Assembly (NCBI RefSeq): GCF_014696715.1
Contig: NZ_JACJQO010000005.1
Location: forward strand, 868,001-932,000
Length of the DNA stretch: 64,000 nt
Origin: Pseudanabaena sp. FACHB-2040
GTDB lineage: Bacteria > Cyanobacteriota > Cyanobacteriia > Phormidesmidales > Phormidesmidaceae
Reading direction: 5' to 3'
How positions within the stretch are numbered: position 1 is the stretch's first letter; each line of letters begins with the position of its first letter. Both the position numbers and the translations under genes were made by a program. Of the stretch, positions 1 through 64,000 are shown one piece after another. Under the pieces are notes generated by a model. The model was not told the DNA's origin. It did no database searches and worked only from the letters and a program-made list of their open reading frames with translations.

Positions 1-696
1 GTGGTTAAGCCGCTGCTGAATGTGTTGTTTTGTGCGATCGCAATTATCCTCCTGAGCTGGATGCTGGTATGGATGACTCAACAGTCTCGTTCACTCAAGT
101 CCGAGATCGAAGGTAACGTCACCACTGCTCTGAAAAACTCTGATACGGCCGCCTGGAGCGTCTTTAGCCTGATCTGCATTGCCGTGCTGCGAGAAGGCTT
201 TGAAACGGTGCTGTTTCTCTTTACTACGGTGCAGCAGGGGTCGACAGCGGCTGCGGTGGGAGGTGCGATCGCAGGTCTGTTCAGCGCCGCCCTGATCGGT
301 CTGGCCCTCTTCCGCTGGGGCATTCGCATCAACCTAAAGCAGTTCTTTCAGGTGATGGGTGTGCTGCTGCTGCTGATCGTCGGCGGCCTAGTGCTCTCTG
401 CATTTAAGAACCTGGATGCGGCTCTAGCTGCCATCAGCCAGCTCGACCTGCGCAACTCCGATCTCTGCTTTTCCCAGACTTCCTGCATCTTAGGGCCAGA
501 GGTTTGGAATGGCACTCACTTTCTGCCTGAGAAAAAGTTTCCCGGCATTCTGCTCAAAACCCTCTTCGGCTACCGCGAACACCTCTACCTGCTTCAGGTT
601 CTGGCCTATCTAGGCTTCCTCTTCACCATCGGTGGCACCTATTTCCGCAGCCTAAACCCACACACATCAGCAGGGAAGACGGCTGTTAGTCAGTAA
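1..696 (+). CDS. FTR1-family iron permease, 5' end outside window
   Basis: This is the C-terminal part of a high-affinity iron permease of the FTR1/EfeU family, a multi-helix inner-membrane protein that moves ferric iron. The visible 231 residues hold several hydrophobic segments and the family's REGxE signature (REGFE at about residues 64-68 of the visible part), whose acidic residues are proposed to coordinate iron. The reading frame is already open at base 1, and FTR1 proteins normally carry a first REGxE-containing half, so the GTG at base 1 is probably internal and the gene begins before the window. A short hydrophilic tail ends at a TAG-type stop. The family call is firm; the electron donor or partner protein, if any, is not visible. 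Confidence 0.85.
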   Translation: MVKPLLNVLFCAIAIILLSWMLVWMTQQSRSLKSEIEGNVTTALKNSDTAAWSVFSLICIAVLREGFETVLFLFTTVQQGSTAAAVGGAIAGLFSAALIGLALFRWGIRINLKQFFQVMGVLLLLIVGGLVLSAFKNLDAALAAISQLDLRNSDLCFSQTSCILGPEVWNGTHFLPEKKFPGILLKTLFGYREHLYLLQVLAYLGFLFTIGGTYFRSLNPHTSAGKTAVSQ

Positions 697-1026
697 GAAC
701 TAAGCCGCCTAGCAACCAGACCCTGCCTAGGCAGCCATCCTAGCGGCAGTGCTGCCGCTGCCTTGAGGAGACAACCCCCTCCAAGGCACCTTCCAGCGCG
801 AAGCATTGGAAAGAAAAGACTCCTCACCCCCAATCGCAATACCCCTTCTTGAACAACAGACCTAAGGGAACCCCTAGCACGCCGTCTTCGCGTCCCCACG
901 CCTACACAATCACGCGAAGTTCGATTGTATTCAAATTCATTTAGATCCAATTCTCATTTCACTTTGCTTTAAGCTGTGATATCGTAAGCGAAGTATTTCA
1001 GCCTAATTAGCGTGGGTCTAAGCAAA
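697..1026. other. Intergenic region upstream of the Crp-type regulator
   Basis: No convincing gene is present. A leftward open frame (690-950) gives an arginine- and glycine-rich translation typical of non-coding DNA. The last 90 bases are AT-rich and include an AATTCTCATTT stretch near 950-960. Read on the other strand this begins TGAGAAT, which resembles one half of a Fur box; the second half is poor, so this is only a weak regulatory candidate for the downstream regulator. Confidence 0.4.
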
Positions 1027-1629
1027 ATGAGCACGTTGACTCAACTTCAAGCCAAGCTTCAAATGTCCGTGCCCGTTGCAGCACCCAGTCGCACCTTCCC
1101 CAGTCGCACCTCATTACCGACTAAGAAGGGGCTGTACTGGCTTTTAAAGTCAGGTGTTGCCCGCACGCTGTGCTATTTGGAAGATGGGAGCGTCATTACC
1201 CTAGGAATTTGGGGAGCCGGCGATGTAGTGGGCGAACCGCTCTCCAAGGCCCAACCCTTCGTTATCGAAACCCTCTCCAAAGTAGACGCCGAGCCAATTC
1301 TGGCAGCTAACTGGCAACCCCCTGCTGAAGTTTTGCTCAGCTACTGGCAGCAGACCGAGGCGCTGCTGTTAACCCGCGCCAACCGTCGAGCAGATGCTGT
1401 TCTGCTAGGTGTTTTAGGATGGCTGGCCCGTCGTTTTGGACAACAGATTGACCGGGGTTGTTTAATTGGCTTACGGCTGACCCACCAGGACTTAGCTGAG
1501 CTGAGCGGCCTAACTCGCGTCACTGTCACCCGTCTCCTCGGCCAGCTTGAAGATCAGGGCCTTATCTATCGGCCCTCGCGTCAACTAATCTTGGCCCAAG
1601 AGACTGAGCACTGGCACTACGAGATCTAG
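1027..1629 (+). CDS. Crp/Fnr-family transcriptional regulator
   Basis: A 200-residue protein of the Crp/Fnr type. The N-terminal two thirds read as a shortened cyclic-nucleotide-type beta-roll (GLYWLLKSGVARTL, then ITLGIWGAGDVVGEPL), without a clear cAMP-phosphate binding motif. The C-terminus has a winged helix-turn-helix (LTHQDLAELSGLTRVTVTRL) typical of Crp-like DNA binding. A GTG five codons earlier (1012) is an alternative start; ATG 1027 is preferred because it opens the natural N-terminus. The effector is not known. Its neighbour is an iron permease with a weak Fur-like half-site in between, so a link to iron is possible but unproven. Confidence 0.75.
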   Translation: MSTLTQLQAKLQMSVPVAAPSRTFPSRTSLPTKKGLYWLLKSGVARTLCYLEDGSVITLGIWGAGDVVGEPLSKAQPFVIETLSKVDAEPILAANWQPPAEVLLSYWQQTEALLLTRANRRADAVLLGVLGWLARRFGQQIDRGCLIGLRLTHQDLAELSGLTRVTVTRLLGQLEDQGLIYRPSRQLILAQETEHWHYEI

Positions 1630-2105
1630 CCTCCGTAAAACTACGGCAATGAGCAGAAACAAGCTCAGGAGCCCGTAAATTCTCTGTGCCTAGCCTAAAT
1701 TGCTTGCCCTAGAATGAGCAGGTTGAGAAGGTTCTTTCTGTAAAGCTTCTAATTGTTCTTATTCTCAATCCTTTCTTCACAGTTACTGTTTTTTCATCCG
1801 CACTTTTCCGTTTATTTGTTTACCAAATAAGTAAACAAATAAAACTAAACTTACTTACGTAAAAAATTGGCTTGCATGCGAAAGAGGGTCGGTGTCTTTT
1901 AAGAGATGTCGACCCTCTCTTGCGTGAAACTACAGGCTTTGTATTGATAAATATAGCTTTTCTAAAGCAGCCAGATTTAGCGTTACTTACTCCAGATCTT
2001 GGGAATCAAAGATAAAGAGCCACAGAGCAGTCACTAGGCTGAGAACTTTGAATTCTTGAGCCTACTCCTCATGTACTTTAGTCTTTTCGCGATTCAAGTA
2101 GGCAA
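1630..2105. other. Long AT-rich intergenic region with two hairpins
   Basis: No gene of useful length is seen. The region holds a 13-bp perfect inverted repeat at 1811-1843 (arms 1811-1823 and 1831-1843, 7-nt loop) and a 9-bp inverted repeat at 1883-1918 (arms 1883-1891 and 1910-1918). The latter is a candidate transcription end for the Crp-type regulator or a leader structure for the large downstream gene. The stretch is much more AT-rich than the rest of the window. Confidence 0.5.
1811..1843. repeat. 13-bp perfect AT-rich inverted repeat
   Basis: The arms TTTATTTGTTTAC (1811-1823) and GTAAACAAATAAA (1831-1843) are exact reverse complements around a 7-nt spacer. Part of the right arm can also pair with TTACTT at 1851-1856, giving a nested alternative. 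It could be an operator for a dimeric regulator or a weak terminator; sequence alone does not decide. Confidence 0.6.
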
Positions 2106-5100
2106 ATGGTTAGTACCCCAAAACTCTCAAGAATTTCTCAAGCCACCATCAGCGAGCATCAGAAAGTGTATTCCTCTGAAAACGCAAATATCCCCCAGGT
2201 CAACACTTCAATGCTGGTCATCATTGACGCTGGGGTAGATGACTATGAGTTCCTGGTTAGCGGTGTAGTACCCGGCGCTTCTGTGGTGGTGCTAAATTCC
2301 GAACAAGATGGCGTCGCGCAGATTACCCAAGCGCTTGAAAAAGCTACCGTTCCTGTTACAGAGCTCCACATCGTTTCCCACGGTGCCCCCGGCACCCTCT
2401 ACCTGGGCAATACCCAGCTGAGCCTGGAGACTCTCAACTACTACGCACCTCAAATCTCCCAATGGCTTGCTTCTAGCGACTCCCTCCTCTCTCCTCCCTC
2501 CTTACTCCTTTATGGTTGCAACATTGCCGCAGGCGATGCGGGAGAAGAGTTTATTGAAAAACTTCAATCATTAGCAAAAGCAAGCATCTTAGCATCAACT
2601 ACAAAAACTGGTACTTCAAGTCTAGGAGGAGACTGGAATTTCCAAATTCAGACTGGAAGCTCTCAGGCTAAAGCTGCTTTCACCTCAGAAACAATTTTAG
2701 AGTATTCAAGCATCATGGCATCTGTAGTTAGAGTAGAAGCTCCTTCACGGACATATGGACTAGGAGAGCCTGTCCGTATCAGGGTTCATTTTGATAGCAG
2801 GATTGTTCATGCTCACTTCGATGACCCTGGTAGCATTTCTTTGCAGCTAGAAACAGGGCAGAATGATGCTTTTGCAAGACCTGATGGTTCATGGATCCCT
2901 GACTGGAGACCTGGCTTCGTCCCTGTAGATTACATAGAATTTACTTACACTCCATCTAATGGGGAAAGCAGTCTAGATCTTGACTACACTTCTATTGATG
3001 CTCTTTTCTCTGCATCTGATATTGGTTTTGAAGACGGAACTTGGTTGTGGGGTCAAACTATATCTTTGCCGGCTCCAGGTTCTGCCGGCTCTCTTAGCAA
3101 CACAAGCAATGTCGTTATTGCTTCTTCAGATTTAAACGGCAATCTTACAGCTGGTCCTCTTAGTGAACCAACTGCTCTAGCCACAGCTATAGATGCATCC
3201 GAAAAAGCAGTTTCAGTTTTCGACTTCGCCATTGGCGACGGTGGCGGCACCGACGGTGGCGACAATCTGCCCCTTGGCGTTACTCAAGTTAGAGTAAATG
3301 TTATTCAAGGCCCAGAGTTTGCCAATCAGGTGACCTGGCTGCTGAATGGTCCAGACCTCGGTAGCGATGTGCAAGGTACTTATGCCAATGGTGTAATTAC
3401 CTTTTCAAACCTTCCCATTTCCGTCGCCAACGCTACTGGCGAAACTTACGTTGTTAAAGCTTTCTACAACAACACCATAGGTCTTGTTGACGGTCAAAAG
3501 TTTGCCCTTAGTATTGATGGCGACACCGATTTGACTATCAGCTCCGGCGGTACTCGTATGGGCGCTACCGAGCCTGTCACCAACGGTGCCGGGTTTGCCG
3601 TTAAAGATGACATTCCCCCTATAGTTACCAAACCCAGTTTGGCGATGGGTAGCGACAGTGGCATTTCTCCTACCGACAACATCACCAACATCACCCAGCC
3701 AACTTTCACTGGGTTGGTCAATGAGGGCAATAGCAAAATCGCTGTGTATAGCGATCTCAACGGCAAACTAGGCGAAGTCACGGCCGATGCTCAGGGCAAC
3801 TGGCAGTTGACCTCTGACATCACACTAACCTCTGATAACCACAGAATCACCGTCCAGGCGATTGACCCAGCAGGCAATTTTAGCTTAGTTTCAGATTCCC
3901 TGAGCCTGACGATTGATAACACAGTTCCTCTCATACCAAGCATCACCAGCATCTCTGAAGATACCGGGATGGTGAATGATGACTTTATTACCCAGAGCAC
4001 CTCGCCTACTTTCTCGGGCAATGCTGAAGCTAACAGCAAGGTCATGTTGTTTGTTCAATTCGAAGAACAACAAGAACTGAGAGAGGGACTAGGTCTTTTG
4101 CAAGTTGGCGAAAGCATCGCTGATGCAGAAGGAAACTGGAGCGTTACTCTGGCAGAAGAAATGGTCTTGCCAGATGGAGGCTTCTCCTTCGTAGCCGGAT
4201 CTGTTGATCTTGCGGGCAACCTATCAGAGCTATCTCCCGTGACTACCGTGACGGTAGACAATACTGCTCCCCTAGTCACAAGCGTAACCTCGCTTTCAGA
4301 GAACAAAACCTATCTCGCTGGCGACAAGATTGACTTCGCCATCACTTTTAGTGAAGCAGTCTTCGTCTCAGGCACACCAGAACTAGCCCTGAATCTAGTT
4401 AAATCAGAAGCTAGCGCGAAGTATATAAGCGGTGTTAGCTCGAACGCGAGTGCCGAATACATCAGCGGTAGTGGAACCTCTACTCTAACCTTCAGCTACA
4501 CAGTGCAAGCTCAAGACGCAAGCCTTGACCTAGATTATCTATCAAAGGATGCGCTAGCCTTGTTCCAAGGCGCAAGCATAGTAGATGCTGCAGGCAACCA
4601 GGGTAACCTGGCCCTAGCCGATCCAGGCAGTGAAGGTTCCCTTGGCTTTGGCCATAACATCCTTATCAAGGGATTCGCTGATACCAAAGTTGGAGTAGTT
4701 AGAAACAACTACATCAGCTTCAATCTGTTCTCAAAGTTGGAGAACTTAAGCAGCGGTATCTCAGCTGAGAACAATCCGGTAGAAATGGGTGGCATCAACC
4801 TAGCTGACATCTTTGATGAGACTTACTATCTAAGCCAAAACCCTGATGTCGCTAACGCTGTGAACTTTGGGGTGTTTAAGACAGGCTATGAACACTTCTC
4901 CTCATTAGGTTGGAAGGAGGGCCGCAGTCCTAGCATTCTGTTCAACGAGCAGTACTACCTGTCACAAAATACAGACATTGCCAAGGCTGTCACTGATAAA
5001 ACGCTGCAAAGCGGACTAGAACATTTCCTCTTATTTGGCCATAAGGAGGGCCGAAATTCTAGTACTGCATTCAACCAGCAGGATTACCTCACTCAAAACA

Positions 5101-5453
5101 GCGACATTAAAGATGCTGTAGCTAAAGGACTCATCGGTAGTGGCTTTGAGCACTACGTTGAGTACGGCGCTTTTGAAAATAGAGCGTCTTCTCTCAGCCT
5201 CTACAACGAAGCGTATTATCTGCAGCAAAATCAGGATGTTGCAGGCGCTATCAAGAATGGAGCGTTCCAGTCAGGATTTGAGCACTTCGTTAGCTTCGGC
5301 CAGAGGGAAGGACGGGTTGCTAGCACTCTGTTTAGTGAGGCAAGCTACCTAGCCTCAAACCCAGATGTTCAAGGAGCTGTTTCATCTAACGCATTCACCA
5401 GTGGCTTTGAGCACTACGTTGAGTATGGCCGTGCTGAAGGTAGAATTTCCTAG
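2106..5453 (+). CDS. Large DUF4347 surface or exported repeat protein
   Basis: A 1115-residue modular protein. Residues about 35-200 form a DUF4347 domain (HIVSHGAPGTLYLG, then LLLYGCNIAAGD), which in cyanobacteria heads large adhesin-like proteins. Next comes a beta-rich SwmB/cadherin-like module (about 205-345), then Ig-like repeats (about 500-720) with the recurring DNTVP and DPAGNFS/DLAGNLS signatures, and a second SwmB-like module (about 720-850). The C-terminus carries five near-identical units of about 43 residues (see 4815-5450). No classical signal peptide is visible. The DNA looks more AT-rich than its neighbours, fitting horizontally mobile accessory content. A surface or extracellular role is inferred from the architecture; no ligand can be named. 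Confidence 0.8.
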   Translation: MVSTPKLSRISQATISEHQKVYSSENANIPQVNTSMLVIIDAGVDDYEFLVSGVVPGASVVVLNSEQDGVAQITQALEKATVPVTELHIVSHGAPGTLYLGNTQLSLETLNYYAPQISQWLASSDSLLSPPSLLLYGCNIAAGDAGEEFIEKLQSLAKASILASTTKTGTSSLGGDWNFQIQTGSSQAKAAFTSETILEYSSIMASVVRVEAPSRTYGLGEPVRIRVHFDSRIVHAHFDDPGSISLQLETGQNDAFARPDGSWIPDWRPGFVPVDYIEFTYTPSNGESSLDLDYTSIDALFSASDIGFEDGTWLWGQTISLPAPGSAGSLSNTSNVVIASSDLNGNLTAGPLSEPTALATAIDASEKAVSVFDFAIGDGGGTDGGDNLPLGVTQVRVNVIQGPEFANQVTWLLNGPDLGSDVQGTYANGVITFSNLPISVANATGETYVVKAFYNNTIGLVDGQKFALSIDGDTDLTISSGGTRMGATEPVTNGAGFAVKDDIPPIVTKPSLAMGSDSGISPTDNITNITQPTFTGLVNEGNSKIAVYSDLNGKLGEVTADAQGNWQLTSDITLTSDNHRITVQAIDPAGNFSLVSDSLSLTIDNTVPLIPSITSISEDTGMVNDDFITQSTSPTFSGNAEANSKVMLFVQFEEQQELREGLGLLQVGESIADAEGNWSVTLAEEMVLPDGGFSFVAGSVDLAGNLSELSPVTTVTVDNTAPLVTSVTSLSENKTYLAGDKIDFAITFSEAVFVSGTPELALNLVKSEASAKYISGVSSNASAEYISGSGTSTLTFSYTVQAQDASLDLDYLSKDALALFQGASIVDAAGNQGNLALADPGSEGSLGFGHNILIKGFADTKVGVVRNNYISFNLFSKLENLSSGISAENNPVEMGGINLADIFDETYYLSQNPDVANAVNFGVFKTGYEHFSSLGWKEGRSPSILFNEQYYLSQNTDIAKAVTDKTLQSGLEHFLLFGHKEGRNSSTAFNQQDYLTQNSDIKDAVAKGLIGSGFEHYVEYGAFENRASSLSLYNEAYYLQQNQDVAGAIKNGAFQSGFEHFVSFGQREGRVASTLFSEASYLASNPDVQGAVSSNAFTSGFEHYVEYGRAEGRIS
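4815..5450 (+). repeat. Five 43-residue YLxxNPDVxxAV...EGR repeats
   Basis: Five in-frame units start near 4815, 4944, 5074, 5203 and 5332, a spacing of about 129 bases. Each reads roughly YLSQNPDVANAV, then a GF/GYEHF or EHYVEYG stretch, then G..EGR. The units are diverged at DNA level, so the array is old rather than a recent expansion. The same unit type is familiar from large cyanobacterial and proteobacterial secreted proteins. Confidence 0.8.
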
Positions 5454-5478
5454 AGTCTAGCCTTTAAGCAGTTCATTC

Positions 5479-5526
5479 AATAGACGAAGGGCCATGGGCA
5501 ATTAAGCTCATGGTCCTTCGTCTATT
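5479..5526. terminator. Strong bidirectional hairpin between convergent genes
   Basis: Arms 5479-5496 and 5509-5526 pair over 18 bp with one G-U pair. Three inner pairs extend the stem, leaving a 6-nt loop. It sits 26 bases after the DUF4347 gene stop and 41 bases beyond the end of the leftward 92-residue gene, so it can end transcripts from both sides. There is no long T run on either strand. Confidence 0.75.
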
Positions 5527-5566
5527 AACGATAGGCACAATCAGACAGATCAGCCGATATACGAGA

Positions 5567-5845
5567 CTACTCAGTAATCTCACTCAGATCGCTGGTTTCC
5601 CACTTTAAGACGGCAGCGTTCACACCCTGCTCTCGCTTTCTCTTGGCGTCTTGCTCAAACCACTGGATGATTTGCTGGGGCGTGAGGTCTTCTACCGAAG
5701 TGTTCAGTTCTTTGGCGATGTAGCCCAGCAGTTTTGCAGTCGAGAGGGTGAGCCTGGCCAAAAACTTTTCGGGAGAGGTGAGAAGCGCCTTATCGACTTC
5801 GGCTGACTCTTCGGGTGTGAGAAATTGAACGGTTTGATCAAGCAT
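5567..5845 (-). CDS. Small conserved protein in operon with sufR
   Basis: A 92-residue, hydrophilic, mostly helical protein. It contains PEESAEVDKALLTSPEKFLARL and a DLTPQQIIQWFEQDAKRKRE helix, with no cysteines, signal peptide or membrane segment. It starts 12 bases after sufR on the same strand, so the two are very probably co-transcribed and under SufR control. I do not recognise a characterised family. Its place suggests a role tied to iron-sulfur cluster assembly, which is inference from context only. Confidence 0.7.
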   Translation of the reverse strand: MLDQTVQFLTPEESAEVDKALLTSPEKFLARLTLSTAKLLGYIAKELNTSVEDLTPQQIIQWFEQDAKRKREQGVNAAVLKWETSDLSEITE

Positions 5846-5857
5846 GGTGGTCTGTCT

Positions 5858-6514
5858 TTACTGTTTGGCTTGAATGAGATAGCCGCAGCGGTGCTCGCCA
5901 TGCACCAACCAGTGAGTCCGGGTAACTAGGCAGTCGGGCAGAGCTACTTGAAACATCTCTAGCTCATGGCCGCAGACGGTCGGGAAGGTTTCAGCGATGT
6001 GGGAAATGGCGCAGTTGTACTCTGTGATCACAAACTTAGCCCTGGTTTCTGCCCCATTTTCTGGTTCTACGCGGTGCCACTCGGTCATGTAACCTTCCTC
6101 CTGGCGGAGGTGGACGAGGGTGGCGACCCGATCTGCGATCGCACCCTCCCCCACTTGCTGCCGATACTCTACGGCCTTGCGCTCCCACTGCTTGCGCAGA
6201 ATCGTGCCGACCTGGTCTTTACCGACAGTTTCTGTCAGCGTGTTTAGTAGAGAGAGGGCAAATTCGTCGTACTGGGCTGGAAAATGGTCTCGACCCTTGC
6301 GGCTCAGTCGATAGAAATGATTGGGGCGGCCCATGCCCTCCTGCACAGCTCTGTGCTCAATGAGAGCTTCGGCTTCAAGATCTTTGAGGTGCCGGCGGAT
6401 GGCCTGAGCACTGACCTCAAGGTGGTCTGCTAGGGCCTGGGCAGTGGACTCGCCGTGTTTTAGCAGATACTTGAGGATATCTTCTTTAGTAGACGGATGA
6501 TGCAGAGAAGTCAT
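5858..6514 (-). CDS. sufR: SufR, iron-sulfur repressor of the suf operon
   Basis: A 218-residue DeoR/ArsR-like regulator. An N-terminal winged helix (residues about 10-70, with STAQALADHLEVSAQAIRRH) binds DNA, and the C-terminal half carries four cysteines (C168, C181, C195, C210) whose spacing fits the Fe-S cluster ligands of SufR. In Synechocystis SufR represses sufBCDS and itself when loaded with cluster. Here the gene is divergent from ftrC-sufBCDS, with two canonical CAAC-N6-GTTG sites in between. Context, length and cysteine pattern agree. Confidence 0.95.
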   Translation of the reverse strand: MTSLHHPSTKEDILKYLLKHGESTAQALADHLEVSAQAIRRHLKDLEAEALIEHRAVQEGMGRPNHFYRLSRKGRDHFPAQYDEFALSLLNTLTETVGKDQVGTILRKQWERKAVEYRQQVGEGAIADRVATLVHLRQEEGYMTEWHRVEPENGAETRAKFVITEYNCAISHIAETFPTVCGHELEMFQVALPDCLVTRTHWLVHGEHRCGYLIQAKQ

Positions 6515-6611
6515 TGTGTTGACCCACGTCAGCGCGACGATTGTTTGCCGACAGTTGTTTTTGAAGGACTGCTTTGGGAGGACTGTTTTGCAGGAGTCAG
6601 CATGGCTTTGA

Positions 6612-6625
6612 CAACCTTCTTGTTG
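6612..6625. promoter_or_regulatory. SufR operator site 1 (CAAC-N6-GTTG)
   Basis: CAAC at 6612-6615 and GTTG at 6622-6625 with a 6-base spacer match exactly the inverted repeat described for SufR in Synechocystis. It lies between sufR and ftrC, 87 bases upstream of sufR's start, on the side closer to sufR. Confidence 0.85.
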
Positions 6626-6651
6626 CTAAAGTAGTCTAAGATGAAGTTAGG

Positions 6652-6665
6652 CAACTTGAATGTTG
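6652..6665. promoter_or_regulatory. SufR operator site 2 (CAAC-N6-GTTG)
   Basis: This is a second exact copy of the motif: CAAC at 6652-6655, GTTG at 6662-6665. It is centred 40 bases from site 1, close to four helical turns, so two bound dimers would face the same side. It lies 50 bases upstream of the ftrC start, where it could block that promoter. Confidence 0.85.
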
Positions 6666-6715
6666 CTTTAATTGTATAGAATTGTTGGGTTGTCTCGCCA
6701 CGCATCAAAATACTG

Positions 6716-7075
6716 ATGAATCCGAATAACGCCTCCCAAGCCTCTCAAAAGAACCTCGAGCTGATGCGTAACTTCGCCATGAGCTACGCCAAACGCACAG
6801 ACACCTACTTCTGTACGGATCTGGGTGTGACGGCTGTAGTGCTAGAGGGCTTGGCTAAGCATAAGGACGACTTTGGTTCGCCCCTATGTCCCTGCCGTCA
6901 CTATGAAGACAAAGAGGCAGAGGTCAAGGCAACCTACTGGAACTGCCCCTGTGTGCCCATGCAGGAGCGTAAGGAATGCCACTGTATGCTGTTCCTCACC
7001 CCAGACAACCCCTTCGCTGGAGAAGAGCAGGACATCACTTTTGAGCAGATTCGGTCTGAGACCAATCAGTACTAG
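6716..7075 (+). CDS. ftrC: Ferredoxin-thioredoxin reductase, catalytic subunit
   Basis: This 119-residue beta subunit of FTR uses a 4Fe-4S cluster and a redox-active disulfide to pass electrons from photosynthetic ferredoxin to thioredoxin. All seven expected cysteines are present: C33, the CPC pairs at 58/60 and 77/79, and CHC at 88/90. The ATG at 6716 gives the usual length. The gene is first in the suf operon, 58 bases before sufB, immediately downstream of the two SufR sites. Supply of this Fe-S enzyme is therefore probably coupled to cluster assembly capacity. The partner variable chain is not in the window. Confidence 0.95.
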   Translation: MNPNNASQASQKNLELMRNFAMSYAKRTDTYFCTDLGVTAVVLEGLAKHKDDFGSPLCPCRHYEDKEAEVKATYWNCPCVPMQERKECHCMLFLTPDNPFAGEEQDITFEQIRSETNQY

Positions 7076-7133
7076 GCCATCTCCCGTCTTTCTTCAGCCA
7101 GACTTCTTTTAGCGCATTTTCCAGGTAGCTGCC

Positions 7134-8573
7134 ATGAGTTCCAGCGTTCAGTCCCTTGTCAATCAGCCTTACAAATATGGCTTTGTCACCGATATTGAGT
7201 CGGATGTCATTCCTCGGGGCCTCAGCGAGGACGTCGTTCGCCTAATCTCGGCCAAGAAAAACGAGCCACAGTTCATGCTGGACTTCAGGCTCAAAGCTTA
7301 CCGTAAGTGGTTGACGATGGCGGAGCCTAAGTGGCCCAACGTCAAGTACAACGAGATCGACTACCAGCAGATCATCTACTACTCAGCCCCCAAGAAGAAA
7401 GCAGAAAAGCTGGGCAGCTTAGATGAGGTTGACCCCACCCTGCTAGAAACCTTTGAAAAGCTGGGAATTTCCCTGTCTGAGCAAAAGCGGCTGGCAAACG
7501 TAGCCGTTGACGCCATCTTTGACAGCGTTTCTGTGGCGACCACCTTTAAAGAGAAGCTGGCTGAAGACGGCGTTATCTTCTGCTCTATTTCTGAGGCCCT
7601 GCAGGAGCACCCAGAGCTAGTAGAGAAGTATCTAGGCAGCGTCGTTCCCATTGGCGACAACTACTTTGCCGCCCTCAATTCAGCGGTATTTAGCGACGGT
7701 TCCTTTGTCTACATCCCCAAAGACACCCAGTGCCCGATGGATCTGTCCACCTATTTCCGCATTAACAACGGAGATTCGGGGCAGTTTGAGCGGACGCTAA
7801 TTGTAGCTGAAGCAGGCAGTTCCGTAACCTACTTGGAAGGCTGCACTGCGCCCATGTACGACAGCAATCAGCTCCATGCTGCGGTTGTAGAACTAGTCGC
7901 TCTAGACAATGCTGAGATTAAGTACTCTACGGTGCAGAACTGGTTTGCCGGAGACGAGCAGGGCAAAGGCGGGATCTACAACTTTGTCACTAAGCGAGGT
8001 CTTTGCGCCGGAAAAAACTCCAAGATCTCGTGGACTCAGGTAGAAACGGGTTCAGCCATTACCTGGAAATACCCCAGTTGTGTGTTGGTAGGGGACAACT
8101 CGGTTGGTGAGTTTTACTCCGTCGCGTTGACCAATAACCGGCAGCAGGCCGATACTGGCACCAAAATGGTGCACATCGGCAAAAACACCAAGAGCACGAT
8201 TGTCTCTAAGGGCATTTCTGCGGGCAAATCAAGAAACAGCTACCGAGGCTTGGTGAAGATGGGGCCAAAGGCTGAGGGCGCTCGCAACTATTCCCAGTGC
8301 GACTCCATGCTGATTGGCGATACCTCCAACGCCAACACGTTCCCCTACATTCAGGTGCAGAACAGCACCGCTAGAGTGGAGCACGAGGCTTCGACTTCTA
8401 AGATTGGGGAAGATCAGCTCTTCTACTTTGCTCAGCGAGGCATCTCTGCTGAAGAAGCGATTTCTATGATCATTAGCGGCTTCTGTCGGGATGTGTTTAA
8501 CAATCTACCGATGGAATTTGCTGCAGAGGCCGATAAACTGCTGGCCCTAAAGCTAGAAAACACAGTCGGCTAG
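7134..8573 (+). CDS. sufB: SufB, Fe-S scaffold complex subunit
   Basis: A 479-residue SufB, the scaffold half of the SufBC2D complex on which clusters are built. It carries the typical opening ([20 protein letters not shown]), the central beta-helix, the cysteine region (C-rich GCTAPMYDS near residue 240) and the C-terminal [16 protein letters not shown] segment. Length and motifs are standard and no defect is seen. It follows ftrC by 58 bases and precedes sufC across a palindromic repeat element. Confidence 0.97.
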
Positions 8574-8584
8574 ATCCTGATTGC

Positions 8585-8650
8585 GTAGGGTGGGCATGGC
8601 CCACCCACCCCTCCAACCCATTTGAACTTGGTGGGCTGTGCCCACCCTAC
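8585..8650. repeat. Palindromic interspersed repeat (GTAGGGTGGGCA type)
   Basis: Arms GTAGGGTGGGCA (8585-8596) and TGCCCACCCTAC (8639-8650) are perfect reverse complements, and an inner GGCCCACC/GGTGGGCT pairing extends the stem around a loop of about two dozen bases. The sequence type is a widespread intergenic repeat of cyanobacterial genomes. It fills the sufB-sufC gap almost exactly, and its right arm ends 6 bases before the sufC ATG, so it could act on mRNA stability or translation. Confidence 0.8.
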
Positions 8651-8655
8651 AGGTG

Positions 8656-9441
8656 ATGATTAACGAAAACAGCGAAGTTATTCTTTCTGTGCGCAATCTG
8701 CACGCCGCAGTAGAGGGCACTGAAATCCTCAAGGGGTTCAACCTGGAGGTCAAAGCGGGAGAGATCCATGCCGTTATGGGCCTGAATGGCTCAGGCAAGA
8801 GCACATTTTCTAAGGTGCTAGCCGGACATCCTGACTATGAGGTGACAGCGGGTGAAATTGTCTTCAAGGGGCAAGACATCCTGGAGCTAGAGCCCCATGA
8901 GCGGGCCACCGCCGGGATTTTTCTGGCCTTTCAATATCCCCTAGAAATTCCGGGTGTGAGCAACCGAGACTTTTTGCGGGTGGCTTACAACGCCCATCGC
9001 AAGGCCCAAGGCGAAGAAGAAATTGACGTGTTTGATTTCGACGACCTGCTAGAAGAGAAGCTGGGTGTAGTAAAAATGGACCCCACCTTTCTTGATCGCA
9101 GCGTTAATGAGGGCTTCTCAGGCGGCGAGAAGAAGCGCAATGAGATTCTGCAGATGGCCCTTCTGGAGCCCACCCTATCTGTTTTAGATGAAACTGACTC
9201 GGGGCTAGATATCGACGCGCTGCGGATTGTCTCTGGCGGGGTCAATCAGCTAATTCGGCCTGATAATGCAGTGGTGCTGATTACCCACTATCAGCGACTG
9301 CTCAACTATATCGTGCCCGACTATGTCCATGTGGTAGACCAGGGCCGAGTGATTACCACAGGCGGTAAGGAACTGGCGATGGAGCTAGAGTCGCGCGGTT
9401 ACGAGTGGATTTTGGCAGAGAAGGCTGAGGCAGCGGTGTGA
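8656..9441 (+). CDS. sufC: SufC, ATPase of the Suf complex
   Basis: An ABC-type ATPase that drives conformational change in the SufBC2D scaffold. It has Walker A (GLNGSGKS), an ABC signature (SGGEKKRNE) and Walker B ([12 protein letters not shown]), all intact; the signature SGGEKKRNE and the DETDSGLD Walker B are SufC-specific. A GTG at 8638 lies in frame but inside the palindromic repeat, so the ATG at 8656 (about 261 residues) is preferred. The stop codon overlaps the sufD ATG by one base, showing translational coupling. Confidence 0.96.
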
Positions 9442-10787
9442 TGAGCATTCAGATATCTGAAACCCAACCCGGGCTGACTGCTGCCGAGAAGCGGGAGACT
9501 TACCTAAAGGCACTGCTGGCAACGGTGCAGGGCAGTGTTCCTGCAACTCTGGCGCTGCCGACTCTGCGCGGTGCGGCTGAGGCTTTGGTGAAAGAGCGGA
9601 GTTTTCCCTCATCACGGGATGAGGAGTGGCGCTTTACTGATCTGTCGGCGCTGCTGGAAATTTCCTTTGAGGCTACCAGTCAGGCGGCTACCGTTGGTCC
9701 GGAGAGTCTGGCTGCGGTGGTACTGTCCGAGTCTCAACAGGCTCGACTAGTCTTCGTTAACGGCCAGTACAACGCTGACCTATCGAGTACAGCAGGGCTG
9801 CCGGAAGGGGTTGTCGTGGGCAACTTGGCAGCACTCTATGCCCAAACTGACTGGCAGCAGAAAATTGATTCACGATTGGGTCAGCAGTCTGGCGGGCACG
9901 AAATTTTTACAGCTCTGAATACGGCAGGCTTTCAAGACAGTGCCGTAATCTGGGTGCCGCGCAACCAGGTCGTTGATACCCCTATTCAAATTATCTTTGT
10001 GTCGGTGCCGCAGCCGGAGTCTGTAGTTGCCCAGCCCCGCTGCTTGGTGGTAGCCGAAGCAGGCAGTGCCCTCGCCCTAGTTGAAGAGTTTTGGGGAGCC
10101 GCTAGCGGTAGCCATTTGACCAATGCCGTCAGCGAAATCTGGGTGGACGACAACGCCCAGGTCACCCATGTACGGGTGCAGCGGGAAGGGACGGACACGT
10201 TCCATATCGGCAAAACCGCCGTCACTCAAGGGCGCGATAGCCGCTACGCTGGCACAGCGATTTCCTTGGGGGCGCAGCTCTCTCGGCATCACTGGGAGAT
10301 GTACCAGGCGGGTGAGCAAACCGATACTAAGCTGTATGGGCTAAATGCGATCGCAAACACCCAAACCGCCGATACCCACAGCCTAATCGCCCTGGCCCAG
10401 CCCTACGGCACAGTCGATCAGCTGCACAAGAGCATTGTCGATGACCGGGCTCACAGCATTTTCAGCGGCATGATTGCCGTGCCCCAAGCGGCTCAAATGA
10501 CCAATGCCAACCAGCTCAACCGCAACCTACTGCTGTCTGATAAAGGTCGAGTAGACACCAAACCGCAGCTCGACATTGTAGCCGACAACGTCAAATGCTC
10601 CCACGGAGCCACTATTAGCCAGCTAGAGGCCGATGAGATCTTTTATCTGCAGAGCCGAGGCATCAACGCTGCTCAGGCCCAGCAGCTACTGATCTATGCC
10701 TTTGCAATGGAAGTAATTGACACTATTCCTGTGGAGTCGCTCAAGGCTGCTTTGACCCGTCAGGTCGCAGAACGAACGCCTGAGTAA
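9441..10787 (+). CDS. sufD: SufD, Fe-S scaffold complex subunit
   Basis: A 448-residue SufD, paralogue of SufB and partner in the SufBC2D scaffold. It shows the SufD-type N-terminus with the DEEWRFTDLSAL motif near residue 55, the beta-helix core, and the conserved C-terminal block with KCSHGATISQLEADEIFYL. The ATG overlaps the sufC stop (TGATG). Length and order sufB-sufC-sufD-sufS match other cyanobacteria. Confidence 0.96.
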   Translation: MSIQISETQPGLTAAEKRETYLKALLATVQGSVPATLALPTLRGAAEALVKERSFPSSRDEEWRFTDLSALLEISFEATSQAATVGPESLAAVVLSESQQARLVFVNGQYNADLSSTAGLPEGVVVGNLAALYAQTDWQQKIDSRLGQQSGGHEIFTALNTAGFQDSAVIWVPRNQVVDTPIQIIFVSVPQPESVVAQPRCLVVAEAGSALALVEEFWGAASGSHLTNAVSEIWVDDNAQVTHVRVQREGTDTFHIGKTAVTQGRDSRYAGTAISLGAQLSRHHWEMYQAGEQTDTKLYGLNAIANTQTADTHSLIALAQPYGTVDQLHKSIVDDRAHSIFSGMIAVPQAAQMTNANQLNRNLLLSDKGRVDTKPQLDIVADNVKCSHGATISQLEADEIFYLQSRGINAAQAQQLLIYAFAMEVIDTIPVESLKAALTRQVAERTPE

Positions 10788-10914
10788 CTAGATCGGCAAT
10801 CCCGCAGTCGCTGTCGCCTTGCCGCACTGCACTTCTCTAGCCTAGCCCCTACAGTGAAAGTAGCCCTGTCTCTGCCTAAACAAACCCTCTAACCCTCCGT
10901 TTCCCCCAGCCACT

Positions 10915-12186
10915 ATGACCCTCGCTCAGGAACTCACCCTCGCCACTAAAGTTCGCGCAGATTTCCCGATCCTGCACCAGCAGGTCAATGGCTATCCGCT
11001 AGTCTATTTTGACAATGCGGCGACCTCCCAAAAGCCGAGGGCGGTGCTAGATGCGCTGATGCACTACTACGGGCAGGACAATGCCAACGTCCACCGGGGC
11101 GTTCATGCTCTCAGTGCTCGTGCCACCGATGCTTACGAAAATGCTCGCGATAAGGTAGCGGCCTTCGTTAAAGCGGCCTCTAGAGATGAGATTGTCTTTA
11201 CCCGCAATGCCAGCGAAGCAATTAACCTGGTGGCCTATGCTTGGGGCATGAGCCAGCTGCAGCCGGGGGACGAGATCATTCTCTCGGTTATGGAGCACCA
11301 CAGCAATTTGGTGCCGTGGCAGTTCGTGGCTCAGCGCACGGGCGCGGTGCTCAAGTATGTGGGCCTGACAGCAACCGAAGAATTTGACCTAGACCAGTTT
11401 CGCCAGCTGCTCTCAGACAAGACCAAGCTGGTGACAGTTAACCACATTTCAAACACGCTGGGCTGCCTCAACCCGGTGCCTGAGATTATCGCCCTAGCCC
11501 ATCAGTTTGGAGCTAAAGTACTGATTGATGCCTGCCAGAGCGCTCCTCATATGCCGCTGGATGTGCAGGCGCTAGACTGTGACTGGCTCGTGGCCTCTGC
11601 TCACAAGATGTGCGGGCCAACCGGCATTGGCTTTCTCTACGGCAAACTGGACTTGCTACAGGCTATGCCGCCGTTTTTGGGGGGTGGGGAGATGATTGCT
11701 GATGTCTTTCTCGACCACTCGACCTATGCTGAGCTGCCCCACAAGTTTGAGGCGGGCACCCCTGCGATCGCAGAAGCCATTGCCCTAGGAGCCGCTGTCG
11801 ATTACCTCTCAGCCATCGGCATGGACAAAATTGCCGACTATGAGCACGAGCTAACGGCTTACCTCTACCAGGCCCTCAACAAGATCCCTCATCTGCGTCT
11901 CTACGGCCCCCAGCCCAAAGCCGACGGCAGCGGGCGGGCCGCCTTGGCCACCTTTACGGTAGACGGCGTTCACGCCCAAGACCTCTCGACGCTGCTAGAC
12001 CAGTCGGGGATTGCGATTCGCTCTGGGCACCACTGCACCCAGCCGCTGCACCGCATTTTAGAAGCTGCTTCTACAGCTCGGGCCAGCCTCTATTTCTACA
12101 ACACCAAAGAAGAAATCGATACCTTTGTAGCCACGCTCAAAGACACAATTGATTTCTTCGGCAGCGTCTTTGACGACGAAGACTAG
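10915..12186 (+). CDS. sufS: SufS, cysteine desulfurase
   Basis: A group II cysteine desulfurase of 423 residues that releases sulfur from cysteine as an enzyme persulfide for cluster building. The PLP lysine lies in [18 protein letters not shown], and the catalytic cysteine in [11 protein letters not shown] near residue 378. The N-terminal [11 protein letters not shown] motif is typical. It follows sufD after 127 bases without an obvious terminator, so it probably belongs to the same operon. No sufE is seen in the window. Confidence 0.96.
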
Positions 12187-12321
12187 GATTTATGGGGGCT
12201 ACCTAATTTGAGGTTCAACCCGCTGCCTGCCGGTAATCCCTCCCTGTGACGGGGTTGTGGGTTGCTCAGGGCTTTCTATACTAAAAATAGTGAGTTTTGT
12301 GATTAGCTCCGCCAAAAAACC

Positions 12322-14859
12322 TTGATTCAACAGGAAACCCTTGAGCTTCTAGAGTGGGCTCGCCTCTGCCAGCATTTATCGACCTTTGCTTCGACCAAAC
12401 TAGGGGCGACCGCAGCCCGTCAGCTCAGGATTCCAACTACTCAGTCAGAGAGCGAGCATCTGCTTGAACTGACCCGCGAAGCCTATCGGCTGGATGGGAA
12501 AACAAATTTGAGCTTTTCAGGCGTGCAGGACATTGGCGATGCGCTAGAGCGGGCTGAGCGTCAGGGATTGCTCAGTGGCGAGGAGCTGCTTGCGATCGCA
12601 ACGACCCTCAACGGAGCCCGACAGCTGCGCCGCATGATAGATGCTCAGGAAGACTTGCCCGTCCTACAAGCCCTGGTAGCAGACCTGCGAACTTACCCTG
12701 AGCTAGAGCAGGAAATTCATCGCTGCATTGATGATCGAGGCGATGTCGCTGACCGGGCCAGCCCTAAACTGGCAGGCATTCGAGAACAGCTCAAGGCTAG
12801 CCGCAACGAGATTTATCAGAAGCTTCAGCGCATTCTGCAGCGCCATGCTGGAGCCGTGCAGGAGCAACTCATCACCCAGCGGAGCGATCGCTTCGTCATT
12901 CCCGTTAAGGCCCCTCAAAAAGACGCCATTCCCGGCATCGTCCACGATGCCTCTACCAGCGGCCTGACTCTATTTGTCGAGCCGCACAACGTTGTGGAGT
13001 TGGGCAACCGCTTGCGGCAACTGCAGCGGCAGGAACGGGCTGAGGAAGAAATTGTCCTGCGTGAACTGACAGCCCAAGTCACGGTCGTTCAGCCTGAGCT
13101 AGAGCAGCTGCTAGTCATCGTCACTACGCTGGATCTGGCCACCGCCCGCGCCCGCTACTCCTACTGGCTAGAGGGCAATGCTCCTCGCTTTATTGCTCCC
13201 GACGAGCAGGCCACCCTACGCCAGCTCCGCCATCCCCTGCTGGTCTGGCAGCAGCGCCACGAACAGGGGCCTGCCGTAGTCCCTATCAACGTCATCGTCA
13301 AACCCCACCTGCGCGTTGTCGCCATTACCGGCCCCAACACTGGCGGCAAAACCGTCACCCTCAAAACCTTGGGCCTAGCAGCGCTAATGGCCAAAGTCGG
13401 CCTGTTTATCCCCGCCCGCGAACCCGTAGAAATTCCCTGGTTTGACCAGGTGCTTGCCGACATCGGCGACGAGCAATCCATCGAGCAAAGCCTCTCTACC
13501 TTCTCTGGCCACATCCGTCGCATTAGTCGGATTCTAGAAGCCCTTCAGCCTTCTAAACCTCCCCTAGAGAACGAGTCACAGACCCCGCTTCTACAGGGTC
13601 CACCCTCCTCATCTTCCCCATCAGAGGCGCAATCCCAGGTCGGATCCCTACAAGATTCCCCCACCACCCCACCTGTCCTCCCCTCCCCGCGTCCTCCCCT
13701 CCCCGCGTCCTCCCCCACCAACACCCTCGTCCTCCTTGACGAAGTCGGAGCTGGCACCGACCCCTCCGAAGGCAGCGCCCTAGCCGCATCCCTGCTGAGA
13801 CATCTAGCAGACAAAGCTCGGCTCACGGTCGCTACTACCCACTACGGCGAACTCAAAGCTTTGAAGTATCAGGATGAGCGCTTTGAAAACGCCTCAGTCG
13901 AGTTTGATGACGTGACGCTGTCGCCCACTTACCGATTGCTCTGGGGCATTCCGGGCCGATCCAATGCGCTGACCATCGCCCAGCGGCTAGGCTTAGACGC
14001 TGCCATCGTCGAAGCTGCCAGAGAACAGGTTGGCATGAGCAATCAGGAAGATGTGAACCAGGTGATCGCCGGGCTTGAGGCTCAGCGCAAGGTTCAGGAA
14101 GACAAGGCCAGCGAAGCCGCCAAGCTGCTAGCCCAGGCCGAAAAGCTCCACAATGAGGTGTCTCACAAAGCGCAGATGCTGAGGGAGCGCGAGCGCGACC
14201 TGCAGCAGCAGCAGGAAAAGGCCATTCAGCAGGCCATCCACCAGGCCAAAGACGAAATCGCCAGGGTAATTCGTCGCCTGCAGCAGGGCGATGCTACGGC
14301 TCAAGCGGCCCAAAAAGCGACAGATGCCGTCAATGCCATCGCTGGTAAGCATCTGCCTACCCGTCAAGCTACCCCCAAACCCAAGCCTGGGTTTAAACCC
14401 AAGGTGGGCGATCGCATTCGCATTCCCAGCCTGGGCCAAACAGCAGAGGTGCTAACAGATCCTGATGAAGACGGTAAGCTGACAGTACGCTTTGGCCTGC
14501 TCAAGACCACGGTGAGCCTAGCAGATATCGAGTCGCTGCACGGAGAAAAAGCCGAACTGCCGGTTAAGCCCAAACCTCAGGACAGCGTCCCCGTTGCCCA
14601 AGCGGCTCCACCGGCTCCAGCCGTGCGTACCTCTCGCAACACTTTTGATATTCGAGGGATGCGAGTTGCTGAGGCAGAATCGGTGTTGGAAAATGCGATC
14701 GCAACTGCCAACAGAGCCATCTGGATCATCCACGGGCACGGTACAGGCAAGCTAAAGCGAGGCGTTCACGAGTATCTCCAGCGCCATCCCCAAGTGCAGC
14801 GATTTGAGGCAGCGGAAGCTACTGATGGGGGTACTGGCGTTACCGTCGCCTACGTATAG
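12322..14859 (+). CDS. mutS2: MutS2 with a proline/serine-rich insertion in the ATPase
   Basis: A MutS-family protein of the MutS2 branch (845 residues; usual length about 780-800), known to act on branched DNA and, in Bacillus, collided ribosomes. Walker A is at 337-344 (GPNTGGKT), the signature region at about 390-397 (LSTFSGH) and Walker B at about 468-473 (VLLDE). A coiled-coil arm and a C-terminal Smr nuclease domain (FDIRGMR, then HGHGTG) follow. Residues about 411-466 are a low-complexity Pro/Ser insert between signature and Walker B. The start is TTG, with no better upstream codon. ATPase residues outside the insert look intact. Confidence 0.94.
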   Translation: MIQQETLELLEWARLCQHLSTFASTKLGATAARQLRIPTTQSESEHLLELTREAYRLDGKTNLSFSGVQDIGDALERAERQGLLSGEELLAIATTLNGARQLRRMIDAQEDLPVLQALVADLRTYPELEQEIHRCIDDRGDVADRASPKLAGIREQLKASRNEIYQKLQRILQRHAGAVQEQLITQRSDRFVIPVKAPQKDAIPGIVHDASTSGLTLFVEPHNVVELGNRLRQLQRQERAEEEIVLRELTAQVTVVQPELEQLLVIVTTLDLATARARYSYWLEGNAPRFIAPDEQATLRQLRHPLLVWQQRHEQGPAVVPINVIVKPHLRVVAITGPNTGGKTVTLKTLGLAALMAKVGLFIPAREPVEIPWFDQVLADIGDEQSIEQSLSTFSGHIRRISRILEALQPSKPPLENESQTPLLQGPPSSSSPSEAQSQVGSLQDSPTTPPVLPSPRPPLPASSPTNTLVLLDEVGAGTDPSEGSALAASLLRHLADKARLTVATTHYGELKALKYQDERFENASVEFDDVTLSPTYRLLWGIPGRSNALTIAQRLGLDAAIVEAAREQVGMSNQEDVNQVIAGLEAQRKVQEDKASEAAKLLAQAEKLHNEVSHKAQMLRERERDLQQQQEKAIQQAIHQAKDEIARVIRRLQQGDATAQAAQKATDAVNAIAGKHLPTRQATPKPKPGFKPKVGDRIRIPSLGQTAEVLTDPDEDGKLTVRFGLLKTTVSLADIESLHGEKAELPVKPKPQDSVPVAQAAPPAPAVRTSRNTFDIRGMRVAEAESVLENAIATANRAIWIIHGHGTGKLKRGVHEYLQRHPQVQRFEAAEATDGGTGVTVAYV
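13552..13719 (+). repeat. Low-complexity insertion inside mutS2
   Basis: This 168-base, in-frame stretch encodes about 56 mostly Pro, Ser, Gln and Thr residues. It includes a 16-bp direct repeat GTCCTCCCCTCCCCGC at 13675-13690 and 13691-13706 with a partial third copy. Such CCTCCCCGCGTCC strings are typical of intergenic simple repeats in filamentous cyanobacteria, so the segment looks like intergenic-type repeat DNA that has become coding. Confidence 0.75.
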
Positions 14860-15480
14860 GCTGCTTCAGTTCTACACCGGAACTTCAAACTTATCAGCAC
14901 TCTTTAGAGATAAAAAATGTCTCCTCTCTGGTTAGGACAAGCGCCTAACCTAGCTTCAAAAAATAAGCGTTCCAGGTAAGTACAACTCCTCGCGGAAACA
15001 CCCTGCCCTCGACCATAGATAGAGGGCAATAGTTCCTTATACCGCTCTCTAAGTCTTCTGATCAGACCCCTCAAATCGACCTGCTTAGGTAGTTTGCCCA
15101 CAATTTCAAAGTAGGCTTTATACTAGATGGGTATCTTTTATTTAGTTCAAATTAGTTCATCATCCTGTACTCTTTATCAAATACTTAATCAGCGTGAAAA
15201 CTATTCTTACTGATAACCGAGAAGTTATTGAAAACTGATAAAAACAAAGTTTACCGTCCTGAAACTAGTTCCTAGTCAAAGGATTAGTTTGCCGATTTTG
15301 ACTTTATAAGCCGGAACTGCTCTGAGTCCGACCTATTTAATCAAGACAGTTTTCCGGCTTTCCGGAATATTTTGTGTTTCTACACCATTTAGGGTTTATC
15401 AACTCTGAGCAGCAGCCTTCTGTTTTATCAGGTGCTCTGCAAACTTACTCATTAAACTTATTGCTTATTGCACAGTGTTT
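14860..15480. other. 621-base intergenic region before the LabA-like gene
   Basis: This is mostly AT-rich DNA with no recognisable gene. A leftward open frame (14904-15101, 65 residues, GTG start, opening KLPKQVDLRGLIRRLRERYK) has a protein-like charge pattern but no family I recognise; it may be a gene remnant. Near the right end, AAGCCGGAACTG (15308-15319) can pair with CAGTTTTCCGGCTT (15347-15360) through 12 pairs with a 2-nt bulge. That could be a terminator or a leader structure for the next gene. Confidence 0.4.
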
Positions 15481-16008
15481 ATGCCAAGTCATCATTTACT
15501 TAATCGCCTCTCCATATTTGTTGACGGAAACAATATGTTTTACGCCCAGCAAAAGAATGGATGGTTTTTCGATCCAAAACGTGTGCTGGAGTACTTTGCT
15601 GGGGAGAAAAGCGGGCTGAGTCTGGTCAATGCCTTCTGGTACACCGGCTTAAAAGATCCGCAAGACCAACGCGGCTTCCGCGATGCGCTGATTAGCCTCG
15701 GCTATACAGTCCGGTACAAAATTTTGAAGGAATACTACGACGATACTTCTGGGCGCTACTCTCAAAAAGCCAACCTAGACATTGAAATTGTTGTAGACAT
15801 GTTTAATACCGTTGAACAGTATGACCGGGTAGTTCTGTTTAGTGGCGACGGTGATTTTGAACGAGCGATTGAGCTACTGCGCTCGAAAAATACTCACATT
15901 ACCGTAGTCTCCACTGAAGGTATGATTGCTCGAGAACTGCGCAACGCTACCGACCGCTATATCGATCTCAACAATGTTCGTGCCTCTATTGAGAAGCTAG
16001 ACAACTGA
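15481..16008 (+). CDS. NYN-domain protein of the LabA/DUF88 family
   Basis: A 175-residue PIN-like NYN domain protein. VDGNN (residues 14-18) carries the first acidic residue; KANLDIEIVVDM and LFSGDGDFERAIELL supply the others, so the metal-dependent nuclease fold looks complete. LabA and its paralogues in Synechococcus act in negative feedback of the circadian clock output, and other family members have no known role. A GTG two codons upstream is possible; ATG 15481 is preferred. The gene stands alone after a long AT-rich leader. A CikA-like kinase elsewhere in the window makes a clock link tempting but it remains inference. Confidence 0.85.
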   Translation: MPSHHLLNRLSIFVDGNNMFYAQQKNGWFFDPKRVLEYFAGEKSGLSLVNAFWYTGLKDPQDQRGFRDALISLGYTVRYKILKEYYDDTSGRYSQKANLDIEIVVDMFNTVEQYDRVVLFSGDGDFERAIELLRSKNTHITVVSTEGMIARELRNATDRYIDLNNVRASIEKLDN

Positions 16009-16366
16009 AAGGCCTCCTTGCCTGGTGCTCCCATTAAGAGGAATAAAAACCTTTTAAGCAGCTAGGCAAGCAGGAATTTTCGTTCAGCCTTAGACTCAAA
16101 TTAAAACTCAGAACCACTCTCCAACTGACCTAGAAAAACGCCGAGGGGGCGCAGAGGCCTGCGCCCAATGCTGCATTTGTAGTGTTAATAGGAAGTGATA
16201 GAACCGTTTTAGCAGCCCTCGTTTGACTGCCTACCAAAAACCCCAGTAGAGAGCGAAAACCACGTTCCTACTGGGGCTAATTAAAGATAGGTAGAAGGCC
16301 TGTTTGGATTTCTTGACCTAACGCAGAACGAACTTACAAGCAGTGTTTTAAGCGGTGCCTTGAAGC
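16009..16366. other. Intergenic region between convergent genes
   Basis: No gene is seen. A short GC-rich stretch around 16140-16170 and the leftward terminator at 16236-16276 are the only visible structures. Confidence 0.5.
16236..16276 (-). terminator. Rho-independent terminator for the metallopeptidase gene
   Basis: On the minus strand, CCCCAGTAG (complement of 16268-16276) pairs with CTACTGGGG (complement of 16241-16249) over 9 bp around an 18-nt loop and is followed directly by TTTTT. It lies about 90 bases beyond the stop of the leftward metallopeptidase gene. Confidence 0.75.
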
Positions 16367-17047
16367 CTAACTGCGGCGAGAAACTAAAAAAACGTAGTAG
16401 AGCAGGTTGAGGGCTGCATAAAAAGCGGTAGCAACGTAGGTCCAAGCTGCTGCTTGCAAAACTGCCTTAGCCCCCCGATTCTCTTCTCCCTGCAAAATCC
16501 CCATCTCATCGATCAGTCTCAACGCCCGTTTAGAAGCATCAAACTCAACGGGAAGCGTGACCACGTGAAACAGCAAGACCGCTGCAAACAAAAGAATTCC
16601 TAGCCAGGCCAATCCTGTTAGCTGAAGAAACAGCCCTGCCAGGATCAAAATAGGTCCAAGCCGAGAACCCAGGTTGACCGCCGGCACCATAGCTGCCCGG
16701 AAGTTCATGAAGGTGTAACCCTGGTAGTCTTGCAGCACATGGCCGCACTCATGAGCAGCTATAGCCGCTGCTGCCAGAGAACTAGAGCCATAGATTCCCT
16801 GGGAAAGCCGAACGGTTTTAGCCCTGGGGTCGTAGTGGTCGGTTAGTTCACCTGCCACAGGCTCAACGCGAACATCGCGAAGATTCATCTTTTGAAGAAT
16901 GGCTTGAGCTACCTGCGCTCCTGTCATGCCAAGAGTAGACTGAACCTGGGAGTAGCGACGGTAAGTCCCTTTGACCTGGCTCTGCGCCCAGAACATGAAC
17001 GCGATGCCAGGAATAATCAGCAGAAAATAAAAGGGATCGAAATACAT
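16367..17047 (-). CDS. YugP-type membrane zinc metallopeptidase
   Basis: A 226-residue membrane protein of the neutral zinc metallopeptidase family that includes Bacillus YugP. The first helix starts at residue 7 (FLLIIPGIAFMFWAQ); the zinc motif HECGH is at 99-103, followed by two or three hydrophobic helices (about 120-165 and 200-222). The downstream glutamate ligand is probably in VEFDASKRAL (about 166-176). The substrate is unknown. It lies 76 bases downstream of the anti-sigma factor gene on the same strand, so it may share its transcript. Confidence 0.9.
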   Translation of the reverse strand: MYFDPFYFLLIIPGIAFMFWAQSQVKGTYRRYSQVQSTLGMTGAQVAQAILQKMNLRDVRVEPVAGELTDHYDPRAKTVRLSQGIYGSSSLAAAAIAAHECGHVLQDYQGYTFMNFRAAMVPAVNLGSRLGPILILAGLFLQLTGLAWLGILLFAAVLLFHVVTLPVEFDASKRALRLIDEMGILQGEENRGAKAVLQAAAWTYVATAFYAALNLLYYVFLVSRRS

Positions 17048-17123
17048 GAGCCCAGTTAGATCTAGAAGACAACTGCACTATCTGTGCTATTGGCGATCAT
17101 AGCCAAAAGATAGGCAAGCTTGT

Positions 17124-17714
17124 TTAAAGTTCAGAACCAGTGGGTAAAGAGAGTCTTCTTTGTTCAGCCCCTAAGATTTCAGTGGTAGTAGACATAGGAG
17201 AATCTTGGGGAATTGGGAAGGCAGGCTCATCGAGAGTAATCTGGAGCACGTCTCCACTGGCCACAGAATCACTCGGAACCGACGCCCACTGCAGCCAGGA
17301 TTGATTTGGCCTAAAAACTCCAGAGAGTAAACCCAAAGCTCCAATAGCCAAAACACCAGCTCCCGCCATGCAGGTCGTTCGAAAGCGCTTATTCAAGCTG
17401 CTGAAAACACCTGCTAGAGTTTCGTCGGAGGTGTAAGTAGGCTCAACCGGGCTAGATTTAAGGCCCTGACGAAGCTGCAGTAGCCGGTTGTAAAGACACT
17501 TAGCACTGGGATCGTGAGCAAGCCAGCTGTTGACGAGTTGACGTTCGTGAGGAGTAACCTCACCGTCTAGGTAGGCACTAAGAAGTTCAAAGCGATCTCG
17601 TTTAATCACATCCAGATCCCTTGATAATTCAAAGGGTTGAGCAGAATAGGGTGAATGGTCCGGATGAGGGTAATGCTGACGAGGAAAGTTGGACGGACAA
17701 GAGGAAGTGGTCAT
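17124..17714 (-). CDS. Membrane anti-sigma factor for the adjacent sigma factor
   Basis: A 196-residue protein with an N-terminal anti-sigma domain (DRFELLSAYLDGEVTPHERQLVNSWL, about 40-75), a single hydrophobic segment near 115-133 (AGVLAIGALGLLSGVF) and a C-terminal extracytoplasmic tail. The HxxxCxxC zinc motif of ZAS anti-sigmas is missing: the expected CxxC position reads SAKCLYNRL, so it is a zinc-free variant. It lies 211 bases downstream of the sigma factor gene on the same strand, the usual arrangement for a sigma/anti-sigma pair. Assignment rests on that context plus the domain pattern. Confidence 0.8.
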   Translation of the reverse strand: MTTSSCPSNFPRQHYPHPDHSPYSAQPFELSRDLDVIKRDRFELLSAYLDGEVTPHERQLVNSWLAHDPSAKCLYNRLLQLRQGLKSSPVEPTYTSDETLAGVFSSLNKRFRTTCMAGAGVLAIGALGLLSGVFRPNQSWLQWASVPSDSVASGDVLQITLDEPAFPIPQDSPMSTTTEILGAEQRRLSLPTGSEL

Positions 17715-17925
17715 GCCAGGAGCGCTACCAATGAGGCCAACAATCTAGACTCAAACCGACAATGTCAGGTAGAAGCACACTGAAAGTGGAGGTGATCCCG
17801 CCAAGTCTTCTAGACACTGCCGATTTTGATCATAATCGGAACCTCGAAAAAGCGGTATTGCTTCCTAGGATTAGTTTTGTTGCACCCGAAGAAAGAGCTG
17901 CACCCCAGCCAAAAATGTGGCCTGG

Positions 17926-18591
17926 TTATAGCCTGGGCTGATCACCCAGATACCCCTGCAGGTCGCTCTGTAGCCGCTGCCGAGCGCGGGCAATGCGAGA
18001 CTTGACCGTACCCAAGGAGACGCCGGTTATCTCGGCAATTTCTTCGTAGGCTAGCCCTTGGATTTCGCGCAGAATAATAGTGGTGCGGAAAACATCTGGC
18101 AATTCAGCAATAGCCTGCTTCAGATGGTCGTAAAACTCCTGAGTCATCATGGTGTCGACTGGGCTAGGCTCGGAGGTAGGCACATCCCAATCAACTTCAC
18201 CGTCTTCTACGGTGCGGGGGGCGTCTAGCGACAGCATTGTTTCTACCCGCTTACGCTTTCGCAGCTCGTCGTAAAACAGGTTTGTAACGATACGCCCTAG
18301 CCAGCCTTTGAACTTGTTAGGATCGTTTAGGCGACGGATATTACGGTAAACCCGAATCCAAACTTCTTGAGCTAAATCAGAGCGATCTGACCAGTCAGGA
18401 GCTAGATGGTAGAGCAGCTTATCGACATGGGTCTGGTAGCGCCGTAGTAGCTCAGCAAAAGCTACTCGGTCGGGCCGTAGGTGTTCCTGACAGAGAAGCA
18501 CCAGTTCAGAGTGGGAGAGTTGGTCAGGCGCAAGGGTGCCAGTCGTTGTCGTGACTGAAAATGGCCAGGACGTAGAAATTGATTGACTCAT
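17926..18591 (-). CDS. sigG: ECF-type sigma factor, SigG-like
   Basis: A 221-residue RNA polymerase sigma factor of the ECF group. Region 2 is at about 50-125 (DLAQEVWIRVYRNIRRLNDPNKFKG, with the -10 recognition helix) and region 4 at about 160-210 (GLAYEEIAEITGVSLGTVKSRIARAR). A short acidic linker lies between. In Synechocystis the matching sigma factor is SigG, encoded next to an anti-sigma factor as here. An envelope or oxidative stress role is inferred from the ECF class and the membrane anti-sigma partner. Confidence 0.9.
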   Translation of the reverse strand: MSQSISTSWPFSVTTTTGTLAPDQLSHSELVLLCQEHLRPDRVAFAELLRRYQTHVDKLLYHLAPDWSDRSDLAQEVWIRVYRNIRRLNDPNKFKGWLGRIVTNLFYDELRKRKRVETMLSLDAPRTVEDGEVDWDVPTSEPSPVDTMMTQEFYDHLKQAIAELPDVFRTTIILREIQGLAYEEIAEITGVSLGTVKSRIARARQRLQSDLQGYLGDQPRL

Positions 18592-18888
18592 AACTGCGTT
18601 TCCGGTTTTCTTTTCAAACAGCTAACGTTTTCAAGAGGCCGTGCAGGCTGCAATCTGCGGCCACCTGGCACTGTGACTCGACGTGTTTCTTCGTTAGTTT
18701 TACAGTGCTTACTGCTCCTTCGTAGGGGGGAGTGTGCCTGTCAGCGTTTTGGCACACCTGTTTGATCGTGAGGATTAGGCAAACCCTCGCAAACCTCAGC
18801 CTTGAGTAAGATGGCAGAGGGTATACTCATGCCATAAGAGGCAGTACAGATCACTAGAAATTAGTAGAAACCGCTAGAAGAGTTATTG
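18592..18888. other. Divergent promoter region of the sigma factor gene
   Basis: These 297 bases separate the SigG-like gene from the coiled-coil protein gene. No RNA gene or clear operator is seen. Repeated CTAGAAA/CTAGAAG words occur at 18852-18880, just before the rightward start. Confidence 0.35.
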
Positions 18889-19371
18889 ATGCAGTATCTG
18901 GCTAAGGTTCAGAAAAAAGCATTTTTGGGGGGCGCAGAGCTGCTGCTACTGGCCCAGCGCCAAGATGAAACTGCCTGGGAAGTTCTTTCCTCAGAGCGAA
19001 TTGTAGAAACCTCAAATTTAATTGCTTTTCAAGAGGGGCATCTGGTGCTGGTCGCACTTGATGGGCTCAACCAGATAGAACAGGTAGAAGATGCAACGCC
19101 CTGGGTTTTGACCCTGGTAGAGCAATACCTAGCTTTTGGGGTGACTCCCCAAGCCCTAGAGCAGGAAATTGAGCGGGCGGAACGGTGGCGACAGTCGCTG
19201 ACGCTGAAGAGCCAGGAAGTTGACCGCCGGGCTCTAGAAACGGCGGCCCGGCGAGATGAGATTCAAGAACTAGAGCGCAAGCTAAAGCTGGAACAGGAGC
19301 ATTTAGAAGTTCAGCGAACTGAGTTAGAGGCCCTAGAAGCTCGCCTAAATGCCGCCCAAGAGGAAGCCTAG
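18889..19371 (+). CDS. Conserved cyanobacterial coiled-coil protein
   Basis: A 160-residue soluble protein. The first 85 residues form a compact alpha/beta region (LLLLAQRQDETAWEVL, then HLVLVALDGLNQIEQVEDATPWVL). Residues about 92-160 are a continuous charged coiled coil (EIERAERWRQSL to LEALEARLNAAQEEA). There is no signal or membrane segment. A TTG one codon earlier is also possible. I do not recognise a characterised family. It is divergent from the sigma factor gene (297 bases apart) and convergent with the ABC1 kinase. Confidence 0.75.
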   Translation: MQYLAKVQKKAFLGGAELLLLAQRQDETAWEVLSSERIVETSNLIAFQEGHLVLVALDGLNQIEQVEDATPWVLTLVEQYLAFGVTPQALEQEIERAERWRQSLTLKSQEVDRRALETAARRDEIQELERKLKLEQEHLEVQRTELEALEARLNAAQEEA

Positions 19372-19423
19372 CAATACTAGACTGGCTCTTGAGCGGCATA
19401 GCTTAAGACTATCTGTTGGAATT

Positions 19424-21454
19424 CTACGGTCGGGTCGCAGCGATGGCAGAGATGGGGACAGGTCGCCTTAACACTGCCGACCCAGTTCTGGGCTGAGGCG
19501 CTTCTGTGGCTAACAGAAAATCGCGAATCAGACGGGCTAGAGCGCGTTGAGCCAGGCCGCTGACAATGCGCTGGCCCATATCGCGAGTTTCAGCTTTGAA
19601 CAGGAGTTGGGGCAGTTTTGCCGCCACTAAACTTGGGTCAAAGCCTTTGGTATGGCGCAGAATGTCGACAATTCTGAGAATATGGTCGATTTCGCTGTCG
19701 CGTTTGGGTTGGGCAGGGGAGAGGGCTGTGGTTGACTCGGCTAGGCCCAGACGCTCCTGCAACTTTTGCGAGACGTTTTGCAAGGTATTGTGACCTAGAG
19801 AATCTAGCCCCCGCACCAGTTCATCGACAATGCGATCGCGAATAAACGTACCGCGATCTGAGAACAGAAACTCTAGGGTCTGATCCAGCACGGTATCTAG
19901 GTTGTAGTCATCGCTGTCGCTAGCATTTCGCAGCAGGTTTTCTAGCCGGTTCCAGCGGAAGCGGCCATCTTTAAACAGCAAATCCCGGAGCGAGGTTCGA
20001 AGCTGAGGCGAGGGGTCGGTCAGCAGACGCTTGGCAATGTAGGGGTATGCTTTGCTGAGCACCTTGAAGTTGGGGTCAACATTAATGGCAATGCCTTCTA
20101 GCGTGACCAGAGAGCGAATGATCAGGGCATAGTAAGCGGGCACCCGGAAGGGATACTCGTACATCAGCGCTGAAAACTCATCGGTAATGCTCTTGAAGTT
20201 CAGCTCAGCTACGCTAGCTCCCAGCGCATTGCTAAACACCTCAGATAGGGCAGGCACGATTGGACTCAGGTCGGTGTCTGGAGTAAGAAACTCTAGATTC
20301 ACATAGTCGCGGGCCAGCCCTTCAAAATCGCGGTTGACCATGTGCACGACTGCCTCGATCAAGCCGTAGCGCTGGTAGGGCTTAACCTCGCTCATCATGC
20401 CGAAGTCAAGATAGGCCAGCTTGCCATCAGGGGTAGCTAGCAGGTTGCCAGGGTGGGGGTCGGCATGGAAGAAGCCGTGCTCTAGAAGCTGTCGCAAAGA
20501 GCACTGCACACCCACATCGATCAGGTAAGTGGCATCAATGCCCTGAGCGTCGAGCTGTTCAATGTTGGTTAGCTTGGTGCCGGTAATCCACTCCATTGTC
20601 AGCACCCGCCGGGCCGTGTAGGCCTCGTAGATGCAGGGTACGTAGATGTCGCGCAAGTGGCCGTAGAGGGAAGCAAATCGCTCCGCGTTTTGCGCCTCGT
20701 GGGTGTAGTCCATCTCTTCAAAGATGCGCGCCCCAAACTCATCCATGATGCCGACCAAATCACTGCGCACCTGGGCAACCCGCTTGGTAGCAAACTGGGC
20801 CAGCCACCGCAAAATGTAGAGATCGCGGGTAATTTGTTGAGCTAAACCAGGTCGCTGCACCTTGACAGCAACCTCTTCTCCCGTGTGTAGACGGCCTCGG
20901 TAAACTTGCCCCAAAGAAGCAGCGGCAATCGGCGCAGCAGAAAGTTCGGCATACAGCTGTGACGGCGGAGCCCCTAACTCTGCCTCGATAAACTGAAAAG
21001 CCAGCTCGGTGGGAAAGGGCGGCAGCTGATCTTGAAGCTTAGTCAGCTCTTCTAAAAAAGTAGGCGGAACCAGGTCAGGCCGGGTAGAGAGGGCCTGACC
21101 TACCTTAATGTAGGCTGGACCCAAGCGGGTCAAAATCTCACGAAACTGCTGAGCCCGCTGTGCTTCTTTTTGGGTGGTTTGATGGGTGCGGCGATCCCAC
21201 CAGAGGCCCAGGTAGAGCATGGCGAAGGGCACCAGGATGCTGAGCAGACGGCTCAGGATCTGAAACGGGCGTCTGCCGTAGTAGGCTGCGATCGCATCTG
21301 GGTCATAGGTCAAGGCTTCCAGCGGGTTCTGCAGCCGCTCTGGCGCTTTAGGGAGCGGTTCTGCAGCCAACTCTAGCGGAGCTGGTTGAGCCGTCAGCGG
21401 CATCAAAGCGCTATCAATCACAGGTGCGATCGCTTCCCGGTTATCGACATCCAT
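19424..21454 (-). CDS. ABC1/UbiB-family atypical kinase
   Basis: A member of the ABC1K (AarF/UbiB/ADCK) family, atypical kinases or ATPases linked to quinone and lipid metabolism in membranes and plastoglobules. Visible features are the KxGQ motif (YIKVGQALSTRPDLVP), the alanine-rich loop (PIAAASLGQVYRG), the ATP lysine (VAVKVQRPG), the catalytic region (HGFFHADPHPGN) and the metal-binding YLDFGMM. A hydrophobic helix precedes the kinase core. ATG 21454 is preceded by AGGAAG at good spacing; an upstream GTG (21493) would add 13 residues. A 200-residue C-terminal tail is typical of cyanobacterial members. Confidence 0.93.
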   Translation of the reverse strand: MDVDNREAIAPVIDSALMPLTAQPAPLELAAEPLPKAPERLQNPLEALTYDPDAIAAYYGRRPFQILSRLLSILVPFAMLYLGLWWDRRTHQTTQKEAQRAQQFREILTRLGPAYIKVGQALSTRPDLVPPTFLEELTKLQDQLPPFPTELAFQFIEAELGAPPSQLYAELSAAPIAAASLGQVYRGRLHTGEEVAVKVQRPGLAQQITRDLYILRWLAQFATKRVAQVRSDLVGIMDEFGARIFEEMDYTHEAQNAERFASLYGHLRDIYVPCIYEAYTARRVLTMEWITGTKLTNIEQLDAQGIDATYLIDVGVQCSLRQLLEHGFFHADPHPGNLLATPDGKLAYLDFGMMSEVKPYQRYGLIEAVVHMVNRDFEGLARDYVNLEFLTPDTDLSPIVPALSEVFSNALGASVAELNFKSITDEFSALMYEYPFRVPAYYALIIRSLVTLEGIAINVDPNFKVLSKAYPYIAKRLLTDPSPQLRTSLRDLLFKDGRFRWNRLENLLRNASDSDDYNLDTVLDQTLEFLFSDRGTFIRDRIVDELVRGLDSLGHNTLQNVSQKLQERLGLAESTTALSPAQPKRDSEIDHILRIVDILRHTKGFDPSLVAAKLPQLLFKAETRDMGQRIVSGLAQRALARLIRDFLLATEAPQPRTGSAVLRRPVPISAIAATRP

Positions 21455-21745
21455 TGTTGCTTCCTGGGTGGCAGAGGTGAGATTAGCCGTCACAGTCGTT
21501 CATTAAATCGAGAGGAGGTTCCTGTAAAGTATTGTAATGGCCTAGAGCCAAAGACTTGGGTCGGGACATCCGTACTAAACATTAGCAAGTCAATACAAAA
21601 GTACTGAGAAAGTACTTAGAATGAGTCCTGAGAGTCTTTTTGGTGACCCATTTGAGGCGATGCTCTCCGGTCTTACCGAGATTGTCTAACCTGAAGATCT
21701 GTCCTTAAGATCTGTGCGCTCACTCTGCCAGCCTGGTCCCCAATT

Positions 21746-23530
21746 ATGCTCACTGCGCTTCACATTGAGAACTTTGCACTCATCGACCGGCTGGATCTAC
21801 AGCTTCAGCCTGGGTTGAATGTGCTCACAGGAGAGACCGGAGCCGGAAAATCGATCATTCTAGATGCCCTAGACGCAGTTTTGGGCGGTAAAGCGAGTCA
21901 GCGTCTGATTCGCACTGGCACCCCTCGCGCCCTGATTGAAGCCACCTTTACCCTCACCCCAGCCATAACCCAGTGGCTGGAGCACAACAAGATCCAGATA
22001 GAGGCCGATCAGCTAGTGTGCAGCCGGGAGCTGACCGCTGGACGGGGAGCCATCCGTAGCCGTTCACGGCTCAACGGGGTCTTGGTCAACAAGCCTCAGG
22101 TAGAAACCCTGCGCCAGCTTTTGCTAGAGATTACGGCTCAGGGCCAAACCCTCCAGGTCGGTTCACCCGATTTGCAAAGAGAGTGGCTAGATAGTTTTGG
22201 CGGCCAAAAGCTGCTGGCACAGCGTCAGGCAGTCGCTCAAGCCTACGAAGCGGCTGCCCAAGCCAGACAAGCCCTAGAGCGCCGCCGCAAAGCTGAGCAG
22301 GACCGGCTAGAGCAGCTGGATCTCTTTGAGCACCAGGCCCGAGAACTCAATGGGGTTAATCTGACCACGCCCGACGAGATGGATTTACTGGAGCAGGAGC
22401 AGCAGCGCCTGAGCCACAGCGTCGAACTCCAGCAGCAGAGCTATCAGGTCTACCAGATTCTCTATGAAAACGATGCTGGAACGGGTGCCGAGGCCTGCTC
22501 TGACCTGCTGGGTAAAGCCGAAGCCATCCTCAGCGACATGCTGCGCTATGACCCCGAAGTAGGCCCGATTCTTTCCATGGTGAGCGAGGCCCTGTCGCAG
22601 GTTGAAGAGGCCGGCCGCCAAATCAATGTCTATGGGGAAAATATCGAGGCTGACCCCCAGCGGTTAGAAGAGGTCGAGCAGCGCATCCGGCAGCTAAAAA
22701 GCCTCTGCCGCAAATATGGCCGCTCCTTGGGCGAACTGATCGAATACCGCGACGAAATTCAAGGTTCTTTGGACCTGATGAACGGAGACGGTCAATCGCT
22801 CGAAGCCCTGGAAAATGCCTATGAGGCCCACCGCAAAGTTTTAGACCAAGCCTGTGGCCAGCTATTGGAGTTGAGAAAACGGGCCGCTAAAACCCTCGAA
22901 ACCAAGCTGGTAGCCGAACTAAAACCGTTGGCGATGGACCGGGTGCAGTTTAAGGCTGATCTGCGCGCGGTAGAACCAACCGTGATGGGCACCGAACGAG
23001 TGCAGTTTCTCTTTAGCCCCAACCCTGGTGAACCGCTGCAGCCGCTGGCAGAGACCGCCTCGGGTGGTGAGATGAGCCGCTTTTTGCTGGCCCTCAAGGC
23101 CTGTTTTTCGGACACAGATCTGGGCAGTACGCTGGTGTTCGACGAGATTGATGTCGGCGTTTCCGGGCGGGTGGCTCAGGCGATTGCCGAAAAGCTTTAC
23201 CAGCTGGGGCGGCAGCACCAGGTGCTCTGCGTCACCCACCAGCCCATGGTGGCGGCAATGGCCGATGCTCACTTCCGGGTCGGCAAACACCTGACAGATG
23301 AAGCAGAAAAATTACCCGCTAAGCGTCGCAAGTCTCGCGCCAAATCCGCTGAGGAGGGAGCCGTAGCCACCGCTGAAGAAGTCCGTACCGTCGTGCGGGT
23401 GGTGCCTCTAAACCAAGATGAGCGGCGGGAGGAGCTAGCTCAACTAGCCGGCGGACACTCTCACCAGGAATCGTTATCTTTTGCTGAGGCGCTGCTCAGC
23501 CAGGCCGCCGGTATTCGTCAGCAGATGTAG
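21746..23530 (+). CDS. recN: RecN, SMC-like DNA repair protein
   Basis: A 594-residue RecN, which acts at double-strand breaks. Walker A (GETGAGKS) is at about 31-38, two coiled-coil arms span about 160-400, and the C-terminal signature (TASGGEMSRFLLALK) and Walker B (LVFDEIDVGVSG) are intact. A lysine/arginine-rich insertion near residues 520-545 (KRRKSRAKSAEE) is an extension between Walker B and the end. The ATG at 21746 gives the standard N-terminus (LTALHIENFALIDRLDL). Confidence 0.95.
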   Translation: MLTALHIENFALIDRLDLQLQPGLNVLTGETGAGKSIILDALDAVLGGKASQRLIRTGTPRALIEATFTLTPAITQWLEHNKIQIEADQLVCSRELTAGRGAIRSRSRLNGVLVNKPQVETLRQLLLEITAQGQTLQVGSPDLQREWLDSFGGQKLLAQRQAVAQAYEAAAQARQALERRRKAEQDRLEQLDLFEHQARELNGVNLTTPDEMDLLEQEQQRLSHSVELQQQSYQVYQILYENDAGTGAEACSDLLGKAEAILSDMLRYDPEVGPILSMVSEALSQVEEAGRQINVYGENIEADPQRLEEVEQRIRQLKSLCRKYGRSLGELIEYRDEIQGSLDLMNGDGQSLEALENAYEAHRKVLDQACGQLLELRKRAAKTLETKLVAELKPLAMDRVQFKADLRAVEPTVMGTERVQFLFSPNPGEPLQPLAETASGGEMSRFLLALKACFSDTDLGSTLVFDEIDVGVSGRVAQAIAEKLYQLGRQHQVLCVTHQPMVAAMADAHFRVGKHLTDEAEKLPAKRRKSRAKSAEEGAVATAEEVRTVVRVVPLNQDERREELAQLAGGHSHQESLSFAEALLSQAAGIRQQM

Positions 23531-23626
23531 CCCTAATGCCAACAGAGGCCTCTCTATAGTTGCCGCTGGCCCAGTTGCCCCTTACTATTGGGGGCATTGG
23601 AAACCCCTATAGAAGCGATCGCAATC

Positions 23627-25219
23627 ATGCTCGTGGAGCTTTTGACAGCCGCTGAGGCCGGTTTTAAGGACCCCTCTATTGAAGCTAATCTCAAACAATT
23701 TTGCCTAGTGCTGCTGGTGTCGCTGGGGGTAGCGACGATGTCTCGCGCCTTTAGCGTGCTGCGTAATATTCCCTACACCCTGCTGCTGTTGCTGGTAGGG
23801 CTGGGGTTAGCGGTGTTAGATGTGCGGCTGATTAACCTGTCGCCAGAGCTGATCCTGTTTATTTTCCTGCCACCGCTGCTGTTTGAAGCCGCCTGGAACC
23901 TCAACTGGAAGAGACTGAGTCGCAACCTAGTGCCGATTTTGCTCTTTGCCATTCTGGGTGTGATCATCTGCATTGCTGGTTTGGTGTGGGGCCTTCAGGG
24001 GATTGCTGGTACATCCTTGGCGACGGCCCTGCTGGTGGGAGCCAGCCTGTCAGCTACCGATCCGGTGTCGGTGGTGGCCCTGTTTCGAGAGCTGGGAGTA
24101 GACAAGAAGCTGACGGTACTAATGGAGGGCGAAAGCCTATTCAATGACGGGGTGGCGGTCGTTGCCTTTAACCTGCTGGTGGGCTTGGCTCTGGGAATCG
24201 AGCAGTTTGACCTGTCGGTGTCGCTGGCCCGGTTCTTGATATTTACCGGGATAGGTATCAGCGTGGGGGGGCTGATTGGCTTTGGCATTTCTTTTCTAAC
24301 CCAGCGGTTTGACCTGCCTCTGGTAGAGCAGTCGCTGACGCTGGTGTCGGCCTATGGCACCTACCTGGTAGCCGAGGAACTGGGCGGCTCTGGCGTCATT
24401 GCCGTGGTGACCACCGGCCTGATTTTGGGCAACTTTGGTTCTCGTATTGGCATGAACCCCCGAACCCGCCTGCTGGTCTCAGAGTTTTGGGAGTTTGTTG
24501 CTTTCTTTGTCAACTCGATTGTGTTTTTGCTGATTGGCGACCAGGTAAAGTTTGCCGGACTGGCAGACAACCTTAATTCGATTGGAATTGCGATCGCAAT
24601 TATCATTCTCAGTCGCGCCATCAGCACCTTTGGCCTGAGTGCCCTGAGCAATGTTCTAGTTAACTCTGATATTTCCTGGCAAGGGCAGACCTTGCTCTGG
24701 TGGGGTGGCTTGCGAGGGTCAGTCTCAGTGGCTCTGGCTCTGAGCGTGCCCACAAGCTTGGCCGATCGAGAAGAAATCATCGCCATCGTCTTTGGAGTCA
24801 TGCTGTTTACCCTACTGGTGCAGGGCTTAACTACCCAGCCCCTGCTGAATCGTCTGGGCCTGCTGGGCGACAAGGTCGTACTCCAGGACTACCAGCAGAT
24901 GACAGCCCAACGGGTAGCCCTCACTCGCGTGATGAAGCGGCTAGTCGAAATCAAGGAGAGCGAATCCCTAGATCCAGAATTTGTGGGCTATCAGATGGCT
25001 CTAGTCGAAGGTCAGCTCGATGAAGTGAAGGAAAAAATGCTGCGGCTAGAGCAGCAAAACGAAGACGTGCGCAACCTCACTACCGAACAGCTAAGGGAGG
25101 AACTGCTAGCCATCGAATCCGATACCTACGCTGAACTGATCCGCGCCGGACGATTGAAGGATGAGCTAACCCCCTTACTCCAATCCGTTTTACCAGATCG
25201 CATTGGAGAGAACCTTTAA
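23627..25219 (+). CDS. Na+/H+ antiporter, NhaP/CPA1 family
   Basis: A 530-residue CPA1 antiporter with about 12 membrane helices exchanging Na+ (or K+) for protons. The ion-binding acidic motifs are present: SATDPVSVVALFRELG near residue 145 and EGESLFNDGVAVV near 170. A cytoplasmic C-terminal tail of about 110 residues is mostly charged coiled coil (LVEGQLDEVKEKMLRLEQQN). A TTG at 23588 is an upstream alternative; ATG 23627 leaves a natural N-terminus. It is related to cyanobacterial NhaS1/ApNhaP, but substrate preference cannot be read from the sequence. Confidence 0.92.
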   Translation: MLVELLTAAEAGFKDPSIEANLKQFCLVLLVSLGVATMSRAFSVLRNIPYTLLLLLVGLGLAVLDVRLINLSPELILFIFLPPLLFEAAWNLNWKRLSRNLVPILLFAILGVIICIAGLVWGLQGIAGTSLATALLVGASLSATDPVSVVALFRELGVDKKLTVLMEGESLFNDGVAVVAFNLLVGLALGIEQFDLSVSLARFLIFTGIGISVGGLIGFGISFLTQRFDLPLVEQSLTLVSAYGTYLVAEELGGSGVIAVVTTGLILGNFGSRIGMNPRTRLLVSEFWEFVAFFVNSIVFLLIGDQVKFAGLADNLNSIGIAIAIIILSRAISTFGLSALSNVLVNSDISWQGQTLLWWGGLRGSVSVALALSVPTSLADREEIIAIVFGVMLFTLLVQGLTTQPLLNRLGLLGDKVVLQDYQQMTAQRVALTRVMKRLVEIKESESLDPEFVGYQMALVEGQLDEVKEKMLRLEQQNEDVRNLTTEQLREELLAIESDTYAELIRAGRLKDELTPLLQSVLPDRIGENL

Positions 25220-25325
25220 TACCAATTCTCTAACTAGCCGCTACATTCATCCACTGATCCACCGATCCACTCTCACACCCCTTATCTGCAGCACTTTTTT
25301 CTGGAATCGGTATAAGCAATTTCCC

Positions 25326-26213
25326 CTACTGGGAACTAGAGTGCCGTTGCTGCCAATAGTGAATAGCGGCTTCATACTCGTTAGCCTGGCTGGATTGGGA
25401 GAGAACCTGCTCCCGGAGGTTTTCGTTTTCCTGCTGCAGGGCTAAGAGCTGGCGCTTGCAGTGATCGCGCTCTGCTGCTAGTTCCTGGCAGCGGTGCTTG
25501 AGCTGATTTTGCTGGTGAAATTGCTCGACCAGTTCATGGTCTCGTTCCTCCAGCTTTTGCTGCTGGGCTTTGATGACCTGCGTTAACGCGATGGGGTCTT
25601 CTTCCCAGTCCTCTGATTCAACGGGGGGGAGAGCAATAGGGTCTGTGAGCTGACGGGCAATGCTCTCCTGATAGGCCAGCAGGCGGGCAAAGTTGACCTG
25701 ATGCCGGGTGAGGGTGGTATCGAGTTCGCGGATGTGCTGCTGAGCCACATGGAGCTGGCTGCTGAGGCTGACAGTCAGAGCCCGCACGACCATTACCTCT
25801 GAGATCAGCTCTAAGTCCTGCTCAAACAGCCGCTCAGCCGGAGCAGACTGGTAGTAATTTTTAATTCGCAGTAGATAGTCCTGCACCTCAGTCTGGCTCT
25901 GCTGAATGCGGACACGGAGCCGTTCGAGTTCGAGCTGCTGCTGGTTAATGATGTGCTGGACACCCAGCAGGAGCTTTTGCAGGATGTGGTTTTGCCATTC
26001 GCTTTTCTCATTGAGCTGCTCTTTGAGATTGGCAATGATTTTTTGCTGGGCGTTGGAATATTCTTCTGTCTGAGCGAGTTGGGACTCTAGCAGCTTGTGG
26101 TTTTCAACCCGCAGCTTCAGCTCGTCTAAGGTATCCAACGCCTGATCCAGCGCCTGCTGCAGGAGGCAGATGCGCTGAACCAGCTTAAAGTCCAGGGAGC
26201 CGTCTTGAGGCAT
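25326..26213 (-). CDS. Long coiled-coil protein, cyanobacterial
   Basis: A 295-residue, glutamine- and leucine-rich protein that is nearly all coiled coil (RICLLQQALDQALDTLDELK through the central IINQQQLELERLRVRIQQSQ to LLALQQENENLREQV). An acidic break near residues 200-215 (PPVESEDWEEDPIAL) separates two helical halves. No membrane segment or enzyme motif is seen. ATG 26213 is preferred over an upstream GTG-type start (26234). Similar proteins are conserved in cyanobacteria without assigned function. Just right of the antiporter stop, the gap holds three GATCCAC-type tandem words (about 25248-25270). Confidence 0.75.
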   Translation of the reverse strand: MPQDGSLDFKLVQRICLLQQALDQALDTLDELKLRVENHKLLESQLAQTEEYSNAQQKIIANLKEQLNEKSEWQNHILQKLLLGVQHIINQQQLELERLRVRIQQSQTEVQDYLLRIKNYYQSAPAERLFEQDLELISEVMVVRALTVSLSSQLHVAQQHIRELDTTLTRHQVNFARLLAYQESIARQLTDPIALPPVESEDWEEDPIALTQVIKAQQQKLEERDHELVEQFHQQNQLKHRCQELAAERDHCKRQLLALQQENENLREQVLSQSSQANEYEAAIHYWQQRHSSSQ

Positions 26214-26347
26214 GGCGGTGCGTTGGCAAACCAAGGCGTTTACTGAGTCAATTTAACAGACTCTTTTGAGAGGTGAAGTTCAATCGATGACAGCCGGGGA
26301 TCCTTCCATAAAAGTTTACAGCTGTACCCCAGACTAGCAACGGCCTC

Positions 26348-28870
26348 TCAAAAGCCAAGTATTAGCCACCAAAGGCTAACACCTAGGGCAAATATGCTGA
26401 CATGCTGAGGCCACAGCTGGCGCAGCGGCTGACGGGCAATTTTTTGGGTAAACCAAACCGCCAATAGCAGGCCTAGCAGCAGCGTGGCACCCTGGAGAAA
26501 GGCAATCACGGCGGGGTGAGCCACCCAAACTGGCAGGTTGCCTGAGAGGCCCACGGTCGCCAGAGAAACTGGCAGCACTCGCCCCCCCTCATCCAGGCCC
26601 AGCCGCAGGTAGTGGGCTAAATTCGCTGCCCATACCAGCGGCAGATAGCCATAGGCCAAGGTGAGAAAGGGTCTGGGCTTACAGGCAGGCCGGAGCCGGT
26701 GCTGGAGCTTGAGCATGAGCTGGGCCAAGAGGGGTGCGATCGCACCTACCCCCAACAGCCCCACCGACAGCAACGCGTGCCCTCCCTGAGCCGAGAGATC
26801 CCAGGTATAGCCGAGGCGAGCCTGCAGCTCTGGCAGCCGATGCAGATACACTGCTCCCAGCAGCAGAAACATCAAAGCCACCTCGTAGGAGCGCGGCACG
26901 TGGGTTGTCCACAGCTCAATGCCGGGGGGCCGCAGGTTCACCTCCACCGAGCGGTGGGGACAAGCTTTGAGGCAGGTCATACAGAGCACACAGTCGCGGT
27001 TATCTTCAAGCTGGGCCGGGTGGGAGTAGAGGGGGCAGCCATTGGTTTCTTGGCCTTCTCCTTTTTGGGGGCCACCCTTGTAGCACTGGTAGGTGGTGCA
27101 CTCGGCTGAGCAGGTGCCTTGCTGCGCCCGCAGTTCGGTCATCGAGAGCTTAGCAAATAGACCGTTCATGCCGCCAATCGGGCAGAGATAGCGGCACCAA
27201 AAGCGGCGCTCAAATAGGGCCGAAAAGATCATGGCTCCAGCGGTAATCAGCAGCAGCAGGCAGGCTGATAGGTAGGCCGAATTTTCTAGATGCCAGACCT
27301 CTTCCCAAATTAAAATCAGGGCAAATAGGCCAAAGAGAAACCAGCCGCCCCAGCGCTCAGCCTGCTGCCGGGGCCAGCGCCGCAGCTTGCCTGGAAACAG
27401 CCATTGGGAAAGCTTTTGAGTAACTTCTCCGTAGATCATAAAAGGGCAAACCGCACACCAAAGCCGCCCCACAAAAGGAAAGCCCAGCAGCACCAGGGGC
27501 CACCACCAGGCCCAGAAAACTAGCAGGGCCACATTGCGATCGCGCGTTTGCGGCCCCCAAAACAGTAGCCCTATCACCAGGGCAAAAACCCACAGCGTAA
27601 AGCCATAGTTAATCCGATCGGGCCACCAGGGGCTCCGCAAAAACCGCCGTAGCTGGGGGTAAGCATTGAGCAAATTCAGCCGAAACTGCTTTTTCTTGCT
27701 TTGAGAGGGCCAGATCAGCTCCTCAGTGATGGTGCCTCCAGTGACCATTTGGGCCACAGCCCGCTCGACCAGGTTCTCTAGCTCCCGCAGGTTGTTGGGA
27801 AAGTCGTAAGCCTGCAGGCGGCGAATCGCCTCTGGCGACACCCGCACTCGCCCCATGCGCCGCTGCCGACAGACCAAGTTGAGGTAGTAGTCAATCTGGT
27901 CGCTGATGTCGGCCTTACGCACTCGTAGGGGCGGCACCTTGAGGATGTGGGCCACAGCGCCATCTAGGGCAGGCGTCGCTTTTTCAGAGATTAAGATGAG
28001 GCGGGCCTGAGATGTCTTTTCGGATGGCTGCGGTTCTTCGGGGCGGGGAACAGGGCGATAGGTTTGGGTGCGCAAGAGAGTTGCGATCGCGCCCACCAAT
28101 TCCTTCGGCAGATCCTGCGTATTGTTGAGAATCAGCGTGCCCCGCCCCAGTGCCTCCAGTAGGCCCGGCTTGCCTCCCGCTCGGCCAAACAGATCAGCGC
28201 CATTGGCCTGAAGCTTAGAGCAGTCTATTCGCACAATCGACTCGCGCCGCTCAGCAGAGCCAAAGTGGATCAGGGCCGCCAGGTTGTCTTTTTCTAGACC
28301 CGGCTCGCCAAAAATAAGGACTGGCTCACGGTGGCTAGAGCAATCGCGCACCTGCTGCCGCAACCGCACTGCATAACGGCTCTTGCCAATCACACCTCGC
28401 TTGGCCTTAGCCACCAGGTAGGGCCGCAGAATTACCTGCCGCTCCTGCTCATAGTCCAGCTCAGAAGACAGCCGCCTAAAAGCTTCTAGCAGCTGGCGAG
28501 TAAAAGTCTGGAGAATATCGGGATGGCGGTTGAGGATGACCTGCACCTGCTCGGCACTGACAAATCCCGTGCGGGCCTCGCTCAGCGTCACCACCGTTTT
28601 TTCAACCAGTTGCTCCAGCAGCAGCGCCTCTAAATTAATGATTGCTCCCGGCAAAAAGCCGACGTTTCCAGAGATGGGGCCTTGCGTTTCAATCTGGCCC
28701 TCTAGCAAGATATAAAGCCCGTCAGCCGCTGCCCCAGCCTCGGCCAAAGTCTTACCGGCGGGCAGAGTGCGCTCCTCAATGGCGGCGGCGACTGCAGCCA
28801 AACTGGCGGGGCTAAGCAGGCCAAGGGAAGTATTTTCCTGCAACCAAGTGACAGAGTTCGATACAGTCAT
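26348..28870 (-). CDS. cNMP-like + degenerate sigma-54 AAA + polyferredoxin membrane protein
   Basis: An 840-residue mosaic. Residues 10-150 are a cyclic-nucleotide-type domain (LPAGKTLAEAGAAADGLYILLEGQI). Residues 160-388 look like a sigma-54 activator AAA domain (VPPLRVRKADI, LRELENLVERAV) but lack key parts: Walker A is GEPGLEKDN without the invariant lysine context, Walker B reads LILNNTQDL with N for the acidic pair, and the GAFTGA loop is absent. Residues 420-840 are a NosR/NapH-like membrane module with about eight helices and Fe-S cysteines (C472, C475, C559, C563, C587, C591, C596, C612, and CVLCMTCLKACP at 627-638). Cyanobacteria lack sigma-54, so a sensor or redox role replaces transcription activation (inference). 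Confidence 0.85.
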   Translation of the reverse strand: MTVSNSVTWLQENTSLGLLSPASLAAVAAAIEERTLPAGKTLAEAGAAADGLYILLEGQIETQGPISGNVGFLPGAIINLEALLLEQLVEKTVVTLSEARTGFVSAEQVQVILNRHPDILQTFTRQLLEAFRRLSSELDYEQERQVILRPYLVAKAKRGVIGKSRYAVRLRQQVRDCSSHREPVLIFGEPGLEKDNLAALIHFGSAERRESIVRIDCSKLQANGADLFGRAGGKPGLLEALGRGTLILNNTQDLPKELVGAIATLLRTQTYRPVPRPEEPQPSEKTSQARLILISEKATPALDGAVAHILKVPPLRVRKADISDQIDYYLNLVCRQRRMGRVRVSPEAIRRLQAYDFPNNLRELENLVERAVAQMVTGGTITEELIWPSQSKKKQFRLNLLNAYPQLRRFLRSPWWPDRINYGFTLWVFALVIGLLFWGPQTRDRNVALLVFWAWWWPLVLLGFPFVGRLWCAVCPFMIYGEVTQKLSQWLFPGKLRRWPRQQAERWGGWFLFGLFALILIWEEVWHLENSAYLSACLLLLITAGAMIFSALFERRFWCRYLCPIGGMNGLFAKLSMTELRAQQGTCSAECTTYQCYKGGPQKGEGQETNGCPLYSHPAQLEDNRDCVLCMTCLKACPHRSVEVNLRPPGIELWTTHVPRSYEVALMFLLLGAVYLHRLPELQARLGYTWDLSAQGGHALLSVGLLGVGAIAPLLAQLMLKLQHRLRPACKPRPFLTLAYGYLPLVWAANLAHYLRLGLDEGGRVLPVSLATVGLSGNLPVWVAHPAVIAFLQGATLLLGLLLAVWFTQKIARQPLRQLWPQHVSIFALGVSLWWLILGF

Positions 28871-28900
28871 GGCAGTACAGAGGAAGCGGGAGTAAATGCA

Positions 28901-28996
28901 GTGATCGAGTGGAGCAGCCTCTGGGTGCCGCTAGCGCTGTTGGGGCTAATTGGGCTGGCAGCAATTTACTTTTCTAGTCTGGAGCAGCGGCCTTAA
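28901..28996 (+). CDS. Possible 31-residue single-helix membrane peptide
   Basis: A GTG-initiated frame of 31 codons ends at TAA. The translation is a short polar N-terminus (VIEWSS), one hydrophobic helix (LWVPLALLGLIGLAAIYF) and a short charged end (SSLEQRP). A purine-rich GAGGAAGCGGGAG lies 9-22 bases upstream. It is divergent from the 840-residue fusion gene, 30 bases away. The size and layout resemble small subunits of photosynthetic or respiratory membrane complexes, but I cannot match it to PetG, PetL, PetN, PsbI, PsbM, PsbT or Ycf12. It may also be chance. Confidence 0.4.
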   Translation: MIEWSSLWVPLALLGLIGLAAIYFSSLEQRP

Positions 28997-29139
28997 GGCC
29001 CGAAGCAAGCGCGGGCAGCCCCCAGCCCTGCCAGATTAGGCTAACAGCCCTGACCGATTCCATCACCGTAGCTTTACTTTTCCAGACAAATCGATTGCTG
29101 AGGTTGATAGATGCGATCGCATCTCCCCTCTCCAAAACC

Positions 29140-29637
29140 TCAGCCCTTACAGTGCTCCAGAATTTGCCCCATTTTGTAGAGGTGAGGCTCATCCGGGCGG
29201 GCCTGAAAAATCTGCTGAGCCAGATCGACAAAGGCCCTATCCAAGCTAGCCCCATCACGAATAGTCTTGCTGGCAGCATAGTAGGCCAGCATAGGCGGCA
29301 TATCTAACTCTTCAGTTTCTCCCGTGTGCAGGCGCGATGGCTGACGCTGCCAGAGCAACACCTTCCCCCGCAGGGTAAACTGGCACCAGTTAATATGCTC
29401 TGGAATAACCTCGTCTAAAAAGCTTTGGGGATCGGCTTGAAAAGCCAGTTCAAACACTACGTCGAAGTAGGGCTCTTTCCCCTGGTACCAGAGGCGATAC
29501 CCAGCTTGGGCTCCTGCCTTCATCAAGCCGGTATCAATGCGGCGCAGGGACTGGGCTAAGACCTGGATATCCTGCTCACTTAGATGGGCAATCCGGCTAA
29601 AGGAATCGGAGCCGGACGAGCCAGAAGCTGCTGTCAT
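29140..29637 (-). CDS. Conserved hypothetical protein
   Basis: A 165-residue soluble protein. The body from about residue 15 to 155 is mixed alpha/beta with HLSEQDIQVLAQSLRRIDTG, AGYRLWYQGKEPYFDVVFEL and WCQFTLRGKVLLW. One cysteine is in the core and one near the C-terminus; there is no signal or membrane helix. I recognise the pattern as a conserved cyanobacterial protein without a known role. It lies 87 bases downstream of the DUF4168 gene on the same strand and may be co-transcribed. Confidence 0.7.
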   Translation of the reverse strand: MTAASGSSGSDSFSRIAHLSEQDIQVLAQSLRRIDTGLMKAGAQAGYRLWYQGKEPYFDVVFELAFQADPQSFLDEVIPEHINWCQFTLRGKVLLWQRQPSRLHTGETEELDMPPMLAYYAASKTIRDGASLDRAFVDLAQQIFQARPDEPHLYKMGQILEHCKG

Positions 29638-29724
29638 TTCAAATCCCTTGGAAGATAGGGGCTACCTCCATTATTGGCAGATAGCCGAGACAATTCCGGA
29701 CGGATTCTACACTTCAAACGGCCT

Positions 29725-30132
29725 TTAAAGGTTCGTTTCCTCCACCTGGGCCAGCACCCGCTCCCGAAAGTCGGGATCAGTATTGGCCAGACCCAACAGC
29801 TGCCAATACTCCGGCTGAGTCAAACCAGCCTGCTCAATCAGCGCGTAGGCTTCGGCCTGAATCTTCTCCTGCAGCTGGATAGATTCGGTTTCGGTTTCGG
29901 CGCGCTGCAGGTCAGTTTCCCACTTGCCAACCAAGTCAACGATCGCCAGATAAGCCTGCACAAACTTGCTCACCCGCTCCGAAGGAATGTCGCTGGCATC
30001 GGGCTGAGATTTAACCGGAATTGCAGGTGGTAGATCGGAGCCGATCTCCGCTGCTGCTGCCCAGCCAGGCTGTCCGAGAAGCAGTAGGCAACAGAGGGCT
30101 AACGCATTGAGCCTCCTCCCCCATCTGAGCAT
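29725..30132 (-). CDS. DUF4168 exported protein
   Basis: A 135-residue secreted or periplasmic protein. The signal peptide is at about 1-28 (RRLNALALCCLLLLGQPGWAAAA, cleavage near AAA-E). The mature part is a helical DUF4168 domain (RVSKFVQAYLAIVDLVGKWE, then PEYWQLLGLANTDPDFRERV). ATG 30132 is chosen because it starts the signal peptide directly; an upstream start (30240) would bury it. The function of the family is unknown. Confidence 0.8.
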   Translation of the reverse strand: MLRWGRRLNALALCCLLLLGQPGWAAAAEIGSDLPPAIPVKSQPDASDIPSERVSKFVQAYLAIVDLVGKWETDLQRAETETESIQLQEKIQAEAYALIEQAGLTQPEYWQLLGLANTDPDFRERVLAQVEETNL

Positions 30133-30392
30133 GACAGCTACCTGTGCTAACCAGCAGTTCAGCCGCTCTCCCCAGTCACCCCACATGGCTAGCAAATTTT
30201 GGAGCCAAGGCCAAGCCACTATCCCTCCAGAGCAGTCCACCCTTCATCTTAGCGACCTCTTGGGGGAGTCTTCCATGCTTGCTGGCGGGGCAAACCCAGG
30301 AGAAGCCGCCTTTCCGGCGTGAAACTGAATAACCGCGTATAGTTAAACTATGGCCTAGGCATATATACGCAAGTGTTAATAGGGAAATAAGT

Positions 30393-30680
30393 ATGGCGGG
30401 CAACGAGACCCCTCAAGTACACGCCAGCGGCACGCTGTCAGAACGAGAACTGCAAATCGTTGAACTGGTTGCTGCGGGACTAACCAATCAAGAAATTTCT
30501 GAACAGCTGGAGATCAGCAAACGAACGGTCGATAACCATATCAGCAACATTCTCACCAAGACGGCGACAGGCAACCGGGTGGCCTTGGTGCGCTGGGCGC
30601 TGCAGTGGGGCAAAGTCTGCATTGACGAAGTCAACTGCTGCACCCTGCCCACACCTGAAACGAAGAAAGCTGCGCCTTAA
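30393..30680 (+). CDS. pedR: PedR-like LuxR-type regulator
   Basis: A 95-residue protein that is almost only a LuxR-type helix-turn-helix (LSERELQIVELVAAGLTNQEISEQL, then ISKRTVDNHISNILTKT). In Synechocystis, PedR (a protein of this size) senses photosynthetic electron transport through a C-terminal cysteine reduced by thioredoxin. Here cysteines lie at 76, 82 and 83, in the matching tail. It stands alone, with an AT-rich promoter region containing TAGTTAAACTA near 30341-30351. Redox control via the cysteines is inferred from that homology. Confidence 0.8.
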   Translation: MAGNETPQVHASGTLSERELQIVELVAAGLTNQEISEQLEISKRTVDNHISNILTKTATGNRVALVRWALQWGKVCIDEVNCCTLPTPETKKAAP

Positions 30681-30848
30681 CGGCGTAGGGCCTATCCTTT
30701 CCTACCCGAGGCTGCAGGTTGAAGAGCAGATTCGCCCTACCTGCCATACCAACTGGAGATGTTCCTAACGGCGATTCCCCTCAGCTCAAGCCTAACCGCT
30801 CTCGTTTGCCGCTAGAATCTAAAGCCTGCCCATGTCAGGGATGATTTT

Positions 30849-32165
30849 ATGGAGACGCTGCAATCACTTACGGGAACTGAAGATATTCTGCCTAAGCCTC
30901 AGTTGGTCGGGCAGGATATCAAAGTGGCCGACATCAGTACCTGGCAGCGGGTAGAAGCAGCCGCCAGAGACATCTTCCATCGAGCTGCCTATCGGGAAAT
31001 TCGTACCCCTATTTTTGAGCAAACAGCGCTGTTTGAACGGGGCATTGGCGAGGCGACCGATGTGGTGGGCAAGGAGATGTACACCTTCAAAGATCGCAGC
31101 GATCGCTCCCTTACCCTGCGCCCAGAAGGCACCGCTGGCGTGGTGCGGGCCTTCATTCAGCAAAGTCTTTACGCCCAGGGCGGCGTGCAGCGGCTTTGGT
31201 ATACCGGCCCGATGTTTCGCTATGAACGGCCCCAAAAAGGGCGACAGCGGCAGTTTCACCAGGTTGGCGTAGAGGTGCTGGGCAGCCGCGATCCGCGCGC
31301 CGATGTCGAGGTGTTGGCCCTAGCGACCGATCTGCTACAGACTCTAGGGCTCCGCAACCTGACCTTCTTCCTCAACTCAGTGGGCAACCCTGAAGATCGG
31401 GCCAGATACCGAGAGGCTCTGGTAGCCTACCTCACCCCCTACAAAGACCAGCTCGACTCAGACTCCCAAGATCGCCTCAGCCGCAACCCGCTAAGAATTT
31501 TAGACAGTAAAGACGAAAAGACCCAGGCGATTGCCCAGGCTGCGCCGAGCATTTTAGACTACCTGGGCGACGATTCTCGGCGGCACTTCGACAGTGTGCA
31601 GCAGCAGTTGACGGATCTCGGCATTGCTTTTGAGCTGAACCCTCGCCTAGTGCGCGGCCTAGACTACTACACCCACACTGCCTTTGAAATCCAGTCCAGC
31701 GATCTGGGGGCTCAAGCCACCGTCTGCGGCGGTGGTCGCTACGACGGCTTGGTCAAGGAACTGGGCGGACCCGACACTCCAGCCGTCGGCTGGGCCATCG
31801 GTCTAGAGCGGCTAACCCTGCTGCTAGAAACTCTCAACCCAGCCGCCGCCCCTACAGTGGACCTATACGTCGTCTCCCGAGGCGAAAAAGCCGAATCTAA
31901 CGGCCTGCTACTGGCTCAAAAGCTGCGCGGAGCCGGATTTGCAGTGGAGCTAGATCTGAGCGCCGCCGCCTTTGGCAAACAGTTTAAGCGAGCCGACCGC
32001 AGCGGAGCTGCCGCCTGCCTGATCTTGGGCGACGCCGAAGCCGAAAACGGCACCGTTCAGCTCAAGTGGCTGCAGAGCGGAGAACAGTTGGAGCTGACTC
32101 AGGCTGATTTGCTAGCGGATGTGGAGGGGTTGCGATCGCAACTGCGTGCAGCTAGAGAGGTGTAA
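30849..32165 (+). CDS. hisS: Histidyl-tRNA synthetase
   Basis: This 438-residue class II aminoacyl-tRNA synthetase charges tRNA-His. Motif 2 is [17 protein letters not shown] at about 118-134; the histidine-specific signature [13 protein letters not shown] is near 265-277; motif 3 ([11 protein letters not shown]) is near 318. The C-terminal anticodon-binding domain is complete. The ATG at 30849 gives a slightly extended N-terminus ([16 protein letters not shown]) compared with short bacterial forms. Confidence 0.96.
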
Positions 32166-32211
32166 GAGGAGACGCGGGGAAGTTCTCCCACCGCCCCTTC
32201 TCCTGCTGCCC

Positions 32212-33639
32212 CTATCCCAGAACTGCCTGCGCCAGCCCCAAATAAATCAACAGCCCCACAACATCTACGACTGTGGTGATAAACGGCGCTGACATGAGAG
32301 CTGGGTCAAAACCTAGGGCTTTAAACAGGAAGGGTAGGGCGGCACCGATGGCGGCAGCAGTCGCTGCGATCGCAACCATGCTTCCCCCCACAATCAGGGC
32401 CAAGGGCGTTTGCCCCAGCACCAGCAGCACCAGCACCAGCCCTAAAATGCCCAGCAGCAGGCCCAGCAGGCCGCCTGAGAGCAGTTCTCGCAGCACGACG
32501 ACAGCAGGCTGGCGGTAGCGCAGCTCATCGGTACTAAGGCCGCGAATCACCACAGTAGAAGACTGAGCACCGACATTGCCCCCGGCGTCAATTAGTAGCG
32601 GGGCAAAAAAGGTAAGGCTGATCAGCTGGCTCAGCAAATTAACGTGACGGCTAAGAATAAAAATCGTGATGGCGTTGGTCAGCAGCAGGATTACCAGCCA
32701 GGGAATCCGCTGGCTGGTCGCTGCCAGCAGCCCGCTCTGGAAATAAGTCTCTCCGGCAGGCTGGACGCCGCCCATTTTGTAAATGTCTTCCGTGAATTCT
32801 TCCTGCACGATGTCGAGAGCATCATCGACGGTGATCACGCCCAGCAAGTTTTGCTCTCGATCTACGACGGGCAGGGCAATCAGGTCGTAGCGCTGGATCA
32901 GGTCAGCGACCGCTTCCTGATCGGTATCCGTATCGGCATAGACCACATCTCGGCCCATAATGTCGCCGATTAGCTGGTCTGGGTAGGCTAACACCAGATC
33001 GCGAAACGACACAGTGCCCACTAGCCGCTTAGCCGCATCGGTGACATAGAGGTAGTAGCTAATCTCTACCTCGCGTGCTTTTTGGCGGACTCGTTCTTGG
33101 GCCTGAGCCACTGACAGATCCGCCTTCAGCGAAATGAACTCAGGTGTCATTAGCCGACCGGCTGTATTGGGTTGATAGCCCAGCAGCAGTGAAGTGGCGC
33201 GGCGCTCCTCCGAACTGAGTTGAGAGAGCATGCGCCGCACCAGTCGGGGCGGCAGCTCGTCAAACAGGCTGGCCCGGTCGTCGGGAGACATGTTCTCGAC
33301 CACCTCCAGCGCTTCCTGATCGCGGAACTGCTCAATCAGAGACTGCTGAATGTCAGAGCCGAGGTGCTCGTATACCTCAATCGCCTCGGCTTTGGGCAGC
33401 AGCCGGAAGGCAATCACCTGCATGGCTTGGGGCAAGCCCTCAATGGCTTCGGCAATGTCCACTTCCTGCACTGGACGTAGCAGGGTTTTGGCCCCTTCAA
33501 AGTTTTTTTGAGCCAGCAGAATTTCTAGCTGCGATCGCACCAGGTCACGCAGTTCGCTGCGGGAGCCCATTGGCTGTATTTCGGGTGACAAAGCAATCCC
33601 CCCATAGAGATGGCGACAGATTTGGCGAACAGCCGTCAC
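32212..33639 (-). CDS. mgtE: MgtE-family magnesium transporter
   Basis: A 475-residue Mg2+ channel. An N-terminal helical superdomain (about 30-145) and a CBS pair (about 155-275), the latter with DRASLFDELPPRLVRRML before it, form the Mg-sensing cytosolic part. The C-terminal 190 residues hold about five helices, with LIDAGGNVGAQSSTVVIRGL carrying the conserved GGN region. The start is a GTG at 33639; an internal ATG at 33570 would shorten the protein by 23 residues. It is divergent from cofH with only 37 bases between starts, so the two promoters must overlap. Confidence 0.93.
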   Translation of the reverse strand: MTAVRQICRHLYGGIALSPEIQPMGSRSELRDLVRSQLEILLAQKNFEGAKTLLRPVQEVDIAEAIEGLPQAMQVIAFRLLPKAEAIEVYEHLGSDIQQSLIEQFRDQEALEVVENMSPDDRASLFDELPPRLVRRMLSQLSSEERRATSLLLGYQPNTAGRLMTPEFISLKADLSVAQAQERVRQKAREVEISYYLYVTDAAKRLVGTVSFRDLVLAYPDQLIGDIMGRDVVYADTDTDQEAVADLIQRYDLIALPVVDREQNLLGVITVDDALDIVQEEFTEDIYKMGGVQPAGETYFQSGLLAATSQRIPWLVILLLTNAITIFILSRHVNLLSQLISLTFFAPLLIDAGGNVGAQSSTVVIRGLSTDELRYRQPAVVVLRELLSGGLLGLLLGILGLVLVLLVLGQTPLALIVGGSMVAIAATAAAIGAALPFLFKALGFDPALMSAPFITTVVDVVGLLIYLGLAQAVLG

Positions 33640-33676
33640 AATTGATATTAAGACGGTGAGGCACTAGGTAACGCGA

Positions 33677-34906
33677 ATGGCAACAGCGGTAGAGGCAATT
33701 CTTGAACAGGCAGTGGCCGGAGCCGATATTTCACCCGAGCAGGGGCTGACACTCCTGCGCCAGCAAGACCCGGCTGAAAGGGGTCAAGACCAGCCCTCGG
33801 AGGCCATTGCAGCCATTCGCACCGCTGCTGACAGGCTCCGTCAGCGCCAGACAAGCGATACCGTAACCTACGTCGTCAACCGCAACCTCAACTACACCAA
33901 CATCTGTGAGCAGCACTGCAGCTTCTGCGCCTTTCGCCGTGACTCAGAGCAGGTAGGGGCGTACTGGCTCGACTGGGGCGTGGTGTTGGAAAAAGCGGCG
34001 GACGGTGTGCAGCGGGGCGCGACAGAGATTTGCATGCAGGGCGGGTTAAACCCCTACGCCAAAGTCGAGGGCAGCTCTCTTAAGTATTACCTACAGCTTA
34101 TCCGCACGATCAAAGATGAGTTTCCCGACCTGCACCTGCACGCCTTTTCGCCGCAGGAGGTGCAGTTCATCGCCCGTGAAGACGGACTGAGCTACAAAGA
34201 TGTGCTGCTGGCCCTGCAGGACGGGGGCGTTGGCTCTCTACCTGGTACCGCTGCCGAGGTGCTAGACGACGAAGTGCGCAAAGTGCTTTGCCCCGAAAAA
34301 ATCAATAGCGCCACCTGGCTAGAAATCATTGCTTTAGCGCATCAGATCGGCCTGCCCACCACCAGCACAATGCTCTCAGGCCACATTGAAACCCCCGAAC
34401 AGCAAATTCGCCACCTAGATCGGCTGCGGACCCTACAGCGCCAGTCCCGCGAGGCAGGGTATCCCACCGCCATTACCGAATTTATCCTGCTGCCTTTTAT
34501 CGGCCAGGAAGCGCCCAAGCCCTTGAGAAAGCGGGTCGGGCGAGACCAACCCGTGCTAGCCGATGCCCTGCTACTCACAGCAGTCGCCCGCATTTATCTA
34601 GGTAACTGGATTACCAACCACCAGCCCAGCTGGGTGAAGCTGGGCCTGAGTGGGGCTACCGAAGCCCTGCGCTGGGGCTGCAACGACCTGGGCGGCACTT
34701 TGATGGAAGAGCACATTACGTCAATGGCTGGGGCGCAGGGGGGCACCTGTCTGTCAGTCGCAGAGTTGAGGGGTGCGATCGCATCTCTCAATCGCCCTGC
34801 TCAGCAGCGCGATACCCTCTATAATTCAGTTTCCATCAGCCCTACCGCCGACACTGGATACACCGACCTGGCCCGACAGTCCCTCAGCCACAGCCCCACC
34901 GCCTGA
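33677..34906 (+). CDS. cofH: CofH, FO synthase subunit 2
   Basis: A 409-residue radical SAM enzyme that, with CofG, makes the deazaflavin FO, the chromophore of cyanobacterial photolyases and F420 precursor. The cluster motif is CEQHCSFC (C77, C81, C84). [13 protein letters not shown] and [14 protein letters not shown] are family blocks. CofG is not in the window, fitting the split arrangement. The last 88 bases overlap the antisense end of the next gene. Confidence 0.94.
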
Positions 34907-35466
34907 CCAATAATGCCGTCGGTGCTGTCTTGGGGCGGACTGGGCGCTCTCCCTGCCGCCGGGTAAGGCCCCACACTAGAAAACATAAAAACCATCAGCC
35001 ACCCACGATCGCTAGGGGCTAAAAACAGCCAGTGATAGTGCTGCAGCAGAACCGCCTGTTCATTGACGTACTGCCGCTCCAGAGTCGTGAAAAAAACCTG
35101 AGCAGTCGCTGCTTCTATCCCAGGCAGATCTCGAAATATTCGGTTTGACAGGTCAATCGGCTCTAGTTCCGGCTCCCCCACGACCAGCACCCCCCCAAAA
35201 GGCCACTCAGCGGCAGCTAGGCCGACTAGAGCGCGACTGGCCACCCGGTTGGCGTAGCCAGGCAAGTCTCGCACCAGTCCAGCGACCAGGGTCTCCAGAT
35301 CCTCCGGACAGGCTACCGAGGGGCGGATGTGGGGCACATTCGCCGGGGGAGATGGGACCGTTATCTCTGGTGACATAGCGCTGTAGGCCGGAGATACTCC
35401 TCCTAGCCCCAGCCCAACGAGGCCCATTATCCAAAGTGAATGACAGCCCCATCTGCACGGTCTCAT
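34819..35466 (-). CDS. Conserved hypothetical exported protein
   Basis: A 215-residue protein with a signal peptide at about 1-30 ([23 protein letters not shown]). The mature part contains [19 protein letters not shown], a [12 protein letters not shown] helix, and a C-terminus with [23 protein letters not shown] 35466 is preferred as it begins the signal peptide. The pattern is found in cyanobacterial hypotheticals, with no known function. Its 3' end runs 88 bases into the 3' end of cofH on the opposite strand. Confidence 0.75.
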
Positions 35467-35632
35467 GTCTAGCCTCTGATGTTTACGGTGCAGCCTTATA
35501 CAGGCAAAGCTTTGTACATGCAATTGTTACAGGTTAGAAGTCCGTTCCGCCATCGTCTCTCCTACCTGCAGAGGAGCCACTACAAAAACCGTGCGAAACT
35601 GTATCGTTGCTAAAAAGTAAGGAATCGCAAAC

Positions 35633-36067
35633 GTGAGTATCGGTCTTTTGAGCCTAGTCGCTGTTTTTGGGGGAATCGCCATCGTTCTGCAAAGCCAGTT
35701 CATTGGGGTGATGGACAAGCAGCTAGGCACGTTGGAAAGCGTTTTTATCACCTATGCTGGGGGCGGTATTCTGGTGGCCCTGCTGATGCTGCTGGTTAGG
35801 GGGGGAAATCTGCGCGCATGGCAAACGCTACCCTGGTACGTCTACACATCAGGCGTGCTCGGGCTGCTAATCGTTAGCGTCATCAGCTATATCGTGCCGC
35901 GCTTGGGATTAGCTACCGCCTTCACCCTCATGGTGGCAACTCAATTTACGCTGGGTACCGTGATGGATCAATTCGGATTTTTGGGAGCAGAAATTCATCC
36001 GCTCACGCCCCTAAAGCTGGTCGGAACAGGGCTGCTGTTCTCTGGAGTTGTGCTGATTATTCGCTGA
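35633..36067 (+). CDS. DMT-superfamily transporter, YdcZ type
   Basis: A 144-residue membrane protein with four to five helices of the single-domain DMT_YdcZ family. The helices are at about 3-20, 37-58, 70-92, 95-112 and 128-143. Most DMT carriers have ten helices; this half-size form should work as a dimer. The start is GTG. The substrate is unknown. The stop overlaps the end of pyrF by 11 bases on the opposite strand. Confidence 0.8.
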
Positions 36068-36770
36068 TCTCCTGGCAAATTTGCTCAAAGGCAGCAGCCG
36101 GCTCGGCGGCAGCCGTAATCGGACGACCAATCACCAGGTAAGTCGCTCCGGCCTGCATAGCATCGGCAGGAGACATAGACCGCTGCTGGTCGTTTTTACC
36201 GGCCCAAGCAGGCCGCACGCCTGGGCAAACCAGCGCAAACTCTGATCCCAATACCTGCCGTAGGGCAGCCGCTTCTTGAGGAGAGCAAACCACACCAGAG
36301 AGGCCGCTTTCCTGAGCCAGCAGCGCCATTTGCAGAGCATAGTCCGTTAGCTCCAGAGACACCTTTAGCTCAAAGGCCAAGGCGCGCGCATGAATGCTGG
36401 TAAGCAGCGTCACCGCAATTATTTGGGGAGGTTGAATGCCGACGTCAGCAGCCCCCGTTTGGGCTGCCTCTAAGCAATCAACCAGCGCCGTTTTTCCAGC
36501 TGCTGCGTGAACTGTGAGAAGGTCGACGCCATAGCGAGCTGCAGCCCGACAGGCCCCAGCCATCGTATTGGGAATGTCGTGCAGCTTCAGATCCAAAAAG
36601 ATGCGCTTTTGCCGCTGCTTTAGCTGCTCTAAAATGCCGGGGCCGCTGCTGACAAACAGCTCCAGCCCCACCTTCCAGAATGTAACTTGGGGGAGCCGCT
36701 CCACCAAAGCCAGCGCCTCTCGTTCTGAAGCCACGTCTAGAGGCACGATAATTCGATCAGCTACCGCCAT
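36057..36770 (-). CDS. pyrF: Orotidine-5'-phosphate decarboxylase
   Basis: This enzyme decarboxylates OMP to UMP, the last step of de novo pyrimidine synthesis. The active-site KxxxKxxD region is [13 protein letters not shown] (about 60-72), and the phosphate-binding end is [13 protein letters not shown]. The length, about 237 residues, is standard. ATG 36770 is used; the GTG just before it is also in frame. It follows accB by 21 bases on the same strand, forming an efp-accB-pyrF cluster. Confidence 0.95.
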
Positions 36771-36791
36771 CACAAATTTCCATGCCTATTC

Positions 36792-37328
36792 CTACGGTTG
36801 GCGCACTAGCATTAGCGGCTGGCCAAACTCAACCGGCTCAGAATTTTCCACTAAAATTTCGACCACTTCTCCGGCTATCTCAGCTTCTAGCTCATTCATC
36901 AGCTTCATCGCTTCGATGATGCAGACCGTCTGGCCACTGCGGATGCGTTCACCCACAGACACAAAGGGGGGCTCATCCGGGCCCGGCGATCGGTAGAAGG
37001 TGCCCACCATTGGTGAGGTAATTTCTACTAGATTTGGGTCGGCTTTGGCTGGGGGTGGCGATGCTTCAGGGGCAGCAGATGCGTTTGTAGACGGTGAATT
37101 GGTCATTGAAGCCGCTGGCGGCATCGCTGCAGCAGGCCCATTAAAGCCAGCGGCAGGATATCCCCCATCGGCTCCAGAACCCCTTGCTTCGGGCAACACG
37201 GCAGCAGCCACCGCAGAATGTTTACGCAGGGTCAGCTCAAACTCAGCACTTTTGAGTGTCAATTCTGCAATGTCAGTCTGGTTGAGTGCTGCAACCAGCT
37301 CCCGAAGCTCGCTAATGTTCAGTTCCAC
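36792..37328 (-). CDS. accB: Biotin carboxyl carrier protein of acetyl-CoA carboxylase
   Basis: A 178-residue BCCP. The C-terminal biotinyl domain (about 98-178) contains the biotin-accepting lysine K142 in EAMKLMNE. The N-terminal helical region is joined to it by an alanine/proline-rich linker (about 45-97). It carries CO2 between biotin carboxylase and carboxyltransferase in fatty-acid synthesis. The start is GTG 37328. It follows efp by 75 bases, the usual neighbour in cyanobacteria. Confidence 0.97.
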
Positions 37329-37403
37329 TGATAAATCGCCCTATTCCGAAAGAAGATACTCGATGAAAAGCACCTAAATTTACGCTGAAAAGCGGCAAAA
37401 AAG

Positions 37404-37961
37404 CTATTCTCGACCCAGATAGGAATCACTACGAGTATCGATCTTGATCCGCTCACCGATCGAAATAAATAGAGGTACCATGACCTGAGCGCCAGTCTCA
37501 ACAATAGCTGGCTTAGTGCCGCCAGTTGCCGTATCGCCTTTAACGCCAGGATCGGTTTGGGTCACTTCTAGAACAACCGAGTTGGGCATTTCCACCTCAA
37601 TGATTTGTTCCTGCCAACGAACTACGTTGACCGCCATTTCTTCCTTGAGGTACTTCACCCGGTCGCCAATTTGAGCAGCCGTCAGGCGCATTTCTTCATA
37701 GCTCTCCATGTCCATAAAGACGTAGTCTTCGGCTTCCCGATAGGTGTGCTGCATGGTTAGCTTTTCCAGGTTGGCCTGGGGCACCGTTTCTCCAGCCCGG
37801 AAGGTTCGCTCTACAACGCTACCGGTTTGAGCATTCTTTAGCTTAGTGCGAACAAAGGCAGCTCCTTTGCCGGGTTTTACGTGCAGGAACTCGACGACGC
37901 GCCAAACGGAACCATCTAGTTCAATGCTGACGCCGGGGCGAAAATCGTTACTGGAAATCAT
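37404..37961 (-). CDS. efp: Elongation factor P
   Basis: This 185-residue three-domain translation factor relieves ribosome stalling at polyproline stretches. The tip loop is KPGKGAAF with lysine K32 at the position modified in other bacteria. Domain II carries [12 protein letters not shown], and the C-terminus [17 protein letters not shown] is typical. It is the first gene of efp-accB-pyrF and divergent from the cyclophilin gene. Confidence 0.97.
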
Positions 37962-38112
37962 GACACTGGCTACGTTGGATGCAGAACAATCGGCAACTCA
38001 TTTTACCGCCCAGGAGCATCGCGCCACACTTTTCTATTGCAATCCGGTGATGTGGCAAGATTGAGAAGGTGTTTTTTCTGCCCTTCTCGGTGTGCAGTGT
38101 TGGTCAAAACGA

Positions 38113-39252
38113 ATGATTCAAATTCCCCACTGGTTTAAGACTGCTGTGTTGGCGCTAGGTCTCTCGCTGGCGTCTATGGCAGCCGGGCTGCTGCCTGGAT
38201 TAGAAGCATTCGATGTCGCACAGGCTAGCCCTTTGCCTGCTGCCATGACGGTTGCCTACCTGCCTCCGGGCAATGCCATTACCGATGGCAGAGCGCTTCT
38301 GCGAAATGCTCTACCCATTGACAACAAAGAAATCCGCAAGATTCAGGAAAACCTGGAGGTGATCTCCGAGTCCCTGCGCAGCAAGCGCTGGGGCCCCATC
38401 AAATCCAGCGTCACTAAGGTTGAGCAAACTCTCAGCCGGGGGCAGGCCAAAATTTTAGCCGCCATTCCAGAGGACCGTCAGCCGACAGCCCAGTCGTATC
38501 TAGACGACCTTAAGGAAGGGCTCATCCCGCTGCGCGAAGCCATAGACAACCGCGACAAAGAAGCCGTTTGGACCCAGCGGTCTACCTTGCTAGAAGATGT
38601 CAGCTACCTAGAAGAGCTGATGGTGAAGGAGTTTCCCTTTGAGGTGCCAGCGGAGTACAGCAACCTGCCCCAGCTAAAAGGGCGCGCCACAATTGAGTTT
38701 CAAACCAGCAAGGGCAATCTGGTCGCTGTGTTAGACGGTTACAGTGCTCCAGTGACGGCGGGCAACTTCCTTGATCTGATCCAGCGAGGATTTTATGACG
38801 GAGTAGAGTTTACCCGAGCAGAAGACAACTACGTGCTGCAAACAGGTGATCCGGCAGGGCCTGAAGACGGCTTTATCGATCCAAAGACAAAGCAATACCG
38901 GGCGATCCCGCTGGAAATCTTGGTTGCGGGCGACGATCAGCCCGTCTATGGCAGCACCCTAGAAGACTTGGGCCGCTTCCTAGATAATCCGGTGCTGCCC
39001 TTTTCTGCTTTTGGCACCTTGGGCATGGCTCGTCCGGGCAATGATGTCAATGGCGGGTCCTCTCAGTTTTTCTTTTTCTTGTTTGAGCCAGAGCTGACTC
39101 CAGCGGGCCTGAATCTACTCGATGGCCGCTATTCGGTTTTTGGCTATGTAGTTGAAAACAAAGAGGTGCTGGAGCAGCTAAAGCAGGGCGATCGCATCGA
39201 TAAGGTGCAGGTGCTCTCGGGACTGGAGAACTTGGTGCAGCCAGAGGCGTGA
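38113..39252 (+). CDS. Lumenal or periplasmic cyclophilin, TLP40-like
   Basis: A 379-residue peptidyl-prolyl isomerase. The signal peptide is at about 1-38 (AVLALGLSLASMAAGLLPG, then VAQASP). A helical domain (about 65-180, EIRKIQENLEVISESLRSKRW) resembles the N-terminal part of thylakoid TLP40, which binds a phosphatase. The cyclophilin fold spans about 185-375 (VTAGNFLDLIQRGFYDGVEF, then GSSQFFFFLFEP). ATG 38113 is preferred over an in-frame GTG at 38092. A thylakoid lumen or periplasmic location is inferred from the signal peptide. Confidence 0.9.
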   Translation: MIQIPHWFKTAVLALGLSLASMAAGLLPGLEAFDVAQASPLPAAMTVAYLPPGNAITDGRALLRNALPIDNKEIRKIQENLEVISESLRSKRWGPIKSSVTKVEQTLSRGQAKILAAIPEDRQPTAQSYLDDLKEGLIPLREAIDNRDKEAVWTQRSTLLEDVSYLEELMVKEFPFEVPAEYSNLPQLKGRATIEFQTSKGNLVAVLDGYSAPVTAGNFLDLIQRGFYDGVEFTRAEDNYVLQTGDPAGPEDGFIDPKTKQYRAIPLEILVAGDDQPVYGSTLEDLGRFLDNPVLPFSAFGTLGMARPGNDVNGGSSQFFFFLFEPELTPAGLNLLDGRYSVFGYVVENKEVLEQLKQGDRIDKVQVLSGLENLVQPEA

Positions 39253-39271
39253 GAAATGAGTGGGTGGATGA

Positions 39272-39311
39272 GTGGATAAGAAAGTGAAAAATTTAGTTGT
39301 TGCTTATCCAC
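39272..39311. terminator. Possible hairpin after the cyclophilin gene
   Basis: GTGGATAAG (39272-39280) pairs with CTTATCCAC (39303-39311) around a 22-nt loop rich in A and T. It sits 20 bases after the cyclophilin stop and within a stretch of CATCCACC-type words common in cyanobacterial intergenic DNA. No clean T run follows. Confidence 0.45.
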
Positions 39312-39356
39312 CCTCCTAGCCATCTACCTTCCTACCCATCCACCCTTCTATCCTTT

Positions 39357-40466
39357 ATGACCACAGTGCGTGACCTAGGCGAACTAGGGCTGCTGGAGCG
39401 GCTGCGGCCTTTTTGCTCGCGGGAAATTGTTGGCGATGATGCGGCGGTGCTGGCGCTGCCGCCAGGGCAGCGGCTGGTGGTGACGACGGATGTGCTGGTA
39501 GATGGGGTGCACTTTAGCGATCGCACCACGGCCCCTTTTGATGTGGGCTGGCGAGCCACCGCTGCGAATTTGTCTGATTTAGCGGCGATGGGAGCTGCGC
39601 CGCTAGGTCTGACTGTGGGCCTGAGCCTGCCCGGACAGACGCCTGTTGACTGGGTAGAGGGGCTGTACCAGGGTATGGCGGCGTGTTTGCAGCGCTTTGG
39701 TGGGGAAATCTACGGCGGTGATCTGTGCCGTTCAGACACGGTTACTGTTGCAATTACGGCTCTGGGGGCAGTTTTGCCTGAGCGGGTTTTGTATCGCCAC
39801 AGGGCGCAGCCGGGGCAGGCAATTGTTGCTACGGGCTACCATGGGCTGTCTCGGGCGGGGCTAGAGGTGCTGCTTCAGCCTGAAGCTTGGACAGGAGTGC
39901 CCGCTGCAGTCCAGGCAGAGTGGATGCAAGCACATCGTCGACCTATTCCCCGGTTCGACGTGCTGCCGCTGCTGCAGAGAGGATTAGAGGCGGGCTTGGC
40001 TCAAGATCAACCTATTGCCGCGATGGATAGCAGCGATGGGCGTCGACCTATTCCCCGGTTCGACGTGCTGCCGCTGCTGCAGAGAGGATTAGAGGCGGGC
40101 TTGGCTCAAGATCAACCTATTGCCGCGATGGATAGCAGCGATGGGTTAGCTAATGCTGTTGTGCAGCTTTGTCGGGCCAGCGGGGTGGGAGCCAGGCTAG
40201 AACGATCTCAACTGCCCCTACATTCCAACCTAGTGCGCTGGGTAGGAGCTGAGCGGGCCGTTGACTGGGCGCTTTATGGCGGTGAGGACTTTGAGCTGGT
40301 GCTTTGCTTGGCCCCCAATCTAGCTCAGACGATTGTGGAGCAGCTAGGGAAGGGAGCAGCCGTGGTAGGTGAAGTGACCACCGAGCTAGCAGTGCAGCTG
40401 CAGGTTGAGCAACATGGAGCAGCTATTTTGTTAAATACTGGCCAAGAATTTCAGCACTTTGGGTAG
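39357..40466 (+). CDS. thiL: Thiamine-monophosphate kinase with internal duplication
   Basis: ThiL phosphorylates thiamine monophosphate to thiamine diphosphate. It has VGDDAAV (about 25-31), TTDVLVDGVHF (43-53) and the GDLCRSDTV region. The protein is 369 residues, about 35 more than usual, because residues 194-228 and 229-263 are an exact tandem copy containing the conserved AAMDSSDG motif. Only the second copy runs into the normal SSDGLANAVVQL. Removing one copy gives a standard ThiL of 334 residues. ATG 39357 is chosen over upstream codons in a CATCCACC stretch. Whether this protein is active is uncertain. Confidence 0.92.
   Translation: MTTVRDLGELGLLERLRPFCSREIVGDDAAVLALPPGQRLVVTTDVLVDGVHFSDRTTAPFDVGWRATAANLSDLAAMGAAPLGLTVGLSLPGQTPVDWVEGLYQGMAACLQRFGGEIYGGDLCRSDTVTVAITALGAVLPERVLYRHRAQPGQAIVATGYHGLSRAGLEVLLQPEAWTGVPAAVQAEWMQAHRRPIPRFDVLPLLQRGLEAGLAQDQPIAAMDSSDGRRPIPRFDVLPLLQRGLEAGLAQDQPIAAMDSSDGLANAVVQLCRASGVGARLERSQLPLHSNLVRWVGAERAVDWALYGGEDFELVLCLAPNLAQTIVEQLGKGAAVVGEVTTELAVQLQVEQHGAAILLNTGQEFQHFG
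39936..40145 (+). repeat. Perfect 105-bp in-frame tandem duplication in thiL
   Basis: Bases 39936-40040 and 40041-40145 are identical over all 105 positions. The unit is 35 codons, starts at CGTCGACC and ends at AGCGATGGG, and duplicates an ATP/Mg-binding segment. Zero divergence points to a very recent event or to an assembly artefact. Confidence 0.95.
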
Positions 40467-40495
40467 ACCCGTTACAAAATCACTGTGACGGGTCT
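40465..40495 (+). terminator. Hairpin at the thiL stop
   Basis: AGACCCGTTAC (40465-40475) pairs with GTGACGGGTCT (40485-40495) over 11 bp with one G-U pair and a 9-nt loop. It overlaps the thiL stop codon. It is followed by AAAACC, not a T run, so it may be factor-dependent or an RNA stability element. Confidence 0.55.
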
Positions 40496-40587
40496 AAAAC
40501 CTCTCTGCACTCTGGGAGAAAACGTTTGATCTATCGCTATCTATGATGGTAGTGCTGCGATAGTCGGGTTGTTTTTGCCCGCTGGCA

Positions 40588-40601
40588 CCCTCCTAGGAGG
40601 G
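40588..40601. promoter_or_regulatory. 14-bp perfect palindrome upstream of the lipoprotein gene
   Basis: CCCTCCTAGGAGGG is fully self-complementary and lies 24 bases before the lipoprotein ATG, flanked by TGCC and GGCA that extend the symmetry. Its place between promoter and start codon suits a dimeric regulator or an RNA hairpin that could hide the ribosome binding site (AGGGG near 40612-40617). Confidence 0.45.
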
Positions 40602-40625
40602 GCAACGATTTTAAGGGGTTGATCT

Positions 40626-41405
40626 ATGAAAAGTCTTTTAAAGATGACTACTTTGGGGGTGATGGTCGCGGCAACCCTTACCGTCGCAGGCTGCAGACGC
40701 AACGAGACGCCTGAGGTAGTTGCACCCGTTCCCACCTCAACCGAAATCCCTACGGCTCAAACTGACTCTCCAACAGCTCCGACAGCGACGCCAGCCCCAA
40801 CCCAACCCACAACCACAACAGCCGGGGCCGAGGGCACGACGCTTAACCCACCCAAAAGTGGCAGGCTCACTGCTCAGCAGGCAGGCGCTCAGGTTAACTT
40901 GCGATCGCAACCCAATGCCCAGTCCAGCTCCAAAGGTTACGGCCTGGTCGGTGACTCAGTGCAACTCTTGCGGGCAGCGGAGGGGAACGACAACCTGACC
41001 TGGTACTACGTCAAATTTCAGGAATCTGGGGCCGAGGGCTGGATTCGCGGCGACTTTATCGACACCTCTGACGGGCCCGTTGCAGCCGCCAGCCAGTCAG
41101 TGGCAGCGACCACCCTAGAGTGCGAGGGCCTCTTTGAAGAGACCGTATTTATCGCCCGCTATAGCGGCAGCGGCTTTACCCGAATTGACTTTAGGAACCT
41201 GGAGACCAACACCAGCTTTGGCGGCAACTTGAGCTATCAAGGCGAAAACAGCCAGGGGCAGCCCACGTTTACGGGCAGCGTAACAGCTCCAGCAGGCGGC
41301 TCCTATCAGGCCAGAATTACCGATCTGTCTGGGGGCAATCCTAGGTCTGGTTCCCAGGTTGCCCTCGACTACGAAGGCATTCCGGCTAGCGGCATTTGTA
41401 AGTAG
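40626..41405 (+). CDS. SH3b-domain lipoprotein
   Basis: A 259-residue exported lipoprotein. The signal peptide has a lipobox VAGC (C23). A long Thr/Pro/Ala-rich linker (about 30-75) follows, then an SH3b domain (AQVNLRSQPNAQSSSKGYG to GAEGWIRGDFI, about 87-148). The C-terminal 100 residues are beta-rich with C-terminal cysteines, no known family. SH3b domains usually bind cell wall peptides; a peptidoglycan-contact role is inferred. Confidence 0.8.
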   Translation: MKSLLKMTTLGVMVAATLTVAGCRRNETPEVVAPVPTSTEIPTAQTDSPTAPTATPAPTQPTTTTAGAEGTTLNPPKSGRLTAQQAGAQVNLRSQPNAQSSSKGYGLVGDSVQLLRAAEGNDNLTWYYVKFQESGAEGWIRGDFIDTSDGPVAAASQSVAATTLECEGLFEETVFIARYSGSGFTRIDFRNLETNTSFGGNLSYQGENSQGQPTFTGSVTAPAGGSYQARITDLSGGNPRSGSQVALDYEGIPASGICK

Positions 41406-41450
41406 AGGGTTAAAGGCCAAGGATCTGCTTGCAGGAGCGATCGCAACCCG

Positions 41451-41486
41451 CAAAAAAAGCCCCGCTCTGACTAGCAGAGCGGGGCT
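41451..41486 (-). terminator. Strong terminator between the lipoprotein gene and clpC
   Basis: AGCCCCGCTCTG (41458-41469) and CAGAGCGGGGCT (41475-41486) form a perfect 12-bp stem with a 5-nt loop. On the minus strand it is followed by seven T residues, giving a classic terminator 41 bases after the clpC stop; it may also help end the rightward lipoprotein transcript. Confidence 0.9.
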
Positions 41487-41526
41487 ACCCGGTTTTAGAG
41501 CATTACGCTCTCACAAGGAATCTAAC

Positions 41527-43998
41527 TTATCGAGAAGCGCCCGCCAGGGCCGGTAGGCGATCAGGACGAGCAGTCGGTTCGCCATCTTCGTCGATGTCTA
41601 GCACAACTGTGTCACCGTCTTTAACGCGTCCAGCCAAAATGCCTTCGGCCAGAGCGTCTTCAACCAGGCGGGAGATGGCTCGGCGCATGGGTCGAGCCCC
41701 GTAGCGCGGATCGTAGCCGTCTCGGATCAACCGCTCCTTAAAGGCATCGGTCAGCCTGACTTCGATAGAGCGCTCTTCCAGGCGATGGTTGACCTCGTTC
41801 ATCATAAGGTCAGCGATCTGCATGACTTCATCGCGGTTGAGCTGGCGGAAGACGATGATCTCGTCTAGCCGGTTCAGCATCTCCGGACGGAAGTACTGCT
41901 TCATCTCCTCGTTGACTAGGTTGCGGATGTTGTTGTACTGATTCATTTCCGCATCTCCTGTCGCGAAGTCGAAGCCCAGGCCACCGCCACCCTTTTCGAT
42001 CACTTTTGACCCAATATTCGAGGTCATGATGATCAGCGTGTTGCGGAAGCTGATGGTGCGACCTTTGGCCTCGCTGAGGCGACCATCGTCGAGCACCTGA
42101 AGCAGGATGTTGAAGACATCAGGGTGAGCCTTCTCGATCTCATCCAGCAGAATCACAGAGTAGGGCTTGCGACGAACCGCTTCGGTCAGCTGGCCTCCCT
42201 CGTCATAGCCAACGAATCCGGGAGGGGCTCCGATCAGCTTGGAGACGGTATGGCTCTCCATAAATTCAGACATGTCGAGGCGGATCAGGGCCTCTTCGCT
42301 GCCAAACAGAGCCACAGCCAGCGCTTTCGCCAATTCTGTCTTACCGACGCCAGTTGGGCCGGAGAAGATCAGGCTAGCAATCGGCCTGTCAGGGCTAGAC
42401 AGTCCCACCCGAGAGCGGCGAATGGCGCGGGAAACCGCAACCACTGCTTCGTGCTGGCCGATGACGCGCTCATGGAGCACATCTTCCATGTGAACCAGGC
42501 GGGCCGACTCAGTTTCGGTCATCCGGTTCACAGGGATACCTGTCCAGGAGGCCACAATATCGGCGATGTTGTTTTCATCAACGGTGGGAACCGCTGCAGC
42601 AACTTGGGAGGACGTGCCCTCAGCCGTTAGCTGCTGGAGCAGGGTGGTTTTGCGATCGCGCAGCCCTTGCGCCTTACCAAAGTCTTGAGTCTGAATCGCG
42701 GCATCAAGATCTTTATTGACCTGCCGCAGCTCTAGCTTCAGTTCCTTAGAGGGGTACTTGGGCAGATAGCGCAGCTTGATCTGCGAGGCGGCCTCGTCAA
42801 TCAGGTCAATGGCTTTGTCCGGCAGGTGACGATCGGTGATGTAGCGATCTGAGAGCTGGGCGGCAGCTTCTAGAGCCACATCCGTCAGCCGCACCTGGTG
42901 GAACTGCTCATAGCGGCTTCGTAGACCCTGAAGGATCTCGACTGTCTCATCCACCGAGGGAGGGGCAATCGTGACCGGCTGGAAACGCCGCTCTAGAGCC
43001 GCATCGCGCTCGATGTGCTTGCGGTACTCATCTAGGGTGGTCGCTCCAATGCACTGGAGTTCACCGCGAGCCAGGGCCGGCTTGAGCATGTTTGCCGCAT
43101 CTAGCCCACCCTCTAGGGAGCCTGCGCCCACTAGGGTATGAATTTCGTCAATTACCAGAATGATGTTGGGGTCGCGTCGCAGCTCCTCAATCACCTGGGT
43201 TAGCCGCTCCTCAAAGTCACCCCGGAAACGAGTGCCCGCTATTAGCAGGCTCATGTCAAGCATGATCACTCGCTTGTCTATCAGGGTTTCGGGAACGTCT
43301 TGGTTAACGATGCGCTGGGCTAGGCCTTCTGCGATCGCAGTTTTGCCCACACCCGGTTCACCGATTAAAACAGGGTTGTTTTTGGTACGGCGGCCCAAAA
43401 TTTGGACGACACGCTCGATCTCTTTACTGCGGCCTACGACTGGGTCGATGCTGCCAGCGGTAGCCCGTTCGGTCAGATCGACACCAAACTCGCCTAGAAC
43501 TTTGTTGCGACGGCGAGACTCACGCCCCTGGCGGTTTTCGGAACCCCCTGTGGGAATGGCGGCAGCTTCTCCTAGGTTGCGGATAATCTGAGAGCGAACT
43601 TTCGCCGGATCTACTCCCAGATTGCTGAGCACTCGGTAAGCGACGCTTTCAGTATTTTGCGTCAGGCTCAACAGTAGGTGCTCAGGCTCAACGTAGGCGG
43701 AGTCTAGTTTGCGGGCTTCCTGAAAAGCTTGCTCAAAGACCTGCTTAACTTTCGGGGTAAAAGGGATTTCTGGGGGGACATTGCTGCTGCCGCGCCCAAT
43801 AATGGCCTCTACCTCGGTTCGAGCATCATTTAAGTTGACGCCCATTTCCTTGAGCACCCTGGCCGATAGGCTAGAGCCCTCTTTCAAAATACCCAGCAGC
43901 AGCTGCTCAGTTCCGACAAAGTTGTGGCGGAGACGGCGTGCTTCTTCTTGGGCTTTCATGATCACAGCAATAGCTGTGTTGGTGAAGTGTTCAAACAT
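41527..43998 (-). CDS. clpC: ClpC, AAA+ chaperone of the Clp protease
   Basis: An 823-residue HSP100 unfoldase that feeds proteins into ClpP. Clp N-domain repeats (about 5-145), AAA-1 with Walker [10 protein letters not shown] (about 213), a UVR-type middle region (about 420-470), AAA-2 with [10 protein letters not shown] (about 555) and the C-terminal D2-small domain are all present. The length and sequence match cyanobacterial ClpC, an essential protein. No MecA or ClpP gene is in the window. Confidence 0.97.
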
Positions 43999-44385
43999 AT
44001 TGGTTATTGCCTATCCAGGTCTCCGGAAGCCCAATTGGGCCAGCGTTGTCTAAACAGATCCCAGATCAATCACCCACTACGGGATAGGGCCATTGATCTA
44101 GCGTGTAAAGTTTTCTATCCCGTATCACTACTGTACGCAGAATCTAGGCGTTTATCAGTGGGGAGAACCGTAGTCCTGAGGTGGGTTAATACAAATGTCC
44201 CCCTCTATGGAGCTTGGCTCTTCCAGCAAGAAGCCCCTGAGACCTCATAAAGCTCTTCTCTGAGAAGAGTTTACATAACTTAATTATATTTGTTGCGTTG
44301 AAGCCGCGCAAATCAATAGGTTAATTGTTAGTCCTTGTTTTAAGCTAGTTTGACTTTTACATTTCAGATATAGACCTTTAGGACG
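43999..44385. other. Divergent intergenic region, clpC upstream
   Basis: No gene is seen. It must hold the clpC promoter and that of the small gene at 44386. An 8-bp arm inverted repeat CTCTTCTC-T-GAGAAGAG lies at 44253-44269, followed by an AT-rich stretch; it is a candidate operator or weak terminator. Confidence 0.45.
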
Positions 44386-44625
44386 ATGACAGCTTCCTTT
44401 CAACCAACTCACTATCTGGTTTCTAGATCTCGCAAAGTCCCTGTCAGGGTTGTATCAGGAGAGGTGCGATCGCAGGTCTTTACCGAGCGAGAGTGGCTTG
44501 ACAATCAAGAGCCTGCCTTTGAACTGTACGCCAAGCTAGGTCTTTACTGCCGAGGGGTACAAATCGTAGGCTATCACCTGGAGCCCCTGGCAGCGCCAGC
44601 GCCAGCCTCTGCCTCAATGGGCTGA
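44386..44625 (+). CDS. Small conserved hypothetical protein
   Basis: A 79-residue soluble protein, beta-rich in the first two thirds (HYLVSRSRKVPVRVVSGEVR, then FTEREWLDNQEPAFELYAKLG) with a short Ala/Pro tail. It has one cysteine and no signal. The sequence has a real protein look and is found in cyanobacteria as far as I can recall, but I cannot assign a function. It is divergent from clpC. Confidence 0.6.
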   Translation: MTASFQPTHYLVSRSRKVPVRVVSGEVRSQVFTEREWLDNQEPAFELYAKLGLYCRGVQIVGYHLEPLAAPAPASASMG

Positions 44626-44688
44626 TCCAGGCCTAGCGCCCCTACATCGATCCCACAAAGATCCCGCAAATCGATTCCACACAAAAAG

Positions 44689-44729
44689 GGCGGCACTGTG
44701 ATCTTGGGTATAAAACCCACAGCGCCGCC
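44689..44729 (-). terminator. Terminator for the 170-residue exported protein gene
   Basis: GGCGGCACTGTG (44689-44700) pairs with CACAGCGCCGCC (44718-44729) over 12 bp with one mismatch. On the minus strand the stem is followed by CTTTTTG. It lies 69 bases beyond the stop of the leftward gene. Confidence 0.65.
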
Positions 44730-44797
44730 ACTTGTCTAGAGGGAAGTTGTCAGAGAAATCTTTAGAAAACCTAGAAAACTGCGTGTGAGAGGCCCAG

Positions 44798-45310
44798 CTA
44801 CAGCGGATGGTCAGCCAGACAGGTGCTCAAAATCTCCTGATCGGATCCACTGAGGTCGTTCAGCCGATTGAACCCTTCGATCTGAACTGGGAGCAATACC
44901 CCAGATGCACCAGCAACGGGCACCGGATCAACAGCCAGAGCCAGCTGGAAGGGATGGGACGTTCTCTCATAGCTGTCAACGACAGACAGATCTAGTTCCT
45001 GCCCTGTTACCGTGCCATGAAAGCAATCAAAGGAGGAAGACGGCTGATAAAAAGCCCCCACCACCCGATCCTGCTGCACCTGAAGCAGGATGTAGGTGCT
45101 GCCCGCAACGTCAGCTGTTTGAGCCTCCCCATAGAGATACTGCCCGTCTGCTAGCGGTGAACTGGCCTGGAGGGGAGCTTGGGTCACCAAGGCAAGCAAG
45201 CCCGTCAATAGGCTAGTGCCAATGGCAACTGCCAGAGACCGCTGGCGATTCTGTTGAAAGGCCGTTTGTAGTGGGGAGAAAACAGATGCAGCCAGGGGGA
45301 GGGCGGTCAT
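44798..45310 (-). CDS. Conserved exported hypothetical protein
   Basis: A 170-residue protein with a hydrophobic signal segment near residues 26-50 (LAVAIGTSLLTGLLALVTQAPLQAS). The mature part is beta-rich (GQYLYGEAQTADVAGSTYIL, then GAFYQPSSSFDCFHGTVTG) with two cysteines that could pair. Such proteins occur in cyanobacteria; no role is known. The terminator at 44689-44729 marks the end of its transcript. Confidence 0.7.
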   Translation of the reverse strand: MTALPLAASVFSPLQTAFQQNRQRSLAVAIGTSLLTGLLALVTQAPLQASSPLADGQYLYGEAQTADVAGSTYILLQVQQDRVVGAFYQPSSSFDCFHGTVTGQELDLSVVDSYERTSHPFQLALAVDPVPVAGASGVLLPVQIEGFNRLNDLSGSDQEILSTCLADHPL

Positions 45311-45497
45311 AGGGGTGCAATTAGTGCGTCACTATTACTATCAAGCTCAACTAGGGAATTTCCAGTGATGAAGTGCCAAAATCCTGGTGATTTTCCCGAT
45401 ATTTCCCTGTGATCTGGATCAGGAGCTCCATAAGCTAAGCAATACTGCGCCCTAGAAGCATCTGTTTAGAACGGCTACGGCTACTTAAGGGAAACGT

Positions 45498-47204
45498 ATG
45501 ATCGAAACTCAGGCATCTCTCTGTCAGCAGCTCAAGCGCTTAGATGGGCAAAGCTACAAAGCCTACAAAGCCCTTCGAGGAGAGTATGACTGCGGCAGTT
45601 TCATGCTGTTTATAGACTACGTGCAGGGAGATCCCTTTGCTGCACCGAGCCGGGTGCGGGTGCAGGTGCCCCAGGCGGTCGCGCAGTTTCCCGCCGATCT
45701 GTACCGCACGTCTACGCGGGCAGTGGCTTTGGCCGACTACCTAACCCGACAGTTTTACCAAGCATCTCGGCGGCAGCAGCGGCGTGGGTCAGGCAAGAGC
45801 GGCCTAATTGCGGTGACGGCTCCCAGCCAAGCTATTTTGGCTCGAACTGCCGCCAGCGTTACGACTGAGTGGGTGGAGTTGCGCTTTACGGTGGGGCTGC
45901 CCGGCTTTGGTCGACGAATTGCTGGGCAGGAAGCCGCAACCCTGCTGTGTGAAGCGTTGCCGGATTTAGTGACACAATCGCTGCTCTACCCTCATTTGAA
46001 TGCCTCGGCCATTACTCGCCACGTCAACACGACTGAAGATGCTGAGTGGCTGCGCCTGCAGCTAGCATCGCGGGGCCTTGTGGCCTTTGTTGCCGATGGC
46101 GCAGTCTTGCCCCGACGCAGTGGAGTTGATGAGCGGCCCCTAGAAGATCAGGTCATTCCATTTCAATCTCCAGCGGCGCTGCAAGTTACCCTCGACTGTC
46201 CTCAAGCTGGCCCTATCAGCGGCATGGGCATTCCTCAGGGGGTAACTCTGATTGTGGGCGGCGGCTACCACGGTAAATCGACCCTGCTGCGGGCTTTGGA
46301 AGCTGGAGTCTACAACCACGTGCCAGGGGACGGGCGAGAGCAGGTAGTGACCCAGCCAAGCGCGATGAAAGTGCGGGCTGAAGATGGCCGGAGTGTCGCG
46401 GGCGTCAACATTTCTCCCTTTATCAGCAACTTGCCCCAGGGTCGTTCCACGACCACCTTTTCTACCCCCAACGCCAGCGGCAGCACTTCCCAAGCCGCCA
46501 ACATTATCGAAGCGGTAGAAGCCGGAGCGCAGGTGTTGCTGGTAGATGAAGACACCTCTGCCACTAACTTTATGATTCGCGATCGCAGAATGCAGGCCCT
46601 GATTGCCAAAGACCGCGAGCCGATTACCCCCTTTCTTGACAAGGTGCGCCAGCTCTACACCGACCACGGTGTGTCTACCGTGCTGGTAATGGGCGGCAGC
46701 GGTGACTACTTTGATGTGGCCGACACCGTGATTGCAATGGATAGCTACCAGCCCCAAGAGGTGACCCAGCAGGCCAAGGCGCTCGCCGCCCAATACCCCA
46801 GCGATCGGCAGCTTGAAGGCGGCACCGGATTTGGGCCGATTACTCCCCGCATCATTCTTCCCAGTGGCATCGACCCCAGTCAGGGACGGCGAGAGGTGCG
46901 TCTAAAGGTACGCGACGTGGATGAGGTGCGCTTTGGCGAAGAAGAAATTGACCTGTCAGCAGTAGAGCAGCTAATAGAACCGGGGCAGGTGCGTGCGATC
47001 GCAGCCGCCATGGTCTACGCCCGCAGCCACTACCTGAGTAGCGGGCAGCCTTTGCCGGCGGTTCTAAAATCCGTGATGGCCGACCTTGCGCAGTTTGGCC
47101 TAGACTGCCTGGAAGATTGGCCGACGGGCGATCTTGTCGAGTTCCGACCGCTGGAGCTGGCCGCCGCTATCAACCGCCTACGCAGCCTAGAGGTACAGAA
47201 GTAG
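45498..47204 (+). CDS. Predicted ATPase of the ABC class (PF09818 type)
   Basis: A 568-residue soluble protein of the conserved ABC_ATPase family. A distinct N-terminal domain (about 1-240) precedes a P-loop with Walker A GGGYHGKST (254-262) and a Walker B-like region VLLVDEDTSATNFM (about 350). The family is found in many bacteria, without transporter subunits. Its role is not established. The gene ends 8 bases before the convergent amino-acid permease gene. Confidence 0.9.
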   Translation: MIETQASLCQQLKRLDGQSYKAYKALRGEYDCGSFMLFIDYVQGDPFAAPSRVRVQVPQAVAQFPADLYRTSTRAVALADYLTRQFYQASRRQQRRGSGKSGLIAVTAPSQAILARTAASVTTEWVELRFTVGLPGFGRRIAGQEAATLLCEALPDLVTQSLLYPHLNASAITRHVNTTEDAEWLRLQLASRGLVAFVADGAVLPRRSGVDERPLEDQVIPFQSPAALQVTLDCPQAGPISGMGIPQGVTLIVGGGYHGKSTLLRALEAGVYNHVPGDGREQVVTQPSAMKVRAEDGRSVAGVNISPFISNLPQGRSTTTFSTPNASGSTSQAANIIEAVEAGAQVLLVDEDTSATNFMIRDRRMQALIAKDREPITPFLDKVRQLYTDHGVSTVLVMGGSGDYFDVADTVIAMDSYQPQEVTQQAKALAAQYPSDRQLEGGTGFGPITPRIILPSGIDPSQGRREVRLKVRDVDEVRFGEEEIDLSAVEQLIEPGQVRAIAAAMVYARSHYLSSGQPLPAVLKSVMADLAQFGLDCLEDWPTGDLVEFRPLELAAAINRLRSLEVQK

Positions 47205-47212
47205 TGGTGCGG

Positions 47213-47926
47213 CTATTCGGCAGGGGCAGTCTTCACCTGTTTTCGCTTAGCCTTGTGAACCGGATCGGTCCAGCGCTCCAGGTAGGAAAAAAACTGAGAC
47301 GAGAGCGTATTAAGCACCAGATAAACCAGCGCCACCGAGATATAAATTTCAAAAGCCCGGTAACTGGTTGCAACAATTAGCTGGCCCCGGCGAAACAGTT
47401 CTTCAAAACCAATGACAGCCACCAGACTGGTGTCTTTGAGGAGCGTAATAAATTCATTGCCCAAAGGCGGAATCATGCGGCGAAAGGCCTGAGGGAAAAT
47501 GATGTACTGCATTGTCTGAGTAGGGCCAAGGCCCAAAGACTCAGCTGCTTCTCGCTGCCCCGTCTCAATCGACTGAATGCCTGCCCGGACGATCTCAGCT
47601 AGGTAGGCCGCCGAATTGAGGCTAAGTGCCAGCACAGCGGCAGCCCAGCGGTCGAAGGTGAAGGTAAAGCCCAGCCCCCGAGCCAGCGCTGGCAGACCGA
47701 AGTAAATCATGAAGATCTGCACCAGCAGTGGGGTGCCCCGGAAAAAGTCAATGTAGGCCCGAGACAACCACCTCAGGGGAACGAGGGTGGAGAGCCGGGC
47801 AATGCCCAATAGAGTGCCGCCTATCAGGCCCAGAATTACGGATGCGGCCGTCAGCTGTAGGGTGACAATGGCCCCCCTCAATAGACTCGGCAGGGAGTTC
47901 AGAATAAATGGTAGGGTATTCTCCAC
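47213..47926 (-). CDS. Polar amino-acid ABC transporter, permease
   Basis: A 237-residue membrane subunit with five to six helices. The EAA loop that docks on the ATPase is EAAESLGLGPTQTMQYIIFPQA (about 145-165). It belongs to the HisMQ/GlnP group. It follows the substrate-binding protein gene on the same strand, separated by 140 bases that contain a strong hairpin, and pairs with the ATPase encoded on the opposite strand at 49097. Confidence 0.92.
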   Translation of the reverse strand: MENTLPFILNSLPSLLRGAIVTLQLTAASVILGLIGGTLLGIARLSTLVPLRWLSRAYIDFFRGTPLLVQIFMIYFGLPALARGLGFTFTFDRWAAAVLALSLNSAAYLAEIVRAGIQSIETGQREAAESLGLGPTQTMQYIIFPQAFRRMIPPLGNEFITLLKDTSLVAVIGFEELFRRGQLIVATSYRAFEIYISVALVYLVLNTLSSQFFSYLERWTDPVHKAKRKQVKTAPAE

Positions 47927-48023
47927 AGATGCTCTCTCTCCAGTGCGCTCAGATATTGGGGCAGTTGGGGCAAAAAATGTCTAGACATTTTAGCAGGCTC
48001 GTTCTAGATACAGCCTGCTCCCA

Positions 48024-48057
48024 CGCTAAGGAGACGCTGCCCGACGTCTCCTTAGCG
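48024..48057 (-). other. 13-bp intercistronic hairpin in the amino-acid transporter operon
   Basis: CGCTAAGGAGACG (48024-48036) and CGTCTCCTTAGCG (48045-48057) are perfect complements around an 8-nt loop. It lies 9 bases after the substrate-binding protein stop and about 98 bases before the permease start, in the leftward transcript. No T run follows on the minus strand. The likely effect is to protect the upstream mRNA from 3' decay, or partial termination, so the binding protein is made in excess over the permease. Confidence 0.7.
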
Positions 48058-48066
48058 CCAGCAGCC

Positions 48067-48903
48067 TTAGAAAGCAGATTCAGGCAGTTGGGGCGGCTCA
48101 GCGTCGAACCATTTCTGGTAGATCTCGGCATAGGTGCCGTTGGCAATCAGCTCTGCTAGGGCACTGTTGATCACCTCTACGTTGGGAGAGTCTTGGGGCA
48201 GGGCGATGCCGTAGTACTCCTCGGTCAGTAGCTCACCGACCACCTCAAGGCCCTGGAGATTGCCAGATGCGATCGCATCTAGCGTCACCGGAGCATCATT
48301 GATCACCGCATCGACATTGCCGTTGGCTAATTCCTGAAGGGCCAGCGGAGCCGAGTCAAAGGTGGTAATCTGAGCCCCCGAAATTTCTGCCGCTTTACTG
48401 GCTCCGGTTGTGCCGATCTGAACGGCAATTCGCTTCCCTTCCAGGTCATCGAGCCCGGCTACATCAGCTGTGCCTTCCTGCACAGCAATGGCTAAGCCCG
48501 CGACGAAGTAGGGCCGACTGAATGAAATAGTCTGAGCCCGCTCCTCAGTGATGGTCATCGCGCTGATGGCCGCATCGACTGAGCCCGACTGAAGGGCCGG
48601 AATCAGACCGTCAAAGGGCAGGCTCTCAAACTCTACTTCCAGATCAGCCTGCTCGCCAATGGCCCGCATCAGATCAATATCGAAGCCCTCTAGCTCACCG
48701 CCCGGCCCTTGGGACTCAAACGGCGGAAAAGCAGGTTCGGTACCCACCCGCAAAACGCCGCCAGCCGCTGGGGCCGCTCCGCCAGCGGTTTCGGTTGGGG
48801 TCTCAGCCTGCTCGTTTCCTCCACAGGCCACAACCATCAGAGCAGCTCCCAGACCTAGAGCAGCTTGCCGTAAAAACTTCGAACGGGTTATCATCCAACT
48901 CAT
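48067..48903 (-). CDS. Amino-acid ABC transporter, substrate-binding lipoprotein
   Basis: A 278-residue solute-binding protein of family 3. The lipobox is VVAC (cysteine near residue 27), then a low-complexity TETAGGAAPAAGG linker. The ligand domain reads LRVGTEPAFPPFESQGPGGELE, SGSVDAAISAMTITEERAQ and FSRPYFVAGLAIAVQE. ATG 48903 has AGGA a few bases upstream; the longer form (48969) lacks a natural signal peptide. The ligand is probably glutamine or a basic amino acid, but this cannot be decided from the sequence. Confidence 0.92.
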   Translation of the reverse strand: MSWMITRSKFLRQAALGLGAALMVVACGGNEQAETPTETAGGAAPAAGGVLRVGTEPAFPPFESQGPGGELEGFDIDLMRAIGEQADLEVEFESLPFDGLIPALQSGSVDAAISAMTITEERAQTISFSRPYFVAGLAIAVQEGTADVAGLDDLEGKRIAVQIGTTGASKAAEISGAQITTFDSAPLALQELANGNVDAVINDAPVTLDAIASGNLQGLEVVGELLTEEYYGIALPQDSPNVEVINSALAELIANGTYAEIYQKWFDAEPPQLPESAF

Positions 48904-49096
48904 TTTGAAAGGTCCTAATCCAAATTGCTTGAAAACAGGGATTTTCCCGTAAGGGCATGGTAATAGCAAACCTGATGACAGGCAGCACTATCCCCAAAGC
49001 AGTATCAAAACTACCCCAATCCCATTAGGCTGGTGGTATGCTTTGAGCCAATTCTTACTAAAGACAACCCCATACACATAAGGACGGGCGCGAGGA

Positions 49097-49858
49097 ATGC
49101 AGGACGGAATGCCAGCAATTCTTTTCCGAAATCTCCACAAACGCTACGGTGCCCTGGAGGTGCTCAAAGGGATTAACGGGCAGATTCAGCGGGGAGAAGT
49201 CGTTGCGATTATTGGCTCTTCTGGCTGCGGCAAAAGTACCCTACTGCGATGCTTTAATCGGCTGGAGACGATCAATGATGGTCAGCTGATAGTCAACAAT
49301 CTGGATTTATCAAACCCTGTACTGAGCCGCAAGACCCTGCTGAATCTGCGGGCCAATGTGGGAATGGTCTTTCAACAGTTCAATCTGTTTTCTCACATGA
49401 GCGTGCTAGAAAATCTCACGCTCGCGCCCTGCAAAGTGTTAGGAAAGTCTGACAAAGAAGCTGCTCGCACGGCCCGCACTTACCTCGATAAAGTCGGGCT
49501 TTTGGAAAAAGCTCATGCCTATCCTGACCAGCTTTCCGGCGGACAAAAGCAGCGAGTAGCCATTGCCCGCGCCCTCTGCATGGAACCCGACGTCATGCTG
49601 TTTGATGAACCTACTAGTGCCCTAGACCCCGAACTCGTAGGTGAAGTGCTGCTAGTCATGAAACAACTGGCAGACGAGGGTATGACGATGGTGGTGGTTA
49701 CCCACGAGATGCAGTTTGCCAAAGAGGTCGCTAGCCGCGTTATTTTTCTAAATCAGGGCCACGTGGAAGAGGAGGGAGACGCCCGTGAGGTGTTGAACTA
49801 TCCGAAGAGTGAGCGACTAAAAGCTTTTTTAAGCCGAATGAACTTTGCTAAAACGTGA
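49097..49858 (+). CDS. glnQ: Amino-acid ABC transporter, ATPase
   Basis: A 253-residue ATPase of the GlnQ/HisP type. Walker A is GSSGCGKST (about 39-47), Q-loop [10 protein letters not shown], signature [15 protein letters not shown] and Walker [15 protein letters not shown]. All are intact. It is divergent from the substrate-binding protein gene, 193 bases apart, so the three-gene transporter is split between two promoters. The gene symbol is by family, not by substrate. Confidence 0.92.
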
Positions 49859-50229
49859 ATTATTCCTTGCCCAAGTTTGTAGCTGGGGTTTGCTCAGGGA
49901 GAAGCTCTAGATCCTAGGGTTAATTGGTATAAATGCTGTATTAGCCTCTTTTGTGACAGGTTGAGCTGACTTAAACTGACTGCTTAAGCAGCTATCGGGC
50001 TTCGCTGGAGTTAAGGTTCAAAAGTTAACTTACGCTCTCCTAAACGGCACTCTTAACGATTAAATGTGACTGAAAAGTGACAGATTCTAAAAACAGTCCT
50101 ACAGAAGTAACAGGGCGTTTTTTCTGTACATTGTGACGGGTTTTGCAGTCCACCCTTTGAGTGATGGAACCGATTGCGCTGTCTGGCTATTATTCAATCG
50201 TGTTGAACGAACTCTTAGGAACTCAAATA
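49859..50229. other. Intergenic region upstream of the GlsB-like gene
   Basis: No gene is seen. The sequence is AT-rich with several TTAACT/AGTTAA words (50010-50070) and the GTGACAG/GTGAC words near 49950, 50068 and 50136. These are candidate regulator sites but none forms a convincing palindrome. Confidence 0.4.
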
Positions 50230-50499
50230 ATGAACATTCTGGCTTGGGTTATTTTAGGATTTTTGGCAGGTGCGATCGCAAAGATGATCTACCCTGGCAC
50301 TCAAGGAGGCGGATTCCTTAGCGATATCATTCTGGGTATTATCGGTGCTGTAATTGGGGGTAGCGTCATGTCGCTGCTTCAGACGGGAACGCTGCAGCTA
50401 ACGGCAGCCTCTCTAAGCATTCCTGGCATTATCGTAGCCGTTATCGGTGCGATGATTGCTATCTTCATTTGGGAATCGTTCATGCGGCGCTCTGTTTAA
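50230..50499 (+). CDS. GlsB/YeaQ/YmgE-family membrane protein
   Basis: An 89-residue membrane protein with three helices (about 3-20, 29-50, 62-84) rich in glycine (ILGFLAGAIAKM, then IILGIIGAVIGGSV). The family is often stress-induced in bacteria; its biochemical role is unknown. ATG 50230 starts the first helix directly, while the upstream in-frame starts give a poor N-terminus. A terminator-type hairpin is about 145 bases downstream. Confidence 0.88.
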   Translation: MNILAWVILGFLAGAIAKMIYPGTQGGGFLSDIILGIIGAVIGGSVMSLLQTGTLQLTAASLSIPGIIVAVIGAMIAIFIWESFMRRSV

Positions 50500-50987
50500 T
50501 TGAGTGGCCTTGGAGTGATGGCAACGCCTTCTCGATTCTCCTTTCTCCTGCGTTAGAAACCAACCTACAAGTATTGTTGCTACAGCCCAACTGGTTAAGC
50601 AGAAATTGGGCCAGCTGCAGACTCAATAGAGATGCCGTTTGAAGGGCACCTGAGGATCAAGTAAGCTCAGGTGCCTTTTGCTATTTTGCAGCTTGACGAC
50701 ATCAGCGAGATTGAAGCAGGCTAACTCTTCTTTAAAGTCTCTTCTTAAAAACTGTAGCGCTGATTAAACAGCGTAGGGCCGAATTGATCTGCTCAACCTT
50801 AGACAGGGTAAGCTTTCTGACGAATTGCTGCCCATTTTGTGGCCATCGTTATATGAAGACTCTGCAAGGCTTCCTGGTTGTCCTCAAGCTTTTTGGTAAA
50901 GGGTTAGAGTTGGCAGGGAAATTTCGTTGTCCTGTCCTGTAGGGAACATTAGTTTAAATACTGTCCTATGTGGAGACTGTGAGGACC
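50500..50987. other. Intergenic region with one terminator
   Basis: No gene is seen. It contains the hairpin at 50645-50679 and, upstream of the sugar transferase gene, an AT-rich stretch with a duplicated GTCCT word (50930-50966). The distance of 145 bases from the GlsB stop to the terminator leaves room for a long 3' UTR or a small RNA, for which there is no further evidence. Confidence 0.4.
50645..50679 (+). terminator. Rho-independent terminator
   Basis: GGCACCTGAG (50645-50654) pairs with CTCAGGTGCC (50666-50675) over 10 bp with an 11-nt loop and is followed by TTTT, GC, then TATTTT. It is the first good rightward terminator after the GlsB-like gene. Confidence 0.8.
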
Positions 50988-52010
50988 ATGACGCCTGCAG
51001 AGTCATTAACAAGTGCCGAAACTTTAGAAACTGCTTCATTGCCCTTGGCTGATAAGCAGGAAGAGGCGGTTTTATCTCTTCCCTCAGCGCTGACCTTAGT
51101 AGAAGCAGTTGAGTTTGAGAAAACGGTGCAGGGTTTCTACCAGGCCACGCCCAACCTGAAGAGCCTAGTGCTGGACTTTAGCCAGACAACGTTTATTGAC
51201 AGCAGCGGCCTAGGGGCTCTGGTCATTTGCTATCGCCATAGTAAGGCCCACAGCAGCCAGCTGATTCTCAGAGGAGTTCAGGCTCAGGTGCGAATGGCCC
51301 TGGAAATGACAGACCTCGACCAGCTATTCACCTTCGAGGCCTCCACTTCAGCGCCAGAACCCGCCGTACAGGCTACAGTCCTCGCTTCTCCGCCGTCAAC
51401 CCATCCCTCTGTTAATTCCTTCGGTAAGCGGCTAATTGATGTGGTGGGCGCTTTGGTGGGCCTGGTGATTACAGCTGTGCTGCTGGTGCCGATTGCGATC
51501 GCAATCAAGCTAGAAGACGGCGGCCCCATCTTCTTCAGTCAGGTGCGCTGCTCCTGGCTGGGCAAGCGATTCAAGATCCATAAATTCCGCTCCATGGTGA
51601 CGGATGCCGAGGCGCTTAAGCACAAGGTCCAAAACCAGGTGGAAGGGCCTTTGTTTAAGAACGAAAGCGATTTCCGCATTACCCGCGTAGGCCGCTTTCT
51701 CCGGAAGACCAGTCTGGACGAGCTGCCCCAGTTTTGGAACGTGCTTAAGGGCGAGATGAGCCTGGTCGGCACCCGTCCGCCCACGCCTGATGAGATTGAG
51801 CAGTACAAAGTCCCTGAGTGGCAGCGGCTCAATGTCAAGCCAGGCATGACTGGAGAATGGCAGGTCAACGGGCGCTCCCAAGTCAAGAGCTTTGAAGACG
51901 TCATTCGCATGGATCTGGCCTATCAGAAAAACTGGAACCTGCTCTATGACCTCCAGCTAATTCTAAAAACCGTCTTAGTTGTGTTCTCTAAGCGCTCTGG
52001 AGCTGCTTAA
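50988..52010 (+). CDS. STAS domain fused to a bacterial sugar transferase
   Basis: A 340-residue fusion. Residues about 25-115 are a STAS domain (LVLDFSQTTFIDSSGLGALVI) with the phosphorylatable serine position in DSSG (71-74), as in anti-sigma factor antagonists. After a Ser/Pro linker, residues 145-340 are a polyisoprenyl-phosphate hexose-1-phosphate transferase: one membrane helix (VVGALVGLVITAVLLVPIAI), KFRSM, and the SLDELPQFWNVLKGEMSLVG block. It would start an exopolysaccharide repeat unit. The ATG 50988 has GAGG just before it; an upstream GTG (50970) is also possible. Control of polysaccharide initiation by serine phosphorylation is inferred from the fusion. Confidence 0.9.
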   Translation: MTPAESLTSAETLETASLPLADKQEEAVLSLPSALTLVEAVEFEKTVQGFYQATPNLKSLVLDFSQTTFIDSSGLGALVICYRHSKAHSSQLILRGVQAQVRMALEMTDLDQLFTFEASTSAPEPAVQATVLASPPSTHPSVNSFGKRLIDVVGALVGLVITAVLLVPIAIAIKLEDGGPIFFSQVRCSWLGKRFKIHKFRSMVTDAEALKHKVQNQVEGPLFKNESDFRITRVGRFLRKTSLDELPQFWNVLKGEMSLVGTRPPTPDEIEQYKVPEWQRLNVKPGMTGEWQVNGRSQVKSFEDVIRMDLAYQKNWNLLYDLQLILKTVLVVFSKRSGAA

Positions 52011-52071
52011 ATCAGGTCAAAGAAGGCTCTATACACTTGAAAACCCAGCTACCTTAATCACTGAGCCTACT

Positions 52072-54339
52072 TCACGGGTGGGTCAGCGACATCAAAGCTG
52101 TAACCGTTTTCAGCAGGTGCTCTGGATCAATAGGCCGGGTCAACACATCATCGGCCCCGGCTTTACGGGCAGTGTGTTCTTGGTCGGGCGTGTGGCCATC
52201 GGTCAACGCCAACACTTTAATGTCCAGCGTGCCGACATAGCGGCGCAGAGCGCGAATAATGTCATAGCCATCAGAGCCCAAGAGATTGACGCTGGTAATG
52301 ACCGCCGCTGGCTGCAGCACTTCTACCTGCTCTAGTACACGAGAGCCCTCAATCACCCAGATCACCTGATAGTCAGCTGCCGTCAGCATGTCGCAAACGA
52401 GGCCAGCGCTTTCCTCGTTGTCTTCTACCAGCACAATGCGCCCAACACTGGGTTCGACCGGCAAAGGCCGCACCGTTTCCGCCTTTGAATGCTTGGTCAA
52501 CCGCTGGATCGGCAGGCGCACGGTGAAGACAGAACCCATGCCAAGCTTAGAGGCTACGCTGACAGAGCCGCCGTGCAAGTCAACCAGCTGCTTGGTCAAG
52601 GCCAGCCCTAGTCCGGTGCCCTGGTATTGCCTGTGCCGACTGCTCTCTAGCTGCTGAAATTTCTCAAATAGCAGAGGTTGCTGGCTTTCAGAGATGCCGA
52701 TGCCAGTATCTTCTACCTGCAGGGTCAGCATGTGCTGGTCTCGCCGCAGGCGCAGCACGACTCGTCCCCCAGCCGGGGTGAACTTAACCGCATTGCTCAG
52801 CAGGTTTGAGACAATCTGGCGCACCCGCCGAGAATCGGCCACAAAGATATCTTGGTCAGGCAACAGCTTCAGATCTAGGTGCAGGTCAATGCCGTGGCTA
52901 GTGGCCTCCATTCGATAGGCATCCAGGCTCTGCCGCCCTAGGGTGGTGATAGAAAACTCACTCACCTCCAGCACTGTGCGACCTGACTCAATTTTGGAAA
53001 CCTCTAGAATGTCGTTGATCAGGGCCAGGAGATGGGCTCCGCTGTCGTGGATGGTGTTGAGATACTCCCGCTGCCGGGCGCTCAAATCACCAAAGGACCA
53101 GCGCAGCAGCGTGGCCGACATCCCAATGATGCAGGTCAAGGGCGTACGGAGTTCGTGGCTCATAGTGGCCAAGAACTCGCTTTTGGCCCGGTTGGCAGAT
53201 TGAGCAGCCCCTAGCGCATCGCGCAGGTTTTGGGTGCGCTCAATGACGCAAGCTTCCAGGTTGTAGGTCTGCTGCTGGAGCTGCTGATAGAGCTGGGCAT
53301 GGCTGATGGCAATGGCCAGATGTTCGGCAATGTGCTGCAAAAACTCAATTTCCCACGGCTGCCACTGGCGCGAGTCAAGGCACTGGTGGGCAATCAGTAG
53401 ACCCCAGAGCTTTTGATTGACCACGATGGGCGCAACCAGTTTGGAGCGCACCTGCACCTGCTTTAGAAAAGCCTGCAGGCAGCTGGAATGCGCGTAGGTA
53501 GACTGCACATCGTCTACAGCAAAGGCTCTTCCCTCTAAGGAGCGCAGGCGGCAGTCAGACTGGTCATCAAAGCAATAGGTCTCGGTGTAGTTTAAGGTTG
53601 AAGAAATTTGTTCGCTGGCCCGTGACTCGTAGGTGATATAACCGCTGTGCTGGGCTGCGCCGCTGGCAGGCGCAACTGCTGTCACCTTGCTAGCATCATT
53701 CATTGAGCGAGTGTCGGGCGTTGCCTCTAGGTCGAACTGGTAGATTAGCAGCCGATCGGTTCCCAAAAACTGGCGCACCTCAGCTACTGTGGTCTGCAAG
53801 ATAACTGACAGTTCCAGGCTTTCTTGAATTTTGGTGATTACCTGTCCTAGCAGAAGGCTCCGCTCAACCTGCTGGTCAAGGGCTTTTTGAACCGGCTGAC
53901 AGGCTAGGGTTTGGTCGGTCTGTAGCGTAGCTCGGTTGAGGCTTTCTAGTAGAGCCAGCGTAAAGTCTCCCTGAGCTGCAGGATCAGAAGGATGCAGTTG
54001 CGCAATTAGGCTGCTGAGGGTTTTTCGGTGAGCGGCTTTTAGGCTGGGGCGGGCCAGTAAATCCGTGAGGAAATGTGCGATCGCATCGACCTCAAAGGTC
54101 ATGCCCACCTGGCACTGAGTGGGATCTTGCGGCTGAGGTTGGCTGTTAATCAGCACTGTCAACTCTGGAGACAGCAGCAGCCAAAACTGACTCTCTTGAG
54201 TCGCCGCTTTCGGAAACCGGGAATCTGTGATCAAGGTGGCCTGGTCTGCTTGGGCGTATTGCTCTAGGAGCCGTCCAAATTCACCTAAGACTGCACAGGG
54301 TAAGATGCGGCAGGAAACACCATCGGAAAAACGAGGCAT
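52072..54339 (-). CDS. cikA: CikA-like hybrid histidine kinase with pseudo-receiver
   Basis: A 755-residue kinase: N-terminal region 1-160 of unclear fold, GAF domain about 180-345, HisKA with H395 in ATMSHELRTPL, HATPase (N-box NLLSNAVKF; DTGIGIS; GTGLGLAL), and C-terminal receiver about 632-750. The receiver has acidic residues E639/D640, but the phosphoacceptor Asp is S683 and the conserved Lys is R735, so it is a pseudo-receiver as in CikA, the circadian input kinase (of the same length). The GAF has C287 at the bilin-attachment spacing in SSCLQAFL, but Leu replaces the usual His. Binding a bilin is possible, not shown. Confidence 0.8.
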   Translation of the reverse strand: MPRFSDGVSCRILPCAVLGEFGRLLEQYAQADQATLITDSRFPKAATQESQFWLLLSPELTVLINSQPQPQDPTQCQVGMTFEVDAIAHFLTDLLARPSLKAAHRKTLSSLIAQLHPSDPAAQGDFTLALLESLNRATLQTDQTLACQPVQKALDQQVERSLLLGQVITKIQESLELSVILQTTVAEVRQFLGTDRLLIYQFDLEATPDTRSMNDASKVTAVAPASGAAQHSGYITYESRASEQISSTLNYTETYCFDDQSDCRLRSLEGRAFAVDDVQSTYAHSSCLQAFLKQVQVRSKLVAPIVVNQKLWGLLIAHQCLDSRQWQPWEIEFLQHIAEHLAIAISHAQLYQQLQQQTYNLEACVIERTQNLRDALGAAQSANRAKSEFLATMSHELRTPLTCIIGMSATLLRWSFGDLSARQREYLNTIHDSGAHLLALINDILEVSKIESGRTVLEVSEFSITTLGRQSLDAYRMEATSHGIDLHLDLKLLPDQDIFVADSRRVRQIVSNLLSNAVKFTPAGGRVVLRLRRDQHMLTLQVEDTGIGISESQQPLLFEKFQQLESSRHRQYQGTGLGLALTKQLVDLHGGSVSVASKLGMGSVFTVRLPIQRLTKHSKAETVRPLPVEPSVGRIVLVEDNEESAGLVCDMLTAADYQVIWVIEGSRVLEQVEVLQPAAVITSVNLLGSDGYDIIRALRRYVGTLDIKVLALTDGHTPDQEHTARKAGADDVLTRPIDPEHLLKTVTALMSLTHP

Positions 54340-54635
54340 AAAGCACTATGGGCAAACCAACGCCCACCTGGTTTGGTAAGGGATTCGGAGAAATACTGTA
54401 GACACAGGCTTTGGATGCAGACTCTAGACGAGACTTAAGGACGAGGGCATGGTCTCCTGGTTAAGCCCTGATTAAGTAGCCGTCCTATTTATCTATCAGA
54501 GTTTGTCTATGTCTGCTATTGATACAGATGAATTGAAGCAGCTGATTGTCGACATTGGCTTATGCTAGCTTTCAGATTCCCCTATCCCCCCCATACACTA
54601 GAGTTCCTTCAGATTTAGCAGTTGCTTTAGATTTC
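54340..54635. other. Intergenic region upstream of cobN with a 19-codon frame
   Basis: This divergent promoter region contains AAACCA/TGGTTT arms near 54356-54376. A short frame from ATG 54509 to TAG 54568 encodes MSAIDTDELKQLIVDIGLC. It overlaps the region where a TTG at 54546 could start cobN. No cobalamin riboswitch box is seen. Confidence 0.35.
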
Positions 54636-57600
54636 ATGCACCGCTTAGCAGCAACCCCCGGCGGCTGGACGCCTAGCTCAGAAGGCGTCATTTTTATTGA
54701 GCAAACGCCTGCTCCTGTGGTCTTTCTCACTGCCGCCGATACCGAAATCCAGTGCCTAGCCCAGGCCATGTCGAGTTTGCCTGCCGCTTTCCCAGAGATG
54801 CGGGTGACCAACCTGCTGCAGCTCCAGCAGCAACTCACCATCGACACCTATGCTGAAGCTGTGCTGCAGCAGGCGCAGATTATTATTGTGCGATTGCTGG
54901 GAGGACGGGCCTACTGGTCCTACGGGCTGGAGGTGGCCAAAGCCACTGCCGCTGACTCTGGGGCAGCTCTAATTGTGCTGCCAGGAGACGATCGGCCTGA
55001 TCTGGAGTTAATGAGCCATTCAACAGTGCCGCTGCAGGTGGCTAACGCGCTCTGGCGCTACCTGATAGAAGGGGGCGTAGAAAATATGAGTCATGGGCTG
55101 ATGGCAGTGTGCGATCGCATTCTCGGCACCCAGTTCAACCCGCCCGCCCCAATAGCCGTGCCCAAGGTGGGTATCTATGGCAGGGCGCAAAATTCAGCCC
55201 AGCCGCAAGGAACCGCCCGGGCAGGCATTCTCTTTTACCGCGCCCATTATCTGGCGGGCAACACAGCGCCCATCACAGCCCTCAGTCAGGCTCTAGAAAA
55301 GCGAGGCATCATGCCGCTGCCAATTTTTGTCTCTTCGCTGCAGGAGCCGGAGGTGCAGGAGGATCTGCTGGCGCAACTCAAGCCAGTGGGAGAATCCAGC
55401 ATCGACATCCTATTAAATACGACCAGCTTTTCGGTCGCCAAGCTCGATGGGGCTGATCTCCAGCTTGACCTGTGGCAGGCGCTCGATGTGCCAGTGCTGC
55501 AGGTCATTCTCAGCGGCGGCACTCACGACTTTTGGCAGCAGCAGCCGATGGGGCTGGCCCCCAGAGATATTGCAATGAATGTGGCCTTGCCAGAGGTCGA
55601 TGGCCGCATTGTGACCCGGGCCGTTTCGTTTAAAGCAGCCCACCAGCACAGCACTCGCTTAGAAACAGATGTCGTGACTTATGAGCCGGTAGCCGACCGG
55701 ATTGAGTTTGTAGCTGAGCTGGCGGCAAACTGGGTGAAGCTGCGCCAAACACCCCCAGCCGAGCGCCGAGTTGCTTTGATTTTGGCCAACTATCCTAACC
55801 GTGATGGACGGCTGGCTAATGGCGTGGGGCTAGACACGCCCCAGAGCTGCATCGAGATTTTGCAGGCTCTGAAGACAGCTGGGTATACCGTAGACGACAT
55901 TCCTACATCAGGCGATGCCCTGATCCAGCGGCTCACGGCAGGGGTGACTAACGACCCTGAGGGCCGGGAATTTCGAGTGGTGCAGCAGAATCTGCCGCTG
56001 ACGGCTTACCAGGTGGCATTTGCCAAACTGCCCCTAGCGGTGCAGGCGGGCATGGAGCAGCGGTGGGGCACCCCGGGATCAAGTCTGGAACCAGGCTCCT
56101 CAGAATTTGCCATTGCTGGGTTACAGTTCGGCAACGTCTTTGTCGGGGTTCAGCCCAGCCGGGGCTACGATATTGACCCGAGCCTCAACTACCATGCCCC
56201 CGATCTGGAGCCAACCCACGACTATCTGGCTTTTTATACCTGGCTGCGGCAGCAGTTCCAGGCACAGGCAATTGTGCATGTAGGCAAGCACGGCAACCTG
56301 GAGTGGCTGCCCGGTAAGAGCCTAGCGCTGTCGGCCAGCTGCTACCCCGAAGCCGTGTTTGGCCCCATGCCCCACCTCTATCCCTTTATCGTGAATGACC
56401 CTGGGGAAGGAGCCCAGGCCAAGCGCCGCGCCCAGGCCGTCATTCTCGATCACCTAACGCCGCCGATGACGCGGGCTGAGCTATACGGCCCGCTGCAGCA
56501 GCTAGAGGCGCTAGTGGATGAATACTACGAAGCCCAAAGCCTGGACCCAAAGCGGCTGCCGATGATTTGCGATCGCATCCTCACCCTGCTAAAAGACACC
56601 CACCTCTGGCAGGAACTGGGCCAGCAGACCACCCCAGCAGCCAAAGGACAAAACTCCCTGCAGCCAGCAACCCTGACGAACCTGCTGCCTCATATTGACA
56701 CCTACCTGTGCGAACTCAAGGAGGCCCAGATCCGCGATGGGCTGCACATCTTCGGGCACTGTCCGGCGGGGCGGCAGCTGCGAGATCTGGTAGTTGCGAT
56801 CGCGCGGCATCCAGGGCCAGGGCGATTGGGATTAACGCGAGCGCTCGCGGCGGATTGGGGGCTAGAGATTGACCCGTTAATGGACGATTTAGGGCAGTCA
56901 TGGGAGGTTCCAGAGGCTGTAGAGACGCCATTAATCGCATCTCTACAGGGATGCCGGATGGTGGGGGATGTCGTAGAGGTGCTGGAGGCCGAAGCGGCAC
57001 AATTGGTAGAAGCTTTAATCGCCGAGCCTGGCTCCACAGAAGCCTTCATAACGTGGGGAATCGGGAATTCTTTAGAGAAAGAGCTGCAGTGGATTCGATC
57101 TACGCTCCTACCCGCCCTCCGACAAACCCCCCAGGAGTTGACGAATCTGCTGCGAGGGCTAGCAGGCCAATACGTGCCCAGCGGCCCCTCAGGGGCACCC
57201 ACTCGCAACCGGCCTGAGGTTTTGCCCACCGGACGCAATTTCTTCTCGGTCGATATCCGGGCCATTCCCACAGAGAGCGCCTGGGACGTGGGCCGCAAAG
57301 CCGCCGAAACGTTAGTAGAGCGCTACGTTCAGGAAAACGGCGAATACCCTCAAACGCTGGGCCTGTCGGTCTGGGGCACCTCGACCATGCGAACCGGCGG
57401 CGATGACCTGGCCGAAGCGCTGGCGCTGATGGGCGTGCGGCCTGCTTGGGATGGGCCTTCGCGGCGGGTAGTAGACTTTGAGATTTTGCCGCTCTCGGCC
57501 CTAGGGCGGCCTCGGGTAGATGTAACGCTGCGCATCTCAGGCTTCTTCCGCGATGCCTTTCCCAATTTGATCGACCTGTTTGACCGGGCCGTAGCTGCTG

Positions 57601-58442
57601 TGGCGGCATTAGATGAACCCACCGAGCAGAATCCTCTAGCGGCGCGAGTACAGCAGGAAACAAAGACCTGGCAGCGGCAAGGGTTAACGGCAGAGCAGGC
57701 CCAAGTGCGATCGCAATACCGCATTTTTGGCTCCAAACCGGGGGCCTACGGCGCGGGATTGCAGGGGCTAATCGAAGCTCAAAATTGGACCGATGACACC
57801 GATCTGGCCCGCGCCTACATTAACTGGAGCAGCTACGCCTACAGCCGTAACGCAGCAGGCCATGCCGCTCCCGAAGCCTTTGAGGCCCGACTCAGTCAGC
57901 TGCAAATCGTGCTGCACAACCAGGACAACCGGGAACACGACCTGCTCGACTCAGACGACTACTACCAGTTCCAAGGCGGAATGACGGCAGCCGTACGAGC
58001 TGTGCAGGGGCAAAATCCTCAGACCTACTTTGGCGACCACGCCTTGCCAGAAAACCCTAAAGTTCGCACTCTGCAGGAAGAAATTGGCCGGGTCTACCGA
58101 TCACGGGTGATCAATCCTAAGTGGATAGAGGGCGTGATGCGCCACGGCTACAAGGGAGCTTTTGAGATGGCGGCAACTGTGGACTACCTGTTTGCCTACG
58201 ATGCAACCGCCCACTGCGTAGCCGACTATATGTACCAGGGCGTAGCCGACGCCTATGTGCTCGATCAGCAGGTACAGGCGTTTGTGCAGCAGGCCAACCC
58301 CTGGGCCTTGCGGGACATGGCAGAACGGCTGCTGGAGGCTCACCAGCGAGGCCTTTGGCAATCGCCCCAGGCAGACATGCTAGATCAGCTGCGAGACATT
58401 GCCCACCAGGCAGAAGGCGTTTTAGAGGCTCGCCAAGTTTAA
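54636..58442 (+). CDS. cobN: CobN, cobaltochelatase large subunit
   Basis: About 1268 residues, the large subunit of aerobic-type cobaltochelatase, inserting Co2+ into a corrinoid for B12. The N-terminus MHRLAATPGGW and EQTPAPVVFLTAADTEIQ, the VGKHGNLEWLPGKS block and the C-terminal HGYKGAFEMAATVDYLFAYD are CobN-type; ChlH has a different N-terminus. ATG 54636 is preferred; a TTG at 54546 would add 30 poorly conserved residues. Cyanobacteria usually lack CobS and CobT, so ChlI and ChlD are thought to supply the ATPase part; neither is in the window. An ArsR regulator follows by 154 bases. Confidence 0.92.
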   Translation: MHRLAATPGGWTPSSEGVIFIEQTPAPVVFLTAADTEIQCLAQAMSSLPAAFPEMRVTNLLQLQQQLTIDTYAEAVLQQAQIIIVRLLGGRAYWSYGLEVAKATAADSGAALIVLPGDDRPDLELMSHSTVPLQVANALWRYLIEGGVENMSHGLMAVCDRILGTQFNPPAPIAVPKVGIYGRAQNSAQPQGTARAGILFYRAHYLAGNTAPITALSQALEKRGIMPLPIFVSSLQEPEVQEDLLAQLKPVGESSIDILLNTTSFSVAKLDGADLQLDLWQALDVPVLQVILSGGTHDFWQQQPMGLAPRDIAMNVALPEVDGRIVTRAVSFKAAHQHSTRLETDVVTYEPVADRIEFVAELAANWVKLRQTPPAERRVALILANYPNRDGRLANGVGLDTPQSCIEILQALKTAGYTVDDIPTSGDALIQRLTAGVTNDPEGREFRVVQQNLPLTAYQVAFAKLPLAVQAGMEQRWGTPGSSLEPGSSEFAIAGLQFGNVFVGVQPSRGYDIDPSLNYHAPDLEPTHDYLAFYTWLRQQFQAQAIVHVGKHGNLEWLPGKSLALSASCYPEAVFGPMPHLYPFIVNDPGEGAQAKRRAQAVILDHLTPPMTRAELYGPLQQLEALVDEYYEAQSLDPKRLPMICDRILTLLKDTHLWQELGQQTTPAAKGQNSLQPATLTNLLPHIDTYLCELKEAQIRDGLHIFGHCPAGRQLRDLVVAIARHPGPGRLGLTRALAADWGLEIDPLMDDLGQSWEVPEAVETPLIASLQGCRMVGDVVEVLEAEAAQLVEALIAEPGSTEAFITWGIGNSLEKELQWIRSTLLPALRQTPQELTNLLRGLAGQYVPSGPSGAPTRNRPEVLPTGRNFFSVDIRAIPTESAWDVGRKAAETLVERYVQENGEYPQTLGLSVWGTSTMRTGGDDLAEALALMGVRPAWDGPSRRVVDFEILPLSALGRPRVDVTLRISGFFRDAFPNLIDLFDRAVAAVAALDEPTEQNPLAARVQQETKTWQRQGLTAEQAQVRSQYRIFGSKPGAYGAGLQGLIEAQNWTDDTDLARAYINWSSYAYSRNAAGHAAPEAFEARLSQLQIVLHNQDNREHDLLDSDDYYQFQGGMTAAVRAVQGQNPQTYFGDHALPENPKVRTLQEEIGRVYRSRVINPKWIEGVMRHGYKGAFEMAATVDYLFAYDATAHCVADYMYQGVADAYVLDQQVQAFVQQANPWALRDMAERLLEAHQRGLWQSPQADMLDQLRDIAHQAEGVLEARQV

Positions 58443-58596
58443 GCCTAAGTTCCCTCAAGCTCAGCAACTTTAACCAAGCTCAACACTAATGTGAGGAGAA
58501 GATGATTACTGCATTCCTATGAATGGCTTGAAAAATGAAATTGTTGTTAAAATAACGGGGATCGTTCTCAACACACCTCGATTGGAGTAAAACTCA

Positions 58597-58944
58597 ATGG
58601 AGACGGTGCCTACGGAGGTGGTGCAGCAAGTTGCTGAATATTTCAGTGTGCTGAGTGAGCCCATGCGACTGCGGCTGCTCAACCTGTTGCGGGACGGGGA
58701 AAAGTGCGTGCAAGAGCTAGTTGAAGCCACTAAAACCAGCCAGGCCAACGTTTCGAAGCACCTCAAGGTCATGCTCCAAGCAGGCATTCTGTCTCGCCGC
58801 ACCGAAGGCACATCAGCGTTTTACAGCGTTTCTGATCCGCTGATCTTTGACCTGTGTGGGCTGGTCTGCGATCGCATTGCCAGCCGTATTGAGCAGCAGG
58901 CCCAGCATTTCCGTAACTTCAGCCTTGCCACTCCTCGGAGCTAA
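58597..58944 (+). CDS. ArsR/SmtB-family regulator
   Basis: A 115-residue winged-helix regulator. The recognition helix is in VEATKTSQANVSKHLKVML (about 42-60) and the wing RRTEGTSAFYSV (68-78). Cysteines are at 37, 87 and 91; the C-terminal pair is in DLCGLVCDRI. They could sense metal or redox, but none of the standard SmtB alpha-3N or alpha-5 sites is complete. The gene is downstream of cobN on the same strand, which raises a cobalt or B12 link. A partly palindromic GTTGTTAAAATAAC near 58543-58556 is a candidate operator. Confidence 0.8.
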   Translation: METVPTEVVQQVAEYFSVLSEPMRLRLLNLLRDGEKCVQELVEATKTSQANVSKHLKVMLQAGILSRRTEGTSAFYSVSDPLIFDLCGLVCDRIASRIEQQAQHFRNFSLATPRS

Positions 58945-58971
58945 TTGAGCAACCGAGTGTCGCCACAGTAG

Positions 58972-58999
58972 ATGAGAATTAATCTCGATTAGTTCTCAT
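58972..58999. promoter_or_regulatory. Fur-box-like inverted repeat between convergent genes
   Basis: ATGAGAA (58972-58978) and TTCTCAT (58993-58999) are perfect complements. The intervening AATCTCGATT is itself partly symmetric. TGAGAAT-N-AATCTCG resembles the 7-1-7 Fur box core imperfectly. It lies after the ArsR-type gene and far from any start codon, so it may be a remnant or chance. Confidence 0.35.
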
Positions 59000-59021
59000 T
59001 AGCCAGGTTGAACAAAAAATT

Positions 59022-59104
59022 GTAGGTTGGACCAAGCGCAGCGCGACCCAACCTTTAATCCAGTATTCACTGTGTTGGGTTTTGCTTTGCTCAACCCAAC
59101 CTAC
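59022..59104. repeat. Palindromic interspersed repeat (GTAGGTTGG type)
   Basis: GTAGGTTGG (59022-59030) and CCAACCTAC (59096-59104) are perfect terminal inverted arms. The inner GCGACCCAACC and GTTGGGT/CAACCCAACC words add further pairing. This is a different class from the repeat at 8585 and is of a type scattered in many cyanobacterial genomes. It sits between convergent genes, 17 bases beyond the GerMN gene stop. Confidence 0.75.
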
Positions 59105-59121
59105 GGGGATGAGCATACGGG

Positions 59122-59835
59122 CTATAGGTCAAAGGCCGCCTTAACGTCGTCTCGGGTCATGGGCTGACTGACTTCAATACCTTCGCCGCCTAGGAGCGTT
59201 AGCGGCTTGCCCTCCACCGAAATCCAGACAGGCGCATCAGGGTCCAAAGCTGTAGCGGTATAGACAATCTGACCCAAGCGGCCAATCATCGATGTGCTGC
59301 CACCGCCTGTTTCAAAGGTCTGCGACAGATCCACATGCACCCCGTCAGACTCTACACTGACATCGAGCACCTGAGTTTTGTCGGGAATGGTGGTGACGGC
59401 ATCTTGAGAGGGGTTGCCTGGCTTGGAGAACAGGGCCTCGAAGGCGGCCTCAAGCTGCTCATCTGAGGTGCTTCCCGGCAGGCTGACTGATTCGGGTGAC
59501 AGCGCTAAACGGCCATCGACATCTTTAACCCAAAAGATTTGTCCTGCTGCTTCCTGAACTGCTGGCGCAGTCGGTGGCGCTTCCTGGGCAGGCTTTGGCA
59601 CAGTAGGGGTCTGGCTGCTCTCAATCGGAGGGTCAACCGGGGCCTCGCTCTCAGGCTGACTAATGACCGGAAACTCAGCAACTGGAGGCTTGACGGGGTT
59701 GAGCGTGCGCCATGTGAACCAGGCAGCAGCGCCTCCTGAGGCCAGCACAACAGTCGCCAGCGTGGCCACAATGCCAAGGGGAATGCGTCGAATCCCTTGA
59801 ATACCTTTTCCTTGAATACCTTTTCTATCTTCCAT
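59122..59835 (-). CDS. GerMN-domain membrane-anchored protein
   Basis: A 237-residue protein with a short charged N-terminus, a single hydrophobic anchor at about 19-40 (PLGIVATLATVVLASGGAAAW), a Pro/Glu-rich linker (about 45-95) and a C-terminal GerMN domain (about 98-235, LPGSTSDEQLEAAFEALF, then DVSVESDGVHVDLSQTF). GerMN proteins are envelope-associated; their molecular role in cyanobacteria is unknown. The N-terminus has KGIQG twice, from a 15-bp tandem duplication (59796-59825). It is 58 bases after the DUF2993 gene and may share its transcript. Confidence 0.85.
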   Translation of the reverse strand: MEDRKGIQGKGIQGIRRIPLGIVATLATVVLASGGAAAWFTWRTLNPVKPPVAEFPVISQPESEAPVDPPIESSQTPTVPKPAQEAPPTAPAVQEAAGQIFWVKDVDGRLALSPESVSLPGSTSDEQLEAAFEALFSKPGNPSQDAVTTIPDKTQVLDVSVESDGVHVDLSQTFETGGGSTSMIGRLGQIVYTATALDPDAPVWISVEGKPLTLLGGEGIEVSQPMTRDDVKAAFDL

Positions 59836-59893
59836 ATTCGTCCCAAGAGTGCGGCAAGGAGGGGGCGGGCCACTAAGGCAGGTAGAGCGAATT

Positions 59894-60730
59894 TTAAGGG
59901 CTGCCTGGAATTGCAGAAGAGTTTGCCTGCTGATTGTTGACCAGCCAGGGAGAGGATGGGTCTACCTTAGCAAAGACGGCAACTTCTAACTCATTGTTGC
60001 GAATTTGAAAGTTTAGCACCCGCGCCACGATGCCAGATCGCTCCAGCAAACGCAGGGTCAGCTGCCGATTGGCCCCGTCTATCAAGGCGGTTAGCAACTG
60101 GGGTGGTGCTTCTTGGCCGTCAATGCTGAGGCGAGGGTCGATCAGCTGGAGCTGATGGCCGTTTGCGATCGCAAGGCCCAGATCAACGTCAATCGCAATG
60201 GTTTCGTTGAGCACCCGATCCTGTAAATCCACGCTCAGGCCAACCCGACCACCCTCCAGAAAGCTGAGCACCGGATTGGTTAGGCCGTAGCGGGCAACCT
60301 GTCGGTCGCCGCCCTGCCCAGGTAGGTTGAACTGAAACCGATCAAGCCAACCCTGCACCCGTTCTGTCTGCAAAAAGGCGTTGATGTCGTCTGCCTCTAG
60401 CACTAGGCGCAGGGCAACAGCGGCAGGTTCGTCTAACTGCAGGCGGCCCTGCTGCAGGCTGGCCAGGTCAACATCAATAGGGTCGGTTTCCAGGTCAATG
60501 GTGCTAATCCGCAGTTCCGGAATCGGGTAAACTCCCCGGCCTGCCATCCGAACGTGCTCTACCCGACCATTGATGAGCTGATAGTTGGGCACGTTGTCGA
60601 TCCGCACCGACAGCTGTTCGGCCCCACTGATCTGATTGCGAATGGCATCTTCTGCCAGCCGATCGACGACCGCCCCCACAGGAGAGGCAATCGAGAGGAG
60701 CCCAGCCAGAATAGCCGCGATAATTTCCAT
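59894..60730 (-). CDS. DUF2993 (LmeA-type) envelope protein
   Basis: A 278-residue protein with a hydrophobic N-terminus (IIAAILAGLLSIASPVGAVVD) as signal peptide or anchor, then a DUF2993 domain (LSVRIDNVPNYQLINGRVEHVRMAGRG, about 40-265). DUF2993 proteins are lipid-facing tubular envelope proteins with poorly known functions in cyanobacteria. ATG 60730 is natural. The gene follows proS by 15 bases on the same strand, giving a proS-DUF2993-GerMN cluster. Confidence 0.85.
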   Translation of the reverse strand: MEIIAAILAGLLSIASPVGAVVDRLAEDAIRNQISGAEQLSVRIDNVPNYQLINGRVEHVRMAGRGVYPIPELRISTIDLETDPIDVDLASLQQGRLQLDEPAAVALRLVLEADDINAFLQTERVQGWLDRFQFNLPGQGGDRQVARYGLTNPVLSFLEGGRVGLSVDLQDRVLNETIAIDVDLGLAIANGHQLQLIDPRLSIDGQEAPPQLLTALIDGANRQLTLRLLERSGIVARVLNFQIRNNELEVAVFAKVDPSSPWLVNNQQANSSAIPGSP

Positions 60731-60745
60731 CTGACCCCTTAGCGT

Positions 60746-62557
60746 CTAACCTTTTAACGCGTCGTCAACCCAGCCCCTTAAAGTAGATACCACTTCCGAG
60801 ACCACCAATTCCTGAGAGGAATGGGTGGCTCGCTGCACCACCTCCACCTTTCCATCTTTCAACGAACGGCCTGTCACCACCCGGAAAGGTATGCCAATTA
60901 AATCAGCGTCCTTAAACTTGACCCCGGCCCGTTCGTCGCGATCATCTAGCAAGGTTTCGATGCCAGCGGCATTGAGGTCTTGGTAGAGCTGTTCAGCGGC
61001 GGCTACCTGGTCTTTATCAGCAATGTTGGGAATAACGACGATAGCTTGGTAGGGTGCGATCGCAACCGGCCAAACAATCCCGTCTTTGTCGTAAGACTGC
61101 TCCACCGCTGCCTGAGCCAAACGCGACACGCCCACGCCATAGCAGCCCATCACCAGCGGCACTTCCTCACCCTGCTCACTAGTAAACGTCGCGCTCAAGA
61201 CCTTGGAGTACTTCGTCCCCAGCTGAAAGATATGGCCGATCTCAATACCGCGCGCCGTCTGCAGGGTCTGGGCCGAATCGTGAATCGCCCGATCCCCGGC
61301 GCTAGCCTTGCGCACATCGACCGCTAACCGAGGCAAGGTAAGCTCACTGCCCCAGTTAGCGCCTACGACGTGGTAGCCAGCCTCATTGGATCCGGTGACA
61401 AAGTTTTTTAGCTCAACAGCCGTTTTATCGACCATGCGCAGAAACTTCGGCGCTAAGTTTTCTACGCCTTTCTGAATGTGGTCATCGGCCAAGTCAGGGG
61501 CAATATAGCCCAGAGGCAGCGGCTTAGCGGCCCACTTCTCTTGGGCTTCAGCGGCGGGCACCTCCAGCGCAATCACGGTGCTGCCACCGTAGTCCTTAGC
61601 GAGCTTAGTCAGCTCGTTAATCAGCTTCACCTCATTGACATCTTGATCACCCCGAATGCTGACCAGCACCAGCACCATTTTGCCGGTGTCGTAGGTCACC
61701 TGGTAGAGAACGTTTTTAACGATCTGAGTCGGGGAGCACTTGAGAAACTTGGCCAGAGAGTCAATGGTGGGGGTGTTCGGCGTTTCTAGCTTTTCGTAGG
61801 ACTGGAAGGCAGAAGGCTCAGCATCAACCGGCAAAGACACAGCCTTTTCAACGTTGGCGGCATATTTGCCGTCCTCAGTAAACAGCACCTCGTCCTCTCC
61901 GGCCTCGGCCAGCACCATGAATTCGTGGGAGCCAGAGCCGCCAATTGCCCCAGAGTCGGCTTCCACGGCCCGAAACTCGAGTCCACAGCGGCGCAGGATG
62001 TTGCTGTAGGCCGTATACATCTCCTGGTAGGTCTGCTTCAGGCTGGTCTCATCTGGGTGAAACGAGTAGCCGTCTTTCATGATGAACTCACGCCCGCGCA
62101 TGAGGCCAAAACGGGGCCGAATCTCATCTCTAAACTTGGTCTGAATCTGGTACAGGTGCAGCGGCAGTTGGCGGTACGAGCGGATCATGTCTCGTGCCAC
62201 AGCAGTGATGACTTCCTCATGGGTCGGCCCTAGGCCCATTTCCTGCTGCCGCCGATCTACCAGCGAAAACATAATGCCTTCGGCTTTAGTGTAGGTGTTC
62301 CAACGGCCCGACTCTTGCCACAGGTCAGCGGGCTGAAGCTGGGGCAGCAGACACTCTTGGGCACCCGTCGCGTTCATTTCTTCGCGGACGATGGCAGAGA
62401 CTTTGCTGAGCACTCGCAACAGCAGCGGCAAATAGGCATAGACACCGCTGGCAATGCGGCGAATGTAGCCCGCTCTGAGCATGAGCTTGTGGCTGGGAAT
62501 CTCTGCCTCTGCCGGATCTTCCCGCAGGGTCACAAAGAGCATCTGAGACAGTCGCAT
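60746..62557 (-). CDS. proS: Prolyl-tRNA synthetase
   Basis: A 603-residue class II synthetase of the bacterial type with the editing insertion between motifs 2 and 3 (about 225-400, [19 protein letters not shown]). The N-terminus [20 protein letters not shown] and the [22 protein letters not shown] motif 2 are typical; motif 3 is [18 protein letters not shown] near 440. The anticodon-binding domain (about 470-570) is complete. It precedes the DUF2993 gene in the same transcript. Confidence 0.97.
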
Positions 62558-62634
62558 GGGTTCCTTTCCTACGTCGAAAAGCGCCTATTCCGTTAAGTCT
62601 AGAGCATTTGGGGGTATTTCCGTAGGCAGTTACT

Positions 62635-62675
62635 AGAAGGCCAGAGGGGCTGTCAAACAACCTCTCTGGCCTTCT
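62635..62675. terminator. Hairpin between the NDP-sugar gene and proS
   Basis: AGAAGGCCAGAG (62635-62646) pairs with CTCTGGCCTTCT (62664-62675) over 12 bp around a 17-nt loop that can pair further. It is about 108 bases beyond the stop of the leftward sugar-nucleotide gene. No T run is present, so its strength is uncertain. Confidence 0.6.
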
Positions 62676-62782
62676 GGCAATGGGTTAAACGGCAGCGGAT
62701 CAGGAAACCTAACCCCCTACACCAAACCAATCTGGAGGGCGCAATTTTGCATCCAATTCAGATGGGTCGCTACAGATCAGAT

Positions 62783-63961
62783 CTACAGAGGCTGGGCCGA
62801 GACGTGCTGGTTGAGCAGTTCGGCGATGGCCCGATGTTCAACCGGCGGCTCTGACGGAAACTCTTGGCGAGTATCGGTGATCAGCCAGTCTAGAGCAGCT
62901 GCCTGCATGTCGATAGAAGCGCCAGTCTTATCTACACAGTAGCGGCCAAACACCAGCTTATCAACCAAGCGCACGCCAGGGCCAATGCGGGAGTATTCGA
63001 AGATAACACTATTGTCGACAATCGCACCGCTGCAGATGCTGCAGTTGTTGCCGATAGCGCTGGGGCCAATAATGGTGGCTCCGTCTTCGATGTGGGTCAT
63101 GCCGCCAATGTAGACAGGGCCTTCGATTTTGACTTTGTCCCAATTGGCCTTGACGTTCAAACCGGCATAGACACCAGGGCGAATCTCTTCACCAGGGATA
63201 TCAACCAGGGTGACTTTGCCGGTCAGGACGTCCTGAATGGCCTGCCAGTAGTCGGGGACTTTACCGATGTCCACCCACTCAAAGTCCATCCGGATGCCGT
63301 AGAAGGGCGCGTTGTCGGCCACTAGGCAGGGCAGCAGATCACCGCCGATGTCGAAGGAGGTGCCGGGGGGAATGTACTTGAAGATTTCCGGTTCAAAGAT
63401 ATAGATGCCGGTATTGATGTCGGTGCTGAGGGCTTCTTCAACGGCAGGCTTTTCCTGGAAGGACTTAACCCGTCCGGTCTCGTCGGTAACGACAACACCA
63501 TAGCTGGGCACCTGCTTTAGGGGCACTGCGCGGGTAATAATGGTTGCGATCGAACCCTTCTCCCGATGTCGCCGCACTGCCTCAGTCAGATCTAGATCGA
63601 TCAGCGCATCTCCACAGAGAACGACAAACGTATCGTCGAAGAAAGGATAAAAGTCCTGAATCTTACGCATCCCACCGGCAGAGCCGATGGCTGCGCCCTC
63701 TAACTTGCCGTCTACAATACGTCCTTCAAAGGAGTAGGCAAGCTCCACGCCAAATCGCTGGCCATCTCGGAAATAACCTTCGATTTCGTTGGCTAGATGG
63801 CTGACATTCACCATGATTTGGGTAAAGCCGTGCTGACGCAGCAGTTCCAGCAAGAACTCCATCACTGGCTTTTGCATAATGGGGATCATGGGTTTGGGAA
63901 TCGTGTAGGTAATTGGCCGTACCCGAGTTCCCTTACCCGCAGCCAGGATCATGGCTTTCAT
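62783..63961 (-). CDS. NDP-sugar pyrophosphorylase, mannose-1-P guanylyltransferase-like
   Basis: A 392-residue nucleotidyltransferase that makes an activated sugar. The nucleotide-binding start is ILAAGKGTRVRPITYTIPKP, and the metal/substrate motifs VVLCGDALIDLDL and FQEKPA follow. The C-terminal third (about 240-370) is a left-handed beta-helix with hexapeptide repeats (GATIIGPSAIGNNCSICSGA). Cyanobacterial homologues are annotated as mannose-1-phosphate guanylyltransferase or glucose-1-phosphate thymidylyl/adenylyltransferase; the exact sugar and nucleotide are not decided here. It ends 39 bases inside the window edge. Confidence 0.9.
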   Translation of the reverse strand: MKAMILAAGKGTRVRPITYTIPKPMIPIMQKPVMEFLLELLRQHGFTQIMVNVSHLANEIEGYFRDGQRFGVELAYSFEGRIVDGKLEGAAIGSAGGMRKIQDFYPFFDDTFVVLCGDALIDLDLTEAVRRHREKGSIATIITRAVPLKQVPSYGVVVTDETGRVKSFQEKPAVEEALSTDINTGIYIFEPEIFKYIPPGTSFDIGGDLLPCLVADNAPFYGIRMDFEWVDIGKVPDYWQAIQDVLTGKVTLVDIPGEEIRPGVYAGLNVKANWDKVKIEGPVYIGGMTHIEDGATIIGPSAIGNNCSICSGAIVDNSVIFEYSRIGPGVRLVDKLVFGRYCVDKTGASIDMQAAALDWLITDTRQEFPSEPPVEHRAIAELLNQHVSAQPL

Positions 63962-64000
63962 AGAGACTCTTCCTCTGTTGTGACAGTAAGTTGTGAAGTA

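Follow-up and report, generated by a model that had tools for sequence, protein, structure and literature searches.

A cyanobacterial protein family joining a degenerate sigma-54-activator-type AAA domain to a NapH-like membrane polyferredoxin

A 64,000-nucleotide stretch of the Pseudanabaena sp. FACHB-2040 genome (hereafter, the window) encodes a protein in which a domain of sigma-54 transcription activators precedes a membrane Fe-S module. This raises the question of what such an activator domain does when it is tied to a membrane. The open reading frame starts with ATG on the minus strand, contains no internal stop, and encodes 840 residues that form, from N- to C-terminus, a CRP-type beta-barrel, an AAA domain with the fold of sigma-54 activators, and a membrane polyferredoxin of nine helices (Table 1). 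The Pfam matches follow this order: cNMP_binding at residues 34-116 (E 6e-8), Sigma54_activat at 161-276 (7e-10), AAA_lid_14 at 316-394 (8e-14), and Fer4_5 at 539-575 (2e-7). The AlphaFold model (pLDDT 85) has about nine membrane helices after the AAA domain. The first-pass annotation of this DNA had proposed such a three-part chain, without giving a strand, and the intact reading frame, the Pfam matches, and the model agree with it. It had also named a frameshift joining two genes as an artefact to be checked; more than 130 colinear full-length homologues rule this out.

Table 1. Features of the gene and of its product (window coordinates; residues refer to the 840-residue protein).
Feature	Coordinates	Strand	Basis
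Whole gene, 840 aa (CRP-type domain, putative pseudo-AAA domain, membrane polyferredoxin)	26348..28870	-	
CRP-type beta-barrel (cNMP_binding), residues 34-116; lacks the phosphate-binding cassette motif	28523..28771	-	Pfam, pattern search
Sigma-54-activator-type AAA domain, residues 155-390; catalytically degenerate	27701..28408	-	
Altered P-loop (GEPGLEKDN) at residues 188-196; family signature shared by A and C	28283..28309	-	Alignment
Position of GAFTGA in sigma-54 activators, here DLFGRAGGKPG, residues 226-236	28163..28195	-	
Walker B position RGTLILNN, residues 243-250; Asn in place of both acids	28121..28144	-	
Transmembrane helices 1-4, residues 415-552	27215..27628	-	Model
First CxxCP motif, C472 and C475; at the helix 2 end that is predicted to be cytoplasmic	27446..27457	-	
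Second motif, CxxxCP, C559 and C563	27182..27196	-	
Ferredoxin-type segment C587-C637: unusual CX3CX4CX15CP, then CX2CX2CX3CP	26960..27112	-	
C-terminal membrane helices, residues 661-838; overall module as in stand-alone Deinococcus and haloarchaeal 4Fe-4S proteins	26357..26890	-	

The membrane polyferredoxin module

The first-pass annotation had counted at least twelve Fe-S-type cysteines. There are exactly twelve conserved ones (472, 475, 559, 563, 587, 591, 596, 612, 627, 630, 633, and 637), invariant in the 148 homologues first collected (148/148) and in the subfamily-B sequences (41/41; subfamilies are described below). They are arranged in the order CxxCP, CxxxCP, CX3CX4CX15CP, and CX2CX2CX3CP, a pattern that fits two ferredoxin-type [4Fe-4S] clusters, a number that we infer from sequence, together with a membrane-proximal CxxCP/CxxxCP site. 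Loop charges (positive-inside rule on the AlphaFold helices) indicate that the Fe-S segments and the soluble domains share one side of the membrane. In the full-length model, the Fe-S segment has low confidence (pLDDT <50 at residues 585-629); when folded alone, the C-terminal half reaches a pTM of 0.87 and has no clear match among solved structures. A Foldseek search with the C-terminal module alone gave no match at E <0.001. The best fold match has a Z-score of 6.2 and concerns unrelated helical proteins, while a sequence search of the solved structures with the module returned weak ferredoxin matches only.

The module had been described as NosR/NapH-like, and the NapH part of this description holds: the protein shares with NapH/MauN (TIGR02163, PRK09477) membrane helices with CxxCP/CxxxCP and, after them, a pair of ferredoxin-type [4Fe-4S] motifs (residues 466-644). 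However, it is not NapH itself, since it scores 52 bits over residues 466-644 against an NCBIfam cut-off of 213. Unlike NapH/MauN, it has the CX3CX4CX15CP spacing, extra C-terminal helices, and the N-terminal CRP-type and degenerate AAA domains, and no nap genes were seen among its neighbours. Nor is it NosR. The polyferredoxin part of NosR/NirI is about 26-30% identical to it over some 200 residues, but FMN_bind is not matched in the window protein (Pfam, up to E 1) and no nos genes were seen among the neighbours. The C-terminal domain of CcoG/FixG likewise has no Pfam match in the window protein up to E 1.

The module also exists without the soluble domains. Deinococcus ficus WP_027463891.1 (about 450 residues, 32% identity over 383 residues) consists of the C-terminal module alone, and haloarchaea carry it in the same form as a '4Fe-4S binding protein'; both share the module with the window protein but lack the CRP-type and AAA domains. 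This stand-alone occurrence indicates that the C-terminal half is an autonomous unit of the electron-transfer type. In Deinococcus ficus, the gene of the stand-alone module overlaps that of a His-rich, apparently exported protein (L151:7042-7968), which is possibly metal-related.

A degenerate AAA domain and a dispensable CRP-type domain

Residues 155-390 of the model align to the AAA domains of FleQ and NtrC1 (Z about 25, rmsd 2.2 A); the first-pass annotation had proposed a structural check of residues 160-390. The window protein thus shares the AAA fold and lid of the sigma-54 activators (bEBPs such as FleQ, NtrC1, NtrX, and PspF). It differs from them in lacking the GAFTGA loop, the Walker B acids, and a DNA-binding helix-turn-helix (HTH), in its altered P-loop, and in its fusion to a membrane Fe-S module. 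The GAFTGA loop is absent from every aligned family member in subfamilies A, B, and C. In subfamily A, to which the window protein belongs, the P-loop position reads GEPGLEKDN and the Walker B position carries Asn-Asn (LNN). No HTH is matched by Pfam in the 840-residue protein, whose C-terminus consists of membrane helices, and its own genome gives no match to PF04552 (sigma-54), in a search that was positive in four control genomes including E. coli. These losses had been named in the first-pass annotation, and one needs correction: the Walker A motif, said to be lacking in its normal form, is altered rather than absent, with Lys194 invariant in a 57-row alignment. VpsR and FleQ are non-canonical bEBPs, with an activator-type AAA domain used beyond ordinary sigma-54 activation; unlike the window protein, both are soluble and have retained their DNA-binding domains. 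Because GAFTGA, the Walker B acids, the HTH, and sigma-54 are all missing, the protein falls outside the sigma-54 activators, and we consider a role as transcription activator of this kind quite unlikely.

The state of the domain differs between subfamilies. All members of subfamily B that retain the region have a textbook GxGKT P-loop; their Walker B usually keeps the Asp, and the catalytic Glu is replaced by Asn in nearly all of them. As this Asn is common to A and B, the loss of the catalytic Glu probably predates the split between the two subfamilies, with A changing further afterwards. The AAA domain of subfamily B is predicted to bind ATP and to be hydrolysis-dead; in subfamily A, nucleotide binding is probably altered or lost. 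Nevertheless, the domain does not look like a relic. Its dN/dS is 0.05-0.18 in 11 of 12 pairs, and this purifying selection, together with the conserved GEPGLEKDN, marks the AAA domain of subfamily A as a putative working pseudo-ATPase under selection. The fixed residues of GEPGLEKDN could form a site for a nucleotide or another ligand. Purifying selection and the near-absence of members without an AAA domain support the earlier proposal that the domain has been kept as a structural or regulatory part wired to membrane Fe-S. The idea that it is a decaying relic without a role would account for the stepwise catalytic loss (Glu to Asn in A and B, then changes of the Asp and the P-loop in A). It is barely credible, given a dN/dS far under 1, the conservation of a new signature, and the retention of the domain even where the CRP-type domain has gone.

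The CRP-type domain, by comparison, appears dispensable. The first-pass annotation had called it a cyclic-nucleotide-type input domain. The beta-barrel fold is there (Pfam, and the strands of the AlphaFold model), but a pattern search for the phosphate-binding cassette motif (GE...R[ST]A) found it in 0 of 182 sequences. We therefore rejected cyclic-nucleotide sensing as its role; to judge by the motif, binding of cyclic nucleotides is unlikely. The domain is missing, with the AAA domain kept, from all six members of subfamily C and from two members of A (L147 and L148). What is left in L147 is a short piece of the flanking helices that runs straight into the AAA part, the pattern expected of a clean deletion. 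Search coordinates suggest further A lineages without it, and some B genes lack the N-terminal half, partly because of contig ends or decay. These losses point to a dispensable, optional input.

Subfamilies and gene neighbourhoods

A scan of genome contigs yielded 428 confirmed relatives, of which the best 80 are all cyanobacterial. Of the 386 genomes sampled across the phylum, about 100 have strong matches, all of them in the class of Pseudanabaena sp. FACHB-2040; the other classes in this sample gave separate AAA or NapH-like matches only. The members of subfamily A are about 53-70% identical to the window protein, those of B about 39%, and those of C, which lack the CRP-type domain, about 43%. 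A tree built from the C-terminal module unites the members of B in one group and those of C in another (support 96/99 and 100/100, respectively); it does not resolve A into one clade. Hence, the architecture is that of an old, conserved cyanobacterial family present well beyond the FACHB-2040 genome. Across it the CRP-type domain has been lost in several lineages, and the AAA and Fe-S parts almost never. In the freely accessible literature on the architecture, its sigma-54 annotation, and the sulfide context, we found no description of this domain combination.

Related arrangements were seen alongside the family. One genome carries an A and a B gene about 8 kb apart on opposite strands (G635:C2:202251-215118). 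Three genomes of other classes of the same phylum (L144, L145, and L146) encode single proteins of 660-778 residues with two tandem sigma-54-activator AAA domains and GAFTGA-like loops. The genome of the window protein encodes a second, different fusion of a polyferredoxin and a CRP-type domain (943 residues; G000:C14:15662-18490, minus strand, equivalent to L165:3660-6491). Its Fer4_5 module is followed by a middle part of unknown fold and a C-terminal cNMP_binding domain. Fusions of this type occur in 50 of the 386 sampled genomes, several of which lack subfamily A.

No conserved neighbour was found among the subfamily-A loci compared. The coiled-coil gene downstream of the window gene (25326-26234) was rejected as a conserved partner: it is common to 15 loci only, e.g., in Nodosilinea (L002), and the rest lack it. 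In subfamily B, a cysteine synthase gene lies directly downstream on the same strand, at a gap of 11-538 bp, in 20 of the 37 loci left after removal of near-copies; in A, one lies within 8 kb in 2 of 96 loci (B versus A, Fisher 9.8e-12, an optimistic p-value because related genomes remain among the 37). Also found near B loci and near no A locus are genes for an alternative Rieske protein (6 versus 0), a rhodanese (5 versus 0), and HdrB (4 versus 0); HdrAB or psbA stands beside some B loci. Genes for NifH, HemN, AcsF, and cytochrome bd occur near some B or C loci without statistical enrichment, those of cytochrome bd near 2 of the 37 B loci. In subfamily C, a HemN-like gene lies directly upstream in L132 and an AcsF-like gene is nearby in both L132 and L133; these are tetrapyrrole enzymes of the oxygen-independent and oxygen-dependent type, respectively. 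Plasmids of Aulosira laxa (L153, AP018309) and Pseudanabaena galeata (L154, NZ_CP112877) carry B with cysK and psbA, in gene sets that also include a Rieske protein (petC), a rhodanese or DsrE, and a FAD oxidoreductase. These islands are possibly mobile gene sets for photosynthesis under sulfide or low oxygen, in which the FAD oxidoreductase might tentatively be read as an SQR.

The first-pass annotation had suggested looking for nitrate, nitrous oxide, or hydrogen genes. This lead found no support; the genomic evidence, from sister subfamily B, favours a connection with cysteine synthesis, sulfur, and low oxygen. The adjacency to cysteine synthase suggests that B may have a role in reducing sulfur or supplying cysteine where sulfide is present or oxygen is low. 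Because subfamily A lacks conserved neighbours, the sulfur link comes only from B; a redox or sulfur role in A would be carried over by homology alone, and we regard a specific sulfur role there as unlikely.

The Synechocystis member and possible functions

The gene surroundings of one member (G076) comprise pyrG, a fatty-acid desaturase gene, pdxH, a scpA-like gene, and ffh (names read by eye from the sequences), an order that we take to be that of the slr1529 region of Synechocystis PCC 6803. By this gene order, slr1529 ('ntrX' or 'nrtX') is very probably a member of the family, differing in its label: it has been annotated and studied solely as a putative transcription regulator, a 'nitrogen assimilation regulatory protein' (PMC3516471, PMC4182526). 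The slr1529 knockout grows like the wild type in BG11, and its metabolite changes at 72 h put it among the six most strongly altered knockouts (PMC5318462). The slr1529 transcript falls to 0.29 at 3 uM copper (PMC4182526), and iron deprivation lowers it by as much as about twofold (PMC3516471). Normal growth of the knockout in BG11 indicates that any role is conditional or redundant.

The interpretation that we favour, with moderate confidence, is that of a NapH-like membrane Fe-S electron-transfer protein with a pseudo-ATPase regulatory platform. The protein would be a membrane-anchored, cytoplasm-facing Fe-S protein with all twelve cysteines on the predicted cytoplasmic side. With this placement, the protein probably exchanges electrons with the plastoquinone pool, or a partner in the membrane, on one side and with an acceptor in the cytoplasm on the other. 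The AAA domain derived from sigma-54 activators would probably serve as an oligomerising or regulatory platform, and the CRP-type domain would add an optional input unrelated to cyclic nucleotides. In subfamily B, the electrons, or redox sensing, may be used for the reduction of sulfur or the supply of cysteine, as proposed above; A would be the general-purpose version. The sequences establish the architecture, the residue losses, the invariance of the cysteines, the selection, and the cysK adjacency of B; the donor and acceptor of the electrons, their gating (by redox state or by a ligand, in the hypothesis of the first-pass annotation), the substrate, and the extension of B's role to A are what we infer. 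The more specific version, in which an ATP-locked, hydrolysis-dead AAA ring clamps the polyferredoxin and thereby gates electrons from the quinone pool to sulfur metabolism, is speculative and, in our judgement, rather improbable.

The main rival to electron transfer, possible but doubtful, is that the polyferredoxin is a sensor and not a carrier, reporting the redox state of quinone, O2, or sulfide to a partner through the putative pseudo-AAA and CRP-type domains. The soluble part is indeed made of signalling domains, conserved pseudo-ATPases often serve as switches, and the AAA part is under purifying selection. The P-loop of B, kept without the catalytic Glu, is what one expects of an ATP-locked switch. 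However, twelve cysteines and conserved membrane helices exceed the needs of a sensor, the module occurs alone in Deinococcus and haloarchaea, and subfamily A has no conserved output partner. A metal reductase of the CcoG/FixG type, e.g., one reducing Cu(II) for the assembly of a membrane oxidase, is quite improbable. CcoG-type polyferredoxins have membrane CxxxCP motifs in common with the window protein, slr1529 responds to copper as described above (PMC4182526), and the stand-alone relative of Deinococcus adjoins the His-rich exported protein. Yet the FixG C-terminal domain was not found by Pfam, the copper effect on slr1529 belonged to a general stress response, and B adjoins cysteine synthase, with cytochrome bd near so few of its loci. 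Finally, the database labels ('ntrX', 'nitrogen assimilation regulatory protein', sigma-54-interacting) imply a membrane-bound transcription regulator. The AAA and lid fold is closest to FleQ, NtrX, and NtrC1, and slr1529 was treated as a regulator in the knockout survey that reported the altered metabolites (PMC5318462); but the missing HTH, GAFTGA, and Walker B acids, the lack of sigma-54 in its own genome, and the fusion to nine membrane helices make this highly improbable.

Overall, a considerable fraction of cyanobacteria have a member of the family, among them probably the model organism Synechocystis (slr1529), and it seems to be listed as a regulator of nitrogen or of the sigma-54 kind though it is unable to be one. 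It would provide an example of the reuse of an activator ATPase where its sigma factor is absent. If it is viewed as a membrane redox protein whose gate is a pseudo-ATPase, with one branch linked to cysteine synthase and to gene sets for sulfide or low oxygen, a concrete hypothesis emerges of an electron path at the membrane of cyanobacteria that has so far gone unexplored. If the ATPase-gated passage of electrons were true, an ATPase of the transcription machinery would have been rebuilt as an electron valve in bacteria that have no sigma-54.
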